DNA of 64,000 bases. Origin: Chloroflexota bacterium (lineage in GTDB: Bacteria; Chloroflexota; Anaerolineae; Anaerolineales; Villigracilaceae). Shown in pieces: positions 1 through 64,000 of the stretch (positions within the stretch are counted from its first letter, which is position 1; each line of letters opens with the position of its first letter). The DNA lies in assembly GCA_024434165.1 (NCBI GenBank), contig QMIW01000008.1, forward strand, positions 1 to 64,000, given 5' to 3'. The position numbers were made by a program, and so were the translations under genes. The notes beneath the pieces are model-generated. The model saw nothing but the letters and a program-made list of their open reading frames with translations, was not told the DNA's origin and made no database searches.

Positions 1-2
1 GA

Positions 3-983
3 CAGGGTCAATCCATTGAATTGGTTAAGGTTTCCGGCGTCTGCGTCTATGATTCCGCAAACTGCCCGCCGCTGGAGAAGATCCCCGCGCCGTTCCCGTT
101 CATCTTTACCCTCAACGCGTTGAGCTGGTCGCCGGATGGAAAGTACGCGGCATTTTCGTATTCGGACAACCCCAGCGGCACACCGACCAAACTCTGGCTC
201 TTCGAAGCGGACGCGAAGACGTGGAAGCCGCTCGCCGAGTTTCCCTACATTGACCCGCCGTTTTGGTCGCCCGATGGCGCGTGGATTGCATTCCGCACGC
301 AGGATGGCGCCGGCGGCGAGGATGTGTATGTGATCCGCCCCGATGGTTCGGAATTGAAGAGCGTTTCCGCCAGCCTGCCCGTCGAAGGACGACCCTACAT
401 TATGGACGGCTGGTTTGGCGGCGGCATCCTCATGCGTCCGGCGCTGCCCGGCGGTTCGGGCAGTTTGTATCTTGTCAATGCGGCGGATGGCAGCGCGCGC
501 CCGATGTTCGATTTTTTGTTGACCAAATCGCAGTTCATCGTTTCGCCGGATGCGAACCACCTCGCTTTTGATGTAGTGGATGCGGCAGCGCAGACTCACT
601 CGCTCAAGGTGGTGGAACCTGACGGCTCCAACGCGCTGACGGTTGCCCAGTTTACCGGCGGCTCGATCTACCCGATCGTATGGTCGCCGGACGGCACATT
701 GCTCGCATTCAATTATTACAGCAACCTGACGAGCGGCGCGCCGCTGGCACAGGTGTTTGTAGTCAATCGCGCGGGCGGGAATCCATCGCTGGTGTACGAA
801 GGCTCGACGGTGGGACGCCTGCTCTTTTCGCCGGATGGAAATTACCTGCTGGTGGAAGAGACGACCTCCGCCTCGGGCGGTCACTTGTATTGGATCAACC
901 TCGCCACGCTGGATTTGAGCATCCTGCAAGCGCCCGGTCTTTCCACCGATTACGATTGGTACGCGCCTTCGTGGCGTCCGTGA
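3..983 (+). CDS. beta-propeller (PD40/TolB-like) protein, 5' end outside window
   Basis: The frame is open through the left edge (the codons before the TTG at 21 are all sense), so the true N-terminus and any signal peptide are missing. The visible part carries repeated SPDG turns (SWSPDGKY and FWSPDGAW in the first 90 residues, WSPDGTLLAF and FSPDGNYLL further on), each followed by a strand. These are typical blades of PD40/WD40-like propellers as in TolB or DPP-IV N-terminal domains. No catalytic residues are seen. In related bacteria such proteins are usually exported and bind ligands or partner proteins, but that is inference here. The product ends with SWRP and a TGA stop. Family assignment is good; function is unknown. 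Confidence 0.75.
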   Translation, partial: QGQSIELVKVSGVCVYDSANCPPLEKIPAPFPFIFTLNALSWSPDGKYAAFSYSDNPSGTPTKLWLFEADAKTWKPLAEFPYIDPPFWSPDGAWIAFRTQDGAGGEDVYVIRPDGSELKSVSASLPVEGRPYIMDGWFGGGILMRPALPGGSGSLYLVNAADGSARPMFDFLLTKSQFIVSPDANHLAFDVVDAAAQTHSLKVVEPDGSNALTVAQFTGGSIYPIVWSPDGTLLAFNYYSNLTSGAPLAQVFVVNRAGGNPSLVYEGSTVGRLLFSPDGNYLLVEETTSASGGHLYWINLATLDLSILQAPGLSTDYDWYAPSWRP

Positions 984-1154
984 GCAGCCGGGATGTTATT
1001 ACCGCGCAGATGAGAATAGTGCGGCGCCGTCCCCGCCGGGTGAGGGAATTTTGCCTGGAGAAACAGCCCGGTTTTTGATTGACTCAATCGGAGTCCTGTG
1101 TTATCGTTGCGCCTGATAGGAAAACGGTAGGTTGCGTTGGCTCGAAAGAACTGG

Positions 1155-1191
1155 AACAACTCACGGTTTGACTGTGGGTTGTTTTGTTTTT
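1155..1191 (+). terminator. terminator-like hairpin in the leader of the cold-shock gene
   Basis: AACAACTCAC (1155-1164) pairs with GTGGGTTGTT (1174-1183) with one G-T wobble, a 9-nt loop and a following T-rich run. It lies 57 nt upstream of the cold-shock start codon. It could terminate the propeller gene upstream or act as an attenuator or thermosensor in a long cold-shock leader. A possible promoter (TTGATT at 1075, TGTTAT at 1099) upstream would favour the leader role, but those boxes are weak. Confidence 0.5.
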
Positions 1192-1247
1192 CCTCCGATG
1201 GAACAAACGGATTTACCTATGAATCTCAATTGCCATAGGAGGCAAAA

Positions 1248-1460
1248 ATGTCTGAAAAAATAACTGGTACGGTCAAGTGGTTCAACGGCGATAAGGGCTA
1301 CGGCTTTCTCGAACGCGAAGGCGGAGCGGACGTGTTCGTCCACTTCTCCGCCATCCAGGGCGACGGGTTTCGTAACCTGCTCGAGGGACAGAAGGTCGAG
1401 TTCAACGTGGAAAAAGGACCGAAGGGTCTCCAAGCCGCGAACGTGGTCGTACTAAACTAA
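1248..1460 (+). CDS. cold-shock domain protein (CspA family)
   Basis: A 70-residue single cold-shock domain, the normal length for the family. It binds single-stranded RNA and DNA and acts as an RNA chaperone in the cytoplasm. The aromatic nucleic-acid-binding motifs are intact: RNP1 KGYGFL at 16-21 and RNP2 VFVHF at 29-33, after the usual GTVKWFN start. The ATG is fixed by a strong AGGAGG ribosome site six bases upstream. The leader is long and contains a terminator-like hairpin, in keeping with post-transcriptional control of cold-shock genes. A strong terminator follows. The convergent neighbour is an RNA helicase, a common functional partner in cold adaptation. Confidence 0.95.
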
Positions 1461-1475
1461 AGACTAAAGACAGAA

Positions 1476-1514
1476 AAGGAGCCTGATGCAGAAGCGTCAG
1501 GCTCCTTGATTTTA
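1476..1514 (+). terminator. Rho-independent terminator after the cold-shock gene
   Basis: A perfect 11-bp stem: AAGGAGCCTGA (1476-1486) against TCAGGCTCCTT (1497-1507), with a 10-nt loop and a short T-rich tail. It sits 16 nt after the cold-shock stop codon and just past the end of the convergent helicase gene, so it may serve both strands. Confidence 0.85.
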
Positions 1515-1544
1515 AGCACGGGACTCGGGCGGCTTTTTGATTTC

Positions 1545-2795
1545 CTACTTCTTCCTCGGCGCAAGGCGGTTTCTTCCATAACGATTCGGCGTGGGAGCGG
1601 GCTTGGGCGGACGATGTCCATCTCGCGGGGCGCCCCTGCCTCGGGCGCCAGAATCCGTTCGCGGCGGGGCGGGAGCCGTGTAATCGAATCCCTCGATCGT
1701 CTCGCGTTTGATCGGTCCCCCCATGATGCGTTCGAGGGTTCGGATCATGTCGTTGTCTTCGGGAGTGACCAGCGTGAACGCATCGCCCGTGCGTTGGGCG
1801 CGACCCGTTCTGCCGATACGATGGATGTAGGCGTCGGCGGTGTCGGGCATGTCATAGTTGATGACGTGCGAGATGGTTTCGATATCCAGCCCGCGCGCGG
1901 CAATGTCGGTGGCGACCATGATGTCGTGATACCCGCTCTTGAATCCCTTGAGCGCCGCCTGGCGCTGCCCCTGTGAACGATCCCCGTGCAAACTCGTCAC
2001 CTTGAAACCGGCGCGGTGAATCTGCTGCGCCACTTTTTGCGCGCGGTATTTCGTGCGTGTGAAAACCAGGACCGAATTGGTATCGGTGCGTTTGAGCAGT
2101 TCGATCAGCAGTTTCGATTTCAAATGCGGCGGCACGGGATAGAGCGCGTGCGTGACGGTGTGCGCCGGTTTGATGATGCCCACTGAAATTTTCTGCGGCT
2201 GGTGAAGCGACTGCGACGCAAGCAGTTCCACTTCCGGCGGGAAGGTGGCGGAAAACAACATCGTCTGCCGTTTTTCGGGCACGGCTTTCACAATGCGGCG
2301 CACATCCGGCAGAAAGCCCATGTCGAACATGCGGTCGGCTTCGTCGAGCACGAGGATCTCGATGTGATTCATTTTCGCATGACCCTGAGCGATGAGGTCC
2401 AGCAGACGCCCCGGGCAGGCAACGAGGATTTCCGCGCCGCTGCGCAGCGCCTGGATTTGGGGTGCGGCTCCGACTCCCCCGTAGATGGTTGCGCTCTTCA
2501 GCCTGGTCCCAGCGGACAGCGTTTTGATCACATCGTGGATCTGCTCCGCCAGTTCGCGCGTCGGCGTGACGATGAGCGCGCGGGCGACGTTTCGCGGACC
2601 CGTGAGCAATTTGTTGAGAATGGGCAGCACGAACGCGGCGGTTTTGCCCGTGCCGGTCTGTGCCGTGCCGATGATGTCCCGTCCGCGCAGGGCGGCGGGG
2701 ATGGCGGCTTCTTGAATGGGAGTGGGGGTTTCGTAGCCCGCTCGTTCGATCCCCTGTTTGAGGCGCGGGTCGAGTTTGAATTGAGAGAAATCCAT
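1545..2795 (-). CDS. rhlE: ATP-dependent DEAD-box RNA helicase (RhlE type)
   Basis: A 416-residue helicase that unwinds short RNA duplexes using ATP, probably in ribosome assembly or RNA decay. All superfamily-2 motifs are present: Q motif (YETPTPIQ, about 21-28), motif I AQTGTGKT (45-52), PTREL (78-82), DEAD (151-154), SAT (182-184), then VLVFTRTK, ATDIAARGLDI and HRIGRTGR in the second RecA domain. The C-terminal tail is rich in Arg, Pro and Lys, as in RhlE proteins. A purine-rich CAGGA precedes the start. It is transcribed toward the cold-shock gene. The family is certain; the RhlE subgroup is likely rather than proven. Confidence 0.95.
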   Translation of the reverse strand: MDFSQFKLDPRLKQGIERAGYETPTPIQEAAIPAALRGRDIIGTAQTGTGKTAAFVLPILNKLLTGPRNVARALIVTPTRELAEQIHDVIKTLSAGTRLKSATIYGGVGAAPQIQALRSGAEILVACPGRLLDLIAQGHAKMNHIEILVLDEADRMFDMGFLPDVRRIVKAVPEKRQTMLFSATFPPEVELLASQSLHQPQKISVGIIKPAHTVTHALYPVPPHLKSKLLIELLKRTDTNSVLVFTRTKYRAQKVAQQIHRAGFKVTSLHGDRSQGQRQAALKGFKSGYHDIMVATDIAARGLDIETISHVINYDMPDTADAYIHRIGRTGRAQRTGDAFTLVTPEDNDMIRTLERIMGGPIKRETIEGFDYTAPAPPRTDSGARGRGAPRDGHRPPKPAPTPNRYGRNRLAPRKK

Positions 2796-2858
2796 AAAAT
2801 CCTGATTTTTTACGCGGTTGAACGCAAATAGTAAGTGGTTGATCTTAATTCCAGCGAA

Positions 2859-3515
2859 TTACAGGTAATCACTTCCACAGCCATTATATCCGCTAAGTAG
2901 TCGGTCGAAATAAATTTTACAAAAATACGCTCCCGGCGGCGTCCCCGCCGCCGAGGACGGCGGCATGAGCAGGAATTTGTTTTCTAAAAGCGGGTAGATG
3001 ATCTGGTTTGTGCCGGGCAGTTGTTCCATCGCCAGACCGGTGTTCATGTTGACCCCGACGGCTTGATAGGCTTTATAGACCAGTTGGCTGCAATAAAACG
3101 CCTCTTCGGTCTCGGCGTTCAGAAAATTCAGGTTGTACGGCTTACCGACCTGACCAAGCACATACGTTGCGATTGCGGCGCGTATCAGGAGTTCCTCGTC
3201 TTCCGAGTAGCCCAGCACATCGAGCGGCGAAACGATCCCGTAAAACGTGTCGAACAAAAGTCCGCGCTGACGCGCCATGCGTTCGGTGTCCCATTTGCCT
3301 TCCGGCACATCGAACGTAATCACGCCGCGCGCGCCCGCCTCGGCGCAGCGCCCGTCGGGACCCAGATAAACGGCAACGTGGTCCACATCTCCCGGCACGA
3401 GGCGGCCCACAAACCGCCAGAACTCGCCCGGCAGAATATCCGGCTTGCCGTTCATGGTGCAGATAATATCGCCCGTTTGCACGGACATTCCATTGATCTG
3501 ATACGTGTAAATCAT
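2859..3515 (-). CDS. YiiX-like permuted papain (NlpC/P60 superfamily) hydrolase
   Basis: A 218-residue protein with the layout of permuted papain-like enzymes: GDI near the N-terminus, a catalytic His in GDVDHVAVYLG (about H46) and a catalytic Cys in FYCSQLVYKAY (about C142). Members act as amidases, peptidases or acyltransferases; the substrate cannot be read from the sequence. There is no signal peptide. I chose the ATG at 3515 rather than the one at 3524. A perfect TATAAT (3528-3523) lies exactly 7 nt before it, which makes a leaderless transcript, and it overlaps the longer reading. The gene follows the glycosyltransferase operon but has its own promoter. Confidence 0.75.
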   Translation of the reverse strand: MIYTYQINGMSVQTGDIICTMNGKPDILPGEFWRFVGRLVPGDVDHVAVYLGPDGRCAEAGARGVITFDVPEGKWDTERMARQRGLLFDTFYGIVSPLDVLGYSEDEELLIRAAIATYVLGQVGKPYNLNFLNAETEEAFYCSQLVYKAYQAVGVNMNTGLAMEQLPGTNQIIYPLLENKFLLMPPSSAAGTPPGAYFCKIYFDRLLSGYNGCGSDYL

Positions 3516-3557
3516 CGTATCCATTATACGAAAACCCGCCCTCAGAGTTTCAGCCGT

Positions 3558-4607
3558 TCATCCTAAAAACGAACGCAGAAACTCCCGAATTCGACCCGCC
3601 GTCTGATTCCATTTCGGCTGACGCTGATAGCGGATTCGCGCCGCAAGACTCATCTGCACGAGGAGATCGCGCCTCCCGTTCAGGACCTCGAGCCTGCGCG
3701 CCAGCATTTGAGCGTCCCCCGGCTGGATGAGGAATCCCGTCACCCCGTCCTCGATGACTTCACCCGCCGCGCCGAGCGTCGTCCCAATCGCGGGCAGACC
3801 GAAACCCATCCCTTCGAGGTAGACGATGCCGAAGCCTTCATAACTGGACGGCACGACGAGCACGTGGGCGGATTTGAGTTTGTCTTTGAGGGGCTGGTTG
3901 TTGAGGGAGCCGTGAAAGCAGACGATGGACGACAAACCGTGGACGGCGACGAAGTCTTGCATCCGTTTGACGTGGAGAGGGTCGGTGGTGAGAGAGCCGA
4001 CAATCTCAAGTCGAAAGTCGAAGGTCAAAAGTCGTATGGCTTGCAGCAGTATATGCAGACCTTTACGCTCGATGACATTGCCGAGAAAGAGAATATTAAA
4101 TTCCTTCTTCTTTCCTCTTTTCATTATTTCGTCTTCCGAAACCGCCTCCCCAAAACGATCTGTCGGCGGAAACGCCACTACGGATGGCAGACTATTCCCT
4201 ATTAACCTATTCACTACTCCCTTGGTTGTCTCTGAATTGAAAATGAACCCATCCACGCTTGCCAGATATTTCTTCTCGACCGCACGATAAAGATCGTTCT
4301 GCCATTTCGGGCGGAGTTCGGAGCAGCGCAAATGGTGGACGAGGCTGATAATGGGGTAGGGATGCGGTCTGCGGTTTGCCCGGATCAATGATGGGTGATT
4401 GAGTTCATCCTGAATCAAAATATCCAGGCTGGGCGGAAGGTTGAAGGTAAAGTTATCGGTCAGGTGCGCGGCGTAATTCCGCCAGGGGAGCGAGATAACC
4501 TCCACGGTGTCACCCTGCGCGCGGAGATAGTCCACCAGCAGGCGGTCATACAAATATCCGCCGCTGAGTGTATCGAGCGAGCCGTAGATGACGAGACCGA
4601 TTTTCAT
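3558..4607 (-). CDS. glycosyltransferase family 4 (GT-B fold)
   Basis: A 349-residue enzyme that transfers a sugar from a nucleotide donor. The C-terminal donor-binding half is clear: LFLGNVIERKGLHILLQAI, then the family signature PSSYEGFGIVYLEGMGFGLP with the E-x7-E pair, then GEVIEDGVTGFLI. The N-terminal half starts with an MKIGLVIYGSLDTLSGGY strand-loop as in GT4 enzymes. It is the last gene of an operon with a dehydrogenase, a ComB-type phosphatase and a pterin synthase-like protein, so its acceptor may be the small molecule they make (inference). Two low-complexity tracts (about 4008-4034 and 4192-4221) lie inside the coding region and are translated. Confidence 0.85.
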   Translation of the reverse strand: MKIGLVIYGSLDTLSGGYLYDRLLVDYLRAQGDTVEVISLPWRNYAAHLTDNFTFNLPPSLDILIQDELNHPSLIRANRRPHPYPIISLVHHLRCSELRPKWQNDLYRAVEKKYLASVDGFIFNSETTKGVVNRLIGNSLPSVVAFPPTDRFGEAVSEDEIMKRGKKKEFNILFLGNVIERKGLHILLQAIRLLTFDFRLEIVGSLTTDPLHVKRMQDFVAVHGLSSIVCFHGSLNNQPLKDKLKSAHVLVVPSSYEGFGIVYLEGMGFGLPAIGTTLGAAGEVIEDGVTGFLIQPGDAQMLARRLEVLNGRRDLLVQMSLAARIRYQRQPKWNQTAGRIREFLRSFLG

Positions 4608-4658
4608 CGAGTTAGAACGTTTACAAGTTGAAAGTTAACAAGTCAAACTTCCAAACGG

Positions 4659-5045
4659 TTAACCTTTCAACCTGTCAACCCGATAAGCCGTCCATGCGTT
4701 TTCATTTTCCCACAGCACCACCTTCAACGCGGTGATGTTATTCGCTTTAATGCGTTCGTTCAGCATGGCGGCAAGAATCCGCGCGAAATGCTCAATGGAT
4801 GGATTCAGCCCGGCGAATTCCGTGCAGTCGTTCAACATCTTTTCCTTGAACATGCCGACCACTTCATCGAGATGCCTTTCCACGTCCACGATGTCCACGA
4901 GATAGCCGTGCTGGTCGAGTTCCCTGCCTTCCAGCTGCAATTCGAGCGTGTAATGGTGCGAGTTGGGGAAATTTTCCGCCCCCCAATCTCCGCCGATCAA
5001 AAAATGACGCGCAATGAACTCTCTTCGTACTCCCAGTGTGTACAT
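4659..5045 (-). CDS. divergent 6-pyruvoyl-tetrahydropterin synthase / QueD-family protein
   Basis: A 128-residue protein of the PTPS/QueD fold. Visible family features are ARHFLIGG (zinc His at 14), SHHYTLEL (His 30/31), GYLVDIVDVERHLD and NPSIEHFARIL with the conserved Glu-His pair (85-86), then ENENAWTAY. It differs from true QueD: the catalytic Cys that normally precedes the HGH motif is absent and the first His of that motif reads Asn (NSHH). The substrate is therefore unlikely to be the standard one. It sits 13 nt after comB in a four-gene operon with a glycosyltransferase, which suggests a modified pteridine or a related ring compound. The fold is confident; the reaction is unknown. Confidence 0.75.
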   Translation of the reverse strand: MYTLGVRREFIARHFLIGGDWGAENFPNSHHYTLELQLEGRELDQHGYLVDIVDVERHLDEVVGMFKEKMLNDCTEFAGLNPSIEHFARILAAMLNERIKANNITALKVVLWENENAWTAYRVDRLKG

Positions 5046-5058
5046 AAATGCTCCTGAA

Positions 5059-5733
5059 CTATGTTTTTACAGCCTGCATGATGAGATGACCGTTCTTTCT
5101 CCAGATCGGCATTGCAAAATCGAAGGCGTTGATGCGCGAGCAATAATCCAGGTCGGATTTTGGAAATTGCGGATGTTCGGACATGTGCTCAAGCGCGTCC
5201 CGCGCCGCATACACTCTCTGGGCGAAACTCTCCGCCTCCACTTCCTGACCTGTAAATTGCTTCTCCAAAAACTCAGCACAGGCAACATCCTCGTCATTGT
5301 TCATCCCGCCCGTGATGACGAAGGTGATCTCATCGGGCTGCAGCCGAAGAACGTAATTGATCGTTGCCTGCGCAACGACAAAACTGGTTGCCATCATCAC
5401 CTCGGCATGGACACTCCGCACTGCTCCCTGCGTCCCGGCGCCAGTGCGCTGAATGAGGGTGATGCCTGTCAAATCCTGTTCCAAAATGCGGGTGGGGGAG
5501 TTGCCGAAATCGAATCCTTCCGGCGGGAGTCCGCCCACTTCGCCCATCGCCTTTGCGTTTGGAATTTGCGCTTTCAATGTGATTGCTTCTTCCACGCCAC
5601 TGACAAGCAGGATTTCCTTCGCACCTCGTGAAAAGGCATATGCAGAAGTTGAAAATGCCCGCAGCACATCAATCAGGAGCACAATGCCTTCTGCGGTGTG
5701 ACAGTTTTCGAGAGTCGCATAATTAAATTTCAT
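5059..5733 (-). CDS. comB: 2-phosphosulfolactate phosphatase family protein (ComB-like)
   Basis: A 224-residue phosphatase of the ComB family, a Mg-dependent acid phosphatase first known from coenzyme M synthesis. Family motifs are LLIDVLRAFSTSA (about 19-31), GEVGGLPPEGFDFGNSP (about 64-80) and QRTGAGTQG (about 94-102). The start overlaps the end of the upstream dehydrogenase by 11 bp, so the two are translationally linked. No other coenzyme M gene is nearby. The neighbours (dehydrogenase, PTPS-like protein, glycosyltransferase) argue that it dephosphorylates an intermediate of another pathway, for instance a ribityl- or pterin-type phosphate. The family call is firm; the substrate is not. 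Confidence 0.85.
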   Translation of the reverse strand: MKFNYATLENCHTAEGIVLLIDVLRAFSTSAYAFSRGAKEILLVSGVEEAITLKAQIPNAKAMGEVGGLPPEGFDFGNSPTRILEQDLTGITLIQRTGAGTQGAVRSVHAEVMMATSFVVAQATINYVLRLQPDEITFVITGGMNNDEDVACAEFLEKQFTGQEVEAESFAQRVYAARDALEHMSEHPQFPKSDLDYCSRINAFDFAMPIWRKNGHLIMQAVKT

Positions 5734-6817
5734 AATTGAAAATGACCTGCATTGTCTCCTGCGGACATTCGTCCATCAAACGGTATGCCTTATCCGCCTC
5801 GTCAATCGGAAAGCGATGCGTAATCCATTTCTGCGGCTGGATGCGCTCCAGCGCCTTCCACGCCACATCGAAGCGGCGGGATTTATCCCACCGTCCCGAC
5901 AACTCAGGCGAAATGGTGCTGACCTGCGATGAGATGAGCCGGATGCGCGAGCGGTGGAAATCCCCGCCCAGGTCAATCTCGGCGCGTTTCTGTCCATACC
6001 ACGACCCGATGACGATTCGTCCGCTGAAGGCGGTATGTTCAATGGCGTCATTCAACACAAGAGGGGAACCGCTTAGTTCAAACACCAGGTCGAATTTGCT
6101 TTGCGCGTAGCCAAATGAAGATGTTTCCTTTGCGTTGTCTTTTGCAATAACCGTATCGAACTTTACAGGCTTCGCGCCAGGCGCGGAATTCAGCAAACCC
6201 TTTTCCTTCAGGTTTTCCGGCGACAACCTCTCCACGTTCAACCTGCTGTTTTCCACTTGCAGCGCATTTCTCCGCAACTCGAACTGATCCACCACAACCA
6301 GCGACTCAAGCGGAAACTCGCTCAACAGCGAAGCCGTCAACAACCCCACCATGCCCTGACCAAGCACCAGCGCCCGCTCGCCCAATATCGGCGCCCCGTC
6401 CTGCACCAGATTCACGGCGGTTTCCATGTTCGGCAAGAAGCAGGCGTTTTCGGGCGATAGGGAATGGGGAATTGGGAATAAGTTTTCAGGTTTGGCGGCA
6501 AAAAGTGAAGTGTGTGATCGAAAAGCAAACACCAACTTATCACCCCATTCCCTATCCACTTCTTTTCCCACTTCCTTTACTTTCCCCACGCACGCATATC
6601 CGTATGCCAGCGGATATTTCAATTCGCTGCTGACGAAATCGTGCGCGTCCTTCAACTGCGGGAACTGACCGCAATACACCAGCATCTCCGTCCCGGCGCT
6701 GATGGCGGAGCAGATTGTCTCAACCAGAACCTCGTCATCGTTGAGCGGGGGGAGGGCGGTATCGCGTATCTCGAGTTGTTTGGGCGCTGTAAAATACAAC
6801 GTCTTCGCGGTGGTCAT
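5723..6817 (-). CDS. medium-chain dehydrogenase/reductase, BchC-like, zinc ligands lost
   Basis: A 364-residue MDR-superfamily oxidoreductase. The N-terminal catalytic domain has SAISAGTE, the pattern of BchC and related enzymes, instead of the C-G-x-D zinc motif, and the GHE motif reads GYA. No four-Cys structural zinc loop is present. The Rossmann NAD(P) site is VLGQGMVGLLTASLL. It is probably a sugar or side-chain dehydrogenase working in the same route as the downstream genes. A TGNTAAACT extended -10 box ends 6 nt before the ATG, so it may be leaderless. Low-complexity tracts at about 6457-6482 and 6541-6589 are translated within it. Confidence 0.8.
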   Translation of the reverse strand: MTTAKTLYFTAPKQLEIRDTALPPLNDDEVLVETICSAISAGTEMLVYCGQFPQLKDAHDFVSSELKYPLAYGYACVGKVKEVGKEVDREWGDKLVFAFRSHTSLFAAKPENLFPIPHSLSPENACFLPNMETAVNLVQDGAPILGERALVLGQGMVGLLTASLLSEFPLESLVVVDQFELRRNALQVENSRLNVERLSPENLKEKGLLNSAPGAKPVKFDTVIAKDNAKETSSFGYAQSKFDLVFELSGSPLVLNDAIEHTAFSGRIVIGSWYGQKRAEIDLGGDFHRSRIRLISSQVSTISPELSGRWDKSRRFDVAWKALERIQPQKWITHRFPIDEADKAYRLMDECPQETMQVIFNYEI

Positions 6818-6920
6818 GGGCGAAGTTTAACATAAAAAGCGGCGGTCACTTTGTGCCGCCGCGGAGGGTCCGCTGCAATCCGTTTATCCGTTCCTCATCC
6901 GTTGGCTGCCGTCCGCTCCC

Positions 6921-7298
6921 TTACCCCGGTCTCACCGGGTAATCCGGCGTATCGCGGCGGAACTCGTAATGCTTGATAATGGATTCGATCATTCCCTTTT
7001 GCTGTTCGGTCACTTCCTTGAACTCGAAACCGACGTTGTAGAACTGCGGGCTTAAATCCTGTTCGCACCACGCCACCCGCGCAGGCAGGCTCATGCGCAC
7101 GGCTTTTACCCCGGGCAGTTCCGGGATCTCAAACCCCAGCGTAAGCTCGGAATTGGGGCTCATTGGCTTTTCGGTAATGACCATGGCTCCATGCAGGCTC
7201 AAATCCCCCAGGTAGCCGATCAGAACCCCGCCGTACAGGTCGTAGACCTGGGTATACGCCACCAGACTTTTTCGTTCCTGTTTGCGTCGTTCTCTCAT
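6921..7298 (-). CDS. PilZ-domain protein
   Basis: A 125-residue single-domain protein that probably binds cyclic di-GMP. The RxxxR motif is near the start (RRKQERKS), followed by the DLSLHG version of the (D/N)xSxxG motif about 30 residues later. The C-terminal strands (VGFEFKEV) fit the PilZ barrel. I chose the ATG at 7298, which has an AGAGG ribosome site and a TATAAT about 15 nt upstream; a longer frame to 7343 would run into that promoter. It is divergent from the PIG-L gene. The target process is unknown. A second PilZ gene lies at 18426. Confidence 0.85.
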   Translation of the reverse strand: MRERRKQERKSLVAYTQVYDLYGGVLIGYLGDLSLHGAMVITEKPMSPNSELTLGFEIPELPGVKAVRMSLPARVAWCEQDLSPQFYNVGFEFKEVTEQQKGMIESIIKHYEFRRDTPDYPVRPG

Positions 7299-7377
7299 TG
7301 TGCCTCTATAAAGATTATACAAGTTTAAAGGCGCTTGCGGCAATCGTCCATTGCCGTTTTATGGTAAAAATCCGACC

Positions 7378-8103
7378 ATGCGCTGGATATACCTTTCCCC
7401 CCATCTCGACGACGCCGCGCTCTCTGCCGGGGGCTGGATCCATGACCAGACTCGCGCAGGCAATCCCGTCGAAATCTGGACCGTCATGTGCGGCTGCCCG
7501 CCCGCCGCCGACCTCTCGCCGTTCGCTCAGGTGCTTCACTTGAGTTGGGGTATCGCCAGCGCAGAAGAAGTGGTGCGCAGCCGCCGCCTGGAGGAGGAAC
7601 GAGCCGCCAAAATCCTTGGCGCGCAAACCCAATGCCTCGACTTTCTGGACTGCATCTACCGCCGGAACGAAAGGGGGGAATGGCTGTACTCCGGGATTTT
7701 TGTAGACCCGCACCCCGACGAAGCGGACTTGCCCGCCCGCATTGCCCAAACTGTCTCCGCCCGCCTCAAACCGGACGATGAGTTGGTCTGCCAACTTGGA
7801 GTTGGCCGCCACGTGGACCATCTCCTCGTCCGCCGCGCCGCGGAACTGTTGGGACGCCCCCTCCATTACGTGGCGGATATTCCCTACCTGTTCAACGCCC
7901 CGGAGCATCTCCCTCCGCACACGGCTGGGATGAAGGAAAAAATTCAAATGGTCAGCGAAGCAGGCTTGAGGTCCTGGGTGGAGGCGGTGGCGCAGTACGA
8001 GTCTCAACTTTCCAGCCTCTTCCCAAGCCTTGAGCAGATGCGGGAACAAATCCGACAATATTACTCCGAAAACAACGGCATCCGTTTTTGGACAATTGTC
8101 TAA
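7378..8103 (+). CDS. PIG-L family deacetylase (LmbE-like)
   Basis: A 241-residue zinc-dependent N-deacetylase of the GlcNAc-PI / LmbE family. The metal site is the variant SPHLDDAALSAGG at residues 7-19 (the family AHPDDE motif) plus the later His pair in GVGRHVDHLLVRRA. Members remove acetyl groups from sugar-linked amines, for example in mycothiol, bacillithiol or antibiotic synthesis; the substrate here is unknown. I chose the ATG at 7378 because the protein then begins just before the metal motif as usual, and an AT-rich -10-like TAAAAA lies exactly 7 nt upstream. The TTG at 7351 is less likely. Confidence 0.85.
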   Translation: MRWIYLSPHLDDAALSAGGWIHDQTRAGNPVEIWTVMCGCPPAADLSPFAQVLHLSWGIASAEEVVRSRRLEEERAAKILGAQTQCLDFLDCIYRRNERGEWLYSGIFVDPHPDEADLPARIAQTVSARLKPDDELVCQLGVGRHVDHLLVRRAAELLGRPLHYVADIPYLFNAPEHLPPHTAGMKEKIQMVSEAGLRSWVEAVAQYESQLSSLFPSLEQMREQIRQYYSENNGIRFWTIV

Positions 8104-8129
8104 TCAATTTTCTGTAATACTTTTGGGGC

Positions 8130-8158
8130 TTGAAACTCGTTCCAAATCATGATATAGT
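8130..8158 (+). promoter_or_regulatory. sigma-70-type promoter of greA
   Basis: TTGAAA (8130-8135) and TATAGT (8153-8158) are separated by 17 bp, the optimal spacing. The predicted leader is about 83 nt and holds a small hairpin, TTGCATC paired with GATGCAA near 8201-8223. Confidence 0.75.
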
Positions 8159-8247
8159 ATGCGCGATTTTCCGGACGATATCACCGGAATTTTTTAGTCA
8201 TTGCATCTCGGTAAGGGATGCAAAATTCTATTTAGCAGGAAAATAAC

Positions 8248-8718
8248 ATGCCAACGAACTTCCTTACCAAAGAGGGTTTCGAAAAATTACAGGAGGAGCT
8301 CGATTATCTGCGCACCACCAAGCGGCAGGAAGTCGCCGCCCGGCTTCACGAAGCGATGGAGGGCGGGGAACTGATTGAGAACGCCGAATACGAAGCCGCC
8401 AAGAACGAGCAGGCATTTGTGGAAGGGCGTATCCAGGAACTGGAACTCCTGCTTGCCACCGCGCAAATCATCGAGGAAAACGGCAAATCCAAGAAGGCGG
8501 ACCTGATCCAGATCGGCTCCAAAGTAACCATCAAGGAAGGCAACTTCGATCCCGAAACGTTCACCATCGTGGGCGCGGCAGAAGCCAACCCGCGCGAGGG
8601 CAAGATTTCGAACGAGTCTCCCATTGGCAAAGCCATTTTGGGCCATAAAGTTGGCGACGTGGTGAAAGTGGAAACCCCCGGCGGCACGTACAACGTCAAG
8701 ATTATCAAAATCGGCTGA
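8248..8718 (+). CDS. greA: transcription elongation factor GreA
   Basis: A 156-residue cleavage factor that rescues backtracked RNA polymerase by stimulating cleavage of the nascent RNA. The N-terminal coiled-coil is intact (LTKEGFEKLQEELDYL to about residue 75), with the acidic tip residues in the ENAEYEAAKNEQ segment. The C-terminal FKBP-like domain ends SPIGKAILGHKVGDVVKVETP. Length and both domains are normal. AGCAGGAAAATAAC precedes the ATG. It has a strong promoter of its own and an imperfect terminator, so it is probably a single transcription unit or one read partly into lysS. Confidence 0.97.
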   Translation: MPTNFLTKEGFEKLQEELDYLRTTKRQEVAARLHEAMEGGELIENAEYEAAKNEQAFVEGRIQELELLLATAQIIEENGKSKKADLIQIGSKVTIKEGNFDPETFTIVGAAEANPREGKISNESPIGKAILGHKVGDVVKVETPGGTYNVKIIKIG

Positions 8719-8737
8719 CAAAGGACGCGACCCGAAT

Positions 8738-8773
8738 GCCCCGCGTCCAGTTTGCATTGGCGCGGGCTTTTTT
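8738..8773 (+). terminator. probable terminator after greA
   Basis: GCCCCGCG (8738-8745) pairs with CGCGGGC (8761-8767) with one bulged C and is followed by six T. The stem is imperfect but the T run is clear. Confidence 0.6.
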
Positions 8774-8777
8774 GTTA

Positions 8778-8826
8778 CCCTCCCCTCTGCGCCCCTCTCC
8801 CAGCGGGAGAGGGGGTGGGGTGAGGG
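8778..8826. repeat. palindromic dispersed repeat, copy 1 (CCCCTCTCCC family)
   Basis: The core CCCCTCTCCC (8792-8801), loop AGC, GGGAGAGGGG (8805-8814) is a perfect 10-bp stem, flanked by CCCTCCCC and GGGGTGAGGG. The same core and flanks recur at 12463-12518 inside the kynureninase gene. It lies between the greA terminator and lysS. Confidence 0.85.
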
Positions 8827-8841
8827 AATATAAGGAACATC

Positions 8842-10359
8842 ATGGCAGAATACAACTCCATCGAAAAAATCCGCTTGCAGAAGGTGGAGGAACTCCGCGC
8901 GGAAGGCGTGGAGCCGTACCCTACGCGGGCGAAGCGCACCCACACCAGCGTGCAAGCCATTGCTGAGTTTGAAGCGGGCGAAAACGAAAACCGCGAGGTA
9001 AAAGCCACGGTTGCCGGGCGGATCCGCTCGATGCGCCCCAAGGGCAAGTTGACCTTCGCGCACATCGAAGACGGCTACGGCAAACTCCAGTTGTTCTTCC
9101 GCGTCAACGAAGTGGGTGAGGACCGGCTTGCCTTTTTCAACCGCATGTTCGACCTGGGCGATTTCATCGAGGCGGCGGGCGTGATGATGCGCACCAAAGC
9201 GGGGGAGGTGTCGCTTCACGTTCACGATTTCAAACTGCTCGCCAAATCCATCACACCCCTGCCCGCCGATAAAGACGTGACCCTGGAAGACGGCACGGTC
9301 GTCCGTTACGCCTCGCTGGACGATCCCGAAATCCGCGCCCGCCAGCGCTATGCGGATTTGGCGGCGAACCCCGAAGTCCGCGAAACCTTCCGCAAGCGCG
9401 CAAAGGTGGTCAAATCCCTGCGCGATTTTCTCGATGGTAAGGGCTTCCTCGAAGTGGAAACGCCCATCCTGCAGCCGTTGTATGGCGGCGCGGCGGCGCG
9501 TCCGTTCGTGACGCATCACAACGAACTCGACCAGGATATGTACCTGCGAATTTCCTTCGAGTTGTATCTCAAACGCCTGCTCGTGGGCAACCTGGAAAAA
9601 GTGTATGAGATCGGGCGCGACTTCCGCAATGAAGGCGTCTCGTTCAAGCACAACCCTGAATTCACGCAACTCGAGTTCTATTGGGCGTACGCCGACTACC
9701 TGCAAGTGATGGAACTGACCGAGCAGATGGTCTCCTATACCGCCGAGCAGGTGACCGGCTCCACCAGGGTCAAATACGGCGAATACGAGTTGGAATTCAA
9801 GCCGCCGTGGAAGCGGCTGGAGATGCGGCAGGGCATCCTCGAAACCAGCGGCATTGACATCGCCGAACACAAAACCGCCGAGGCGCTGCTCAAAGCCATT
9901 CGCGAGAAGCATCCCAAGGCGGCGCCCGACCCGAAAGCCACGCGCGGCAAGTTGATTGATTTCCTGTTGAGCGAGTTCCTCGAACCGACGCTCATCCAGC
10001 CGACGTTTTTGTATAACTATCCGCGCGATATTTCGCCGCTGGCAAAGTCCATCCCCGGCGACCCGCTCATGGTCGAGCGTTTTGAAGGCTACGTGGCAGG
10101 CTTCGAGTTGTGCAACGCCTTCACCGAGTTGAACGATCCGCTCGACCAGGAACAGCGCTTCCTCGAAATGGGACGTGATTACGCCGCCGACGACGAAGAG
10201 AAGCACCCCATGGATGAAGATTACCTGCGCGCGATGCGTTATGGCATGCCCCCCAACGGCGGCTTTGGCATGGGCGTGGACCGCCTGGCAATGATCCTGA
10301 CGGATAAACATTCCATTCGTGAAGTATTGTTGTTCCCGGCATTGAGAAAAGAGGAATAA
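8842..10359 (+). CDS. lysS: lysyl-tRNA synthetase, class II
   Basis: A 505-residue enzyme that charges tRNA-Lys. The N-terminal OB-fold anticodon-binding domain (about 50-150, VAGRIRSMRPKGKLTFAHI) is followed by the class II catalytic core: motif 1 FLEVETPILQP, motif 2 (GRDFRNEGVSFKHNPEFTQLE, in part) and motif 3 GGFGMGVDRLAMILTD near the C-terminus. Length and order are normal for LysS. The start MAEYNSIEKIRLQK is preceded by AAGGAAC. A hairpin terminator follows at once. The enzyme is essential; nothing unusual is seen. Confidence 0.97.
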   Translation: MAEYNSIEKIRLQKVEELRAEGVEPYPTRAKRTHTSVQAIAEFEAGENENREVKATVAGRIRSMRPKGKLTFAHIEDGYGKLQLFFRVNEVGEDRLAFFNRMFDLGDFIEAAGVMMRTKAGEVSLHVHDFKLLAKSITPLPADKDVTLEDGTVVRYASLDDPEIRARQRYADLAANPEVRETFRKRAKVVKSLRDFLDGKGFLEVETPILQPLYGGAAARPFVTHHNELDQDMYLRISFELYLKRLLVGNLEKVYEIGRDFRNEGVSFKHNPEFTQLEFYWAYADYLQVMELTEQMVSYTAEQVTGSTRVKYGEYELEFKPPWKRLEMRQGILETSGIDIAEHKTAEALLKAIREKHPKAAPDPKATRGKLIDFLLSEFLEPTLIQPTFLYNYPRDISPLAKSIPGDPLMVERFEGYVAGFELCNAFTELNDPLDQEQRFLEMGRDYAADDEEKHPMDEDYLRAMRYGMPPNGGFGMGVDRLAMILTDKHSIREVLLFPALRKEE

Positions 10360-10364
10360 ACCCG

Positions 10365-10392
10365 GAGGCGGATGAAAGTCCGCCTCTTTTTT
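10365..10392 (+). terminator. Rho-independent terminator after lysS
   Basis: GAGGCGGA (10365-10372) pairs perfectly with TCCGCCTC (10379-10386), with a 6-nt loop, and is followed by six T. It starts six bases after the lysS stop codon. Confidence 0.9.
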
Positions 10393-10457
10393 ATCACCCG
10401 AATGTGGGACTCGGATTTTATGACCTTGGGGGGAGATGCTTCCAAGACCTCCTTCAC

Positions 10458-10507
10458 TATAATGGGTTTATTCATGCAGATGACATTCGCTCCGGCATTG
10501 TCATCTG
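10458..10507 (+). promoter_or_regulatory. -10 box and leader hairpin upstream of the membrane-protein gene
   Basis: TATAAT at 10458-10463 is followed by a leader carrying CAGATGACA (10477-10485), a 13-nt loop and TGTCATCTG (10499-10507), a perfect 9-bp stem. A GAGGAGAG ribosome site and ATG (10529) come next. The hairpin ends about 9 nt before the ribosome site and may affect expression. Confidence 0.5.
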
Positions 10508-10528
10508 TTATTTTGTGAGGAGAGAATC

Positions 10529-11143
10529 ATGTCAGATTTTGAATTGCAAAAATTTTTCGATTTCAATGAAAGCGACCTTGCCGCCAACCGCCTGGGGCAG
10601 TTGACCCAAAAACAGAAAAGCCTGCTCGCCGCTAACGCCCAAAAGCACAGGAGCCTTTACACGGTGATCGGTATCGTCGTTGCGCTATCGGTCGGCGGAT
10701 CGCTTGTGACCGCTTTATTTTCCCCTGTACTTTCGATTATCGGCGGAAGCCTGCTGGAAAGCGGAACCATCACACCCCAGGCGTTGTTGACCATGCTGCC
10801 CGTGCTATGCATCAGCGGTTTTGTCATCCTCGCGGCAGGCGGCATATTGATCCTTGTGTTGCGGCTCGTTTTTGAAAAAGCCAACCGCAAAGTGGATACG
10901 ACCGTCCGCCGCGCAGAAGGCAAGGTCAATTTTGTGTGGGTCGAGCGGCAGGAACGCAACACCAGCAAACACGGACCCATGTACCGCACTGTCCGTTCGC
11001 TGGAAATGCGCCTGGGCGGTGAGACGTTTACCGTCAATCCGAAGCTGCCCGATGTCATCAATCAGGGAGAAGAGTGGATTTTTTACTATACCAATCACCC
11101 CTTCAAATTTTTATCGGCGGAAAAGATAAACCCAAAAGGTTAA
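10529..11143 (+). CDS. membrane protein of unknown function, two transmembrane segments
   Basis: I do not recognise this 204-residue protein. It has a polar N-terminus (1-45), two hydrophobic segments (about 49-75, TVIGIVVALSVGGSLVTALF, and about 88-112, rich in Leu, Ile and Gly) and a C-terminal soluble part (about 115-204) with beta-like strands (KVNFVWVERQ, SLEMRLGGETFTV, EEWIFYYTNHPF). The C-terminal half is probably cytoplasmic or periplasmic and could bind a ligand. The GAGGAGAG ribosome site supports the start. It stands alone between the lysS terminator and a convergent zinc-ribbon gene. Confidence 0.75.
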   Translation: MSDFELQKFFDFNESDLAANRLGQLTQKQKSLLAANAQKHRSLYTVIGIVVALSVGGSLVTALFSPVLSIIGGSLLESGTITPQALLTMLPVLCISGFVILAAGGILILVLRLVFEKANRKVDTTVRRAEGKVNFVWVERQERNTSKHGPMYRTVRSLEMRLGGETFTVNPKLPDVINQGEEWIFYYTNHPFKFLSAEKINPKG

Positions 11144-11214
11144 GTCTGCAAATGCGTGCTGGCATACCTGCTTCATCGTCCGCGAAGAATTGATGCTCTT
11201 ATACGTTGAGCCCG

Positions 11215-11718
11215 TCATGCTTCAAACTCATCGGCTTCGGATCCGCCAACATCATTCTGATCACGATCCTCTCTGAATTGAATTACCCGGTCACGAAACC
11301 CTGCATGTACCACGAAAGTCATGGTTTGTAGTTCGTAGTCTACCTCTACAGGCTCTGGGTCTTCCATTTCCGCGCACGATTCGCACTGCGGAAGAAAAAT
11401 GACCACATTGGACGTTTGCTCGGGCGAAACATCGCCCGTTAATAATTCGCTCAGCAGCGACTCTTGATCTCCCGACACGCGGACTTTCTGTTCTGTATAC
11501 TGGTTGCATGAATAACAGTATGATGGAAGTTCTTCAGACTCGTGAATCAGGAGAGAAACCCTGTTCGAGTCCATCCAAACTGGATGTGAAAGATCCCCCT
11601 GACATGCTGGGCAAGTATTATCCGCAAGAGGCAAGATCTTGGTATAGCAATGCGGGCACTCTACAATAATAGAAGCATTTTTATTCTGCCCTTCATTGTT
11701 TTCGGAAATTTCACCCAT
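11215..11718 (-). CDS. zinc-ribbon protein of unknown function
   Basis: A 167-residue acidic protein. Residues about 20-45 contain CPHC followed by CPAC, a zinc ribbon, and two further Cys pairs follow: CYSC (about 67-70) and CESC (about 112-115), so two zinc sites are possible. The C-terminus is Asp/Glu rich with no hydrophobic segment. The Cys pairs and codon pattern make it a believable gene, but I recognise no family. It faces the two-TM membrane gene tail to tail. A purine-rich AAGGAGAT site lies upstream of the ATG. Confidence 0.65.
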   Translation of the reverse strand: MGEISENNEGQNKNASIIVECPHCYTKILPLADNTCPACQGDLSHPVWMDSNRVSLLIHESEELPSYCYSCNQYTEQKVRVSGDQESLLSELLTGDVSPEQTSNVVIFLPQCESCAEMEDPEPVEVDYELQTMTFVVHAGFRDRVIQFREDRDQNDVGGSEADEFEA

Positions 11719-11875
11719 GTCGAAGATCTCCTTGTAAGTGATTGAATTTATGCTAATGCAACTGCAAAGCCGGTCCCTTATCGTCTATCTTTCCATGCAC
11801 CTGAACGAAATAATTATAATACCCCTTGTGAATCATCTTCCATATCAAGTTTTTATCGGCGAAACAAGTTAATAT

Positions 11876-12015
11876 GGCTCTTCCGTTTCTGGCGGGAAAG
11901 CCCTTACCACGAAGGGTCACAAAGGCACACAAAGGATGTTTTTTGGCTTTTTCCCTTTGTGCCCCTTTGTCTCCTTGGTGGTTGAAAAAAAGATTCCCGT
12001 TAAAAACGGTAGACC
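11876..12015. repeat. left arm of a 140-bp inverted repeat flanking kynU
   Basis: This stretch is the reverse complement of 13517-13656 with only about six differences (single substitutions and two 1-base indels). It contains GGTCACAAAGGCACACAAAGG and CCCTTTGTGCCCCTTTGTC segments. It fills most of the gap 11719-12030 and ends 16 bases before the kynureninase start codon. A -10-like TAAAAT follows it at 12019. Confidence 0.9.
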
Positions 12016-12030
12016 CGTTAAAATAAAAGG

Positions 12031-13359
12031 ATGGAAACCTTCTCCGCCTCCCGTGATTTCGCCCTCCAACTCGACAAGCAGGACTCACTCGCCTCCTTCC
12101 GGGAGGCGTTTGTCATCTCCGACCCCAGCCTGATCTACCTCGACGGCAATTCACTCGGCATGCTGCCCAAAGCCGCGCAGGAGAAAGCCAAACAGGTTGT
12201 GGACGAGCAATGGGGCAAAGATTTGATTCGCGGTTGGAACAAAGGCTGGTGGGAAGCCCCCTCCCGCGTGGGCGGCAAAATTGGTCAACTCATCGGCGCG
12301 GCGCCCGGTCAAACATTGGTCAGCGATACGGTTTCGGTCAACCTCTTCAAACTCGCCGCATCTGCGCTCACGCTTCAACCCAACCGTACTCGCATCATCA
12401 CCGATACCTTCAACTTCCCGTCCGACCTTTACATCTTGCAAGGGATCAATGATTTACTGTCTCCCTCACCCCGCCTTCGGCACCCCTCTCCCGCCGGGAG
12501 AGGGGACGGGGGTGAGGGCAAATACGAAATCATCCGCATCGGCGCAACGGACAACGACATCACGCCCGACATCGCCGCGCTCGAATCCGCCATCAACGAA
12601 GACACCGCGCTTGTCACGCTCTCGCACGTCGTTTTCAAAAGCGGCTATCTCTACGACATGCGGCGCATCACCGAACTCGCTCATCAGAAAGGCGCGCTCG
12701 TGCTTTGGGATTTGAGTCACTCTGTCGGCTCGGTCCCCATCCACCTCGACGAATGCGGCGCCGATCTCGCCATCGGCTGCACCTACAAATATCTCAACGG
12801 CGGTCCCGGCGCGCCCGCGTTTCTCTACATCAACAAAAAAATCCAGGAAAAACTATCCTCGCCCATCTGGGGCTGGTGGGGTCAAAAAAATCCTTTCGAC
12901 TTCGACCTCGAATACACCCCCGCCCCCGGCGCGCAGCGTTTTCTCGCTGGCACACAGCCGATGATTTCCCTGCTCACGATGGAAGCCGCCCTCGAACCGG
13001 CTCTGCAAGCGGGCATGGAAGCCATCCGCGAAAAATCCATCCTGATGACCGAATACGCCTCTTTCCTGACCGAGAATTGGCTCGCCCCCTTCGGCTTTTC
13101 CCTCGGCTCCCCGCTTGACTCTGCCAGACGCGGCTCGCACATCTCCATCCGCCACGCAGACGGCTACCGCATCAACCGCGCCCTGATCGAAGAGATGAAC
13201 GTCATCCCCGACTTCCGTGCGCCCGACAACATCCGCCTCGGCTTCGCGCCGTTGTATATTTCATTTGCAGACATCTGGGAAGGCTTCGACCGCATCCGCC
13301 GCGTGATGGAAGAGAAGCGGCACGAAAAATATCCCCAGCAAAAATTGACAGTTACCTGA
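12031..13359 (+). CDS. kynU: kynureninase
   Basis: A 442-residue PLP enzyme that cleaves kynurenine or 3-hydroxykynurenine to (hydroxy)anthranilate and alanine. The fold-type I features are present: LYLDGNSLG-like start (YLDGNSLGMLP, 36-46), WDLSHSVG with the PLP-ring Asp at 227, and the Schiff-base Lys at 253 in CTYKYLNGGPG. TAAAAT ends 6 nt before the ATG, so the message may be leaderless. No other kynurenine-pathway gene is in the window. Oddly, residues about 143-163 (SPSPRLRHPSPAGRGDGGEG) are encoded by a palindromic dispersed repeat inserted in frame, and the whole gene is bracketed by inverted repeats. The product is probably still active, since the insert falls in a surface loop region. 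Confidence 0.93.
   Translation: METFSASRDFALQLDKQDSLASFREAFVISDPSLIYLDGNSLGMLPKAAQEKAKQVVDEQWGKDLIRGWNKGWWEAPSRVGGKIGQLIGAAPGQTLVSDTVSVNLFKLAASALTLQPNRTRIITDTFNFPSDLYILQGINDLLSPSPRLRHPSPAGRGDGGEGKYEIIRIGATDNDITPDIAALESAINEDTALVTLSHVVFKSGYLYDMRRITELAHQKGALVLWDLSHSVGSVPIHLDECGADLAIGCTYKYLNGGPGAPAFLYINKKIQEKLSSPIWGWWGQKNPFDFDLEYTPAPGAQRFLAGTQPMISLLTMEAALEPALQAGMEAIREKSILMTEYASFLTENWLAPFGFSLGSPLDSARRGSHISIRHADGYRINRALIEEMNVIPDFRAPDNIRLGFAPLYISFADIWEGFDRIRRVMEEKRHEKYPQQKLTVT
12463..12518. repeat. palindromic dispersed repeat, copy 2, in frame inside kynU
   Basis: The core CCCCTCTCCC (12483-12492), loop GCC, GGGAGAGGGG (12496-12505) is identical in stem to the copy at 8792-8814. The outer CCCTCACCCC and GGGGGTGAGGG also pair. 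It interrupts no frame and adds about 20 residues to kynureninase. Confidence 0.9.
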
Positions 13360-13516
13360 CCGGCAGCCGGTATCTTCCGGGGGGTTATGGCTAATCGAAC
13401 CTGCAGGCGGGTATCATGGGAACAAACCCGGCTGCTTTATCGTTTAACAAAAACGGCGAGGTTGATGAACAGGGGCATTCTCCGCCTCGGCGACCGTTAA
13501 GCCTGTCGAGAAAAAA

Positions 13517-13656
13517 GGTCTACCGTTTTTAACGGGAATCTTTTTTCAACCACCCAGGAGACAAAGGGGCACAAAGGGAAAAAGCCCCAAAAACATCCTT
13601 TGTGCGCCTTTGTGACCCTTCGTGGTAAGGGTTTTCCCGCCAGAAACGGAAGAGCC
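13517..13656. repeat. right arm of the 140-bp inverted repeat flanking kynU
   Basis: Inverted partner of 11876-12015, about 95 percent identical by eye. The gap 13360-13802 holds this arm; I see no gene in the remaining bases, only a -10-like TAGAAT at 13774-13779 for the next gene. Confidence 0.9.
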
Positions 13657-13802
13657 AAAAAAACAACCCTTGAGCGCTCCCTGCGCCGGGGGCGGCTGGA
13701 GCATGGATGGCTCCGAACACTTATCCAACCATTTCCCGTTTACCGGTATCGAGCATGAATTTGCCCCGCGTGTTAGAATTTTTAACCAACCCATAGGGAA
13801 CC

Positions 13803-14561
13803 ATGACTCAAACTACCGAAAACAAACAACCTGCACGATTTCAATTTGCGCGTATCCTCGAAACCCTGCTTCAGCCAAAGCGCACCCTGGGACTGATCGC
13901 CGGGGAGGGACGCGCCACCTGGCAAACCCCCATGCTGGCGCTGAGCGTTTCCTCCGCGTTGAGCGTGATCGTCAGCGGATATTTCACCGCGCGTGCGGCG
14001 ATGATGGGCGAAATGCCCCTCCCGCGCGATTGGCAATGGTGGACGCCGGAAATGCAGGATAACTACATGCGGGCGCAGCAGTCCATGCAGGGACCGGTGT
14101 TCACATATATCATCCCGCTGGTGGGAGCGCTGCTGGGCGTATGGCTCGGCTGGCTGATTCTGGGCGGTCTGCTCCACCTCGGCTCGACGGTCTTCGGCGG
14201 GCGCGGCTCCATGCAGAGCGCGTTGACGATCACCGGCTGGGCGAGCCTGCCGTTTTTGGTACGCGACGCCCTGCGGATCATTTTCATGCTCATCGCGGGT
14301 CATTCCATTCAAAGCCCGGGACTTTCCGGCTTTGTGGAAAGCTCCGCTTTTGCGGCGCAGCTTCTCTCACGGGTGGATTTGTTCTTCATCTGGACGATCG
14401 TGCTGCTGGTCATCGGCTTCAGTCTTGCAGACAGCCTCCCGCGCCCGAAAGCGGTTGCGAACGTCCTCATCGTTTCACTGCTGCTGCTGCTTTTGCAATC
14501 CGGCATTGGCGCGGTCTTATCCAGCGCGAGCGGACTCGCCATTCAGCGCCCCTTCTTCTAG
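13803..14561 (+). CDS. Yip1-family membrane protein
   Basis: A 252-residue integral membrane protein with five to six hydrophobic segments (about 42-64, 103-128, 140-158, 162-176, 195-216, 222-245). The pattern LLGVWLGWLILGGLLHLGSTVFGG and GWASLPFLVRDALRIIFML matches the Yip1 domain. Bacterial Yip1 proteins have no fixed function; many sit beside ABC exporters, as here. ATG is preceded by AGGGAACC. It ends 3 bases before the ABC ATPase gene and so heads the exporter operon 13803-18361. It may be a chaperone or partner of that exporter (inference). Confidence 0.8.
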   Translation: MTQTTENKQPARFQFARILETLLQPKRTLGLIAGEGRATWQTPMLALSVSSALSVIVSGYFTARAAMMGEMPLPRDWQWWTPEMQDNYMRAQQSMQGPVFTYIIPLVGALLGVWLGWLILGGLLHLGSTVFGGRGSMQSALTITGWASLPFLVRDALRIIFMLIAGHSIQSPGLSGFVESSAFAAQLLSRVDLFFIWTIVLLVIGFSLADSLPRPKAVANVLIVSLLLLLLQSGIGAVLSSASGLAIQRPFF

Positions 14562-14564
14562 GTC

Positions 14565-15278
14565 ATGACCGAGCCTCTCATCCGCGTTTCCGGCTTGAAG
14601 CGATACTATGAAATGGGCGGGACTATCGTGCGCGCATTGGATGGCGTGGACCTGGAGATTTTGCCGCACACCTTCACGGTCGTCATGGGACCTTCAGGCT
14701 CGGGCAAAAGCAGCCTGCTTTACCTGCTCGGCGGGTTGGATCGTCCCACCGCTGGCGAGATATCGGTCAATGGCGAGCGGCTCGACCAGATGGACGAAAA
14801 CGCGCTGGCGCTCTTTCGCCGCAAGACGATGGGCTTCATCTTCCAATCGTTCAATCTCGTTGCAAGCATGACCGCGCTGGAAAACGTCGCCTTCCCGATG
14901 CAGTTTGCAGGGATTCCGCCCGCATTGCGGAACGAGAAATCCAAAACCCTGCTCGAACAAGTGGGATTGTCGGATCGCAGCCATCACAAACCGTCGGAAC
15001 TCTCCGGCGGACAGCAGCAGCGCGTGGCGGTGGCGCGGGCGCTGGTCAACGACCCCCTGCTCATCTTCGCCGACGAACCGACGGGCAACCTCGATTCGCA
15101 AAGCGGCGTGACCGTGATGCAGGTTCTCTCGGATTTGCACAAATCCGGGCGGACGGTGCTGGTCGTCACGCACGACCCGCGTATGACGCGCTTTGCGACA
15201 AACAAAATCTTTTTGTTGGATGGGAAAGTTGTTTCGGAGGCGGAATATCAGTTCGCAATTATGGAAATTGCCGCCTGA
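14565..15278 (+). CDS. ABC transporter ATP-binding protein (LolD/MacB family)
   Basis: A 237-residue ATPase. Walker A GPSGSGKSS (42-50), Q-loop FIFQSFNL (91-98), signature LSGGQQQR (146-153), Walker B LLIFADEPT (165-173) and switch His in VVTHD are all intact. The sequence type (MTxLENV, GNLDSxSG) is that of LolD/MacB/FtsE enzymes that power FtsX-like permeases acting on lipoproteins, peptides or cell-wall enzymes rather than solute importers. It is in an operon with the MacB-type permease at 17033 and a secreted CARDB protein between them. Confidence 0.93.
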   Translation: MTEPLIRVSGLKRYYEMGGTIVRALDGVDLEILPHTFTVVMGPSGSGKSSLLYLLGGLDRPTAGEISVNGERLDQMDENALALFRRKTMGFIFQSFNLVASMTALENVAFPMQFAGIPPALRNEKSKTLLEQVGLSDRSHHKPSELSGGQQQRVAVARALVNDPLLIFADEPTGNLDSQSGVTVMQVLSDLHKSGRTVLVVTHDPRMTRFATNKIFLLDGKVVSEAEYQFAIMEIAA

Positions 15279-15298
15279 AGCTCTTTGCTGGAGATGAA

Positions 15299-17023
15299 AT
15301 GAAGTACAAGTTACTCTGTTCTTTCATGATCGCCGCTGTGCTTGCATCGAACTGGGGCACGCCCGTTGGAGCGGCTCCCAACATTGTTTCGGTTTCTCCG
15401 AACCTGGTGTTCAACGATGTGGCGACAATTATCACCGTCACCGGGTCGGGGTTTGAATCCGGCTCTGTTGTTTCGCTGGAGGGATATGGCAGCCTGATCA
15501 CGTCTTTGGACGGGGCGGATCTAAAGGCGGTGGTTCGACCGGGAACCCCCGCCGGAACGTACAAAGTCATTGTGACCAATCCGTCGGATGGAACCACCTC
15601 GGAACTTCCAAACGGTTTGACGATTGCAGACCCGTCGCCGATTCCAACCGCCACCCCAACCGTTACCCCAACCTCCCTGCCTTTCTCCCGCCCGCAAATG
15701 CGCGTGACGTTCTCCGGTGCGAGCACCAAAGAGATTGCCGCCGAAAAGCGCTTCAAATTCACGGTCAATTTCGAGAACGCGGGCAACATGATGGCGTTCA
15801 ACACACAGGTGACGTTTACTTCGCCGGATGTGGTTCCGCTGGAAACGGGCGGCGTGGCGGTGCTTGGGAATATTTCCGCCGGGAACGGGGTTTCGGTGGA
15901 CCAGCGCTTCGTTGCGCAAGAATCGCTCTATGGGAAGTCCTTCATCACGATTGATGCGACCCTGACCTACTACGACGACAAAGGCACATCCTATTCCGAT
16001 AAGTTCACCTTTACGGTTCCGGTATCGGGCGGCGGGGGAGGCGGGTCAGGCGTCTATTACACGGCAACTCCCACCGGAGTCCGAAGCGGGCAGTTGATCA
16101 TCACTTCGTACGGAACATCGGTTGACCCGCTTCAACCCGGTTCGCAGTTCAACCTCGTCATGACCGTCCAGAATATGGGCAACGACAAAGCTCAGCGCGT
16201 GACCATGATTGTGGGCGGCGGCGGTTCGGGCGGGGGAGGCGACGGCACACCCCAACCCGGCGGAGTTTCCGGCGGGAGCGGCGAGTTCACCAACTTTGCG
16301 CCGGTCGGCACGTCCAACATCCAGTCGTTGGGCGATATGGCGGCGGGCGGCGTGATTCAGGCAACGCAGGAGTTGATCGTCAATGTCTCCACCAGCCCCG
16401 GCGCGTACCCGATGAAAATCACGTTCTCGTATTTGAACGCCAAAGGCGAGATCGTGAACGACGAGCAGGTCATCACGCTGTTGGTATACAGCCTGCCCAA
16501 CCTGGATATCAGTTTCTACCGCCCGCTGGATATGTTCTTCGCCGGTCAGCCCGGCGCGCTGCCCATTCAGGTGGTCAACCTCGGCAAGCGCACCGCCGTG
16601 CTGGGAAATATCACCGTCACCGCGGATAGCGGCACGGTGGAAAACGGCACAGCGCTTGTCGGTTCGCTCGATGCGGGCGGATATTTCACGCTGGACGCAA
16701 TGCTGCTCCCTGATGCGCCCGGACCCGTCAAACTGAACCTGGTCATCGAGTACACCGATGACTTCAACCGGGAACGCACAATCGAAAAAACATTGGAGGT
16801 GACGGTGGAGGAGGGTTTCCTCGAGCCGACGCCCGACCCGAACATGCCCATGGACCCGGAGACGATGCCCTCCAACGAGAACTTCTTCCAAAAGGCATGG
16901 CGCTTCATTCTTGGACTTTTCGGTTTGGACAGCGCTCCCCCGGCTTCCTCTCCCGAAATGCCGATGCCTCCCATCGAAGGCGAACCCATCCCGGTTCCGG
17001 GCGGGGGAGGCGGAGGCGGATAA
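15299..17023 (+). CDS. secreted TIG/CARDB-domain protein, ABC exporter accessory
   Basis: A 574-residue exported protein. An N-terminal signal peptide (about 1-26, KLLCSFMIAAVLASNWGTPVGAA in part) is followed by an IPT/TIG domain (about 28-105, VSPNLVFNDVATIITVTGSGF), a Thr/Pro linker, and two or three CARDB-like Ig domains (about 125-240, 255-395, 400-500). These have the GNDKAQRVTMIV and LPNLDISFYRP type strands. Glycine-rich loops (SGGGGGGS, GGGGSGGGG) separate domains. A weak hydrophobic helix near 530-545 (WRFILGLFGL) may anchor the end. Placed between the ATPase and permease genes, it probably serves as the extracellular adaptor of that exporter. A GGAG site supports the ATG. Confidence 0.8.
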   Translation: MKYKLLCSFMIAAVLASNWGTPVGAAPNIVSVSPNLVFNDVATIITVTGSGFESGSVVSLEGYGSLITSLDGADLKAVVRPGTPAGTYKVIVTNPSDGTTSELPNGLTIADPSPIPTATPTVTPTSLPFSRPQMRVTFSGASTKEIAAEKRFKFTVNFENAGNMMAFNTQVTFTSPDVVPLETGGVAVLGNISAGNGVSVDQRFVAQESLYGKSFITIDATLTYYDDKGTSYSDKFTFTVPVSGGGGGGSGVYYTATPTGVRSGQLIITSYGTSVDPLQPGSQFNLVMTVQNMGNDKAQRVTMIVGGGGSGGGGDGTPQPGGVSGGSGEFTNFAPVGTSNIQSLGDMAAGGVIQATQELIVNVSTSPGAYPMKITFSYLNAKGEIVNDEQVITLLVYSLPNLDISFYRPLDMFFAGQPGALPIQVVNLGKRTAVLGNITVTADSGTVENGTALVGSLDAGGYFTLDAMLLPDAPGPVKLNLVIEYTDDFNRERTIEKTLEVTVEEGFLEPTPDPNMPMDPETMPSNENFFQKAWRFILGLFGLDSAPPASSPEMPMPPIEGEPIPVPGGGGGGG

Positions 17024-17032
17024 CCCGCAGCC

Positions 17033-18361
17033 ATGAAATTCTCCGACCTGATTCGCCTGGTAATCAACAACCTCAGCCGGCGCAAGGCGCGCGTCGGCTT
17101 GACGGCTATCGGCGTGGTGATCGGCACCGGCGCGGTGGTGATTCTGGTCTCGCTCGCCATCGGCTTGCAGATGAACGCCAACGAGCAGCTCTACGGGATT
17201 GGCGATCTGAGCCAAATCTACGTGATGCCCGCCTATGGCGGCGAGGTGTACATGGCGGGTCCGGGCATGGGCGGCGGGGGCGGCGGCGATATGAGCCAGG
17301 ATATCCGGCTGCTCACCAACGATGCCGTCCAGGAACTGCGCTCGCTCCCCGGCGTGGTTGCCGCCATTCCGCGCGATTATATGTATGCCAACGCATTCAT
17401 CACCTTTAAAAAGCTGCAGGGGTTTAGCGGCATCTACGGCGTCGGCACCAGCGACCTGGCAGACTTCGGCTTGGAAGCCCAGCAGGGTACCACCGCATTG
17501 ACCCGCTCCACGATCGTCATCGGGTTCATGGTGCCCCAGAACTTCATGGACCCCAACATCCGCCCGGGGCAGGAGCTGCCCCCGCCGCCGGATTTGTACG
17601 ACCAGCAGATTCAACTGACGCTCCTCAAATACGACGACCAGGGCAATGAGATTCGCAAGAACTACAGCCTGCGCGTGGCGGGCATCCTCGCGGAATCCGG
17701 CACCGAGGCGGATTTCTCGATGTACCTGCCGCTCGAACTGGTCAAATCCATGAACGAATGGGCCACCGGCACGCGCATCAATTACAACAAGACCGGCTAC
17801 AACGAAGTCATCGTCAAGGTGGAAAATGCCGATAAGACCCTCAACGTCCGCGACCAGATCATCGCGATGGGTTTTCAAGCCAACACCATGCTGGATTTTG
17901 TGCAGGGTATCAATAACTTCTACACCATTTTGCAGGTGGTGCTGGGCGGCGTGGGCGCAATCGCCCTGCTGGTGGCGGCAATCGGAATTGCGAACACCAT
18001 GGCAATGTCCATTTTGGAGCGCACGCGCGAGATCGGTCTGATGAAAGCCGTCGGCGCGACGAACCGCGATGTACTGAGCCTGTTCCTCGGCGAGGCGGCG
18101 GGCATCGGCTTTATCGGCGGACTGGGCGGCGTGCTGGCGGGCTGGCTGTTGGGACAAATGCTGAACGTGGTGGCGGTGGTGTATCTCGCCCAACAGGCGG
18201 CTTCGCAGGGCGGCATTCCGCCGAGCGTGGCGGTGTACACGCCGTTATGGCTTCCAGTCTTCGTGCTGGCGTTCTCCACATTTATCGGAATGTTATCGGG
18301 GCTTTATCCCGCCCTGCGCGCGGCGAACATGATTCCCATGATGGCACTTAAGTACGAGTAG
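17033..18361 (+). CDS. MacB/FtsX-type ABC transporter permease
   Basis: A 442-residue permease. The N-terminal amphipathic helix and first TM segment (LVINNLSRRKARVGLTAIGVVIGTGAVVILVSLA, in part, about 7-42) are followed by a large extracytoplasmic MacB core domain (about 45-300) and three C-terminal TM segments of the FtsX domain (about 305-330, 355-385, 405-430) with the ERTREIGLMKAVGATNRDV coupling loop. The periplasmic part contains a glycine-rich insert (GPGMGGGGGGDMS) like that in the CARDB protein next door. It starts 9 bases after that gene. Substrate unknown. Confidence 0.92.
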   Translation: MKFSDLIRLVINNLSRRKARVGLTAIGVVIGTGAVVILVSLAIGLQMNANEQLYGIGDLSQIYVMPAYGGEVYMAGPGMGGGGGGDMSQDIRLLTNDAVQELRSLPGVVAAIPRDYMYANAFITFKKLQGFSGIYGVGTSDLADFGLEAQQGTTALTRSTIVIGFMVPQNFMDPNIRPGQELPPPPDLYDQQIQLTLLKYDDQGNEIRKNYSLRVAGILAESGTEADFSMYLPLELVKSMNEWATGTRINYNKTGYNEVIVKVENADKTLNVRDQIIAMGFQANTMLDFVQGINNFYTILQVVLGGVGAIALLVAAIGIANTMAMSILERTREIGLMKAVGATNRDVLSLFLGEAAGIGFIGGLGGVLAGWLLGQMLNVVAVVYLAQQAASQGGIPPSVAVYTPLWLPVFVLAFSTFIGMLSGLYPALRAANMIPMMALKYE

Positions 18362-18425
18362 CAAAAAACGCCTTCAATTGTATAATCTGAAAGGTCGTTG
18401 AAAAAGATTTGAAAGCAGAGGTATC

Positions 18426-18767
18426 ATGCCCGAACGACGCACAGCTCCTCGCAAGAACATTTCTTTTTACATGCGCGTCCTGAACGACGATACGGGGGAA
18501 ATCCTCGGTCACATGGTGGAAGTCAGCGCGGTGGGATTGCGGCTGGAAACGGTCGGTCCACTGCCCCTCAACAAAGATTACTACATGCGCCTCGAACTCA
18601 CGCCGGATCTGGGAAGCGTGCCCTACATCGTCTTCCTGGCGCGTTCCAAGTGGTGCAAAATAGACGACATTCAACCGAACCTGTTCAGGGTCGGCTTTGA
18701 ACTGCTTGAGGTCCTCCCCGAGGATAAAGCCGTCTTCCAGCGCATTCTTCAAAAATACGCTTCATAA
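18426..18767 (+). CDS. PilZ-domain protein
   Basis: A 113-residue single PilZ domain, probably a cyclic di-GMP receptor. The N-terminal arginine motif is RRTAPRK (4-10) and the second motif reads EVSAVGLRLE, a DxSxxG variant. The C-terminal strand is FRVGFELLEV. It resembles the PilZ protein at 6921 in size and layout. A GCAGAGG ribosome site lies before the ATG and a TATAAT about 43 nt upstream. No flagellar, pilus or cyclase gene is nearby. Confidence 0.85.
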   Translation: MPERRTAPRKNISFYMRVLNDDTGEILGHMVEVSAVGLRLETVGPLPLNKDYYMRLELTPDLGSVPYIVFLARSKWCKIDDIQPNLFRVGFELLEVLPEDKAVFQRILQKYAS

Positions 18768-18787
18768 AAAAAGACAATCAGTCGGTT

Positions 18788-18837
18788 GAAGTGATGCGCT
18801 GAGTAGCGCGAGATAGTGTCTCGCTCTACTTCACTTC
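18788..18837. terminator. hairpin between convergent PilZ and amidase genes
   Basis: GAAGTGA (18788-18794) pairs with TTCACTTC (18830-18837), and inside it CGAGA and TCTCG form a second stem. There is no long T run, so it may be a bidirectional terminator or a small palindromic repeat. Confidence 0.45.
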
Positions 18838-18867
18838 CTTCTTTACCGCTGCCAAAAAAGGCAGGGG

Positions 18868-20244
18868 TCAGCCTGCCTCCTGCACAATGTGCGGTTTGAT
18901 CTTGTGCCACTCGGTTGCCTGCTGGTAGGCAAACCCTGCGCGCAGCACTCCCGATTCATTCCATGCCCGCGAAACGATCTGCAAGCCGATGGGCAAACCT
19001 TCCTTTGTAAACCCGCACGGTACGGAAAGCGCAGGCAAACCGGTGAGGTTGAACGGCGCGGTGAAGCGGGTCAACTGACGGGCGCGTTCAATGGCATCCT
19101 CCCCTTCGAGAACAGGAGCCGGAATCGGGACTGTGGGGAGCAGCAGCATGTCGTACTCTTCCAATAACAGTTCGCATCGCCGCTTGACTTCGGTCTGCGT
19201 GCGCCTTGCAAGCGCATACTCGCTGGAAGTGAATCCCGCTCCCGCCTCCAGCCGCTGACGGACATCCGCGCCGAACCAGTCGGGATGCTCCTTCAGGCGT
19301 TCACGGTGGAACGCCGCCGCATCCGCCTGCGTCATCACGGCGTTGGCTTGCGCCGCCTCCCGCAGAAAGTCCGTATTCACTTCGCCCAGAATCACGCCCT
19401 GTTCCTCCAGCACCTTTGCCGCCTGGAAGACCGCCTGCAGAATCTCGGGGTCGGCGCCGTCTTCGATGTACCTCCCCACCGCCAGCGCCACCCTGCGCTC
19501 CTTCATTGAATCCTTCAGATGGCTGGAGTAATCGCCGGGCAGGGTCTTGACCGAGGTTGGGTCGAGTTCATCGTAACCGCCCATCACTTGCAGCATCAAC
19601 GCCGCATCCTCCACCTTGCGGGTGATGGGACCGGCGTGGTCGAGGTTCCACGAGAGCGGGATGATGCCGCGCAGGCTCACCCGTCCGTAGGTGGGTTTCA
19701 ACCCCACCACGCCGCACAACGCGGCGGGGATACGAATCGAGCCGCCGGTGTCGGTTCCCAGCGCGGCGCGCGCCATGCCCGTGGCGACGGCAACCGCGCT
19801 CCCGCCGGAGGAACCGCCTGGCGTGCGGGTCAAATCCCAGGGATTTTTGCACGCACCGAAATGCGGGTTGTTGTTGGTCACGCCCAGCGCAATCTCGTGC
19901 GTGTTGGTCTTGCCGACGATCTGCGCCCCCGCTTTTTTGATCTTTTGTACGACGAAGGCGTCTTCGTCCGGCACGCGCTCGGCAAAGAATTTCGACCCGC
20001 CTGTGGTGCGGACGCCCTTCGTATCGTACAGATCCTTGACGGCAACCGGAATTCCATACAGGGGCATGCTGCCGCTGTTCGGAAGTTCCTCCGTCCGCGG
20101 CGGGATCACGGTAATGAACGCATTAAGAATCGGGTTGAGCCGCTCGATTTGCTGGTAGCAGGCTTCGGCTAAGTCCGAAGCGCTGATTTCCCGGTTTTTC
20201 GCCAGGTCGCGTTGACTGGTTATGGATAAAGGGTCAAAGTCCAT
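18868..20244 (-). CDS. amidase signature-family enzyme (GatA-like)
   Basis: A 458-residue Ser-cisSer-Lys hydrolase. The triad is visible: Lys in PVAVKDLYDTKG, the cis-Ser in TPGGSSGGSAVAVA and the nucleophile Ser in GTDTGGSIRIPA. It could be a general amidase or the GatA subunit of Glu-tRNA(Gln) amidotransferase; no gatB or gatC is next to it, so a free-standing amidase is more likely. I chose the ATG at 20244. TATAAT (20257-20252) lies exactly 7 nt upstream, and the strong terminator at 20299-20341 separates it from fhs. The longer reading from 20280 would include this promoter. Confidence 0.88.
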   Translation of the reverse strand: MDFDPLSITSQRDLAKNREISASDLAEACYQQIERLNPILNAFITVIPPRTEELPNSGSMPLYGIPVAVKDLYDTKGVRTTGGSKFFAERVPDEDAFVVQKIKKAGAQIVGKTNTHEIALGVTNNNPHFGACKNPWDLTRTPGGSSGGSAVAVATGMARAALGTDTGGSIRIPAALCGVVGLKPTYGRVSLRGIIPLSWNLDHAGPITRKVEDAALMLQVMGGYDELDPTSVKTLPGDYSSHLKDSMKERRVALAVGRYIEDGADPEILQAVFQAAKVLEEQGVILGEVNTDFLREAAQANAVMTQADAAAFHRERLKEHPDWFGADVRQRLEAGAGFTSSEYALARRTQTEVKRRCELLLEEYDMLLLPTVPIPAPVLEGEDAIERARQLTRFTAPFNLTGLPALSVPCGFTKEGLPIGLQIVSRAWNESGVLRAGFAYQQATEWHKIKPHIVQEAG

Positions 20245-20298
20245 ATGCCGAATTATATTCAAGGAGAAGGTTTTCCCCATAGCCTATCTGTACTGATG

Positions 20299-20341
20299 AA
20301 AACCGCCCCATCGGGACAAACGTCCCAAACGGGGCGGTTTT
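20299..20341. terminator. strong terminator after fhs
   Basis: AAAACCGCCCC (20299-20309) pairs with GGGGCGGTTTT (20331-20341), with an inner GGGAC/GTCCC stem. T runs occur on both sides, so it can stop transcription in either direction. It lies 22 bases past the fhs stop on the minus strand. Confidence 0.85.
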
Positions 20342-20363
20342 TGCTAACATTTTTGTTTGGGCG

Positions 20364-22376
20364 CTAGAACAAGCCGACCACTTTGCCGGTCTTGAGGTCA
20401 ACATCCACATCGTAGAAGACGGGGCGGGTGGGCAGACCGGGCATGGTGCGCATCGTGCCGAGCAGCGGGTAGAGGAAGCCTGCGCCCACGCTGGCGCGGA
20501 TGTCGCTGATGGTGATGCGGAAGCCGCGCGGCGCTCCCTTCACTTCGGCTTTATCGGTGAACGAAAGGTGCGTCTTTGCCATGCACAGCGGGAGATCGGC
20601 GAAACCGAGTTTGGTGAACTGCTCGATCTTGGCTTCGGCTTCGGGGGTGTAATCCACGCCGTCGGCGCGGTAGATCTCGCGGGCGATGATCTCGATCTTT
20701 TGCTTGATGGGCAGGTCGAGGTCGTAAAGGAATTTGAAGTTGCTGGGCATTTCGCACGCCCTGACGACCGCCTCCGCCAGTTTGACGGCGCCCTTGCCGC
20801 CTTCCATCCAGTGACGCGACACAACCGCGTCCATGGCGCCGGCTTCGAGCGCCGCCTGGCGCACGAGTTCCACTTCGGCGGGTGTATCGGTGGCGAAGGA
20901 GTTGACCGCCACCACCACGTTCACGCCGAATTTGAGCGCGTTTTGGATGTGCTGGACCATGTTGGGCAAGCCCTTGCGCAGCAGGTCGAGATTTTCGTCG
21001 GTGTATTCGGGCGCGAGCGGTTTTCCGGCGACCACTTTCGGTCCGCCGCCGTGCATCTTAAGGGCGCGCACGGTGGCAACCAGCACCACCACATGCGGAA
21101 TCAGCCCGGAGTAGCGGCACTTGATGTCCATGAATTTTTCCATGCCGATATCCGCGCCGAAGCCCGATTCGGTGATGACGTAATCCGCCAGTTTGAGGGC
21201 GATCTTGTCGGCGATGATGGAACTGTTGCCGTGCGCGATATTGGCGAACGGTCCTGCATGGACGATGGCGGGAGTGCCTTCGAGGGTCTGCATCAGGTTC
21301 GGTTTGATGGCGTCCTTCATCAGCACGGTCAGCGCGCCCGCCACACCCAGGTCTTCGGCGGTGACGGCTTCGCCGCGTTTGTTGACGGCAACCACCATCC
21401 GCCCAAGCCGGTCACGCATGTCTTCGAGGCTGGTGGTCAGCGCCAGAATCGCCATGATCTCGGAAGCGACGGTGATGTCGTACCCGGAGCGATGCTCGAA
21501 GCCGGCTTCCTCCTTGCCCAGCCCGACTTGAACCTCACGCAGGAAGCGGTCGTTCACGTCAATCACGCGGCGCCACTGCACGCCGTTGTAGTCAATATCG
21601 AGGCGGGCAAAGCGGCTGCGTTCCTCTGCCGTCAGGTCATTGGGGTTCGTCTTGTTGATGCCCAGTTTCTTCAGGCGGCGCAGCATGGAAGGCGAGAACT
21701 TGCGGTTGCCTTTTTTATCCGGCGGGCAGAGCGCGTTGAAGAGCTTCTCGTCGTCCGGCGTGCTCAATTCGTGGAAGATGCGCGCATCGAGCGCGGCGGC
21801 GCACAGGTTGTGCGCGGCGGTGATGGCGTGGATGTCGCCGGTCAGGTGCAGGTTGAAATCCTCCATCGGGATGATCTGCGAATAACCGCCGCCCGCCGCG
21901 CCGCCCTTGATGCCGAAGGTGGGTCCCTGCGAGGGCTGGCGGATGACGGTCATCACGCGCTTGCCGAGGTGCGCGCCCAACGCCTGCGAAAGACCGACCG
22001 TGGTGGTGGTTTTGCCTTCGCCCAGCGGGGTGGGGGTGATGGCGGTCACGTCAATGTATTTTCCGTCCCTGCGTTTGGCAAGGCGGTCGAGAATCTCAAG
22101 TTTGATCTTGGCTTTATACGGACCGAAGAGCTCGAGTTCGTTTTCCTTGATTCCCAGTTCCTGCGCGATTTGGAGGATGGGCTTTAGTTTGCCCGCCTGG
22201 GCGATCTCGATATCCGATGGCACGGGACGGACGAGTTTCAGTTTGGTTGGTTGGAATGCCGGAGCGGCTTTGGGTCGGAAGATCTTCTTCGCCTTGCCCT
22301 TCGCTGCGGCTGCCTTCTTTGCAACGACCTTTTTCCCCTTTGCAATCTTCTTGCTGGATTTTGCTTTGCCTGCCAT
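20364..22376 (-). CDS. fhs: formate-tetrahydrofolate ligase, long form with a Lys/Ala-rich N-terminal tail
   Basis: A 670-residue enzyme that makes 10-formyl-THF from formate, THF and ATP. The core begins at about residue 54 with SDIEIAQ; the P-loop is [11 protein letters not shown] (about 116-126), and [20 protein letters not shown] and [13 protein letters not shown] are typical. The core is about 60 residues longer than common bacterial enzymes and resembles the synthetase domain of eukaryotic C1-THF synthase. Residues 1-48 are an extra tail in which about a third of the residues are Lys, histone H1-like ([19 protein letters not shown]). An AAGGAGAG site supports this start. The role is one-carbon metabolism, possibly acetogenic or formate-assimilating. 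Confidence 0.94.
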
Positions 22377-22471
22377 AGTCTCTCCTTTGCAAATTATATA
22401 TAATTTTGCCTGTTCTATTATCGGAATAAATTAAGAAAAAATCAAGAGCGTTTCGTCACCATTTTGTCACA

Positions 22472-23272
22472 TCAGACGGTGAGAAGCGTTCCAACATTTT
22501 CCCCCTGCAGGGCGCGCGTCAACGCTCCATGCTCTTCTGCGGAAAAAATTTGCGCGGTTAGATTCTCATTCGCGCGGATGAGGGACAGCATTTCCTCCAC
22601 CTTGGCTTTCATCCCGCCGGTGACGTCGGTGCTCGCCGACCCTTTGATGCCGCTCCGCATCGCTTCGTAATCTGCGAGTTGAATCTGTTTCACAAGCCTG
22701 GTCCTCGCCGGGAAGTCCTCCCACACCCCCGCTTCGATTCCCGCCAGCAATATCCGCGCAGCGGAGAACTCGCCCGCCAGGAATTGGAAGACATCCTCGG
22801 TGGAAAGGATCGTCCCGCCCAGCGCTTCATCGAACGCCACATCGCCGTAGACGACCGGCAGGAGGTGAGCATCCAACGCCTTGCGGAGGGTCAGGATGTT
22901 GTGGTGAACCACTCTGCGGTTCCGGGAGATCATCGAAGACGACGGCGGGAAGGAGATGGCTGGCACGCCCGCATTGATCAGCGACTCCATCACATGGCGG
23001 TTCGACTCCGCCGCCTGAAAACGGACCTCGGCAAACCCCATCCATGCTTCGCTTGTTTTCACGCCATTCCGGGTTCCGTGTTTTTGGGCAGCGACATGCC
23101 CAAACGAGCCGGAGCCATGTCCCAGAATCAGAAGCAGGTCCGGGTTGGAGTCTCGAACTGCTTTGATTTCCTGCGCGAGGTCTGCCAATTTGTCCAGTCT
23201 TGGGGTGTAGGGTTTGTCCTTGTCGGTGATGAGCGATCCGCCCAGTTTAAGAAGCACGAGTTCGTTGGTCAT
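22472..23272 (-). CDS. ipk: isopentenyl phosphate kinase
   Basis: A 266-residue amino acid kinase-fold enzyme that converts isopentenyl phosphate to IPP. The diagnostic features are KLGGSLITDK (9-18), GHGSGSFGHV (51-60) with the catalytic His at 59, GDVAFDEALGGTILSTED and DVTGGMKAKV. The His distinguishes it from carbamate, acetylglutamate and UMP kinases. IPK is known from archaea, plants and some Chloroflexota, where it completes an alternative mevalonate route with a phosphomevalonate decarboxylase. No other mevalonate gene is in the window. TGTTAAAAC ends exactly 7 nt before the ATG, suggesting a leaderless message. Confidence 0.9.
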   Translation of the reverse strand: MTNELVLLKLGGSLITDKDKPYTPRLDKLADLAQEIKAVRDSNPDLLLILGHGSGSFGHVAAQKHGTRNGVKTSEAWMGFAEVRFQAAESNRHVMESLINAGVPAISFPPSSSMISRNRRVVHHNILTLRKALDAHLLPVVYGDVAFDEALGGTILSTEDVFQFLAGEFSAARILLAGIEAGVWEDFPARTRLVKQIQLADYEAMRSGIKGSASTDVTGGMKAKVEEMLSLIRANENLTAQIFSAEEHGALTRALQGENVGTLLTV

Positions 23273-23312
23273 ATTGCAAGTTTTAACACAAAATCACAAA
23301 AACGTGACGGGG

Positions 23313-23318
23313 TATAAT
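23313..23318 (+). promoter_or_regulatory. -10 box directly upstream of a leaderless gene
   Basis: TATAAT lies 7 nt before the ATG at 23326, so the predicted transcript starts at or next to the start codon. No ribosome-binding site is present between them. Confidence 0.65.
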
Positions 23319-23325
23319 CGCGGGC

Positions 23326-24168
23326 ATGGATATTCGTGCCGGCGTCATCGTCATCGCCATATTCGTGATCATCGGGGCATATCTGTCCATTCGGGCGGCG
23401 ATCAAAAACATGCAGACCGCGCGCCGCCTCTCCTTTTACAGCCTGCGGAAACGACACAACGCCAACGCCTGGCGTTTCTTCTTTCTTGCCATTTTCCTGC
23501 TCGGTTTTGCCTACTGGCTTCCGTTTTACGGCGAGCCGCTCATCTACGTCTATTTTCCGCCATCGCCCACGCCGTCGCTGACTCCCACCATCACGCTCAC
23601 GCCAACCATCACCCTGTCCCCAACCATCACGCTCACCCCCACGCTGACACTGACGCCCGCCGTCTCCAACACGCCTACATTGACCACCACGCCCTTCCTG
23701 CCGGTCGCCATCGAAGCGCTGTTTGCGGGACCCGTCACGCCCAATCCCGATGCGGTCTTTACCGCCCTCCAATTCTCGACCGAGTTCGACGGCGTCAATG
23801 CGGTCAATCCCAAAACTGTATTCCAATTGCCCATTGATACGATGTACGGCGGCTTCGACTACAACAACACCCAGCCCGGCGTGCAGTGGACCGCGCTCTG
23901 GTATCGCAACGGCGAACTGGTCTGTTATGAGACTGAACCCTGGCGCGAGGAATGGGGCACGGGCGGCATCGGCGGTTACACCGAATGTTCAAACCCCATC
24001 GGCGGCTGGCAGGCAGGACAGTACGAGGTGCAGATCTTCATGGGCTACGAATGGAAAGTGGTGGGACGCTTCGTAGTTCAGGAAAGCCTGACTCCCATTG
24101 CGCCCACCGCGACCGCCACCGGAACGCCAGACCTGACCCTTACAGGATCGCCCACCTCGACGCCGTAA
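23326..24168 (+). CDS. membrane-anchored Thr/Pro-rich surface protein
   Basis: A 280-residue protein of no known family. Two hydrophobic segments (about 5-24 and 49-66) flank a basic loop. Then comes a Thr/Pro repeat stalk (about 77-125; units like TLTPTIT repeated about seven times), a globular extracellular domain (about 130-255) with Trp-rich strands (VQWTALWYRNGELVCYE, GYEWKVVGRFVV), and a Thr/Pro-rich tail. Such stalked proteins are frequent in Anaerolineae, from general knowledge. The domain pattern resembles Ig-like sheets. TATAAT exactly 7 nt before the ATG supports a leaderless start. Confidence 0.75.
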   Translation: MDIRAGVIVIAIFVIIGAYLSIRAAIKNMQTARRLSFYSLRKRHNANAWRFFFLAIFLLGFAYWLPFYGEPLIYVYFPPSPTPSLTPTITLTPTITLSPTITLTPTLTLTPAVSNTPTLTTTPFLPVAIEALFAGPVTPNPDAVFTALQFSTEFDGVNAVNPKTVFQLPIDTMYGGFDYNNTQPGVQWTALWYRNGELVCYETEPWREEWGTGGIGGYTECSNPIGGWQAGQYEVQIFMGYEWKVVGRFVVQESLTPIAPTATATGTPDLTLTGSPTSTP

Positions 24169-24192
24169 ATCCAAAATCGCAACGGAGTTTTC

Positions 24193-24678
24193 ATGTCCAA
24201 TCCCGCCTTTCAAGATTTTTACCCCGAATACTTTGCCCACTGCTACGGCTGCGGCAGGATGAACGAATACGGTCACCAGATCAAAAGTTATTGGGACGGC
24301 GGTGAATCTGTCTGCCACTTCCAGCCCAAGCCGTATCACATTGCCATTCCCGGTTACGTTTATGGCGGGCTGCTCGCTTCGCTGATTGACTGTCACGGCA
24401 CGGGCACAGCCGCCGCGGCGGGCTACCGCGCCGAAAACCGCGCCATGGATACCGAGCCGCCGCTGCGTTATCTCACCGCGTCATTGCATGTGGATTATCT
24501 CAAACCCACGCCGCTCGGTCCCACGCTGGAGATCCGCGCGAAGGTGAAGGAAGTGAAGGGGCGCAAGGTGGTGGTGGAGGAATGGATTACGGTAAATGGG
24601 ATTATTACTGTGAAGGGCGAGGTGGTTGCAGTGCAGGTGCCGGAGGAGATGGTGAAGGAGTTGGTGGGGAAGGGTTAG
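24193..24678 (+). CDS. PaaI-type hotdog thioesterase
   Basis: A 161-residue hotdog-fold protein, probably an acyl-CoA thioesterase. It has HCYGCGRMNEYGHQI near the start, followed by GYVYGGLLASLIDCHGTGTAA, the active-site helix of the PaaI family with Asp at about 68. The remaining strands (LHVDYLKPTPLG, EIRAKVKEVKGRKVVVEE) are typical. The substrate is unknown. A GGAG site lies before the ATG, 24 bases after the surface-protein gene, so the two may be co-transcribed. Confidence 0.85.
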   Translation: MSNPAFQDFYPEYFAHCYGCGRMNEYGHQIKSYWDGGESVCHFQPKPYHIAIPGYVYGGLLASLIDCHGTGTAAAAGYRAENRAMDTEPPLRYLTASLHVDYLKPTPLGPTLEIRAKVKEVKGRKVVVEEWITVNGIITVKGEVVAVQVPEEMVKELVGKG

Positions 24679-24709
24679 AGAATAGAGATTGGAGACTGGA
24701 GACAAGTCT

Positions 24710-25126
24710 CTATCCCTCAAAATACTCCCTCATCGGCTTGAAGTAAAAATCTTCCCAGCCTTGTTTGTAACTTTCCGCCTGACCCTCCGGGATGTTTGTG
24801 TGAATCAGTGTCACCTTTGTCATTGCGAGACGGCGGTCGCCCGTCGCAGCAATCTCCTCTTCCAATAGAATCTCCACCAGCGAGTCGTCCGCCTCTTCAG
24901 GGAATTCGCTCGTGCGCCAGAGCTGGAGAATGCGTTTGTTTTCCTCCAATTCCAAAAACGTCCCCCAGATGTAGCCTTCCCAGGCAGTGAAGTCGCCGTC
25001 CTCGCGCCCGTCCACTTTGGCGGGGCTGCCGGTCATTTGCGTATGTCCCTGTGTGGAAAGCCAGGCTTTGTAGATATTTTCTGCGCTGGTATTGAAGGCT
25101 GCTGTGAGGGTGACTTCGTTATTCAT
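24710..25126 (-). CDS. SRPBCC (AHSA1-like) protein
   Basis: A 138-residue START/Bet v1-like domain of the Hsp90-ATPase-activator homology group. The typical strands are VTLTAAFNTSAENIYKAWL, WGTFLELEENKRILQLWR and the C-terminal VTLIHTNIPEGQAESYKQGWEDFYFKPM helix. These proteins bind hydrophobic ligands or assist folding; the role is unknown. The stretch EEEIAATGDRRLAMTK departs from the family, where a short GGT-type turn is normal, and is encoded by a palindromic dispersed repeat (24819-24856). Confidence 0.8.
   Translation of the reverse strand: MNNEVTLTAAFNTSAENIYKAWLSTQGHTQMTGSPAKVDGREDGDFTAWEGYIWGTFLELEENKRILQLWRTSEFPEEADDSLVEILLEEEIAATGDRRLAMTKVTLIHTNIPEGQAESYKQGWEDFYFKPMREYFEG
24819..24856. 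repeat. palindromic CATTGCGAG-type repeat inside the AHSA1-like gene
   Basis: GTCATTGCGAGACGGC at one end and GCAGCAATCTC at the other match the ends of a dispersed palindromic element; GTCATTGCGAG also begins the hairpin at 41501-41541. It keeps the reading frame open and adds about ten residues. Confidence 0.5.
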
Positions 25127-25148
25127 ATCGCCTCGCTTTTCTCGAACT

Positions 25149-25207
25149 GGTGGTCCCGATACGCGGCACGCTCGCCGTTTGAGGCTCGGCGCCGCTGCTC
25201 GACCACC
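25149..25207. repeat. REP-like palindromic element
   Basis: GGTGGTC at 25149 pairs with GACCACC ending at 25207, and the inside is a GC-rich imperfect palindrome containing GATACGCGGC and GCCGCTGCTCGA. It fills the gap between the AHSA1-like gene start and the psuG end. The GGTGGTCGA...GATACGC layout is familiar from dispersed bacterial repeats. Confidence 0.6.
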
Positions 25208-25216
25208 GTTGCATGT

Positions 25217-26143
25217 TTAAATCGCCCGTTCCTTCTTTTTGACGACAACTTCCTTTGCAATTTCCGCGGCGAGGCGGGCGTTGTTCAACAGCAGGGCAAG
25301 ATTGGCTTTGAGCGATTTTCCGCCGGTCAATTCGCCGATGCGGGAGAGCAGGAAGGGGGTCAACGCCTGCCCGTGGATTTCCTTCTCCATCGCCTCAACC
25401 GACGCTCTGGCGATGATCGGCTCCATCTCGGACCTCGGGATTGATTCCGCTTCGGGAATCGGGTTCGCCACGAGGATGCCGCTCCGCATCCCCAAATTCC
25501 AATGCGCTTTGGCAAACTCTGCGATCTCTTTGGGGGAATCGAGGCGGGCGCTTACCCCAAGTCCGCTTTGGCGCGAGTAGAAGGCGGGGAACTCATCGGT
25601 TTGATAGCCGACGACCGGTACGCCCATCGTTTCGAGATATTCGAGCGTGGCGGGCAGGTCGAGAATCGCCTTCGCCCCGGCGCAGACGACGATTACGGGA
25701 ATTTCCGCGAGCGAGCGCAGGTCGGTGGAAATATCGAAGGGGTTTTCCTTGTGTACGCCGCCAATGCCGCCGGTGGCGAAAACCTGGATGCCCGCCAGGT
25801 GTGCGGCGAACATCGTCCCGGCGACCGTGGTGCCGCCGTCTGCTTTTTTGACGATGGCGGCGGCGAAATCGCGGTGACTCACTTTCAGCGTGGAGTCGCT
25901 TTCAGCAAGCCGGACCAGCTCCGCGTCCGAGAGACCGATGCGGATCTGTCCATCCAGCAGGGCAATGGTGGCAGGAGCCGCTCCGCCTGCGCGTACCTGC
26001 TTTTCCATCTCCCGCGCGAGTTCGAGGTTTTGCGGGCGTGGAAGCCCGTGCGTGATGACGGTGGATTCGAGGGCAACAACAGGCGCGCCCAGGTCGAGCG
26101 CGCCTGCGATTTCGGGGGCAAGTTGAAGGTTGGGGCGTTTCAT
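25217..26143 (-). CDS. psuG: pseudouridine-5'-phosphate glycosidase
   Basis: A 308-residue Mn-dependent enzyme that splits pseudouridine 5'-phosphate to uracil and ribose 5-phosphate. The family signatures are ALESTVITHGLPRP (about 24-37), VSHRDFAAAIVKKADGGTTVAGTM (about 89-112, quoted in part by KKADGGTTVAGTM), FATGGIGGVH and VVGYQTDEFPAFY, with the Lys of RDFAAAIVKK near the active site. The normal partner kinase psuK is not adjacent. It starts 2 bases after the upstream membrane-protein gene and so is the third gene of an operon with two SPFH-like proteins, an unexpected partnership. Confidence 0.95.
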   Translation of the reverse strand: MKRPNLQLAPEIAGALDLGAPVVALESTVITHGLPRPQNLELAREMEKQVRAGGAAPATIALLDGQIRIGLSDAELVRLAESDSTLKVSHRDFAAAIVKKADGGTTVAGTMFAAHLAGIQVFATGGIGGVHKENPFDISTDLRSLAEIPVIVVCAGAKAILDLPATLEYLETMGVPVVGYQTDEFPAFYSRQSGLGVSARLDSPKEIAEFAKAHWNLGMRSGILVANPIPEAESIPRSEMEPIIARASVEAMEKEIHGQALTPFLLSRIGELTGGKSLKANLALLLNNARLAAEIAKEVVVKKKERAI

Positions 26144-26145
26144 CG

Positions 26146-27753
26146 TTACGAACTTCTCTTTACGTAATGGACGGGGGAGATGGCGATTTTGATATCCTGG
26201 ATGGCTTTGTCAATGCGGGCAATATCCACGTCCTTTTCGATTTGCGGCAGGTTTTCCTTCAGGATGAGGTCCCGCGCGGCGATGAGTTCCCGGCGGAATG
26301 CCTTGAGCATTTCGACGGCGATCGTGTGCGCGTCGCGCCGGCCTCCCTGCTGGGCGAGTTGTTTTTTGAGGTTTGCGGGGGCGATTACTTCGGTGCTTTT
26401 TTCCATCACTTTCATCAGGTCTTCAATATCCCTGTCGCTCAACCGCAGGGAGGAGGAGGAGACCGGTCGTTCAAAGTTGGTGATGATGACGACGTTGATC
26501 AGTTCGATGAAGAAATCCAGTTCGTGTTTTTTCCTGCTGCGCTCAAGGGCGCCGGCGCGCCGGGCATTCTCGCGCGCCAGGTTCCAGGCTTGTTTCAGGT
26601 TTTCGATGATGACGGTATCGGGCAGCTGCCAGGTGCCGATGTCTATCCAATGCAGGGCGACGCCGAGCCTGGCGGCTTTTTCCTTGAATTCCTGGCTGTA
26701 GAATTTTTCCGTGATCTTCGAGCGCGATATGAAGGCGGGCGGTTTTTCGCTTTTGTTTCCGCCTGCCGCCTGGATGCCGGTTATTTCCACGCGCTTTTGG
26801 GTGATGGTTTCTTCGTTCCTGGTGCGGGCTTCCAGTTCCTTCTGGCTGATGCTGGCGAGGATTTCGCTGAGGGTGCTGGAGGTGATCAGTTTTTCGAGTT
26901 CGTAGATGACCAGCGGGATGATGGTGGTATCCCAGGGGAAGGAGACGCCGGAGACCGTCTTGGGCGTCGGGGTGATGATGGTGTGTTTGTAAACGAGGTT
27001 CTCCACGGCGCCCGGCTCGAAGGAATACGGGTCGCTTTCGGGCGCATCTTCCCTTGTCCCTTTTTTGCGCAGGATGCTGAAGATGATCTTGATTTCGTTC
27101 GCTTCGATCGGGATGCCGTCTTTGGTGCGCGATTTGACCGGAATTCCGCTGACGAACTGGTCGTGCAGGTTGATGGCGGCGTATTCGCGCTTGCCCACTT
27201 CATCGTGTTTGCCGATCTCGCGGATGCGCTCGAACCTTTCGATTTTCCAGAATTCCTTGCGCGCGGAAATGACTTCGGGTTCGCCGTTCACTTTTTCGAG
27301 CAGGGCGGCGCTGCCGAGGTTGACCTTGATCCTGCCCGGTCCGCCGATGAGGATGATGGGCGAACGCTCGTCCTTTTCGGAGATTTTCCCTTCGTCAATG
27401 GTGATCGTCTGTTCGTTGCCGCCGAAGGCAACGTTTTCGATGAATTGCTCCGCCATTGCCTGGTCGTCGAGTTCGAAGATGTCGCCGAGATAATGCGCCG
27501 CTTTTGCCTTCGCCAGGGTGTAGGCGGCATAGAAGAGCGGCGCATACTTGAGGAGGCTGAGGACGCCGACGATGGTCTTGTGTTTAATGTCCTCCAGGCT
27601 GATGGACGTAAGGAGAAACGTGATTCCAGTCAGGACGATCCAGGCGCCCAAGCCGATAAACACACGCGCATTCGACCTGGTTTGGGCGTCCTTGTCCGAA
27701 AGCCCGAAAAGCCAGCCGGGGGTATTCTCGCGGTAATCCGGCGCCCTTCTCAT
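26146..27753 (-). CDS. SPFH/PHB-like membrane protein, second of a pair
   Basis: A 535-residue protein with two N-terminal TM segments (about 28-52 and 60-85). A soluble part (about 95-270) follows, with the alternation typical of SPFH domains: IILIGGPGRIKVNLGSAALL, EYAAINLHDQFVSGIPVKS, GIPIEANEIKIIFSIL. Further on is a helical region with KELEARTRNEETITQKRVEITGI and a basic C-terminal part. The assignment rests on pattern, not on a sharp motif. It overlaps the upstream gene by 4 bp (ATGA), so translation is coupled. Likely a membrane scaffold forming a hetero-oligomer with its neighbour (inference). Confidence 0.7.
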   Translation of the reverse strand: MRRAPDYRENTPGWLFGLSDKDAQTRSNARVFIGLGAWIVLTGITFLLTSISLEDIKHKTIVGVLSLLKYAPLFYAAYTLAKAKAAHYLGDIFELDDQAMAEQFIENVAFGGNEQTITIDEGKISEKDERSPIILIGGPGRIKVNLGSAALLEKVNGEPEVISARKEFWKIERFERIREIGKHDEVGKREYAAINLHDQFVSGIPVKSRTKDGIPIEANEIKIIFSILRKKGTREDAPESDPYSFEPGAVENLVYKHTIITPTPKTVSGVSFPWDTTIIPLVIYELEKLITSSTLSEILASISQKELEARTRNEETITQKRVEITGIQAAGGNKSEKPPAFISRSKITEKFYSQEFKEKAARLGVALHWIDIGTWQLPDTVIIENLKQAWNLARENARRAGALERSRKKHELDFFIELINVVIITNFERPVSSSSLRLSDRDIEDLMKVMEKSTEVIAPANLKKQLAQQGGRRDAHTIAVEMLKAFRRELIAARDLILKENLPQIEKDVDIARIDKAIQDIKIAISPVHYVKRSS

Positions 27754-29165
27754 GCTTTACCCTGTTCCTGTTTTTGCGCCTGGTCGAGTTTGTTGACCAG
27801 CAGCCACTTGCTGACATCTTCGAGTTTCTTGATCTCCGCTTCAATGTCGTTGTTGGTGCGGCTTTCGAGCAGCAGCGCCTCTTTCAGCGGCTGGATCAAC
27901 GCCTCGAGCGTGCTGTATTCGTCGCGGGGCGCCTGGTTGGAATTGTTGAAATCCCGTGAAGCCAGGCGGGCAAAGTTCCTGGCGGCGTCTATGCGGGCGA
28001 GCTTCATGGACAGCCTCTCCTGTTCGTTGATCTGCTCCTCCTCCTTTTTCGCATTCTTCAGCCATTCCCCGCTCCACTGCTTGATGTATTGTTCCTCCAT
28101 GGCGGGATCGTACATCACGTTATGGATGCGGACTTCCATGACCTCGATGCCGCGCAGTTTCAACTGCAGGTACTCCATGCTGTCGGATTGCGCGCCCGTC
28201 TTTTTGCCGGTATCGTCCAGCGTGTTGATGTGCTGCTGTTTCATGCGCGCGTTGAGCATCTCTTCGATGATCTGCAAGCCGTTCTCCTCGTTCTTGGGGT
28301 TGAACAGGTCCTCCAGTTTGAACTTGCGGATGTATTCGCGCCAGGCATTGACCACAAGATGCGCGGGGAGTTTGTTCCACTCCATGCGGTCCTGCTTGTT
28401 GTTCAGTTTTTCGAGTTTGATCACTTCGCGGGTGACGGCGTTTCTCACGGCGGTCGGGTCGTACCCGTACCGGGAGGTCACACCGCTTTCGGACGGCAGG
28501 TTCCGGGGCGGGCGTTTGATGCTGTACTTGATGCTGATGGTGGGCGAGACCTCGAACCCGTCGCGGGTCAAGCCGACCGTTTCCAGCCGTCGTTTTTCTT
28601 CGTTATAGGATTTTGAGTTGGGGAAAGGCGCGGGGTTCAGGAAGGGGTTGTCGCCCGCATGCGGACCGATGTACTGCCACTGTGCGCGCAGGTCCACGCC
28701 CAGGTCGTTGGCGATGTATTCATCTTCGTCGGTGAACTTCACGCCGGGTCCCACCGGACCTATGATCTCGGTATCCGTGCGCAGGACAACGGCGCTGGCG
28801 GTATCGAGGACGATCACGCCGAGCCCGCGTTTATCCTCTTCGCCGGCGTGTTTGATAACCTGCCCGTTCTTGACGAAGAGGGTTTGTCCGCGCTCGCCGG
28901 TTTCAAAGATGCGCACCCTTTTGTAGATTTCCCCGCGATCCTTCGGGTGGATGGGGAGGATGAACTGGGAGAAGAAATACGTCAGCGCTTCCACGAGGAC
29001 ATACGCAATAAGGAAATCCAGCACCAACAAGCCGAGGCTGATGTAATAATTGAACGAGACGCCAAGCCACCAGACGACGCCGTGCCAAACGAGAGCAATG
29101 AGAACGACCATGCCGTATGGCGATCGCAGGATGGAGCCTATCGCGGAAGCCGCTTTTCGCATCAT
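27750..29165 (-). CDS. SPFH/PHB-like membrane protein, first of a pair
   Basis: A 471-residue protein with two hydrophobic segments (about 18-38 and 41-66), then GQTLFVKNGQVIKHAG and GVIVLDTASAVVLRTDTEI, TISIKYSIKR and AVRNAVTREVIKLEKLN, as in SPFH (stomatin/prohibitin/flotillin) domains. A long charged helical region follows (about 310-400, QLKLRGIEVMEVRIHNVMYD then EEQINEQERL) and a Lys/Gln-rich end. It is transcribed divergently from the PHP gene. It heads an operon with a second SPFH-like protein and psuG. Function unknown; SPFH proteins typically organise membrane domains or guard proteases. Confidence 0.75.
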   Translation of the reverse strand: MMRKAASAIGSILRSPYGMVVLIALVWHGVVWWLGVSFNYYISLGLLVLDFLIAYVLVEALTYFFSQFILPIHPKDRGEIYKRVRIFETGERGQTLFVKNGQVIKHAGEEDKRGLGVIVLDTASAVVLRTDTEIIGPVGPGVKFTDEDEYIANDLGVDLRAQWQYIGPHAGDNPFLNPAPFPNSKSYNEEKRRLETVGLTRDGFEVSPTISIKYSIKRPPRNLPSESGVTSRYGYDPTAVRNAVTREVIKLEKLNNKQDRMEWNKLPAHLVVNAWREYIRKFKLEDLFNPKNEENGLQIIEEMLNARMKQQHINTLDDTGKKTGAQSDSMEYLQLKLRGIEVMEVRIHNVMYDPAMEEQYIKQWSGEWLKNAKKEEEQINEQERLSMKLARIDAARNFARLASRDFNNSNQAPRDEYSTLEALIQPLKEALLLESRTNNDIEAEIKKLEDVSKWLLVNKLDQAQKQEQGKA

Positions 29166-29213
29166 GTTGGTTTGATTCTAAATCAAAATGGCGGTTTCCG
29201 ACAATCGAGTTGG

Positions 29214-29219
29214 TAGAAT
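29214..29219 (+). promoter_or_regulatory. -10 box of a leaderless PHP gene
   Basis: TAGAAT ends 7 nt before the ATG at 29227. The ATG at 29188 would place this promoter inside the coding region, which argues for the downstream start. Confidence 0.6.
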
Positions 29220-29226
29220 TGCCCCC

Positions 29227-29874
29227 ATGCTTACCCTCGAATTTCACTGTCATACGAATGCCTCGAAGGACTCGCTCACCCGCCCGGAGGATTTGATTCG
29301 GGCGGCGCGGAAGAAGGGGCTGGACCGCCTCGTCATCACCGACCACAATACGATTTCCGGCGCGCTCGCGGCTCAAAAACTGGACCCGGAACTGGTCGTT
29401 GTGGGCGAAGAGATCATGACCACTCGTGGAGAGATTCTCGCGGCGTTCGTGCAGGAAGAGATTCCCGCCGGGCTTACGCCGGGGGAGACCCTGCGGCGCT
29501 TGAAAGACCAGGGGGCGTTCATCAGCGTCTCGCACCCGTTCGACGAGTTGCGGAAAGGCGGCTGGAAGGAAGCGGACCTGCTGGAAATCATCCCGCACGT
29601 GGACGCAATCGAGGTGTTCAATTCGCGCTGTATGGACCCGCGCTTCAACCGCCGCGCGAAGGCGTTTGCGGAGAAGCACAACCTTGCCGGGACGGTCGGC
29701 TCGGACGCGCATGCCGTCTTCGAGGTGGGGAAAGCTGTCATGGCGCTGGACCAGTTTCAAAGTCCAGAGGAGATGCGGAATGTAATTCGGGGCGCGCGGT
29801 TCAAAACGAAGTTATCCCCCTGGTGGGTGCATCTTGTTTCGCGTTATGCATCCATGAAAAAGAAAATGGGTTGA
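29227..29874 (+). CDS. PHP-domain phosphoesterase
   Basis: A 215-residue metal-dependent phosphoesterase of the PHP superfamily. The metal-binding motifs are in order: EFHCHTNASKDS (5-16), LVITDHNT (about 36-43), GEEI (about 62-65), SHPFDE (about 101-106), NSR (about 131) and GSDAHAVFE (about 155-163). It lacks polymerase or other domains, so it belongs to the short YciV/TrpH-like group that acts on nucleoside 3',5'-bisphosphates or short RNA. The true substrate is not shown. A -10 box exactly 7 nt upstream fixes the start. Confidence 0.9.
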   Translation: MLTLEFHCHTNASKDSLTRPEDLIRAARKKGLDRLVITDHNTISGALAAQKLDPELVVVGEEIMTTRGEILAAFVQEEIPAGLTPGETLRRLKDQGAFISVSHPFDELRKGGWKEADLLEIIPHVDAIEVFNSRCMDPRFNRRAKAFAEKHNLAGTVGSDAHAVFEVGKAVMALDQFQSPEEMRNVIRGARFKTKLSPWWVHLVSRYASMKKKMG

Positions 29875-29904
29875 TGCGGGAGCTCGCGAGTCGCCCCTGC
29901 AAAT

Positions 29905-31140
29905 TTATTCCCCAGGCAAAAATCGTTCCTGTTTTCCCAATCGCAAATGCAGCCCATAGAATGCCGCAGCAGCGGCGGCGCACAGCATACCACCCACATA
30001 CCAAAGCAGATTTGGATTTAAGTTATCAAGAATAAGACCCGCCAACATGGGCGCAAAGGTGGAAGGGAGCAGCCACGTCAGCCCGAAGATCGCCATGTAC
30101 CGTCCGCGCATTTCGACGGGGGCGAAGTTGGCGGCGAGGGTCTGGCTGGTGGGCATGATGAGCATCTCGCCGATGGTGATGACCACGATTGCCGACATGA
30201 ACAGCCAGTATGCCGCGGCAAAGCCAAACATGCTAAAGCCCAGCATGTAAAAGAGCGTACCGATTGCCATGATGATGAACGGCGGCCGGTCTTTGATGTT
30301 GCGCGAGACCCGGAACTGGAACAGAATGACCGTAATGGCGCTGGTGGTCATCAGGAAGCCGTAGCCCTGCGGGGTGACGCCGTGGCTGTCGCGCAGGAAG
30401 ACCGAGAGCGAGTTGTACATCTGCTGGTAGACTGCGCCCATGAGAATGGCGGCGACGATGAATGCCATGAAGCCAAAATCCTTAAGGACGATGCCATACC
30501 CGGCAATGGTTTGTAAAAGCGACTCGTGTGGTTTGGGGTTTTCCTTGTCGTGATGCTCCGGTTTGGTCTCCGGCATGAGGAAGTAGAAAATAAGCGCCAC
30601 GACGCAGCTGACGATGGCGTCTATGATGAAGAGCAGCAGGAAGGAACGGTTGGCAAGGAAACCGCCGATGCTCGGACCGATGATCCACGCCAGGTTGCGG
30701 ACGACGCGCATCAGCCCGAAGCCTTCCTGCCGCTGTTTTTCGGTGAGGATATCCGCCATCATTGCCTGGTGGGCGGGACCGGAGACATCCGAGAGCAAAC
30801 CGATGAACGCCGCCAGCGGGAACAAAACCGCCAGCGAGTTGACCAATCCCAAAGTCAGGGTGCTGAGCGCGCTGAAGACCAGCCCGAAGAGGATGAGTTT
30901 GCGGCGCCCGAAGCGGTCGGTGAGCGCGCCCCCGACCATGTTCCCGGCGATGCCGAAGATGGAGAACATGGCGAGCACCATGCCCGCCTCGGTCATGCCA
31001 ACGTTGAATTTGCCGGTGATGTAAAGCGAAAAGAAGGGGAACAGCAGCGTCCCGCCGACGCTGTCAATGAAGAAGGTCAGGACGATGATCCAAAAGCGGG
31101 GCGGGAACTCGCGGTACAGTTTATTGAAGTGGTTGAACAT
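29905..31140 (-). CDS. major facilitator superfamily transporter
   Basis: A 411-residue MFS protein with twelve predicted TM segments. Motif A GGALTDRFGRRKLIL is in the loop between TM2 and TM3, and the central loop is charged (ETKPEHHDKENPKPHES). Substrate unknown; the subgroup looks like drug or sugar efflux carriers. I chose the ATG at 31140 because a textbook promoter (TTGACA, 16 bp, TATAAT) ends 9 nt before it. The longer reading from 31161 would translate that -10 box. Confidence 0.88.
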   Translation of the reverse strand: MFNHFNKLYREFPPRFWIIVLTFFIDSVGGTLLFPFFSLYITGKFNVGMTEAGMVLAMFSIFGIAGNMVGGALTDRFGRRKLILFGLVFSALSTLTLGLVNSLAVLFPLAAFIGLLSDVSGPAHQAMMADILTEKQRQEGFGLMRVVRNLAWIIGPSIGGFLANRSFLLLFIIDAIVSCVVALIFYFLMPETKPEHHDKENPKPHESLLQTIAGYGIVLKDFGFMAFIVAAILMGAVYQQMYNSLSVFLRDSHGVTPQGYGFLMTTSAITVILFQFRVSRNIKDRPPFIIMAIGTLFYMLGFSMFGFAAAYWLFMSAIVVITIGEMLIMPTSQTLAANFAPVEMRGRYMAIFGLTWLLPSTFAPMLAGLILDNLNPNLLWYVGGMLCAAAAAAFYGLHLRLGKQERFLPGE

Positions 31141-31149
31141 TATGGCGTA

Positions 31150-31177
31150 ATTATAGAACAAATGTTTTGCATGTCAA
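31150..31177 (-). promoter_or_regulatory. strong promoter of the MFS gene, near-leaderless
   Basis: On the minus strand TTGACA (31177-31172), a 16-bp spacer and TATAAT (31155-31150) match the sigma-70 consensus perfectly. The start codon is 9 nt downstream, so the leader is about 2 nt. Confidence 0.85.
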
Positions 31178-31465
31178 GGAAATGATGAGCCGTCAACCTT
31201 CCAAAATGCCCAACACGCATGTCAGCCCGTGCGGGAAGAAACTCCCCTCAACAATCAACACGGCGTTCCTGGCATCCGCGCTGGTGTGCACGCAAAACAT
31301 GTCAGGCAGTTTGCTCCCTGTGCCGGGGACGGCGCAGGATTTCCCGCACAACGCGCCGCCGGGGATTTATGCCCAGAATGGGTAATGTGTCTCACCTGCA
31401 CCCACCGGCGAACGGCGGCGGCTTTGCGCTGCGCTCAATGGCTCAGGGAATCCCAAACGCCATGA
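31178..31465. other. gap without a supported gene
   Basis: Between the MFS promoter and the small RNA I find no gene with a convincing start. The minus strand has a 52-codon open frame (31351-31193) beginning with TTG, which reads like a protein fragment (SADARNAVLIVEG, FFPHGLTCVLG). It may be a decayed gene end; I could not assign it. Confidence 0.4.
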
Positions 31466-31541
31466 TATAATCATGCCAGCTTATCAAAGGTCAAGCACGC
31501 TTCTGTTGCCGTCGGCCCTCCATAGGGCTGACGGTTTTTTT
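31466..31541 (+). ncRNA. promoter plus terminator: short RNA or attenuated leader before the RRM gene
   Basis: TATAAT (31466-31471) is followed about 40 nt later by a perfect intrinsic terminator: CCGTCGGCCCT (31509-31519), a 4-nt loop, AGGGCTGACGG (31524-31534, one G-T pair) and seven T (31535-31541). The only upstream gene runs the other way, so nothing else needs terminating here. The likely product is an RNA of about 60 nt, made alone or extended into the RRM gene 35 nt downstream. The -35 region is weak. Confidence 0.6.
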
Positions 31542-31575
31542 CTTAATCACCGGCAAGACTGTAAAGGAGTCAACC

Positions 31576-31899
31576 ATGGAAGCGAAACTATACGTCGGCA
31601 ATTTGTCTTATGAAACTACGGAACAGGGCTTGCGCGAACTGTTCATGCAAGCCGGGAACGTGATCTCGGTGGCGTTGATCAAGGAGCAGGGCACGAACCG
31701 CTCGAAAGGTTTTGCTTTCGTGGAGATGGGTTCGCAGAGCGAGGCGCAAAAAGCGATCAGCATGTTCAACAGTTATACCTTGAACGACCGTCAGTTGACC
31801 GTGAACTTGGCGCGCCCGCGCGAAGAACGCGGCGGCTTTCATCAACAGCGCGGCGGTCGCCGCCAGCAGCGCGGCAGCAGCAATCGCCGGCGCTATTAG
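31576..31899 (+). CDS. RRM-type RNA-binding protein with Arg/Gly-rich tail
   Basis: A 107-residue protein with one RNA recognition motif, like the small Rbp proteins of cyanobacteria. RNP2 is LYVGNLSY (4-11) and RNP1 is KGFAFVEM (about 45-52); residues about 82-107 form a basic tail rich in Arg, Gly and Gln (RGGFHQQRGGRRQQRG). It binds RNA, probably in cold or stress response. AAGGAG lies 9 nt before the ATG. A terminator-like hairpin precedes it, as with the cold-shock gene at 1248, suggesting control by transcription attenuation. Confidence 0.93.
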   Translation: MEAKLYVGNLSYETTEQGLRELFMQAGNVISVALIKEQGTNRSKGFAFVEMGSQSEAQKAISMFNSYTLNDRQLTVNLARPREERGGFHQQRGGRRQQRGSSNRRRY

Positions 31900-31916
31900 C
31901 GCCAAAAAGACCTGGG

Positions 31917-32052
31917 AACTCACCTTACGCAATTTCGCCGCAGGAGCGACCCGTTTAGGTAAATCAGGCAGCCAATCTGCAAGAAAGGGTCGCCCTGTGC
32001 CAGACATTTTGCAAAAACAAGGATGGGTCGCCCCTGCCGTGTAAGGTGAGTT
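31917..32052. mobile_element. MITE-like element, copy A
   Basis: A 136-bp non-coding element with perfect 12-bp terminal inverted repeats AACTCACCTTAC (31917-31928) and GTAAGGTGAGTT (32041-32052), extended by GCCGCAGG/CCTGCCG. The inside is homologous, in inverted orientation, to 34354-34485 (shared TTTTGCAAAATGTC and TTTCTTGCAGATTGGCTGC on the other strand). It carries no transposase. No clear target duplication is seen. Confidence 0.85.
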
Positions 32053-32209
32053 ATTAAAAGTGAAAGAGCAAAAACGGTTGAAATTCACCGCTTTTGCCCT
32101 GCTTCTTCATGTTGTTTGGGTACTGGATCACGCTCCACGATGTTTGCATCGGCGATACGGTCGTTCATCCGCGGCATGGGGTGGAGACGGGGATCAATTC
32201 AAAGAGTTG

Positions 32210-32254
32210 TTGACATCCGTTCCCTCTTCTGTTAAACTATAAGTTGTCAGACAA
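32210..32254 (+). promoter_or_regulatory. strong promoter with palindromic operator ahead of the purine block
   Basis: TTGACA (32210-32215), a 17-bp spacer and TAAACT (32233-32238) form a near-consensus promoter. The palindrome TTGTCAGACAA (32244-32254) covers the expected transcription start, within a wider imperfect dyad ACTATAAG...ATTAGT. TTGT-N3-ACAA is a typical GntR-type half-site layout, and a GntR regulator is encoded at 36393. Which regulator binds is inference. Confidence 0.65.
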
Positions 32255-32321
32255 ATTAGTCTAGTCGCCTTGCCAGAAGCGGCTGTCCAATCATTCAACT
32301 GCCGGACCATTCGACTATCCC

Positions 32322-33701
32322 ATGACAACCCTCCTTATCAAAAACGCTTACATCGTTACCATGGACGACCATCAGCGGGAGATTCCCGATGGTGGTCTTT
32401 TCATTCGTGATGGATTTATCGAACAGGTGGGACAAACTTCCAGTTTACCCAGCGCAGCCGATGAAACGCTCGACCTCAAAGGGCATGTCGTTTTTCCGGG
32501 TCTTGTCAACACCCACCATCACTTTTACCAAACCCTCACACGCGCCGTCCCTGCCGCGCAGGATGCCAACCTCTTCAACTGGCTCAAGACGCTCTATCCC
32601 ATTTGGGCGCGGATGAACCCTGAGGACATTTTCATTTCGACCCAGACGGCGCTCGCGGAACTTGCCCTCTCAGGATGCGCCACTGCTTCGGACCATCTCT
32701 ACCTCTTTCCCAACGCATCAAAACTGGACGATGAGATTGCCGCCGCACTGGAAGTTGGTCTGCGTCTGCAAGCGTCTCGCGGCTCGATGAGTTTGGGCGA
32801 ATCCAAAGGCGGACTCCCGCCCGACAGCGTGGTGGACAGCGAAGAGAACATCCTCAAAGATTCCCAGCGCCTCATCGAACGCTATCACGATCCCAAGCCC
32901 GGCGCGATGACTCAAATTGTGCTTGCGCCGTGTTCCCCGTTCAGCGTCACGTCCGACCTGATGAAGCAGTCCGCAAAGATGGCGCGGCAGTACGGCGTGC
33001 ATCTCCACACTCACTTAGCCGAAACCGAAGACGAAGAACAATTCTGTATGCAAATGTTCGGTCATCGCCCGGTCGGCTACATGCAGGAGGTGGACTGGGT
33101 GGGGGAGGATGTTTGGTTCGCGCATGCGGTCTGGGTCAACGACGAGGAAATCAAAGTCTTCGCCAGGCACAAGTGCGGCGTGGCGCATTGTCCCACCTCG
33201 AACATGCGGCTGGCGTCGGGCATCGCCCCGGTGAAAGAATACCGCGCGGCGGGCGTGAAGGTCGGCTTGGGCGTGGATGGCTCCGCTTCCAACGACGGAT
33301 CGCATCTCCTTGCAGAAGTGCGAAATGCCATGCTCGTCTCCCGCGTCAAAGAAGGACTGACGGGCTATTCCCTTTCCAACGACCCAAACCGAAAATTGAT
33401 GACGGCAAGAGAGGCGTTGTACCTGGGAACCCGCGGCGGCGCAGCGGTATTGGGCCGCGCCGACATCGGGAGTTTGGAAACCGGCAAGTGCGCCGACTTC
33501 TTTGCCGTGAATTTGAACCGGCTCGAATTTGCAGGCATGCACGACCCGGTTTCGGCAGTCGTATTTGGCCAGCCTGCCGGCGTGGATTACACGGTTGTGC
33601 ATGGAAAATTCATCGTCAGGGAGGGCCGGCTGGCGGCGCTGGATTTGGGCAGGTTGGTCGAAAAACACAACAAAGCCGCCAGCCGCCTGCTGGCTGGGTG
33701 A
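32322..33701 (+). CDS. amidohydrolase, 8-oxoguanine deaminase-like
   Basis: A 459-residue metal-dependent deaminase of the cytosine/guanine/AtzB group. The metal ligands are visible in GLVNTHHHFYQTL (about 60-72), HLHTHLAETEDEE (about 228-240), HAVW and GLGVDGSASNDGS (about 315-327). RGSMSLGESKGGLPPDSVV (about 151-169) is, to my knowledge, characteristic of 8-oxoguanine deaminases rather than guanine deaminases. It would convert 8-oxoguanine (or a related purine) to urate. SsnA-like enzymes of purine clusters are related. It is the first gene of the block under the promoter at 32210. Confidence 0.85.
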   Translation: MTTLLIKNAYIVTMDDHQREIPDGGLFIRDGFIEQVGQTSSLPSAADETLDLKGHVVFPGLVNTHHHFYQTLTRAVPAAQDANLFNWLKTLYPIWARMNPEDIFISTQTALAELALSGCATASDHLYLFPNASKLDDEIAAALEVGLRLQASRGSMSLGESKGGLPPDSVVDSEENILKDSQRLIERYHDPKPGAMTQIVLAPCSPFSVTSDLMKQSAKMARQYGVHLHTHLAETEDEEQFCMQMFGHRPVGYMQEVDWVGEDVWFAHAVWVNDEEIKVFARHKCGVAHCPTSNMRLASGIAPVKEYRAAGVKVGLGVDGSASNDGSHLLAEVRNAMLVSRVKEGLTGYSLSNDPNRKLMTAREALYLGTRGGAAVLGRADIGSLETGKCADFFAVNLNRLEFAGMHDPVSAVVFGQPAGVDYTVVHGKFIVREGRLAALDLGRLVEKHNKAASRLLAG

Positions 33702-33714
33702 GAGGTTCTGCCAA

Positions 33715-34053
33715 ATGGATATCGTACTTGCCATGCTGGTCACGCTTTCGCGCGGAATTCCGGGAGTCGTCGCCGCCGGAATCGCGCTGATTTTGATGAT
33801 TCTGGCTCTCGTCCGCAAGGATGCGAGCATGATGGTGTTCGCCGCGCTGTTTGCCGTCCCATCCACGTATGTGTTCGGCGCATGGGCGGGTTTCCTGCTG
33901 GCGGTGCGGTTATCCCCGCTCTTTTTGCTGGGGTCCGCATTTTTCATCAGCCGGGAAGAACCCATCTTTGCGTGGATATTGCCGCTGCCGGTCTTCGGTT
34001 TTCTGGTCTATTTTCTGGTCACGCTGGTCGCCGCCGGTTTCTCCGGCGTGTAA
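33715..34053 (+). CDS. small hydrophobic membrane protein
   Basis: A 112-residue protein that is almost wholly hydrophobic, with about four TM segments (about 5-30, 36-60, 60-80, 88-110) and few charges (VRKDASM, SREEP). No family recognised. ATG at 33715 has GAGAGG nine bases upstream and lies 13 bases after the deaminase stop, so it is in the operon. It could be a carrier subunit or a housekeeping membrane protein. Confidence 0.6.
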   Translation: MDIVLAMLVTLSRGIPGVVAAGIALILMILALVRKDASMMVFAALFAVPSTYVFGAWAGFLLAVRLSPLFLLGSAFFISREEPIFAWILPLPVFGFLVYFLVTLVAAGFSGV

Positions 34054-34061
34054 ATACCGAT

Positions 34062-34364
34062 ATGCTGATCCCTCTGCTCTTCTGGGCTTCCATTCCGCTT
34101 TCATTGCTGTTTTCAGCGTATGGGGTCTGGAAGGATAAATATTGGCTGGTCTTTCTCGGTGCGCTGTCCTTTCTGCCGGTTGCGTATTATCTCAACGGTT
34201 CGCCTTCATCGAATGGATACGCCATCCTGCTGCCGCTGTTCCAGGTTGGTTCGGCGGCGGCGGTAAAAGAAGGCAGTAAGGTTTGGGCGTGGATTTTGCT
34301 CCTGCCCGCCCTGCTGACCGTGCTTTGGTTCGTTGGCGTAATTTTGTATTACCAGCTCGCCTAA
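34062..34364 (+). CDS. small hydrophobic membrane protein, end formed by a MITE
   Basis: A 100-residue hydrophobic protein with three TM segments (about 3-20, 26-45, 72-97), starting 9 bases after the similar-sized gene upstream. The last codons and the TAA stop (34362-34364) fall in the left end of MITE copy B, so insertion has probably changed the original C-terminus by a few residues. No family recognised; it may work with the upstream membrane protein. Confidence 0.55.
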   Translation: MLIPLLFWASIPLSLLFSAYGVWKDKYWLVFLGALSFLPVAYYLNGSPSSNGYAILLPLFQVGSAAAVKEGSKVWAWILLLPALLTVLWFVGVILYYQLA

Positions 34365-34485
34365 CGCGGCAGGACGCCCATTCATGTTTTTGCAAAATGT
34401 CCGGCACAGAGCCGCCCTTTCTTGCAGATTGGCTGCTGCTTTGCTCAAACGGGCTGTCCCTGCGGCGAATCGCGTAAGGTGAATT
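34354..34485. mobile_element. MITE-like element, copy B (degenerate, inverted to copy A)
   Basis: About 132 bp, roughly 80-85 percent identical by eye to the reverse complement of 31917-32052. Its terminal repeats have decayed (GCTCGCCTAACGC against GCGTAAGGTGAATT). It lies directly ahead of the adenine deaminase gene and overlaps the end of the preceding gene. It accounts for the 34365-34525 gap apart from a TATAGT at 34505-34510 that may be the ade -10 box. Confidence 0.8.
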
Positions 34486-34525
34486 ACCAGGTTTCCTGAT
34501 CTTCTATAGTTCGACGGAGAGATTT

Positions 34526-36316
34526 ATGACCCCTTCCACCAAGTTGACCGCTGCTCTCGTTGACGTTGCCATGGGGCGCGCGCCCGCCGACCTTGTCGTT
34601 CGCGGCGGGAAGTGGGTGAGCGTGCAATCGGGCGAGATCGTCCCGAATATTGATATTGCGGTGGTGCAGGGGCGCATCGCGTATGTCGGACGCGATGCCG
34701 GGCATACCATCGGCAGAAAGACGAAGGTCATTGAAGCCAAAGGCAGGTTCCTCGTTCCCGGTTTGCTGGATGCGCACATGCACGTCGAGTCGGGCATGGT
34801 CACGGTGACGGAATTCGTCCGTGCGGTGGCGGTGCGCGGCACGACCGGCATGTTCATTGATCCGCACGAGATTGCGAATGTCTTCGGTCTCAAGGGCGTC
34901 AAACTGATGGTGGATGAAGCGCAAAAACAGCCGATTCACGTTTGGGTGCAGATGCCCTCGTGCGTCCCATCCGCTCCGGGGTTGGAGACGCCCGGCTCCT
35001 CCATCGGACCGAAGGAAGTTGCCGAGGCGATGACGTGGAAGGGCATCATCGGCTTGGGCGAGATGATGAACTTCCCCGGTGTGTTCATGGGCGATAAGAA
35101 GATGCTGGATGAAATGTCCGCGACTCATGCGGCGGGCAAGGTCATCGGCGGGCATTATGCCTCGCCCGACCTGGGACTTCCTTTCCACGGCTATGTGGCT
35201 GGCGGCGCGGAGGACGACCACGAAGGCACACGGCTCGACGATGCGATTGCGCGCGTGCGGCAGGGCATGAAGGCGATGCTGCGATACGGTTCCGCCTGGT
35301 TCGACGTGGCGGCGCAGGTGAAAGCCATCACCGAAAAGAAACTGGATTCACGCCGCTTCATCCTGTGCACGGACGATTCTCACGCCGAGACGTTGACCCA
35401 GGAAGGTCACATGGACCGCGTCCTGCGGCACGCCATCAGCGAGGGTCTGAACCCGATGACGGCGATTCAGATGATGACCATCAACACGGCGGAGCATTTC
35501 GGCGTAAGCAAAGAGATGGGCATGATCGCCCCGGGCCGCTGGGCGGATATTTTGCTGGTGGAAGACCTGATGCGCTTCAAAGCCGACATGGTGATCGCGA
35601 AGGGACAGGTCATCGCGGAGAACGGCGAGTGGCAGGTCAAACTGCCCGCTGTAAAATATCCCAAGTGGGCAGCCAACTCCATTCGCATGAAGAGAAAACT
35701 TACAGCCGAGGATTTTGTCCTTCGGACAAGAGCAGCCGACGGGTCCGAACTTGAAGCGCACGTGATCGGGGTCATCGAAAACCAGGCGCCGACCCGTCAT
35801 CTCAGAATGAAAGTCAAAGCCGGGAACGGCGAAGTCAAAGCGGACCTGCGGCGCGACCTGGCAAAGATCGCGCTGGTGGAACGTCACCGCGCCACAGGGC
35901 AGGTGACGGTGGGGCTGGTGAGCGGGTTTGGCTTTACGCGCAAATGCGCCATCGGCTCGACGGTGGCGCACGACAGCCATCACATGATTGTGGTTGGCAC
36001 GGACGATGAAAACATGGCAATCGCCGCAAACGAACTGGCGAAGTGCGGCGGCGGTCAGGTGGTGGTGTTGGATGGCAGGGTGGTTGGACTGGTCGAGTTG
36101 AAGATCGCGGGGTTGATGTCCGTCGAACGCGCGGAGGTGGTCGCGAAGAAAGCCGCGACCGTGCTGGACGGCTTCAAGATGTGCGGCAGCGAGTTGAACA
36201 ACCCGAACATGCAGTTGAGTTTAATGGCTCTGGTGGTCATCCCTGAATTGAGAATCTCCGATAAGGGACTGGTTGACGTGACGCAGTTCGATTTCGTCCC
36301 GGTGTTGGAAGACTAA
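34526..36316 (+). CDS. ade: adenine deaminase
   Basis: A 596-residue binuclear metal amidohydrolase that converts adenine to hypoxanthine. Family motifs: LLDAHMHVESGMV (about 76-88) with the metal His pair, PHEIANVFG (about 113-121), LGEMMNFPGV (about 179-188), GHYASPDLG (about 209-217) and CTDDSHAETL (about 280-289). The C-terminal domain (about 390-596) with RHRATGQVTVGLVSGFG is normal for Ade. A GGAGAG site precedes the ATG. It follows the 8-oxoguanine deaminase-like gene and precedes a GntR regulator, in keeping with purine salvage or breakdown. Confidence 0.95.
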   Translation: MTPSTKLTAALVDVAMGRAPADLVVRGGKWVSVQSGEIVPNIDIAVVQGRIAYVGRDAGHTIGRKTKVIEAKGRFLVPGLLDAHMHVESGMVTVTEFVRAVAVRGTTGMFIDPHEIANVFGLKGVKLMVDEAQKQPIHVWVQMPSCVPSAPGLETPGSSIGPKEVAEAMTWKGIIGLGEMMNFPGVFMGDKKMLDEMSATHAAGKVIGGHYASPDLGLPFHGYVAGGAEDDHEGTRLDDAIARVRQGMKAMLRYGSAWFDVAAQVKAITEKKLDSRRFILCTDDSHAETLTQEGHMDRVLRHAISEGLNPMTAIQMMTINTAEHFGVSKEMGMIAPGRWADILLVEDLMRFKADMVIAKGQVIAENGEWQVKLPAVKYPKWAANSIRMKRKLTAEDFVLRTRAADGSELEAHVIGVIENQAPTRHLRMKVKAGNGEVKADLRRDLAKIALVERHRATGQVTVGLVSGFGFTRKCAIGSTVAHDSHHMIVVGTDDENMAIAANELAKCGGGQVVVLDGRVVGLVELKIAGLMSVERAEVVAKKAATVLDGFKMCGSELNNPNMQLSLMALVVIPELRISDKGLVDVTQFDFVPVLED

Positions 36317-36392
36317 AACACAGCCGCGGAGCGGCAGAGGGTGTCGTTGTTCAACCGCCTCTGTGATCTCTGTGGTGAAGAAAAGAGAAGTC

Positions 36393-37109
36393 ATGGCTAA
36401 TTTTCCTTTCCAACGATTGCAGGCTGACCTGGCTGCGTTGATCAACAAAACACCTGCGGGGCAGCGCCTCCCTTCGGAGCCGGACCTTGCGAAGCAGTTG
36501 GGCGTTTCCCGCGCCACGCTGCGCGAAGCGATGCGTTCCTTTGAAACGCAGGGACTGATCCGCCGCCGTCAGGGATCGGGGACGTTCGTGGTCGGCAAGG
36601 TGCAGGCGCTCGACAGCGGGCTGGAGGTTTTGGAAAGCCTGGATACGATTGCGAAACGCATGGGGCTGGAGGTGTCGGTCAGCGATTTGAATGTCGAAAC
36701 CGTCACCGCCGATGAGGAACTCGCCGCGTCGTTCGGGATTTCAGCCGGTTCGAAACTGACGCGCGTACGCCGCGTCATCCGCGCCGAGAGCCGCCCGGTC
36801 GCCTATCTGGTGGATGTCCTGCCGGAGGATGTGCTTCAATCGAAGGACCTGCCTTCCGATTTCAACGGCTCGGTGCTGGACTTTTTGCTGAACCGCGGCG
36901 ATGCGTTGACCTCCTCCCGCGCCAATGTCAGCGCCATCGGCGCCTCGGCGGATGTGGCGAAGCCCCTGGAGATTCAGCGCGGCGATGTGCTGCTGCACTT
37001 CAATGCGCTGCTGTTCGATGCCAACAGCCGCCTGGTGGATGCCTCGCTGAGTTATTTCATACCGGGGTATTTCCATTTTCATATCGTGAGGCGGGTGGGC
37101 GGCGGTTAA
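36393..37109 (+). CDS. GntR-family transcriptional regulator (HutC/UTRA type)
   Basis: A 238-residue repressor or activator. The N-terminal winged helix has LPSEPDLAKQLGVSRATLREAMRSFETQGLIRRRQGSGTFV (key part SRATLREAM, about 41-49); the C-terminal UTRA ligand-binding domain spans about 80-235. I chose the ATG at 36393 (MANFPFQRLQADL), with AAGAGAAG ahead. Its place between adenine deaminase and ygeY suggests it senses a purine-pathway metabolite and controls this block. The TTGT-N3-ACAA palindrome at 32244 is a candidate site. Confidence 0.9.
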   Translation: MANFPFQRLQADLAALINKTPAGQRLPSEPDLAKQLGVSRATLREAMRSFETQGLIRRRQGSGTFVVGKVQALDSGLEVLESLDTIAKRMGLEVSVSDLNVETVTADEELAASFGISAGSKLTRVRRVIRAESRPVAYLVDVLPEDVLQSKDLPSDFNGSVLDFLLNRGDALTSSRANVSAIGASADVAKPLEIQRGDVLLHFNALLFDANSRLVDASLSYFIPGYFHFHIVRRVGGG

Positions 37110-37178
37110 AAGCCGCACAGGGTTCTGGAACATTCGGCGGGTTGGAAACCCGCCCTTACGAAGCATCAAGGAGAAAAA

Positions 37179-38393
37179 ATGTCGGAAGTTGTAAAAGAGA
37201 TTCAAAAGAAAGTGGCGGGATACCGCGAAGATATTATCCAGTTCATGCGCGATATCGTCGCCATCCCTTCGATGGAATCGCAGATCGGGGAAGTGGGAAA
37301 ACGCATTCAGGCTGAGATGACCAAACTCGGCTTCGAGGAAGTCCGCTTTGACAGGATGGGGAACACCATCGGGCGCATCGGCAGCGGCAAACGCGTGCTG
37401 GTATATGACTCGCACATTGACACCGTCGGCATTGGCAACCCCGACTCCTGGCAGTGGGACCCGTTCATCGGGAAAGTGGAAGACGGCATTTTATACGCGC
37501 GCGGCGCATGCGACGAAAAGAACAGCACCCCCGGCATGGTGTACGGGCTTGCGATTGCGCGCGACCTCGGCTTGCTCAAGGATTATACGGTCTATTACTT
37601 CGGCAATATGGAAGAGGAATGCGACGGCATCGCCCCCAACACCTTTGTGGAAGTGGACCCGAAGGTCAAGCCGGATTTCGTCGTCATCGGCGAGCCGACG
37701 CGGATGCAGGTCTATCGCGGGCACAAGGGGCGCGTCGAGTTAAAGGTCACGTCCATCGGCAAGTCGGCGCACGCCGCCTCTCACCACCTGGGCGACAGCG
37801 CCCTCTACAAAATGCTCAACGTCATCTCCGGCATCCGCGACCTGGACGCCCACCTGAAGACGCATGAGTTCCTCGGCAAAGGCACCATCATGGTGACCGA
37901 CACGCGCATCAGCACTGCATCCATCAACGCCGTGCCGGACGGGTTCACCATCTTCATTGACCGCCGCCTGACATTCGGCGAAACGAAAGAGGAAGCCGCC
38001 CAGCAGGTGCGCGACCTGATCCCCGGCTACCTGCGCGACCAGATCACCGTGGAGGAACTGTTCTACGATACGCCGAGTTATACCGGCTTCGTATTCCCCG
38101 TAGATAAATACTACCCCGCCTGGGCGCTGGAGGAATCGCATCCCATCGTGCAAGCCGGGCAGGAAACGATCCGCCAGTTGTGGAACGAGACCCGCCCGAC
38201 CGGCAAGTGGAGCTTCTCCACGAACGGGACCTATTGGGCGGGGAAGGCGGGCATCCCCTCCATCGGTTTCGGTCCCGGCGATGAAATCTATGCCCATACC
38301 ACCATGGACCAGGTCCCGTTGAAGGACTTGGTCGCCGCCACGGAGTTCTATGCGCTGTTCCCGGATATTTTGAGCAGGCACGCGCAAAAATAG
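37179..38393 (+). CDS. ygeY: YgeY-type M20 hydrolase
   Basis: A 404-residue metallohydrolase of the M20/ArgE-DapE family, YgeY branch. Metal-site motifs are VYDSHIDTVG (about 72-81), GACDEKNSTPGM (about 109-120), EEECDG (about 143-148) and GEPTRM (about 169-174); GPGDEIYAHTTMDQV near the end carries the last His. In E. coli and gut anaerobes, ygeY lies in the purine/urate-degradation cluster with ygeW and a carbamate kinase, as here. Its natural substrate is not settled. AAGGAG precedes the ATG. Confidence 0.9.
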   Translation: MSEVVKEIQKKVAGYREDIIQFMRDIVAIPSMESQIGEVGKRIQAEMTKLGFEEVRFDRMGNTIGRIGSGKRVLVYDSHIDTVGIGNPDSWQWDPFIGKVEDGILYARGACDEKNSTPGMVYGLAIARDLGLLKDYTVYYFGNMEEECDGIAPNTFVEVDPKVKPDFVVIGEPTRMQVYRGHKGRVELKVTSIGKSAHAASHHLGDSALYKMLNVISGIRDLDAHLKTHEFLGKGTIMVTDTRISTASINAVPDGFTIFIDRRLTFGETKEEAAQQVRDLIPGYLRDQITVEELFYDTPSYTGFVFPVDKYYPAWALEESHPIVQAGQETIRQLWNETRPTGKWSFSTNGTYWAGKAGIPSIGFGPGDEIYAHTTMDQVPLKDLVAATEFYALFPDILSRHAQK

Positions 38394-38400
38394 CGCACCC

Positions 38401-38460
38401 ATATACTTGTCCTATACACCTCTCTACTTTACCTGTTTACTTGTTTACCTGTTTATCCCA
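38401..38460. repeat. low-complexity tract of 6-8 base units
   Basis: The sequence between the ygeY stop and the next gene runs through variants of a short unit (TTTACCTG, TTTACTTG, TTTACCTG). Comparable tracts occur in other gaps (4622-4680, 24675-24703, 56850-56919) and inside genes. No gene is present. Confidence 0.6.
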
Positions 38461-38549
38461 CCCCTTCCAAACCGCCAAAGAAGGATACATTAATGTCAAG
38501 GAGGTCCGTCTCATCGTCGAATCGTTGACAATTGAATAAGGAGGCTCAA

Positions 38550-39503
38550 ATGCGTAGTTTTGCTGGTCGTGACATCCTTTCGCTCAAGGAATTCGAAAGG
38601 AACGAGTTCTTCCACGTGTTCGATGTGGCTCAGAAAATGGAACCCATCGCACGCGCGCGCAGGAACACGGACTTGCTCAAGGAAAAAACGCTGGTGACGG
38701 CTTTCTACCAGCCCTCCACCCGCACGCGCCTGGCTCACGAAGCCGCCATGCACCGGCTGGGCGGACACGTCACCGGGTTTTCCGATGCAAAGATGACCCG
38801 CGCCGGGGACTTCTATCAGGAGTCCATCAAGGACACGGTCAAGATGCTGGAGTTCTACGGCGACGTCATTGTGATGCGTCACTTCCAGCAGGGCGCTCCG
38901 CATGAAGCCGCCCGCTGGGCAAGCATACCCATCATCAACGGCGGCGATGGCTGGGGCGAGCACCCAACCCAAATCCTCACCGACTTGTACACCGTCCTGC
39001 GGGAAAAAGGACGCATTGACGGGTTGAAGTGGCTTGCCGTCGGCGATATGCGGATGCGGACGATGCACTCCCTCGGCTACGCCCTGAGCCAGTTCGACTG
39101 TCCCATCACGTTCGTATCCCCGCCGGATATGTCGCTCACCGGGGAATTCAAAGCCGAACTCCGCCAGTACAGCGTGAACTTCACCGAAGCAGACCACGTC
39201 GAAAAAGCGATTCAAGACGCCGACGTGATTCTGGTGGAGCCGGTCGTCCAGCCCGATTACACAAAATCGCGCGATGAACGCGGCGCGCAGGTTGACCTGA
39301 CCCCGGCGAACTACAAGATCACGCGCGAACTGCTGACCTCGAAAGCCAAGCCGGACGCCATCCTGCTTCATTCCCTGCCGCGCATGGATGAAATTCCCAC
39401 CGATGTGGATATCACCCGCTGGTCGCGCTACTGGCAGGAAGCCTTCAACGGCGTGGTCATGCGCATGACGCTGCTGGCGCTTGTCCTCGGCGCGATGGAA
39501 TAG
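38550..39503 (+). CDS. aspartate/ornithine carbamoyltransferase-family enzyme (ATCase-like)
   Basis: A 317-residue carbamoyltransferase. The carbamoyl-phosphate site is clear: PSTRTR (55-60), RHFQQG (110-115), NGGDGWGEHPTQ (130-141) and the C-terminal HSLPRMDE. The overall pattern is closest to aspartate carbamoyltransferase. However, the loop that in ATCase carries the active-site Lys (GKKGE type) reads TRAGDFYQES, so the second substrate may differ. I chose the ATG at 38550 with AAGGAGG ahead. No pyrimidine genes are nearby; instead YgeY, a YgeW-like enzyme and carbamate kinase surround it, so it probably serves catabolism. Confidence 0.8.
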   Translation: MRSFAGRDILSLKEFERNEFFHVFDVAQKMEPIARARRNTDLLKEKTLVTAFYQPSTRTRLAHEAAMHRLGGHVTGFSDAKMTRAGDFYQESIKDTVKMLEFYGDVIVMRHFQQGAPHEAARWASIPIINGGDGWGEHPTQILTDLYTVLREKGRIDGLKWLAVGDMRMRTMHSLGYALSQFDCPITFVSPPDMSLTGEFKAELRQYSVNFTEADHVEKAIQDADVILVEPVVQPDYTKSRDERGAQVDLTPANYKITRELLTSKAKPDAILLHSLPRMDEIPTDVDITRWSRYWQEAFNGVVMRMTLLALVLGAME

Positions 39504-39511
39504 GAGAAGCA

Positions 39512-39775
39512 ATGACAGGCATTTCAGAAGACCTCCGCAAGAAATACGGCGCGGCAAGCGCGGAACAAAAACTGCTCGTCCTGCGGCGCGAACTGTTGCG
39601 GCCCATCATCACCGTCGAATCCTCGGCGCACCTCCTGCAAACCGCCAGCGACAGCATTTGCGGCTGCCTGCCCGAAGAAGTCAGCGCGGACGAATTCAGG
39701 AACACCGTCAAATGGCTGTCTGAAGCGGCGCGCGACCTCCATCAGATTCTGGATGCGCTGACCGAAGACGCATAG
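39512..39775 (+). CDS. small helical protein, HisKA-like segment
   Basis: An 87-residue helical protein that begins 9 bases after the carbamoyltransferase with a GGAGAAGC site. The segment LRRELLRPIITVESSAHLLQ resembles the dimerisation helix of histidine kinases but lacks the His and any kinase domain. The codon pattern and tight spacing support it as real. Function unknown; it might be an oligomerisation partner or regulator. Confidence 0.55.
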   Translation: MTGISEDLRKKYGAASAEQKLLVLRRELLRPIITVESSAHLLQTASDSICGCLPEEVSADEFRNTVKWLSEAARDLHQILDALTEDA

Positions 39776-39922
39776 CAGTCCCGCCTGGCGGACCGCATCT
39801 TTCCCCGCCCCGGGCTGGTTCCATCCATCGAGCGCGCGCAACCCGAAAGCGCGTGCATCCGCCAAACAGGTTCACGGAAACGCCGGTGAACACAGAGTTT
39901 GTATTGTCGAATTTTAGAAACC

Positions 39923-40447
39923 ATGAAAATCATTGAAATCCGCCGACATTCCATCCGCTCGCTGGGGGAGGACCATCTCAATCAAAAAGGGGTTGCGCTG
40001 GCTCGCAGCGTCGGGCAGGGCTTGGGTCCGTTCGACTTCGTGGCGACCTCCATGCTCCCGCGCGCGTACGAGACCGCCATCGCCATGGGATTTGCCGTCC
40101 ATGAACAGAACGAATTGATGAATACCTACGGCGGCGCGGTCGAACGTGAAGCGCCCTGGCCCCTGCCGTTCTATCACTATTCCGAGATCGTCAGGCAGGA
40201 AGGCGCCGCCGCACAATACGCCTATCGCTTGATGGATTACTACATGGACATCCTCGGCAGGATCCCCGAAGGCGGCTCGGCGCTGGTCGTCAATCATGGC
40301 GGCGTGGTGGAACTGGGCGTGGTCGCCTGCCTGCCTCAAACAGACTTCCTGCCCTGGGGCGACCCCGCGGACTATTGCGAAGGGGCACGCCTGTTCTGGG
40401 AAGACGGCCGGTTCGTGAGCGGCGAAGTGCTGCGCGTTGCCAAATGA
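39923..40447 (+). CDS. histidine phosphatase (phosphoglycerate mutase-like)
   Basis: A 174-residue enzyme of the histidine phosphatase superfamily. The catalytic RH motif is in EIRRHSIRS (5-13, with H9 as nucleophile), the second Arg is in ATSMLPRAYETA and the second catalytic His in VVNHGGVVELG. The usual RHG is RHS here. Probably a phosphatase or mutase on a small phosphorylated compound. The ATG at 39923 gives the expected start. It sits between the two carbamoyltransferase genes, which is unusual. Confidence 0.85.
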   Translation: MKIIEIRRHSIRSLGEDHLNQKGVALARSVGQGLGPFDFVATSMLPRAYETAIAMGFAVHEQNELMNTYGGAVEREAPWPLPFYHYSEIVRQEGAAAQYAYRLMDYYMDILGRIPEGGSALVVNHGGVVELGVVACLPQTDFLPWGDPADYCEGARLFWEDGRFVSGEVLRVAK

Positions 40448-40508
40448 AAAATCAAATTCGTGCATTGCAATCATCAATGACGATAAAAAGACAAAAGGAG
40501 ATTAAAGT

Positions 40509-41498
40509 ATGCAAACAAATTTTCGCGGTCGTGATTTCATCGGCGATCTCGACTTCACCAAAGAGGAAGTCGAAACCGTCCTGGACGTAGCCTGGGATCT
40601 GAAACGCAAGCGCGCGCTGGGCGAACCGCACGCCTATCTGCGCGATAAGGTCCTGGCGATGCTGTTCTTCTTTTCGTCCACCCGCACGCGCGGATCGTTC
40701 GAAGCGGGAATGGCACAACTCGGCGGGCATGCCGCTTTCATTGACAGCAACACCACCCAGATCGCGCACGGCGATACGCCGGTGGAGATCGGCGAAATCT
40801 TCGGGCGCTATTTCGACGGCATCGCCATCCGTCACTGCGATTTCGGCGACGGCAACAAATACCTGAACGATGTCGCCAAATCCAGCCGCGCGCCGGTGCT
40901 GAACATGCAATGCGACATTTACCATCCCTTCCAGTGCCTCGCGGATTTAATGACCATCATGGAAAAGAAGGGACGCGACCTGCGCAGGAAGAAGATCGTC
41001 GTTTCATGGGCGTACGCCGCCTCGTACCTCAAGCCGATTTCCGTGCCGCAGTCGCTGATTCTGCAAATGCCGCGCTTTGGCATGGATGTGACGCTGGCAT
41101 ATCCGCCGGGCTTCCAGTTGATGCCCGATATTGTGGAGCAGGCGAAGGAACAGGCGAAGATCGCCGGCACAGCCTTTGAAATTATCGAAGACAAAGACGG
41201 CATGACCGAAGCCTGCAAGGATGCCGACGTGATCTACGCCAAATCCTGGGGTCCGCTGTTGACCACCAACGATAAGACCGAAGGCAAGAAACTCCAGGAT
41301 TCGTTCAAGAATTGGATCATGGACGATGCCAAACTCAAGGTGGCGAAGAAGGACTGCATCTACATGCACCCGCTTCCCGCCGACCGCGACATCGAAGTCA
41401 CCAGCGCCGTGCTGGACGGTCCGAACTCGGTCGTCTTCGACGAAGCCGAAAACCGCCTGCACGCTCAGAAGGCGGTGATGGCGCTTGCCATGTCGTAG
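40509..41498 (+). CDS. ygeW: YgeW-like knotted carbamoyltransferase
   Basis: A 329-residue carbamoyltransferase of the YgeW group. STRTR is at 57-61, the QIAHGDTPVEI and CDIYHPFQCLADLMTI segments follow, and the distinctive WAYAASYLKPISVPQSLI and RFGMDVTLAYPPGF match E. coli YgeW (WAYSPSYGKPLSVPQ) closely. The knotted fold and unknown natural substrate are known for that family. It is followed by carbamate kinase, so it would produce carbamoyl phosphate from a ureido compound in purine breakdown. An AAGGAGATTA site precedes the ATG. Confidence 0.88.
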   Translation: MQTNFRGRDFIGDLDFTKEEVETVLDVAWDLKRKRALGEPHAYLRDKVLAMLFFFSSTRTRGSFEAGMAQLGGHAAFIDSNTTQIAHGDTPVEIGEIFGRYFDGIAIRHCDFGDGNKYLNDVAKSSRAPVLNMQCDIYHPFQCLADLMTIMEKKGRDLRRKKIVVSWAYAASYLKPISVPQSLILQMPRFGMDVTLAYPPGFQLMPDIVEQAKEQAKIAGTAFEIIEDKDGMTEACKDADVIYAKSWGPLLTTNDKTEGKKLQDSFKNWIMDDAKLKVAKKDCIYMHPLPADRDIEVTSAVLDGPNSVVFDEAENRLHAQKAVMALAMS

Positions 41499-41500
41499 TA

Positions 41501-41541
41501 TGTCATTGCGAGTGGCGCTGAAAGCGCCACTCGCAATGACA
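41501..41541. repeat. perfect 19-bp hairpin repeat between ygeW and carbamate kinase
   Basis: TGTCATTGCGAGTGGCGCT (41501-41519), loop GAA and its exact complement to 41541. The GTCATTGCGAG end is shared with the repeat at 24819. There is no T run, so it may be an RNA-processing hairpin within the operon rather than a terminator. Confidence 0.8.
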
Positions 41542-41562
41542 TGAAAATAAGGAGATTTATCA

Positions 41563-42513
41563 ATGACCAAACTCGCTGTAATCGCCGTCGGCGGCAACTC
41601 GCTCATCAAGGATGACAAACACGTCAGCGTGGAAGACCAGATGGAAGCCCTGCGCGAAACCGCCCATCACATCGCGGACATGATCGAAGCGGGCTGGGAC
41701 CTCGCCATCGGTCACGGCAATGGACCGCAGGTCGGGTTCATTTTGAGGCGCTCGGAGATCGCCGCCAAAGTGGAAGGGATGCACGAAGTCCCGCTGGATG
41801 TGTGCGGCGCGGATTCACAGGGCGCCATCGGCTATGAGTTTCAGCAGGCATTGCAGAACGAATATCGCAAGCGCGGCATCCAAAAAGGCGCGGCGACCGT
41901 CATCACGCAGATGCTGGTGGATAAGAACGACCCCGCCTTCCAGAAACCGTCCAAGCCCATCGGCTCGTTCATGGACGAAGCCGAAGCGAAGAAAAGGGAA
42001 TCGGAGATGGGCTGGTCGGTGGTCGAGGATGCAGGCAGGGGGTGGAGAAGAGTTGTGGCATCCCCGCTGCCGAAACGAATCATCGAACTGGAGTCGGTCA
42101 AGTTGCTGCTCAACGCGGGCATGACCGTGATCACGGTGGGCGGGGGCGGCATCCCGGTCATTGACAAGGGCGACGGCACGCTGCAAGGCACCGCCGCCGT
42201 CATTGACAAGGACTTTGCCTCATCCCTGCTGGCGCAGGAGCTCGGCGCGGAATTGTTCCTGATCGCCACCGCCGTGGAAAAGGTTGCCATCAACTTCGGC
42301 AAGCCCGACCAAAAATGGCTCGACAAAATGACGCTCGCCGAAGCCAAACAGTATCTTGCCGAGGGCACACACTTTGCTAAAGGCTCGATGGCGCCGAAGA
42401 TTCAAGCCATCATCTGGTTCCTGGAGAACGGCGGCAAGCAGGCGTTGATCACGAATCCCGAAAACATTGGGCGCGCCCTGAAAGGCGAGACGGGAACCTG
42501 GATTGTTCCGTAA
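41563..42513 (+). CDS. arcC: carbamate kinase
   Basis: A 316-residue kinase of the amino acid kinase superfamily that in catabolism turns carbamoyl phosphate and ADP into ATP, CO2 and ammonia. Family motifs: VIAVGGNSLI (6-15), GHGNGPQVGFIL (about 48-59), GGGGIPVI (about 194-201) and the CSQGAIGYEFQQ-type helix (ADSQGAIGYEFQQAL). Length is normal. It is the final ATP-yielding step for the carbamoyl groups released by the two carbamoyltransferases upstream. AAGGAG lies 10 nt before the ATG. Confidence 0.95.
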   Translation: MTKLAVIAVGGNSLIKDDKHVSVEDQMEALRETAHHIADMIEAGWDLAIGHGNGPQVGFILRRSEIAAKVEGMHEVPLDVCGADSQGAIGYEFQQALQNEYRKRGIQKGAATVITQMLVDKNDPAFQKPSKPIGSFMDEAEAKKRESEMGWSVVEDAGRGWRRVVASPLPKRIIELESVKLLLNAGMTVITVGGGGIPVIDKGDGTLQGTAAVIDKDFASSLLAQELGAELFLIATAVEKVAINFGKPDQKWLDKMTLAEAKQYLAEGTHFAKGSMAPKIQAIIWFLENGGKQALITNPENIGRALKGETGTWIVP

Positions 42514-42564
42514 TTGTAGGTCACGCTTTTAGCGTGACTGTCACGTTGAAAACGTGACCTACAA
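42514..42564. repeat. nested hairpin repeat after carbamate kinase
   Basis: GTAGGTCACG (42516-42525) pairs with CGTGACCTAC (42553-42562), and two smaller hairpins (CACGCTTTTAGCGTG and CACGTTGAAAACGTG) lie inside. It has the look of a dispersed palindromic element; it may also end the upstream transcript. Confidence 0.7.
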
Positions 42565-42565
42565 A

Positions 42566-44587
42566 ATGCCGATGAAAAAATTCCTCGACCGCCTGAACAC
42601 CATCACCTTCACGCCGCGCAGTACGGTCTGGTTCCTGTTGATCATTGCCGCGCTGACCTACGGGCTGTTCTTCTGGCAGCGCGGCTTCTACTGGGATGAA
42701 TTCCCCTGGGCGTGGATTTACTACCGTCTCGGTCCCGCCATGCTGACCAAGACCTTTACCACCAGCCGACCATTCTGGGGGATGATCTACCAATTGACCC
42801 TGCCGGTCATCGGTCCCAACCCCTGGGTATGGCAGCTGCTTGCCATCCTCCTGCGCTGGCTGACAGCGGTTTTGTTGTGGAAGATTCTGCGCGTGCTTTA
42901 CCCCGCGCACCCCAAACCCGCCCTTTGGGCAAGCCTGTTTTTCCTCGTTTACCCCGGCATGGGACAGCATTTCATTGCCATGATGTACAGCCATTTCTAT
43001 ATTGTGCTGGCGGCGTACCTGCTGTCCGTTTATCTTTCCATCCTCGCATTGAAGGAAGAAAAACAACGCTGGCTGTACTTTTCGGTTTCGTACGCGCTCG
43101 CGGCGGTCAACCTGTTGACGATGGAGTATTTTTACTTCCTCGAATTCGCGCGCCTGTTCATCTTCCTGCAAATCCTGCCCGGCGGTTTCAAGGAACGCGC
43201 GAAAAAAGCCCTGCTGTATTCCCTGCCCTATCTCGGCATCTTTGCCGCCGTCACGTTCTGGCGCATGTTCTTCTTCGCCTACCAGAATGCCAGTTATCCT
43301 TACGTTCTGCTCGATAAATTGAAGGCGAATCTCTTCGATGGGATTTTGTACTTCCTGAATCAAATCCTGTTGAGTTTCTGGCGGACGGTTTTCGAGGCCT
43401 GGATTTTGCCTTTCCTCACCATTGGGATGACGGGCTTCGGTCCGCTCACGCTGACGTTGATGCTGTTCCTGTTATTCTCCACCATTTTCCTCACCGGGTT
43501 CTATCTCTTCGCATTCAAAGCCGAGGATGCGGACGGCGTTGACTTTACGAAACAAGCCGGTTGGATCGGGCTGGTCTTTTGGGTTCTCTCCGGCGGTTCG
43601 GTCTGGTTGATCGGCATCGTGCCGCAGTTCAATTTTTCGATGGACCGTTTCATGCTGCCGTTCATGCTGGGTTCGAGCGTGCTGCTGGCATGCCTGGCGG
43701 CGCTCATCAAAAACCCGCGCGTGCAGATGATCGTGGTTGCTTTGCTCATCGGCTTTGCGGGGAGCCGTCACTTTCGGCTGGAGGAAGCCTACCGCAGCGA
43801 TTGGATCACCCAGAAGGAATTTTTCTGGCAGATGACCGAACGCATCCCTGGCTTGACGAAAGGCACCATCGTCCTCGCCAACGACCTCCCGGTGACGTAT
43901 TTTTCGGATAACTCGCTCACCGGACCATTCAATTGGATTTACAGCCCGCCCGGCGAGATGAACGTAATGCTGTACTTTGCGTCCATTCGCGTGGGGAAGA
44001 CCCTGCCGAGTGTGGAGCCCGGTCAGCCGCATGAGCTGTATTACATCGGTCCGATGTTTTACGGGAATACATCCAACATTCTGGTTGTCAATTACGAGCC
44101 GCCCGGTTGTTTCCGGGTGATTGACCCGGAGGTGGAGGCGGAAAACCGTCTCCTGCCGCCGGCGGTGCGGGACGCGGCGCGGTATTCCAATCCGGGTGTG
44201 ATTCTCTTCGAGAAACAGAACCAGCTCCCCGGTCCGTTTTATGGAAGCGGGCCCGAAAAGGACTGGTGCTATTATTTCGAGCAGGCAGATCTGGCGCGTC
44301 AAAAAAAGGATTGGGAGTCCGTCGTTCGATTGGGCGATGCGGCGTTTGCCCTGGGAGATCATCCCAACGACCCCTTGGAGCGGTTCGTTTACATCGAAGG
44401 GTATGCTCATCTTGGCGAGTGGAAAAAAGCGGTAGAATTGTCGCAGGCGTCTTATAAGGTATCCAGAAATTTCGTGGGTCCCCTGTTGTGCAGGTTGTGG
44501 GACCGAATTGAACGTGAAACAGAGAACACGCCAGAGCAAACCGCTGCGCTGGTTGAAGTTCGAAGCGAATTTGGCTGTGCCCCTTAG
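42566..44587 (+). CDS. multi-pass membrane protein, GT-C-like, with C-terminal TPR-like helices
   Basis: A 673-residue integral membrane protein with about eleven TM segments (from about residue 18 to 425) and an acidic residue pair in the first loop (FYWDEFPWAW), as in GT-C glycosyltransferases that use lipid-linked sugars. A soluble domain follows (about 430-560), then helices spaced like TPR repeats (about 565-650, QADLARQKKDWESVVRLGDAAF, in part QKKDWESVVRLGDAAF). No exact family named. The ATG at 42566 or 42572 could be the start; neither has a clear ribosome site. Confidence 0.65.
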   Translation: MPMKKFLDRLNTITFTPRSTVWFLLIIAALTYGLFFWQRGFYWDEFPWAWIYYRLGPAMLTKTFTTSRPFWGMIYQLTLPVIGPNPWVWQLLAILLRWLTAVLLWKILRVLYPAHPKPALWASLFFLVYPGMGQHFIAMMYSHFYIVLAAYLLSVYLSILALKEEKQRWLYFSVSYALAAVNLLTMEYFYFLEFARLFIFLQILPGGFKERAKKALLYSLPYLGIFAAVTFWRMFFFAYQNASYPYVLLDKLKANLFDGILYFLNQILLSFWRTVFEAWILPFLTIGMTGFGPLTLTLMLFLLFSTIFLTGFYLFAFKAEDADGVDFTKQAGWIGLVFWVLSGGSVWLIGIVPQFNFSMDRFMLPFMLGSSVLLACLAALIKNPRVQMIVVALLIGFAGSRHFRLEEAYRSDWITQKEFFWQMTERIPGLTKGTIVLANDLPVTYFSDNSLTGPFNWIYSPPGEMNVMLYFASIRVGKTLPSVEPGQPHELYYIGPMFYGNTSNILVVNYEPPGCFRVIDPEVEAENRLLPPAVRDAARYSNPGVILFEKQNQLPGPFYGSGPEKDWCYYFEQADLARQKKDWESVVRLGDAAFALGDHPNDPLERFVYIEGYAHLGEWKKAVELSQASYKVSRNFVGPLLCRLWDRIERETENTPEQTAALVEVRSEFGCAP

Positions 44588-44611
44588 AAGTGCATCGTTC
44601 TTTCCTCACAA

Positions 44612-44631
44612 TACCAACCATTTGGTATAGT
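44612..44631 (+). promoter_or_regulatory. palindromic operator over the -10 box of the transporter operon
   Basis: TACCAA (44612-44617), CCAT, TTGGTA (44622-44627) is a perfect 16-bp palindrome. The -10-like TATAGT (44626-44631) overlaps its right arm, so a protein bound there would block transcription. No -35 match is obvious. It lies about 90 nt ahead of the BMP lipoprotein gene. Confidence 0.5.
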
Positions 44632-44717
44632 TGTGTAGACGACTGAAAGGAGGCTCAAGACCCGTTGACCCCGTCAGTTTTGTCCGAATAACAATTTATT
44701 CAAAAAGGAGAAGAAGT

Positions 44718-46001
44718 ATGCAAAAGAATATAGCACGCCTCACTGCCATGCTTGGGCTGGCGCTCTTACTGGTGCTGGTTGCCTGTGGCGGACCCGCCCC
44801 CGTAGAACAGCCTTCACAGCCTGAGCCTACCGAAGAAGTGCCCGCCGTCACGGAAGAAGCGGCGCCCCCCACCGAAGAAGCCCCCGCCGGGGACGAACAG
44901 TTCGTGTTCGGTATGCTGCTTGTCGGTCCGTATAACGACAACGGCTGGAGCCAGGCTCATTACGAGGCTGGTTTGTATCTCGAAGAGCAGCTCGGCGCGA
45001 AGATGATCTATCTCGACAAGGTCAACCCCGCCGACCGCCCCGGCACCACCCCCGACCAGCTGGCTGAAGAACTGGTTGCGCAGGGCGCCAAGCTTGTCAT
45101 CTTCAACTCGGATGACATGAAGGATGCTTCGACCACCTTCGCCAAGAACAATCCCGATATTTACGTCATCATGGCGTCTGGCGATCAGGTGTGGCCCGAC
45201 GGCAAAGCCTACGAAGAAATCCCCAACCTGATCAACATCATGGGGCGCATGGAATACGGCAAGATGATGGCAGGCTGCGCCGCCGCGCTCTCCACCAAGA
45301 CCGGCAAGATCGGCTACCTTGGACCCTTGATCAACGATGAAACCCGCCGCCTCGCCGCCTCCGCCTACCTCGGCGCGAAGTACTGCTATGAGAAGGCTGG
45401 CAACGACCCCGCAGCGCTGGAGTTCAAGGTTACGTGGATCGGCTTCTGGTTCAACATCCCCGGCGTCACGCTCGACCCGGTTCAGGTCTCCAACGACTTC
45501 TACACCACCGGTTACGATGTTGTGATCTCCGGCATTGACAACCCGGTCAACCTCGGTGAAGCCGCCAAACTCAAGGCGGAAGGCAAGGAAGTTTCCGGCG
45601 TCGCCTATGACTACGTCGCCGCCTGCGAAGCCGCGCCGGATGTCTGCCTGGGCGTCCCGTACTTCAACTGGGGTCCCGAATATCTCAAGGCGATCTCCTC
45701 CGCCATTGACGGTTCATGGGAGTCGCAGTTCATCTGGGCTGGGCCCGACTGGACCGACATCAACAACCTCGATACCTCGTCTGTCGGTTTCGTGAAGGGT
45801 CCCGCGCTGAGCGAGGAAGCCTCCGCCATGGTGGATGAGTTCATTGCCGAACTCGCCGGCGGGCTGAACCTGTGGACGGGTCCCATCAATCTGCAGGACG
45901 GCACCGCGTATCTCGCCGACGGCGAAGTTGCCACCGACCAGCAGGTCTGGTACCTGCCGCAATTGCTCGAAGGTATGGAAGGCTTGAGCGCCGCCGAATA
46001 A
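44718..46001 (+). CDS. BMP-family substrate-binding lipoprotein
   Basis: A 427-residue ABC-transporter binding protein. The signal peptide ends in a lipobox LVAC with the lipidated Cys at about 23, then a Pro/Glu-rich linker (about 28-60). The BMP/Med fold follows (FGMLLVGPYNDNGWSQAHYEAG start), typical of nucleoside-binding proteins such as PnrA. The ATG at 44718 has an AAGGAGAAGA site; the longer frame from 44631 is unlikely. With the ATPase and two permeases downstream it forms a BMP-type importer, probably for purine nucleosides or bases that feed the neighbouring catabolic genes. Confidence 0.93.
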   Translation: MQKNIARLTAMLGLALLLVLVACGGPAPVEQPSQPEPTEEVPAVTEEAAPPTEEAPAGDEQFVFGMLLVGPYNDNGWSQAHYEAGLYLEEQLGAKMIYLDKVNPADRPGTTPDQLAEELVAQGAKLVIFNSDDMKDASTTFAKNNPDIYVIMASGDQVWPDGKAYEEIPNLINIMGRMEYGKMMAGCAAALSTKTGKIGYLGPLINDETRRLAASAYLGAKYCYEKAGNDPAALEFKVTWIGFWFNIPGVTLDPVQVSNDFYTTGYDVVISGIDNPVNLGEAAKLKAEGKEVSGVAYDYVAACEAAPDVCLGVPYFNWGPEYLKAISSAIDGSWESQFIWAGPDWTDINNLDTSSVGFVKGPALSEEASAMVDEFIAELAGGLNLWTGPINLQDGTAYLADGEVATDQQVWYLPQLLEGMEGLSAAE

Positions 46002-46016
46002 CGTTATTCCCTGTTT

Positions 46017-46046
46017 GCAGGGGCGCAATCATGCGCCCCTGCTTTT
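46017..46046 (+). terminator. terminator/attenuator between binding protein and ATPase genes
   Basis: GCAGGGGCGCA (46017-46027), a 4-nt loop, TGCGCCCCTGC (46032-46042) and four T. A partial terminator here would raise binding-protein levels over the membrane parts, as is common in importer operons. Confidence 0.8.
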
Positions 46047-46076
46047 CTAATTTGCCGTGGAGGGCACGCATCGCCC

Positions 46077-47570
46077 ATGAACGTCGAACTCAAAAACATC
46101 CACAAGCACTTCGGCAAGACCTACGCCAACAAGGGCATCAACCTGAGCATTCCATCGGGAACCATCCAGGGGATTTTGGGGGAGAACGGGGCGGGCAAAA
46201 GCACCCTGATGAAAATTCTTTCCGGTTTTATTCAAGCCGACCCCGGCGGCGAAATCATTCTGGACGGCAAACCCGTCGTCATTCATTCGCCTGCTGATGC
46301 CATTCACGTGGGTGTGGGCATGCTGCACCAGGACCCGCTGGACTTTCCGCCGATGCGCGTGCTGGATAATTTTTTGCTCGGTCGTTCGGGCGGCTTATTC
46401 CCGAACCGCGCCGCGGTCGCGCAGGACTTTCGACAACTCGCCGGGCAGTTCGATTTCTCCCTCGACCCGGATAACTACGTGGATTCGCTGACGGTGGGCG
46501 AACGCCAGCAGTTGGAGATCATCCGCCTGTTATGGCTTGGCGCGCGCGTCCTCATCCTCGACGAGCCGACCACCGGCATCAGCGCCTCGCAAAAGACGAA
46601 ACTGTTTGCCACGCTCAAGAAACTTGCCGAACAGGGCATGACCATCATCTTCGTTTCGCACAAACTGGAGGATGTGGAAAACCTCTGTCATCAGATTGTT
46701 GTACTGCGCGCGGGCGAACTGGTGGGCGCGGCAAAGCCTCCGTACAATACCTCCAATCTCGTCGAGATGATGTTCGGCAAGGTGGTGACGCTGGGTGAAC
46801 GGCAGCCTGCCAAATCGGGGGAGGTTGTTCTTTCGCTCAGAGATATTTCGCTGGAGGATGCGCGCCTGAAGATCAAAGGCGTCAACCTTGATGTGCGCGC
46901 CGGCGAAGTCATCGGGCTGGCGGGGTTGGAGGGTTCCGGTCAGGGCATGTTCATCCGCGCCTGCGCCGGGCTGGTGCGTCCGGTGGGCGGGCGGATTCTG
47001 CTCAAAGGAAAGGATTTGACCGGCAGGTCGTACCACACCTTCAAACGGGAGGGGGTCAACTTCCTGCCCGCTTCGCGCCTGGAAGAGGGGTTGGTCCCCG
47101 GCTTGAGCCTCACCGACCATTTTGTTTTGGCGGAAGAACCGAAGGGCATCTTCATTGACCGCGCCGCCGGGCAGAGGCTGGCGGAGGAACGCATCAAAGC
47201 CTTCAACATCCGCGGTACGCCGCTCAGCACGGTGGAATCGCTTTCGGGCGGAAACCAGCAGCGCGCCGAACTCGCATTGCTTCAATCCCCGCTTTCGTTG
47301 ATTTTGCTCGAACATCCCACGCGCGGCCTGGATATCGAATCCGTCATCTACATCTGGAGCAAACTGAAGGACCGCTGCCGTCAGGATCACGCCGCCATCA
47401 TCTTCATTTCCTCGGATTTGGAGGAAATCCTGCAATACAGCGACCGCGTGCTGGTCTTCTTCAGCGGAAACGTATCCGAGCCAATTGACGCCGCGGCAAC
47501 CAGCGTGGAGCAGCTGGGTCAGTTGATCGGCGGCAAGGGCTGGAGCGGGAAGAGAGGCAGCCATGCTTAA
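46077..47570 (+). CDS. nucleoside-type ABC transporter ATP-binding protein, two ABC domains
   Basis: A 497-residue tandem ATPase. The first domain has Walker A GENGAGKST (about 36-44), a variant signature LTVGERQQLE and Walker B LILDEPTTG. The second has a degenerate Walker A (GLEGSGQGM, about 283-291), signature LSGGNQQR and LLEHPTRGLD, the usual asymmetry of sugar/nucleoside importers (RbsA-like, NupA-like). It energises the two permeases that follow. Its end overlaps the first permease gene by 8 bp. Confidence 0.93.
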   Translation: MNVELKNIHKHFGKTYANKGINLSIPSGTIQGILGENGAGKSTLMKILSGFIQADPGGEIILDGKPVVIHSPADAIHVGVGMLHQDPLDFPPMRVLDNFLLGRSGGLFPNRAAVAQDFRQLAGQFDFSLDPDNYVDSLTVGERQQLEIIRLLWLGARVLILDEPTTGISASQKTKLFATLKKLAEQGMTIIFVSHKLEDVENLCHQIVVLRAGELVGAAKPPYNTSNLVEMMFGKVVTLGERQPAKSGEVVLSLRDISLEDARLKIKGVNLDVRAGEVIGLAGLEGSGQGMFIRACAGLVRPVGGRILLKGKDLTGRSYHTFKREGVNFLPASRLEEGLVPGLSLTDHFVLAEEPKGIFIDRAAGQRLAEERIKAFNIRGTPLSTVESLSGGNQQRAELALLQSPLSLILLEHPTRGLDIESVIYIWSKLKDRCRQDHAAIIFISSDLEEILQYSDRVLVFFSGNVSEPIDAAATSVEQLGQLIGGKGWSGKRGSHA

Positions 47571-48600
47571 GGGACGTTTGGGCGGCTTTCTTTTCCAGTT
47601 CATCGCGTTCGTGCTGGCGCTTGGCTTCGTTTCGCTGGTTTTGCTGGCGGTTGGCGCGTCCCCGCTGGAGGCGTATAAGAACATCCTGACCGGTTCGGTC
47701 GGCTCGACGCGCAAATTCGCCGAAGTGCTGGTCTCGTTCGTGCCGCTCCTGCTCGTCACGGCAGGGTTGCTCATTACCTTCTCGGCGGGCTTGTGGAACA
47801 TCGGCGTGGAGGGGCAGATCGTGCTGGGCGCGATTGCCACCACCTGGGCGCTGCGCCAGTTCGTGGACAGCGCCATGCCGCCCGCGCTCGCCATCTTTCT
47901 CTCCATCCTGGCGGGGATGGCTGGCGGCGCGGTTTGGGCATCCTTTGCCGGGATGCTGAAAACCTTCGGCGGCGTGAACGAAATCTTCGGCGGCTTGGGC
48001 TTGAACTTCGTCTCCACCGCGCTGACGCTGTATCTCATCTTCGGTCCGTGGAAGCGGGAGGGCGTCGCCTCCATGAGCGGGACCGAACCGTTCCCGGATG
48101 CGTTTTCCCTGCCGCAGCTGCCGGACCTGCGCATCAGCCCCTGGGCGCTGGGCATTGCCCTCGCCGCGGTCGTGGTCGTGTACTTCATTTTGCAGGGGAC
48201 GTATTTCGGTCTGCGCTTGAAGGCGGTGGGAAGGAACATCCGCGCGGCATACCTGCTCGGCATTCCCACCTGGCAGTATTCGTTGTATTCGTTCCTCATC
48301 TGCGGCGCGCTGGCTGGCTTGGCGGGTGCGATGCAGGTGACGGCGGTCTATCACCGCCTCATCCCGTCCATTTCGAGCGGGTACGGCTACCTCGGTTTGA
48401 TGGTCGCCATGCTCATCAATTACCAGGCGGTCTGGGCGATCCCGATCGCGCTGTTCTTTGCGGCGTTGAATATCGGCAGTATTCAACTGCCGATCGTGAT
48501 GAAACTCGATTCGTCCCTTTCCGGCGTGCTGCAGGGAGCGCTGGTGTTGTTCGTCCTGCTGGTGGAAGGCGCGCGTCAGAAATTCGTGAAGAAGGTATAA
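47563..48600 (+). CDS. nucleoside ABC transporter permease 1
   Basis: A 345-residue permease of the BPD_transp_2 family with about nine TM segments. The characteristic FSAGLWNIGVEGQIVLGAI (about 68-86), GGVNEIFGGLGLNF and GRNIRAAYLLGIP (coupling helix) are present. It pairs with the permease at 48605 to form the channel of the BMP importer. Start overlaps the ATPase stop, so the two are translated together. Confidence 0.92.
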   Translation: MLKGRLGGFLFQFIAFVLALGFVSLVLLAVGASPLEAYKNILTGSVGSTRKFAEVLVSFVPLLLVTAGLLITFSAGLWNIGVEGQIVLGAIATTWALRQFVDSAMPPALAIFLSILAGMAGGAVWASFAGMLKTFGGVNEIFGGLGLNFVSTALTLYLIFGPWKREGVASMSGTEPFPDAFSLPQLPDLRISPWALGIALAAVVVVYFILQGTYFGLRLKAVGRNIRAAYLLGIPTWQYSLYSFLICGALAGLAGAMQVTAVYHRLIPSISSGYGYLGLMVAMLINYQAVWAIPIALFFAALNIGSIQLPIVMKLDSSLSGVLQGALVLFVLLVEGARQKFVKKV

Positions 48601-48604
48601 CGAC

Positions 48605-49603
48605 ATGAACCAGGAAACTCTTCTCGTTGGTCTGGCTGGCGTGCTTGCCGCCGCGGCGCCCATCCTCTTTGCGGTGATGGGAGAGACGCTCTCCGAACGC
48701 GCGGGCGTGATCAACCTTTCGATGAACGGCACCATCCTGCTGACGGCGATGAGCGGTTTTGCCGTCGCCTATTCCACAGACAGCCTTTTGCTTGGCTTTC
48801 TCGCGGGCATGTTGATCGGCGCAGTCGTGGCGTTGATCGTGGCGTTTGCCAGCATTACCTTGAAACAGTCGCAGGTGGCGGTCGGCTTCGTCCTTGCGCT
48901 CACCTGCCGCGACCTTGCCTACTTTCTGGGCAACCCGTTCATGGGCGTCTCCGGTCCGCGCTTGCAGGCAGCGCCGATTCCGGTTTTGAGCGACATTCCG
49001 ATTTTGGGTCCCGTGTTCTTCCGGCAGGAAGTGATCACCTACGTCAGTTACCTTGCCATCTTTTTGGCGTGGCTGTGGATTTACCGCACCCGTCCCGGCT
49101 TGATGCTGCAAGGCATCGGCGAGAAACCGGCGGCGGCATACATCCGCGGCGCAAACGTCAATTTGATGCGCTATATCTACACCGTCATCGGCGGCGCGTT
49201 GATCGGTCTGGCAGGTCCCGCTTATTCCCTCGGCGTGCGCGCCGGTTGGATGGGAACCATCTCCGGTCTGGACGGCATCGGCTGGATCGCCCTCTCCATC
49301 ACCATCTTCGGCGGCTGGAATCCCGCCCGCGCGGCATTCGGCGCGTATCTTTTTGCCCTCCTGCAATGGCTGGGACTGGTGCTTCAACCCGTGCTGACCC
49401 AGGTCCCTTCGCAGGTCTTGCAGGTTGCGCCGTTCCCATTGATGATTCTCACGCTCCTGCTCGTCAACATCGGCAATGCGGAATGGGTCGAACGCACGCT
49501 TGCCGCCATGCCTGAATCCACGCGCAAGTTCTTTGCCGGGCTGCTGCGCGCCATGCGCGCCTCTCCGCCTGCCGCATTGGGCGTGCCGTTCGAAAGGGAT
49601 TGA
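48605..49603 (+). CDS. nucleoside ABC transporter permease 2
   Basis: A 332-residue permease of the same family. ERAGVINLSMNGTILLTAM (about 30-48) and GEKPAAAYIRGANV (coupling helix, about 172-185) are typical, with about eight TM segments. It begins 5 bases after permease 1. The last 40 residues are a cytoplasmic tail without known function. Confidence 0.92.
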   Translation: MNQETLLVGLAGVLAAAAPILFAVMGETLSERAGVINLSMNGTILLTAMSGFAVAYSTDSLLLGFLAGMLIGAVVALIVAFASITLKQSQVAVGFVLALTCRDLAYFLGNPFMGVSGPRLQAAPIPVLSDIPILGPVFFRQEVITYVSYLAIFLAWLWIYRTRPGLMLQGIGEKPAAAYIRGANVNLMRYIYTVIGGALIGLAGPAYSLGVRAGWMGTISGLDGIGWIALSITIFGGWNPARAAFGAYLFALLQWLGLVLQPVLTQVPSQVLQVAPFPLMILTLLLVNIGNAEWVERTLAAMPESTRKFFAGLLRAMRASPPAALGVPFERD

Positions 49604-49605
49604 CC

Positions 49606-49653
49606 TCAGACCTCAGGCATCACGACATTCCGGCTGCGATACCTGAGGTCTGA
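49606..49653 (+). terminator. hairpin closing the transporter operon
   Basis: TCAGACCTCAGG (49606-49617) pairs perfectly with CCTGAGGTCTGA (49642-49653) around a 24-nt loop. It ends where the next promoter begins (TAAAAT at 49654). No long T run, so termination is possible but not certain. Confidence 0.55.
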
Positions 49654-49668
49654 TAAAATTACGGGGCT

Positions 49669-50937
49669 ATGAAAAATTTCAACGGCTATAAATGTTCGTT
49701 GTGCGGTACGGAGTACCTGCCCGGTCAGGTCACCTACATCTGCCCGAAGGACGGCGGGAACCTGGACGTTATCCTCGATTACGATTCCATCCGAAAAAAA
49801 TTCCAGCCCGAAGATATCACCTCGCGGACGGAAGCCTCGCTGTGGAGATACCTGCCCCTTTTGCCGGTCGGCGAACCCGAAGGGGATTCGACCCCCCTGC
49901 ACGCCTCAGGCTGGACCCCGGTCTTTGCCCTGCCGCAGCTGGCAGCGAAACTACGCCTGAAGCATCTCTGGCTCAAGGACGAATCGCGCAACCCCACGGC
50001 ATCCTTCAAGGACAGGGCAAGCGCAGTGGTCGTGACCCGCGCGCGCGAGTTGAAGTCCGAAGTGGTCGTTACCGCTTCGACCGGCAACGCGGGCGCGGCG
50101 CTGGCAGGCATGGCGGCGGCGGTCGGACAAAAAGCCGTCATCTTTGCGCCCAAGACCGCCCCGCAGGCGAAGGTGGCGCAGCTGCTCATCTTCGGCGCAA
50201 AGGTCATCCTGGTGGACGGCACCTATGACGACGCCTTCGATTTGACGGTCAAAGCCGCGAACGAATTCGGCTGGTACTGCCGCAATACGGGCTACAATCC
50301 GTTTACGCTGGAAGGCAAGAAGACCGCCGCTTTCGAAATTTGGGAATGGTGGATCGAAGCCCACCGCGACTGGCACAAGAAGGACAGCCCGCTCGATAAC
50401 CACCCGCCGCTTACGATTTTCGTCTCCGTGGGCGACGGCAACATCATTTCCGGCATTCACAAGGGATTCAAGGATTTGATGGCGCTGGGTTGGATTCCCA
50501 ACCTGCCGCGCATCGTCGGCGTGCAGGCGGAAGGCTCGGCGGCGATTGCGAATGCCTTTCACGCCAATACCGAGACCGTCCAGCCTGTTTCGGCAAAAAC
50601 GATTGCCGACAGCATTTCGGTGGATCTGCCGCGCGACGGCGTCCGTGCGGTGCGGGCGGCAATGCACACCGACGGGACGTATGTCACCGTATCGGACGAT
50701 GAAATCATCCGGGCGATTGCGGAACTCGGCGGGGTGGGGGTCTTTGCCGAACCAGCCGGGGCGACCGCCTATGCCGGTTTGGTAAAAGCAGCCAGCCTTG
50801 GGGTGGTCGGAAGCGACAGCCCCATCCTGGTGATGAACACGGGCAGCGGTCTCAAGGACGTCCGCGCGGCGATGCAGGCGGTCCCATCCGCTCCCATTAT
50901 CGAACCCACCTTAGAGGCAGTGAAAAAGATTCTATGA
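49669..50937 (+). CDS. thrC: threonine synthase
   Basis: A 422-residue PLP enzyme of fold type II that makes threonine from O-phosphohomoserine. An N-terminal zinc-ribbon-like segment (C9, C12, C25) is followed by the PLP Lys in NPTASFKDRA, the Ser/Gly loop ASTGNAGAALA and the phosphate-binding region further on. The closest alternative would be a related ammonia-lyase; the combination with the Cys segment favours threonine synthase. TAAAAT ends 9 nt before the ATG, so the leader is very short. It overlaps the next gene by 4 bp. Confidence 0.9.
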   Translation: MKNFNGYKCSLCGTEYLPGQVTYICPKDGGNLDVILDYDSIRKKFQPEDITSRTEASLWRYLPLLPVGEPEGDSTPLHASGWTPVFALPQLAAKLRLKHLWLKDESRNPTASFKDRASAVVVTRARELKSEVVVTASTGNAGAALAGMAAAVGQKAVIFAPKTAPQAKVAQLLIFGAKVILVDGTYDDAFDLTVKAANEFGWYCRNTGYNPFTLEGKKTAAFEIWEWWIEAHRDWHKKDSPLDNHPPLTIFVSVGDGNIISGIHKGFKDLMALGWIPNLPRIVGVQAEGSAAIANAFHANTETVQPVSAKTIADSISVDLPRDGVRAVRAAMHTDGTYVTVSDDEIIRAIAELGGVGVFAEPAGATAYAGLVKAASLGVVGSDSPILVMNTGSGLKDVRAAMQAVPSAPIIEPTLEAVKKIL

Positions 50938-52103
50938 AAAAGAAGACAAGCCAATGGAGTCTTCCCTTTCGGTACACGATGGGGATTATTATATTTGCCG
51001 CCTTCGTTGCGCTGTTGATCTATGCGCGCGAGGCGGTGAAGATGTTGATCATCGCGGCGTTCACGGCGTATCTCATCAGTCCGGCTGTGCTGTTCCTGAT
51101 GGAGAGGACGAAACTTTCACGCGCCGCCGCCGTGAACGTTGTGTATTTCTCGGCGCTGGTCGTGATGGTGGGACTGCCCGCCGTGTTGACGCCGATCTTC
51201 TTCGACGAGATTCAAATCGTTGCGCGCGACCTGCTCGACCTTTCCAGGGAATTCAGCAGAATGCTTTCCCGCCCCGTGTACTTCGGCGGGATGGTGTTCC
51301 ACTTTGAACAGCTTGGCGAGAGCCTTTCTCACATACAGGATGACGTCCTGACGCCCCTGCCCGAGGAGGCGCTGGCGCTGCTCGAAACGACTTCCGTGAA
51401 CGTGTTGTGGTTCCTGGTGATTCTCGTCAGCATCCACCTGTTCATGACCGAGTGGCCCCGTATGCGCGACTGGATGATCGGGCTTGCGCCGGAGGAATAT
51501 GGCAGCGACATGCGGGAACTCTACAAACGCCTGCGCGATGTGTGGATGGCGTACCTGCGCGGGCAGATCGTGCTGATGGTCGTGGTGGGCGTGGCGTTTA
51601 CCGTTGCCTGGGCGATCATGGGCATTCCCGGCGCGCTGGTGCTTGGGGTGATTGCCGGTCTGTTCACGCTTGTCCCCGATGTGGGACCCTTCCTCGCGGC
51701 GGCGCTGGCGGTGGGCGTTGCCCTGCTCGAAGGTTCGAGCTGGATTCCGCTCTCCAATTTCTGGGTGGCGGGCATCACGGCGGTCGTGTATTTGATTCTA
51801 ATTAACCTGAAGAATTTCTTCGTGCGTCCGATCATCATGGGACGCAGCCTGCACATGAACGAGGCGTTGATCTTCATCGCCATCATGATCGCCACCATTC
51901 TGGAGGGCATCATGGGCGCCCTGCTGGTGGTGCCTCTGATGGCTTCGGCAGCGGTCGTCATGGAATATTTGCGCCGCCGGGTGCTGGGCATGCCTCCCTT
52001 TGCCGACGACGGCGAAACGCAGTTCAAAGTGCCGGAAGAAAAACTCAAGCCGGGAAGGACGCTTCGGCTCGCCTCAAAAAAGGAACGGAATCCGACTTCA
52101 TGA
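50934..52103 (+). CDS. AI-2E family transporter (UPF0118)
   Basis: A 389-residue membrane protein with about eight TM segments: two at the N-terminus (about 12-35, 38-60), one at about 65-90, and a cluster in the C-terminal half (about 145-345). The motifs PGALVLGVIAGLFTLVPDVGP and NEALIFIAIMIATILEGIMGALLVVPL are the family marks. Members move small compounds such as AI-2 or act as Na+/H+ antiporters; substrate here is unknown. Start and stop overlap its neighbours by 4 bp on both sides. Confidence 0.9.
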   Translation: MKKKTSQWSLPFRYTMGIIIFAAFVALLIYAREAVKMLIIAAFTAYLISPAVLFLMERTKLSRAAAVNVVYFSALVVMVGLPAVLTPIFFDEIQIVARDLLDLSREFSRMLSRPVYFGGMVFHFEQLGESLSHIQDDVLTPLPEEALALLETTSVNVLWFLVILVSIHLFMTEWPRMRDWMIGLAPEEYGSDMRELYKRLRDVWMAYLRGQIVLMVVVGVAFTVAWAIMGIPGALVLGVIAGLFTLVPDVGPFLAAALAVGVALLEGSSWIPLSNFWVAGITAVVYLILINLKNFFVRPIIMGRSLHMNEALIFIAIMIATILEGIMGALLVVPLMASAAVVMEYLRRRVLGMPPFADDGETQFKVPEEKLKPGRTLRLASKKERNPTS

Positions 52104-53035
52104 AAATCACCTATTCGATCGTTGCCCCCATCTACAACGAAATTGACAACCTGCCCGAACTCCACCGCCGCGTGAAGGAAGTCATGGATACGACCGGGGC
52201 GCCGTGGGAACTCATTCTCGTTGACGACGGCTCGACCGACGGCTCGACCGACAAGATCCGCGAACTGGCAAAAGCGGACCCCGCCGTGCGCCCGGTGATC
52301 TTTGCGCGCAATTTCGGGCACCAGGTTGCCATCACCGCCGGCTGGGATTACGCGCGCGGCGACGCGATCGTCATCATTGACGCGGATTTACAGGACCCGC
52401 CCGAAGTCATCCTCGAACTGGCGAAGAAATGGAAGGAAGGGTACGAGGTTGTCTATGCCGTGCGCGCCGAGCGTGAGGGCGAATCCTGGTTCAAGTTATG
52501 GACGGCATCCGTATTCTACCGGCTGATCTACCGCATCACCGACGTGAAAATCCCCATGGATACGGGCGACTTCCGCCTGATGGACCGTAAAGTGGTAAAT
52601 GTGCTGAAGCAGATGAAGGAACGTCACCGTTTCCCGCGCGGCATGTCGGCATGGGTCGGATTCAAGCAGGTCGGCGTGACGTACAAGCGGGCGGCGCGTC
52701 TCGCCGGTGTGACGAAGTACCCCTTCCGCAAGATGCTCAAACTCGCGCTGAATGCCATTACGGGGTTCTCCTATTTCCCCCTGCAAGTGGCGACCTTCTT
52801 CGGGTTCGTTTCGGCAGGCATCGCCATTCTCGCCATTCCCGTGGTCATTTACATGCGCATGGCTGGTTCGCAGGCGTTCTTCGGTCAAGCCACGACCCTC
52901 ATCGCAGTCCTCTTTCTTGGCGGCGTGCAGTTGATCTCGCTCGGCATCCTCGGCGAATACATCGGACGTCTCTACGACGAAGCCAAAGGCAGACCGCTGT
53001 ACATCGTCCGCGAAGCGCCGGAACAAAACGAGTAG
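52100..53035 (+). CDS. family 2 glycosyltransferase (GtrB/DPM1-like)
   Basis: A 311-residue GT2 enzyme that transfers a sugar to a polyprenyl phosphate. The GT-A core has IVAPIYNEIDNLPEL (7-21), LVDDGSTDGS (about 40-49), IIDADLQDPPEV (about 92-103) and TGDFRLMDRKV (about 156-166); two C-terminal TM segments (about 225-250 and 265-290) anchor it. Acceptor and sugar are unknown. It overlaps the AI-2E gene by 4 bp, so thrC, AI-2E and this gene are one operon. Confidence 0.9.
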   Translation: MKITYSIVAPIYNEIDNLPELHRRVKEVMDTTGAPWELILVDDGSTDGSTDKIRELAKADPAVRPVIFARNFGHQVAITAGWDYARGDAIVIIDADLQDPPEVILELAKKWKEGYEVVYAVRAEREGESWFKLWTASVFYRLIYRITDVKIPMDTGDFRLMDRKVVNVLKQMKERHRFPRGMSAWVGFKQVGVTYKRAARLAGVTKYPFRKMLKLALNAITGFSYFPLQVATFFGFVSAGIAILAIPVVIYMRMAGSQAFFGQATTLIAVLFLGGVQLISLGILGEYIGRLYDEAKGRPLYIVREAPEQNE

Positions 53036-53251
53036 TTTTCGCCTTCCAATCCATCTGTTTTTGTGATTCAATTTATTCGAATGCCATTGCCGTCCAACGG
53101 GCGATGCTGGCATGTCTGTTTTTTTGGCGAATCGCCCATCTGCGGCTCGTTCTGCCTGTACCAGCGCGTGCTGACCGAATTTGCTTGAATGGTTGAAGTA
53201 CGCTTTCATGATCTGCTGACAATCCAATTCAAACCAAAACCGGAGAATTAT

Positions 53252-54637
53252 ATGCAAGCCACCGTGTCTGCCATCCTTGACCACATCCATAGCCGCCGCG
53301 ATGAATACCTGGCGGGCTTTTATGAATTGTTGCGATTTCGTTCCATAAGCACAGACCCAGCCTGCCGGCTCGAATTGAACCAATGCGCTCAGTGGATCGC
53401 GGATGCAGCCAGCCGCATCGGTTTGAAAAATGCCAGATTGATTCCCACAGGCGGGCAGCCGGTCGTTTACGCCGAGTGGCTTGAGGCTGGAACAAACCAG
53501 CCCACGGTTCTGTTTTACGCGCATTATGACGTCCAACCGCCTGACCCGCTTGAACTATGGGAGCATGATCCTTTTGATCCCATCCTGCGCGATGACAAAC
53601 TCTACGCTCGCGGCGTCGCCGATAATAAATCGGGAGTCTATGTCACGCTCAAGGCTTTTGAGGCGTATCTTTCCGTCGAAGGTAAATTGCCAATTAATGT
53701 AAAAGTCCTTTTTGAGGGCGAAGAGGAATCCGGCTCGCCCAGCATGGAGAGATTCCTCCTCGAAAATAAAGAACTATTGAAAGCGGATTACATGGTGGTC
53801 AACGACGGCACCAATGCCCCCGGTCAGCCTATCGTCCCGGCGGGCGTGCGAGGGATTATCAGCGGCGAAGTGAAGATTCGCGGTCCATTGCGAGACCTGC
53901 ATTCCGGCTCATATGGCGGATGGGTGCAGAACCCCGCGCACGTCCTTGGGCAGATCATCGCTTCGTTCCATGAAGCCTCCGGCCGGGTTGCCATCTCAGG
54001 TTTTTACGATGGGGTGGAACCGCTCACGCCCGACGAACAGGAACTTCTCCGTATTGCCGTGGAGAATCAAGCCTTCATCGGCGAACTAATGGAAGAAAGC
54101 GGCGTAACCACCCCTTGGGCAGGGGAAGTCGCCCCGCTCGGCGAACGGATGTGGGCATTACCGTGTTTGGATATCAACGGTATTACCGCCGGGTATCAGG
54201 GAATCGGAACCAAGACCATTATCCCTGCCGAGGCGAGTTTTAAGTTTTCTGCGCGCCTGGCGCCGGGGCAGGACCCCGATCATATTGAGCGGGTTTTTGC
54301 CGATCATGTCCTGCGATTCGAAAGCGCTTACATCAAGATTTCCATCTCGTTTGAAACCAATGCTCGTGGAGTTAAAAGTATCCCGAAGGGCAGGGCCGCA
54401 GATGCCATCAATCGCGCCTTTACAGAATCCTGGGGCAGGGAACCGTTGATCTACCCCGAAGGCGGCTCTGTGCCTTTGCTTGGAATTTTCGACCGCGATT
54501 TCAAAATGCCGATTCTTTCGATGGCATATGTCACAGGCGGGAGCGCACATTCGCCAAACGAATACATTCATGTGGATACGCTCCTGCGCGGTTTACGATG
54601 CGCCGTTTTGTTCCTGTCCTATATGAAGAACCTGTAA
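53252..54637 (+). CDS. M20-family dipeptidase
   Basis: A 461-residue zinc dipeptidase of the M20 CNDP branch. Metal ligands are seen in LFYAHYDVQPPD (about 84-95), GVADNKSGVYV (about 117-127), EGEEESGSPS (about 150-159) and GGSAHSPNEYIHVD near the end, with ND in MVVNDGT. A lid domain lies between about 190 and 300. I chose the ATG at 53252 (MQATVSAILD) with GGAG ahead; the frame extends upstream without a good start. The 216-base gap before it holds nothing else I can identify. Confidence 0.92.
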   Translation: MQATVSAILDHIHSRRDEYLAGFYELLRFRSISTDPACRLELNQCAQWIADAASRIGLKNARLIPTGGQPVVYAEWLEAGTNQPTVLFYAHYDVQPPDPLELWEHDPFDPILRDDKLYARGVADNKSGVYVTLKAFEAYLSVEGKLPINVKVLFEGEEESGSPSMERFLLENKELLKADYMVVNDGTNAPGQPIVPAGVRGIISGEVKIRGPLRDLHSGSYGGWVQNPAHVLGQIIASFHEASGRVAISGFYDGVEPLTPDEQELLRIAVENQAFIGELMEESGVTTPWAGEVAPLGERMWALPCLDINGITAGYQGIGTKTIIPAEASFKFSARLAPGQDPDHIERVFADHVLRFESAYIKISISFETNARGVKSIPKGRAADAINRAFTESWGREPLIYPEGGSVPLLGIFDRDFKMPILSMAYVTGGSAHSPNEYIHVDTLLRGLRCAVLFLSYMKNL

Positions 54638-54656
54638 CATTTGATCCCATACTTCC

Positions 54657-56021
54657 ATGTTTAGATCCCTCACCTTCCTCAAAGACCGCGCCTTCCTGCG
54701 CGAAATGCTCACCATCGCGCTGCCGATCTCGTTTCAACAGCTCATCAATGCCTCGCTCAACATGATTGACGTCATCATGGTTGGGCAGTTGGGTGAAACC
54801 TCCATTGCGGCGCTCGGGTTATCGAATCAGGTTTTCTTCGTTTTCATTCTATTGCTCTTCGGACTTACCAGCGGCATGGCGATCTTCACCGCTCAATTCT
54901 GGGGCAAGCAGGAAGTAGACCCGATCCGCAAAGTGCTGGGCATGAGCATCCTTTTCACATCCGTCATCGCCCTGGTCTTTACGCTTGCCGCAACGCTTAT
55001 GCCGCGCACCATCCTCGGCTTTTACACCGAGGATATCGAAGTCATCGAAATTGGTGCGAGTTACCTGGGCATCGTCGGGCTCTCCTACATTCCCGTCGCC
55101 ATTGCCACCTCGTACATTGCGACCCTGCGCAGCATTCACCTCGTCAAACTGACGGTGCTTGCGACTGTCTCTGCTTTGATCTTCAAGACGATTCTCGGCT
55201 ATATGCTGATTTTTGGAATCGGCGGACTGCCTGAAATGGGAGTTACAGGCGCAGCCATCGCCACCGCCTCCGGCTGGACTTTGGAACTGGTCCTCATCCT
55301 CATCTTTGTCTACGCCGGGAAGACTCCGCTCGCCGCCAACCCGCTGACCTTTTTCACCTTCGACTTCCCGTTTCTCTGGCGCGTGCTCAAGACCACCCTG
55401 CCCGCCCTTGCCAATGAGATGTTCTGGTCCCTGGGCATCACCACATACAACGCCATCTATGCTCGCATCGGCACGGATTCGATTGCCGCCATCAACGTCA
55501 ATGCGACCATCGAAGGGCTTGGATTCGTCGTCTTCATGGGGCTGGGCAACGCCTGCGCCGTGATGGTGGGCAACCGCATCGGCGCCGGTAAAAAAGACGA
55601 AGCCTTTGAAACCGTGCGCCGCGTGATCATTCTCTGCCTGCTTTTAGCGTGGACCGTCGGCATCGTCGTCATCCTTCTGCGCGATGTCGTTGTAGGGTTG
55701 TACGATCTCTCTCCAAGCGGCGAATACAACGTGCGCATGTTGATGCTGATGATGGCGTCCGTTTTGTGGATTCGCATGTTCAATTTCTCGACCTTCATCG
55801 GCGCGATGCGCGCAGGCGGCGACACCCGCTTTGCCCTCATCATGGAAATCTGCTCCATCTGGCTGATCGGCGTACCTGCCGCCTACATTGGCGCGTTTGT
55901 CCTGAACCTGCCGGTTTATTACGTCTACCTGATGGTTGCGTTGGAGGAAATCGCCAAAGCCTTTGTCAGCGGCTGGCGGGTCTATTCCAGAAAATGGATT
56001 CATGATCTTGTGAATGTATAA
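54657..56021 (+). CDS. MATE-family efflux transporter
   Basis: A 454-residue polytopic protein with twelve TM segments arranged as two bundles of six, from SFQQLINASLNMIDVIMVGQ (about 24-43) to the C-terminal half starting about 245. The MATE signature residues, including LANEMFWSLG and the GxxxAAINV-type stretch (SIAAINVNATIEGLG), are present. Exports drugs or metabolites using Na+ or H+. It follows the dipeptidase by 19 bases and ends at a strong terminator. Confidence 0.92.
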   Translation: MFRSLTFLKDRAFLREMLTIALPISFQQLINASLNMIDVIMVGQLGETSIAALGLSNQVFFVFILLLFGLTSGMAIFTAQFWGKQEVDPIRKVLGMSILFTSVIALVFTLAATLMPRTILGFYTEDIEVIEIGASYLGIVGLSYIPVAIATSYIATLRSIHLVKLTVLATVSALIFKTILGYMLIFGIGGLPEMGVTGAAIATASGWTLELVLILIFVYAGKTPLAANPLTFFTFDFPFLWRVLKTTLPALANEMFWSLGITTYNAIYARIGTDSIAAINVNATIEGLGFVVFMGLGNACAVMVGNRIGAGKKDEAFETVRRVIILCLLLAWTVGIVVILLRDVVVGLYDLSPSGEYNVRMLMLMMASVLWIRMFNFSTFIGAMRAGGDTRFALIMEICSIWLIGVPAAYIGAFVLNLPVYYVYLMVALEEIAKAFVSGWRVYSRKWIHDLVNV

Positions 56022-56053
56022 AATATCGGGACACGTTCCTGTGTCCCGATATT
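56022..56053. terminator. bidirectional terminator between MATE and lycopene cyclase genes
   Basis: AATATCGGGACAC (56022-56034), a 6-nt loop and the exact complement GTGTCCCGATATT (56041-56053). It lies between two convergent genes, two bases before the lycopene cyclase stop. Confidence 0.85.
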
Positions 56054-56055
56054 CG

Positions 56056-56850
56056 TCAAGGCAATCCCCTGAATTTGCTCGCCTTCCAGTCTGAGAGCCG
56101 CTGCCCGCCAATGTTGGAGAGCAGGAGCGTCATGCCAAAGCCGATGAGGAGGTTGGTGATGAAAAAGAAAAGGACTTCCTCCAGCGGCAGGATGCCAAAG
56201 AAGAGAACGCCGGTCGTTTGTTCTTTCGAAATAGACCAGGTGGTGTCTGTCAGGGCGACAATATCCATCAACGAGAGATACAAGCCGGGGACGAAGACAG
56301 CGGCGAAAACCAGTTTGCGGTGATGCCAGAGGATATCCGCGCCGTATAGCATTTGCGGGAAGATGGCGGGCAGCGCCCAGAAAAGGATGATGGAGAGGTA
56401 GGTCCACTCGACGGGACCGAGGAAGAATTGCCAGGTGAAGAACAGCCAAAGAATGACAAGTACACAAGTAGACAGGTACACAAGTAAGCGGTTGCGTTTG
56501 AATTCCTGTTTCGGTTCGGGGATGCGCCTTGCAAGGAACCACCACCACAACCCGGCAAGGACTGTTTCCAGCACAAAGAAGGTATATTCTTCGATGGGCA
56601 CGTAGCCGATTACGATGCCGGTCACGAGATTTGGGTTGTAATACCAGACGCCTGTGGCTACGAGGTAGTTATCCCAGGGCGTGGTGTAAACGACGGCGAG
56701 GATCACATGGACGAGGATCGCCGTCCATACTACTTTGCCGTTCTTAAAGCCGGGGGTCGGGCGGTTGTTTTTATTGTCCCACCATGCGATGATGAGAAAG
56801 ACAAGGATGGGAATTACGAGAAAGCGTAGAAGAAAGCCGAAGTAAGTCAT
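56056..56850 (-). CDS. lycopene beta-cyclase, CrtYcd fused type
   Basis: A 264-residue membrane protein with about seven TM segments and two homologous halves, as in the fused CrtYc-CrtYd cyclases. The first half holds PWDNYLVATGVWYY and VPIEEYTFFVLET; the second LPLEEVLFFFITNLLI. The paired (P/L)(I/L)EE motifs are the catalytic marks. It would close the ends of lycopene to make beta-carotene or a mixed-ring carotenoid in the membrane. A low-complexity tract (about 56457-56487) lies in the coding region. It is the last gene of the light operon. Confidence 0.88.
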   Translation of the reverse strand: MTYFGFLLRFLVIPILVFLIIAWWDNKNNRPTPGFKNGKVVWTAILVHVILAVVYTTPWDNYLVATGVWYYNPNLVTGIVIGYVPIEEYTFFVLETVLAGLWWWFLARRIPEPKQEFKRNRLLVYLSTCVLVILWLFFTWQFFLGPVEWTYLSIILFWALPAIFPQMLYGADILWHHRKLVFAAVFVPGLYLSLMDIVALTDTTWSISKEQTTGVLFFGILPLEEVLFFFITNLLIGFGMTLLLSNIGGQRLSDWKASKFRGLP

Positions 56851-56919
56851 AGTAGTCTGTTAGTCGCTTGGTTTGATGGTCGGGTAGTTGGGTAGTCGGA
56901 TAGTCCGATGGTCGCTTGG
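56850..56919. repeat. low-complexity tract before the P450 gene
   Basis: Variants of a TAGTCGG/TAGTTGG unit are repeated about eight times with imperfect spacing. The rest of the 56851-56973 gap holds no gene or obvious signal. Confidence 0.6.
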
Positions 56920-56973
56920 ATAAATTCACGTTTCACTTTTTACTGATCACTGGCTGCTGGTCATTGCACACTG

Positions 56974-58224
56974 TTACTTCCTTCGCTTCACCTTCATCCT
57001 CACACCCGGTCTGGGTTCCAATGTTGCGCCCATGTGTGCGCGGATGGGATGACCGGTAAATTCAAAACGAAAGTTCTTGAGCAAATGCGCGATGACGATC
57101 CGCGCCTCAGCCTGACCAAACGCCGCACCGATACAAGAACGGGGTCCGCCGCCGAAGGGGATGTAACTCATAGGCGGAGTTTTCCGTCCGTGAGCGAAAC
57201 GATCGGGGCAGAATTGCTCGGCATTTTCCCAGATATCCGGGTCGCGGTGGGTGAGGTAGATGGAGTAGAACATCCGCTCACCGGCAGGAATGTTGCCCTC
57301 CGCAAATTCGATTTCTTGAGCCACACGCCGATTGCCGATGTGAATGGGCGGATACAATCGCAGCGATTCCTTGATGACGTTTTCCAGCAATTGATATTTG
57401 CCTTCCGCGCGGTCAATTTCCAGCAACACTTTTTCATGGATTTCAGGATGCTGTCCCAGCAGGGCAAATGTCCAGGCGAACAAAGCGGTGGATGTATCGT
57501 GCCCGGCGATGAGCATGGTCAACATCTGGTCGCGGATGACCGCGTCGCTGAGTCTGGCATCAATCAGGTGTTGCAGGAAATCCTCAACCCTTCTTTCCTC
57601 TTTCCTTCTTTCTTCGATAATCCCAAACAAATAATCATCAATCACCTTCAACGACTTTCCATACCCAAAGCGCGGCATCTTTCGCCAAAGGATCCATGCG
57701 CCGGGCGAAATATATTGGATGGTCTTCAGAATCGGATTCCATATCTTTGGAATGTCGTTCCATGCGTCTTTGTTGAACAGGGTCTGCATGATAATGAGCA
57801 GGGCGATCTTACGCCCTTCGACCAGCATATCCACAGTCTGACCATCCTGCCATGTGGACATGACTCGTTCGGTCTGCCCAATCATCATCTCGGTGTATTT
57901 CGCTAACTGCGACGGATGAAAAGGCGTTTCCATCAAACTGCGATAGTGATCGTGTTCGTCGCCGTCAGTTACCAATATCCCGCGTTGAAGCAGGTCAGTG
58001 ACGGGGTCGGTGTTGCGCCACAATAATTTATCTCGATCTGTGACCAGAACTTTCCGCGCCGCTTCGGGACCGAAGACCACATACGGACGAAAGCCGGGAA
58101 TCGGAATTTGAAAGAAACGCCCAACATATTCCGCCATCACCTTTAGCGGACCCAACGGAGAGCCTTCCTGTATCAACGAGCGCAATGCGGCGCGACCGAG
58201 CTCGGGGGAAATAATTTGCTTCAT
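56974..58224 (-). CDS. cytochrome P450, probable carotenoid hydroxylase
   Basis: A 416-residue soluble-type P450. The I-helix AGHDTS is at 240-245, ExxR at 286-289 (ESLR), and the heme Cys at 364 in FGGGPRSCIGAAFG. Lycopene cyclase next door and photolyase overlapping by 4 bp recall Thermus, where CYP175A1 hydroxylates beta-carotene in a carotenoid/photolyase cluster; that function is inferred. I chose the ATG at 58224, which gives an ATGA overlap; the longer frame to 58380 lies inside the photolyase gene. A pyrimidine-rich tract at about 57582-57617 encodes RRKEERR. Confidence 0.88.
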   Translation of the reverse strand: MKQIISPELGRAALRSLIQEGSPLGPLKVMAEYVGRFFQIPIPGFRPYVVFGPEAARKVLVTDRDKLLWRNTDPVTDLLQRGILVTDGDEHDHYRSLMETPFHPSQLAKYTEMMIGQTERVMSTWQDGQTVDMLVEGRKIALLIIMQTLFNKDAWNDIPKIWNPILKTIQYISPGAWILWRKMPRFGYGKSLKVIDDYLFGIIEERRKEERRVEDFLQHLIDARLSDAVIRDQMLTMLIAGHDTSTALFAWTFALLGQHPEIHEKVLLEIDRAEGKYQLLENVIKESLRLYPPIHIGNRRVAQEIEFAEGNIPAGERMFYSIYLTHRDPDIWENAEQFCPDRFAHGRKTPPMSYIPFGGGPRSCIGAAFGQAEARIVIAHLLKNFRFEFTGHPIRAHMGATLEPRPGVRMKVKRRK

Positions 58225-59567
58225 GCCTTGCCTTTTGAAATGCTGTATGCCGTCAATGTCCGTTCTTTTACAATGTCGCGGTTTACGATCGGCTCCGCCG
58301 GGTAACCGGCGATTTTCAAACCAAATTTCCACGGCGCGTGGATTTGCTTCGCATTTACTCTGCGCAGTTCGGGAATCCATTTTCGGATGTAATCTCCGTT
58401 CGGGTCAAACTTCTGGGACTGCAAAACGGGGTTGAAAATGCGAAAATATGGCGCGGCATCGGTGCCTGTTCCCGCCGTCCATTGCCAGCCGCCGTTGTTG
58501 GGGGCGATGTCGCCGTCGAGTAAATTCTGCATGAACCATTTTTCGCCCCAGCGCCAATCAACCAGCAAATCCTTGACTAAAAACGATGCGGCGATCATGC
58601 GCGCGCGGTTGTGCATCCAGCCGGTTTCTTGGAGTTGCCGCATCGCCGCATCCACCACCGGGATGCCTGTTTCGCCCCTCTTCCACGCTTCGAACTCTGA
58701 CAGGTTGTTCCGCCATGGGATGCGCGCCAGCGCCGGGTTGAAAGATGTTTTGGCAACCTGCGGGAAGTGATACAGAATTTGAATGTAGAATTCGCGCCAG
58801 ATCAGTTCGTTGAGCCAGGTTTCTGCGCCTTTTGGGTTGGAAGGTTGCAGGTTGAAGGTTGCAAGGCGAACGGCTTGACGCAGCCCCAGCATCCCAAAGC
58901 GGATGTAGGGTGAGAGGGAGGAGGTGCCGTCCAGGTCGAGGCGGTTGCGGTGGTTGTGGTAATTGGTAATTGGTAAATTGGCAAATTGGTCGAGGCGGCG
59001 CAGGGCTTCCGCTTCACCGGCTGGGAAGATGGGGTTGGATGTGAATTCGGGCAGGGGTTCGGTGCAAATTCCCGTCGGGGTGTTCAGAGTTTCTGGAGCA
59101 GGGCGAATATTGAGATTTGGCAACTTCGCTTTCCACACTCTGGAATACGGCGTGTACACCGTGTACGGTCTGCCATCCTGTTTGAGAATAGCGTGGGGAT
59201 GGTGGACGGTCTGACCTTGAACCAGTTTCAGCGGCAGGAGTTTTTGAATGAGCGCGTCGCGATTGCGGGCGTAGGGCGTGAAATCCTCCTCGGCGTAAAT
59301 GGCTTCGGCTTTGACTTCATCCAAAAGTTGACGCAGCGCATCAATGGGCTTTCCCTTGCGAACGACGAGATACGAATTTCGTTTGCGTAAATCGTTATCT
59401 AATGCGGATAAGCCTTCGTACAGAAAACTCTTTCGGCACGGGGATGAGACATCGAATGCTGGGTCGAGGATAAAGACTGGAAGCGCTGAACCAGCCGAGA
59501 GCGCCGCTTGAAGCGCAGGGTTATCCGCGAGCCGCAGGTCGCGCCGAATCCACCAGATCGAAGTCAT
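58221..59567 (-). CDS. phr: DNA photolyase (class I CPD type)
   Basis: A 448-residue light-dependent enzyme that splits cyclobutane pyrimidine dimers. The N-terminal Rossmann-like antenna domain starts IWWIRRDLRLADNPAL (4-19). The FAD domain carries WMHNRARMIAASFLVKDLL and GGWQWTAGTGTDAAPYFRIFNP, with the WRWGE motif and the AGTGTDA residues of class I photolyases. It overlaps the genes on both sides by 4 bp. Two low-complexity tracts (about 58834-58867 and 58952-58992) are translated inside it (QFANLPITNYHNHRN). Confidence 0.95.
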   Translation of the reverse strand: MTSIWWIRRDLRLADNPALQAALSAGSALPVFILDPAFDVSSPCRKSFLYEGLSALDNDLRKRNSYLVVRKGKPIDALRQLLDEVKAEAIYAEEDFTPYARNRDALIQKLLPLKLVQGQTVHHPHAILKQDGRPYTVYTPYSRVWKAKLPNLNIRPAPETLNTPTGICTEPLPEFTSNPIFPAGEAEALRRLDQFANLPITNYHNHRNRLDLDGTSSLSPYIRFGMLGLRQAVRLATFNLQPSNPKGAETWLNELIWREFYIQILYHFPQVAKTSFNPALARIPWRNNLSEFEAWKRGETGIPVVDAAMRQLQETGWMHNRARMIAASFLVKDLLVDWRWGEKWFMQNLLDGDIAPNNGGWQWTAGTGTDAAPYFRIFNPVLQSQKFDPNGDYIRKWIPELRRVNAKQIHAPWKFGLKIAGYPAEPIVNRDIVKERTLTAYSISKGKA

Positions 59568-60232
59568 GCAGTTTGCGGGGCGAGTTTCGAATCATCCAGC
59601 CACATCACGCGGACGAGAGCGTGGGTGACGGCGGGTTTGTCGTTGATGCGCAGCGTGACATACCCCTGGCGGTTCAGGTCGAGATGACCTTTGTTGCTTG
59701 CCGAGTCGCTGAAATCAAGCGAGCCATAGCCGCGAATTTTGGTGTTTCCGAAAAGCGAGAGCGCCAGTTCGCTGGTGAGAGTGCCTTTTAGTTCGGCTGC
59801 ATAGGCTTTGGATCGGAAGGTGAAGGTGGAGGGGGCGGGCATGCCCAAACCGCGCAAGCCGATGGTAGTTCCGAGGATGGTTTCGGCGCCTTCGAAGATA
59901 TCGCCGTTGTTCATTTCGGCGGAATAGGCGATACGGTAGGCGGGCGAACGGCTGATCAATTTTGCCGTGACGTTTGCACCTGTGACCGGGTCACGCTCGC
60001 TGACGGCTTCGCCGAGGTTGTTGAAGTTCGGCTGATAATAGGCGCGTCCGAACGAAGTGGCAGAAGCGACGGCATACATCGCAACCGCTTCGAGCGCGTT
60101 GACGGTCTCGTGCGCTTCGAGCATATTCGCGGCTTGGACCAGCCACTCGGTTTTGTGCATTCGCCGAACGATGTACCCCAAAAGCGTGATGCCCTCAGGT
60201 GGCAGTTCGTAGCGCAGTGTGTCTATTAACAT
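59564..60232 (-). CDS. unknown conserved-looking protein in the light operon
   Basis: I do not recognise this 222-residue protein. It has no signal peptide and no long TM segment. The first 85 residues are mostly helical with Glu/Ala-rich stretches (LEAHETVNALEAVAMYAVAS); the rest looks beta-rich with repeated hydrophobic strands (FTFRSKAYAAELKGTL, GYVTLRINDK). I chose the ATG at 60232, preceded by AAGGAAT; a longer frame lies in the upstream gene. It is sandwiched between the DUF3159-like gene and photolyase with a 4-bp overlap, so it should share their role. Confidence 0.65.
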   Translation of the reverse strand: MLIDTLRYELPPEGITLLGYIVRRMHKTEWLVQAANMLEAHETVNALEAVAMYAVASATSFGRAYYQPNFNNLGEAVSERDPVTGANVTAKLISRSPAYRIAYSAEMNNGDIFEGAETILGTTIGLRGLGMPAPSTFTFRSKAYAAELKGTLTSELALSLFGNTKIRGYGSLDFSDSASNKGHLDLNRQGYVTLRINDKPAVTHALVRVMWLDDSKLAPQTA

Positions 60233-60279
60233 AACGATTCCTTGTTCGATTAACTTGGGTCTACTATTATTGGTTTGAT

Positions 60280-60954
60280 TCAAAACCCCCGCCTCTGGCC
60301 GGACCAGGGAGCGGGCGCATCGTTCTGAAATTCTTCCACGCTGGGACCTCGCAGCTGCGCGAGTCGCCACGTGCCGTAAAGGTAACTGAGGATGAGCAGG
60401 GCGATGGTTGCAGGCCAGCCCGTCAGTGTGTTGACCAGGGCGAGTTCATTCACAGCGTTGCCTTGAAAGAGCGATACTTGCCAGAATAATTTCGCTGCAA
60501 AATAGATGAGCCAGGCTGTTGTCACTTCGGTATAAGCGGGGCGGACGCGGTCGTGCCAGTACCAGTCGAGCGGCCAGCGGCGGGCTAGATAACTAGTCCA
60601 AGCCACGATTGGCTTGCGGATAATCAGGCTTACAAGAGCGAGGGCGACGGTCAGCCCGCCGTTGACGATACTTGGGAGGAAAAAGCCCTCCGAACGTCCG
60701 AGCAGAAACGCAAGCGCAATGGCGAGAGCAACGCTTCCCAGTCCTGCGAGCGCATAGACTATGGACTCTCCGCGACGGAGGCGCAGGATCGCGATCACGA
60801 ACGAGAGTCCGAGTGCGCTGATCATCGCGGCGGTAAAGCCAGCCAGCCCGTTCAGCAGGAGGAAAAATATCGGCGGCAGAATCGTGTCGAGCAAGCCGAC
60901 CCTACCTGTCACGGCGCGGAATTCCTCCAGCAGTTCGCGCGCCTTGTCAGGCAT
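60280..60954 (-). CDS. DUF3159-like membrane protein
   Basis: A 224-residue integral membrane protein with about six TM segments, starting with an amphipathic helix (PDKARELLEEFRAVTG). Loop motifs are RLRRGES, RRWPLDWYW and RPAYTEVTTAW. It resembles, to my knowledge, the actinobacterial DUF3159 family, which has no known function. It overlaps the previous gene by 8 bp. In this setting a role in membrane protection or pigment handling is possible but only inferred. Confidence 0.7.
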   Translation of the reverse strand: MPDKARELLEEFRAVTGRVGLLDTILPPIFFLLLNGLAGFTAAMISALGLSFVIAILRLRRGESIVYALAGLGSVALAIALAFLLGRSEGFFLPSIVNGGLTVALALVSLIIRKPIVAWTSYLARRWPLDWYWHDRVRPAYTEVTTAWLIYFAAKLFWQVSLFQGNAVNELALVNTLTGWPATIALLILSYLYGTWRLAQLRGPSVEEFQNDAPAPWSGQRRGF

Positions 60955-61273
60955 GTTTGCCCATCCAGAATTTTCGCCAGTCGCCGTTGCTGGATTGCAG
61001 GGCGAGGAAGGCGTAGAGCGCGCCGGTGAAGAATCCCAGCACCATCATGGCAATCGTCCACAGGATGGCAACAGGCAGGGACTTCTCACGGTAGATGATC
61101 CACATTGAGAAAAGCGTAAAGCCCACGTACAAGTCCACGAGCGAGACGATACCCCACGGCATGGATGTGAGTTGACTGCCTTCGCCAGAAAAGTCACCGA
61201 TGGTGAAGCCGTAGATGAGAACGACGGTCATGGCGAGCACGCCGAAAAGAGAAACGATCTTTGCGATTTTCAT
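60947..61273 (-). CDS. small membrane protein (DUF1475-like), light operon
   Basis: A 108-residue protein with three TM segments (about 4-24, 42-60, 70-92) and conserved-looking loops (MPWGIVSLVDLYVGFTLFS). Probably of the DUF1475 group; I am not certain of the number. It overlaps both neighbours (1 bp with 61273, 8 bp with 60954), so translation is coupled throughout. Function unknown. Confidence 0.65.
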   Translation of the reverse strand: MKIAKIVSLFGVLAMTVVLIYGFTIGDFSGEGSQLTSMPWGIVSLVDLYVGFTLFSMWIIYREKSLPVAILWTIAMMVLGFFTGALYAFLALQSSNGDWRKFWMGKHA

Positions 61274-61617
61274 TACAGCACCAGAATGATTCCGAAGACG
61301 ATTTCTACTGCGAGGCTGATCCAGTTGGATTGGACGGAAGACTTATCCACAAAGATCGAGATGAGACGCACGGCGGCGATGGCGAGGTACATGATGCCGA
61401 GCATTTGGTAGGTCTCGCGTGTTGCGAGGACGAATACGGCAATGCCGAGTCCGATGAACAGCCCACCGAGAATGGAGCGGATCTCGGTGATGCCGCGCCC
61501 ATCGGGAGCGGTCAACCCCGTAAAACCTTGCACATTGCGTGGAGCAAAAAGGGAGAGTAACCCCGTCCCGATGGTGAGGACGACGGCAACAAATTGAAGG
61601 GCTTTGAGGATGTTCAT
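61273..61617 (-). CDS. small membrane protein (DUF4345-like), light operon
   Basis: A 114-residue protein with four TM segments; ITEIRSILGGLFIGLGIAVF is the recognisable stretch, close to DUF4345 proteins. I chose the ATG at 61617, which gives an ATGA overlap with the stop of the DUF1295 gene; a frame to 61635 would lie inside that gene. Function unknown. Confidence 0.7.
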   Translation of the reverse strand: MNILKALQFVAVVLTIGTGLLSLFAPRNVQGFTGLTAPDGRGITEIRSILGGLFIGLGIAVFVLATRETYQMLGIMYLAIAAVRLISIFVDKSSVQSNWISLAVEIVFGIILVL

Positions 61618-62507
61618 GATTTTCCTAACTTCCACAATTTGGGAATCAATACGGGCGTAGATTTCTTATACGCTTCATAATCCGCCTGCCCGCCCCATTT
61701 TTGTTCGGCTTTCTTTTGGAGCAGGGGAATGCCGCTGATGCGGGTGAGCAGGATTGCGACGAAGAGCGGCGAAATCAACGCGACCCATGCCCAGCCTTGC
61801 AGGACAGGCATGGCGATGAGGGCGATACCGATCCACAAAACGATTTCGCCGAAGTAGTTGGGATGACGCGAGCGCGACCATAACCCGGTTTGGATGAATT
61901 TACCTTTGTTGGCGGGATCGGCGTTGAAACGGCTTTTCTGCGAGTCGGCGACGACTTCGATAATGAAGCCGGAGAGCCAGACCAGAAAACCGACGATGGC
62001 GAAGGCGTCCAGCTCTTTGCGCGTTGTGGCGGTGATGGCGACCAGCGCGGCGGCAAGCGTGAATGTGACCCATAAGCCCTGGATCGTCCATGTGTTGAGG
62101 AAGCGGATAAAGGATGGTTTGATCTCGTCGAAGCGGTCGTCCCTGCCTGCTTTTTGAATGCGGCTGAACAGGAACGTCCCAAGCCGGATCGCCCAAACGA
62201 CGACCAATACTGTGAGCAGAATCGAACGCGCATCGGGAGCGACGCTGTAGCGGCTGTAACAAAGCGAGACGCCGATGACGCTGATGTAGGTGATGCTTCC
62301 CGTCAGGTCGAAGAATTTTTCGGTCTGGAAGATATAGGCGGGGATGAAGACCAGCCACTGAATCAGGAATGCCAGCGCGACGGCGATGGCGAAGACGGGG
62401 ACGCCGCCGAAAGTGACGCTTCCCTGACTCCCTGCTAACGCCACGAGCCAGCCGATCAGGATCAATATTGGGAATATGACGAACGAAGTACGGTCTGTTG
62501 ATTTCAT
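61614..62507 (-). CDS. DUF1295 protein (steroid 5-alpha-reductase-like)
   Basis: A 297-residue membrane protein with about eight TM segments. The family mark SRHPNYFGEIVLWIGI (about 210-225) with the NADPH-site residues, and the RLGTFLFSRIQKAGRDDRFDEIK segment, are intact. DUF1295 belongs to the steroid 5-alpha-reductase/isoprenylcysteine methyltransferase-like superfamily, so it may reduce or modify a lipid or isoprenoid. In this operon a carotenoid or membrane lipid is a reasonable substrate (inference). A GGAAAAC site lies before the ATG. Confidence 0.88.
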   Translation of the reverse strand: MKSTDRTSFVIFPILILIGWLVALAGSQGSVTFGGVPVFAIAVALAFLIQWLVFIPAYIFQTEKFFDLTGSITYISVIGVSLCYSRYSVAPDARSILLTVLVVVWAIRLGTFLFSRIQKAGRDDRFDEIKPSFIRFLNTWTIQGLWVTFTLAAALVAITATTRKELDAFAIVGFLVWLSGFIIEVVADSQKSRFNADPANKGKFIQTGLWSRSRHPNYFGEIVLWIGIALIAMPVLQGWAWVALISPLFVAILLTRISGIPLLQKKAEQKWGGQADYEAYKKSTPVLIPKLWKLGKS

Positions 62508-62561
62508 GTTTTCCTTGTTTGTGTCGGCGGAACGCTAGAGGGACACGCAAGCGAACGTGTT

Positions 62562-63884
62562 CTACGCGCCCAACCTGGCAACTTCACCTGCCAGCCAGCG
62601 CTTGATCGGCTCGCCCTGCCCGTTGATGTGGGCATCCACGGCTTGCGAATAAATGTCCATGAACGCCGCCAACTCCTGCCGGGGGCGCTGGTAGGCTTGC
62701 AGGAGCATTTTCAGCCAATCCATTTCCCCGGCGAGATGTTCCATGTCCCCGAACTGCAGGGCGGCAGCGATGTTGTCGCCGAGGTATTGGATGCTCGCGT
62801 TGAGTTCTTCGGGACCGATGGAAAGCGGCGGGAGTTTTGCTTTGACCGTGCCTTCGATTTGCGCGCGCCTGGCGCTGAAGCCGTGCATGGCAGAGAGATA
62901 TTCCTGCGGGGCAGCTTTGGGCGTCTTCTCTTTGGGTTTGGTTCTCAAAAGAGATTCGACTTCCTTGACCGCATCCTCCAGCGAAACGCCGAGGAATTGA
63001 CCGGGAATGTACTCCGCGATTGCCGGGCGCAGGTTGAAGATGCGCCCGCCGAAGCCGACGAATACACCCTGACCGGCGAGCGCCAGCGCGGCATGCTGGA
63101 GGTGCGCCGCGCTGCTCAACGTTTGCGAGGCGAGGATGACCAGGTTTGCTCTAACGTTGAGCGCGGTTTCGGCGAACCGCTCGGCGGGGATGTTTGCGCC
63201 GAGGTAGATGACGTTCAATCCACGGCGGCGCAGGAACAATGCGATCTGCAGCGGCGTGAAGGCGTGCCATTCAGTGGGGGGGCATCCCACCAGGATGGTT
63301 TGCGGGCGGGTGGGGGCAGGTGAAGCGCTGAGCAGCGCGTCCAGCCGGCGCATGGCAAGGCCCGAGGCAAAATGTTCCTGCTGGACGCTGGCGCGGTTTT
63401 CGAACCACAAATTGCCGATCTCCGACATGCCCTTTTGCAGCACATCCATGCAAACCGATTCGACCGGGAACATGGAGAAGGCTTTGTTCAACGCCTGTTC
63501 TGCCTGTGTCTCGCTGAAGTTCAGGCAAGCCGTAACCCACTCCAAGCGGATGGCATCGAGGGTCGTATCGGCGGGGAGGATGGGCGCGGAACCCGTCAGC
63601 GTGGCGAGGCTCGATGGAGCCAGACCAGCCAGCGGGTCCGAGCCGGAGGCGGTGATTTCGTTCCACAAATCCACCGCGCGCGAAATGGAAAGCCCCTCTG
63701 CCTGGCGGGCGATCAGCCATTTAATCGTCTCGATATCGTATTGCGAATACAAGCGATGACCGCCCGCGCTGCGCTGCGGTACGGGCAAACCATAGCGGCG
63801 TTCCCAGGCGCGCAGTGTATCGGCGGCCAGCCCCGTTTCGCGGAGCACCGCTTTCAAGTTATAGGCAGGGGATTTGCTGAGCAT
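62562..63884 (-). CDS. litR: MerR-type B12-binding photoreceptor regulator (CarH/LitR family)
   Basis: A 440-residue DNA-binding regulator. The MerR helix-turn-helix is at about 8-75 (TLRAWERRYGLP, GGHRLYSQYD). The four-helix bundle carries W160 and E170-H171, the W-x9-EH motif that caps adenosyl-B12 in CarH, and the B12 domain has H207 in EWHAFTPLQIA and VIYLGANIP. It probably represses in the dark and lets go in light. The residue after W160 is Phe where Thermus CarH has the His that ligates cobalt after photolysis. It is about 150 residues longer than CarH, with an extra C-terminal helical region (about 310-440). Confidence 0.9.
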   Translation of the reverse strand: MLSKSPAYNLKAVLRETGLAADTLRAWERRYGLPVPQRSAGGHRLYSQYDIETIKWLIARQAEGLSISRAVDLWNEITASGSDPLAGLAPSSLATLTGSAPILPADTTLDAIRLEWVTACLNFSETQAEQALNKAFSMFPVESVCMDVLQKGMSEIGNLWFENRASVQQEHFASGLAMRRLDALLSASPAPTRPQTILVGCPPTEWHAFTPLQIALFLRRRGLNVIYLGANIPAERFAETALNVRANLVILASQTLSSAAHLQHAALALAGQGVFVGFGGRIFNLRPAIAEYIPGQFLGVSLEDAVKEVESLLRTKPKEKTPKAAPQEYLSAMHGFSARRAQIEGTVKAKLPPLSIGPEELNASIQYLGDNIAAALQFGDMEHLAGEMDWLKMLLQAYQRPRQELAAFMDIYSQAVDAHINGQGEPIKRWLAGEVARLGA

Positions 63885-63896
63885 GTTGGTTCCTCT

Positions 63897-64000
63897 TTAG
63901 GCGGGATTTAGAGTTGGTTTGGACACTTTTTGCACAGCAATTGTACCTTTTTCCTTCAGGATGCGCTCGGTTGTCAGGCGTGCAGAAAGCAGGACAATGG
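63897..64000 (-). CDS. C-terminal end of an upstream gene, truncated by the window
   Basis: An open frame enters from the right edge and ends at TAA (63899-63897), 12 bases before the LitR start; the last residues read TTERILKEKGTIAVQK then VSKPTLNPA. The LitR ribosome site AGAGGAA directly follows this stop. The codon pattern is like that of its neighbours, and the spacing implies the light operon continues beyond the window. Identity unknown. Confidence 0.45.
   Translation of the reverse strand, partial: IVLLSARLTTERILKEKGTIAVQKVSKPTLNPA

Follow-up and report, generated by a model that had tools for sequence, protein, structure and literature searches.

A predicted surface loop of kynureninase, the product of kynU, has been filled time and again with short dispersed repeats that belong to at least four unrelated families, and it is most likely a site where small mobile DNA can land repeatedly and without harm, if the enzyme remains active. 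The case that we describe lies in the genome of a member of the Chloroflexota (Anaerolineales, family Villigracilaceae), within a stretch of 64,000 nucleotides that is referred to here as the window (contig QMIW01000008.1, positions 1 to 64,000). To judge from the literature that could be searched, two features are new: a large share of the copies of one repeat, the triplex motif TM, lies within genes, and a single loop has been filled repeatedly by repeats that are not related. In-frame palindromic repeats have so far been held mainly to be a peculiarity of Rickettsia, together with scattered cases of REP sequences; in the present genome, some two dozen conserved genes contain, in frame, an element that in Escherichia coli is reported to be strictly intergenic. 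With four or more unrelated families hitting one enzyme loop independently, nature has provided many replicates, which bear on how short repeats move, how far the harmless invasion of proteins can extend and whether new protein segments arise from such inserts.

The palindrome within kynU

The kynU gene (12031–13359, forward strand) encodes an intact kynureninase of 442 amino acids. Its reading frame is open throughout, and the product scores 271 bits against TIGR01814 (cut-off 246) and contains the KYNU_C and Aminotran_5 domains. The PLP lysine motif TYKYLNGGPG is conserved, and the catalytic motifs form invariant columns among the kynU homologues. The original prediction placed a palindromic repeat in frame within this gene, and the complementarity of the arms, the fold and the open frame all agree with it. 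This TM-type repeat occupies 12463–12518 on the forward strand, where it encodes residues about 145–163 (PSPRLRHPSPAGRGDGGEG) and reads CCCTCACCCC gccttcggca CCCCTCTCCC gcc GGGAGAGGGG acg GGGGTGAGGG. Complementarity is complete both in the outer arms (12463–12472 and 12509–12518, 10 of 10 positions) and in the inner arms (12483–12493 and 12495–12505, 11 of 11). The inner arms make up the core hairpin CCCCTCTCCCG-C-CGGGAGAGGGG (12483–12505, forward strand), which by arm complementarity corresponds to strands 1 and 2 of a triplex motif; the third arm, GGGGTGAGGG (12509–12518, forward strand), pairs also with 12463–12472. When folded as single-stranded DNA, in a computation of duplex hairpins, the palindrome is far stabler than its shuffles (z -4.9).

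The distance from anchor to anchor across the insert is 32 residues, compared with 14 in relatives that lack it, and the resulting 18 extra residues make the earlier estimate of about 20 a fair one. In an AlphaFold model made from 52 homologues, which is confident overall (mean pLDDT 89), helix 130–143 and strand 166–170 border the insert, and residues 154–160 are the sole stretch with a pLDDT below 50; the insert is accordingly modelled as a disordered surface loop. The gene itself is flanked on both sides by imperfect CACAAAGG/CCTTTGTG palindromes (11904–11984 and 13560–13640). The first of these is approximately the reverse complement of the second, and the sequence that surrounds them matches too.

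The same stem element had been noted in the gap between greA (8248–8718) and lysS (8842–10359), and a common half-motif and inner stem bear this out. The intergenic copy (8778–8826, forward strand; fold z -3.4) has a perfect inner stem of 10 bp and the same half, GGGAGAGGGG-N-GGGGTGAGGG, as the copy in kynU; this half-motif occurs twice in the window, where 0.00 occurrences are expected. The window also contains repeats of other kinds. A gene with an AHSA1 domain (PF08327; 24713–25216, reverse strand) includes, at about 24819–24856, part of a further dispersed repeat (GTCATTGCGAG...GCAATCTCCTC), which is in frame and translated as EEIAATGDRRLAM; this segment is likely a second in-frame repeat of the window. 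A perfect GTCATTGCGAGTGGCGC...GCGCCACTCGCAATGAC palindrome is located directly between two genes at 41502–41540.

Identity and dispersal of the repeat

By sequence, the kynU repeat is classed as a member of the family of intrastrand triplex motifs termed TM (earlier PIT; Holder et al. 2015, PMC4666352), an E. coli copy of which reads, for example, CCCTCTCCCTGTGGGAGAGGGCCGGGGTGAGGGC. Set against Table 1 of that paper, the interval 12483–12518 (CCCCTCTCCC-GCC-GGGAGAGGGG-ACG-GGGGTGAGGG) comprises a pyrimidine arm, a complementary purine arm and a purine third arm, joined by short loops. TM is known from Enterobacteria and Cyanobacteria. The genome of E. coli K-12 has 23 copies, every one of them intergenic, and no link to known mobile elements was reported (PMC4666352). 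In Enterobacter sp. 638, a palindrome of the form CCCTCTCCCXX(X)GGGAGAGGG was recorded 100 times (PMC2869309). A scan of the elements against Rfam returned no credible family.

The source genome is a metagenome-type assembly of 4.4 Mb in 173 contigs, and the repetitive nature of the element, first seen from its two copies in the window, holds throughout it. The core CTCTCCCN(2-10)GGGAGAG is found at 148 places (none with the reversed pattern used as a control), and the strict three-arm motif CCCTCTCCC-GGGAGAGGG-GGGTGAGGG gives 50 exact matches at 46 sites, again with a control count of 0. Across the phylum, the three-arm motif is present in 130 of the 301 genomes sampled. The maximum, 975 exact copies, is reached in a genome of 4.5 Mb (G430). 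A longer element of 157 bp, with a TM core inside, occurs in many copies that are 95–99% identical (L001:1425–1581, with others in L002, L003, L005–L007, L010 and L013), many of them at contig ends, and is likely a recently active MITE.

For a census of copies within genes, 44 of the 46 TM sites were taken, the open reading frames that span them were listed and the longest were scanned against Pfam. As judged from Pfam domain positions and a reading of the flanking motifs, rather than from an aligned empty homologue for each site, about 25 of the 44 sites (in 24 genes) are in frame inside conserved genes, as had been foreseen for the copy in kynU. Spanning frames that had no Pfam support were left out of this gene count; L155 and L186:3043-4140, in which the repeat lies upstream of the start codon, were excluded, and L165 and L183 are uncertain. 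The proteins that bear the repeat include GatB, a PurQ-type amidotransferase, shikimate kinase/dehydroquinate synthase, indole-glycerol-phosphate synthase (trpC), a valyl-type tRNA synthetase (valS), cobalamin-dependent methionine synthase (metH, with two copies), the ribonucleotide reductase small chain, CinA, a protein of the lipoate ligase type, CODH/ACS beta, Cas4, Cas6, HsdS and several ABC ATPases, in addition to kynureninase. The copies are read in several frames and lie in both orientations, so that no single 'coding' frame of TM is needed. The resulting peptides are SPSPxGRGxxGEG, PLPxGEGxGVR, LTPxPSPxGRG and LSxWERG, and annotators should be warned that the first two, where they recur, are translated repeats.

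Recurrent filling of the kynU loop

Homologues of kynU were gathered from genus, family and named genomes, and the family set comprises 79 that are non-redundant. Alignment with these close kynureninases confirms the insert: 39 of the 79 have at least four additional residues, in every case after residue 144, and the other 40 are empty. Elsewhere in the kynU domain, an insert of at least four residues occurs in one homologue only, and differences of 4 residues are seen in two rows at another spot. The anchor-to-anchor length is exactly 14 residues in 40 of 40 empty homologues, none of which has a small indel of 1–3 residues in the loop, and ranges from 19 to 78 residues in the filled ones. In none of the selected homologues does a stop interrupt the frame across the insert, and this holds also for those from near-complete genomes of few contigs. 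Residues like those of the insert, which their presence in distant species would have marked as ancestral, are missing from the enzymes of Pseudomonas (1qz9) and Exiguobacterium as well as from half of the close relatives.

The dispersed families found at the loop, of which there are at least four, are unrelated to one another: TM, a GG palindrome (GGTCGAG...CGAGACC), a ACGCAATACG repeat and a CGCAAAGAACGCGAAGG-type repeat; a few inserts are unassigned. The GG palindrome (GGTGGTCGAGTA...TATCGAGACCACC) is inserted in both orientations, and in some homologues (L024, L041 and L075) its loop contains another copy of it; 50 of the 57 genomes of the genus have this palindrome, at up to 117 copies. 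In genus genomes such as G110 and G117, its outer arms are constant (GGTCGAGTAG / CGTATCGAGACC) and its inner hairpin is hypervariable yet self-complementary. The ACGCAATACG repeat fills the loop in L068 and L102 and has 88 matches in genome G080, the kynU site among them. The evidence of dispersal is weaker for the insert of L119, a CGCAAAGAACGCGAAGG...CCTTCGCGGTT / CGCAAAGAACGCGAAGG...CTTCGCGGTT repeat that is matched in part at other places in G024 and G000. One further homologue (L053:2998-4458) has an insert that consists of a four-unit tandem array (PSPSLEEGRGGGT), which adds 64 residues in frame.

Filled and empty genes are scattered over the kynU gene tree, which was built without the columns of the insert site. 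At least 16 changes between the empty and filled states are required, 12 of which are forced by strongly supported (starred) branches, and the count is 27 changes for six states. A tree constrained to group all sequences that carry TM is worse by 563 log-likelihood units. The left junctions of the TM inserts differ (LLSPSP, LDAESPSP and LSNASPSP), as expected for separate insertion events. Some filled relatives have similar inserts and the pattern is therefore partly inherited; local recombination between kynU genes or lineages could also move inserts without new insertion events.

Recurrently filled sites in other genes

In purQ, the source genome has TM at a place where four relatives have a complete GTCATTGCGAG...CTCGCAATGAC palindrome and a fifth has a remnant of it, and where further relatives have other low-complexity segments. 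TM-type inserts of varying sequence are found at one site of gatB and at one site of trpC in several members of the genus, while other members are empty. The relatives of GatB have a dimeric form in common, which indicates that the GatB pattern is partly inherited. Some relatives seemed to have stops in gatB, but these lie only upstream of the start codon and were dismissed. In ValS, TM recurs at one site, near residue 287, which is filled in the source genome too; the copy at residue 688, which matches the exact pattern, showed no recurrence among relatives and is not a TM hotspot.

Origin of the inserts

We consider it probable that these patterns arise from a high flux of short repeats that is filtered for permissive loops. 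Several unrelated families of repeats would be arriving continually across the genome, and copies within genes would survive only where the protein tolerates about 5–65 extra residues, so that the same few loops are filled repeatedly. In kynureninase, a TM/PIT-type copy, short, non-coding and of high copy number, would have landed in the surface loop between the helix and strand named above. It would have been retained with a net length that is a multiple of three, a frame free of stops and a disordered loop rich in Pro, Gly and Ser that spares the fold. The enzyme presumably stays active with its insert, and the hotspot would have been made by selection against other sites and not by targeting. 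Insertion itself appears to take the place of a few base pairs and to leave no target duplication, perhaps through events of the single-strand or template-switch type and not by way of a dedicated transposase. When judged by the criteria used for MITEs, the repeat has inverted ends, and the pairs of filled and empty genes that were compared, which are diverged, show a few base pairs replaced and no visible target duplication.

Targeting of the site, in which a transposase or some feature of the DNA or its replication guides various repeats to one spot of a few base pairs and the hotspot reflects insertion chemistry, is distinctly unlikely. It would account for the identical loop length of every empty homologue and for the absence of ordinary indels where repeat insertions are common; a soft loop alone would give indels of 1–3 residues in empty homologues, and as none were seen, there is room left for a preference at the DNA level. 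However, the ends of the four families are unrelated, the boundaries vary by about 9 bp, the filler at the junctions is varied, and the sites in purQ, gatB and trpC have no obvious target in common with kynU. A search for a RAYT-type carrier found three Y1_Tnp genes in the genome, but none has a TM or GG motif within its 1.5 kb flanks. Taken with the differing boundaries and the lack of visible target duplication, this argues against one targeting enzyme. Selection for the inserts, as a loop useful for interaction, stability or translation pausing in kynureninase and other enzymes, would fit the persistence of filled forms across many species and many housekeeping genes. We regard it as very unlikely, since half of the kynU homologues do without an insert, the inserted peptides are wholly different in sequence and in length, and the loop is predicted to be disordered.

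A single ancestral insertion, inherited vertically and followed by divergence and partial loss, with decay and gene conversion as the source of variety, is highly improbable. The nearest relative (L080, 91% identical) does have a similar insert, and the clades L038/L043 and L025/L032 share theirs, but unrelated families at the same site cannot share one ancestral insert, starred branches place empty genes within groups of filled ones, and a single origin even of the TM inserts is rejected by the AU test (p-AU 7.8e-29). It is scarcely credible that the inserts are artefacts of assembly or annotation or chance GC-rich stretches, despite the fragmented, metagenome-type nature of the source assembly and the occurrence of long spurious antisense frames (for example, across 8290–10467): inserts recur at this loop in dozens of independent assemblies, some of them in 1–4 contigs (G008, G058 and G126), and the palindrome controls are zero. 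Beyond the filtered flux that we favour, there is some, rather small, chance that repeats are delivered to or retained at defined protein loops often enough to constitute a general process of loop diversification, in which one loop archives successive invasions.

Comparison with known repeat systems

The kynU repeat resembles TM/PIT in its organization (CCCTCTCCC-N3-GGGAGAGGG-N2/3-GGGTGAGGG) and in having many copies on both strands, often as inverted pairs. The TM/PIT copies of E. coli are always intergenic as reported, whereas here a large share is in frame within conserved genes, and the kynU copy, unlike TM/PIT, bears an additional left arm, CCCTCACCCC.

The original prediction likened the repeat to the Rickettsia palindromic elements (RPE) described by Ogata, Claverie and co-workers, which are 105–146 bp in length (PMC2229807; PMC3733652). 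The likeness stands for behaviour, with a dispersed repeat in frame in a protein gene: kynU and about 24 other in-gene copies are short palindromes within genes for conserved proteins, translatable and apparently tolerated. It does not extend to sequence, which is that of TM/PIT; the element is 56 bp long, is unrelated in sequence to RPE and resides in a member of the Anaerolineales rather than in Rickettsia. In contrast to RPE, several frames and both orientations are used, and a single loop is refilled by several unrelated families.

Intragenic REPs, which are tagged by GTAG or CGTC, include the recB gene of two Xanthomonas species, where different REPs occupy approximately the same site (Di Nocera et al. 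2013, PMC3733652). The likeness lies in the presence of repeats within open reading frames and in this single recB case of differing repeats at about one site. The TM copy in kynU, however, ends in CCCTCACCCC / GGGGTGAGGG and has no GTAG/CGTC tag, and no transposase of the REP-associated kind was observed beside it. Recurrence at the kynU loop involves at least four families in dozens of genomes. The element acts like RPE and intragenic REPs, yet belongs to neither by sequence, size or tag.
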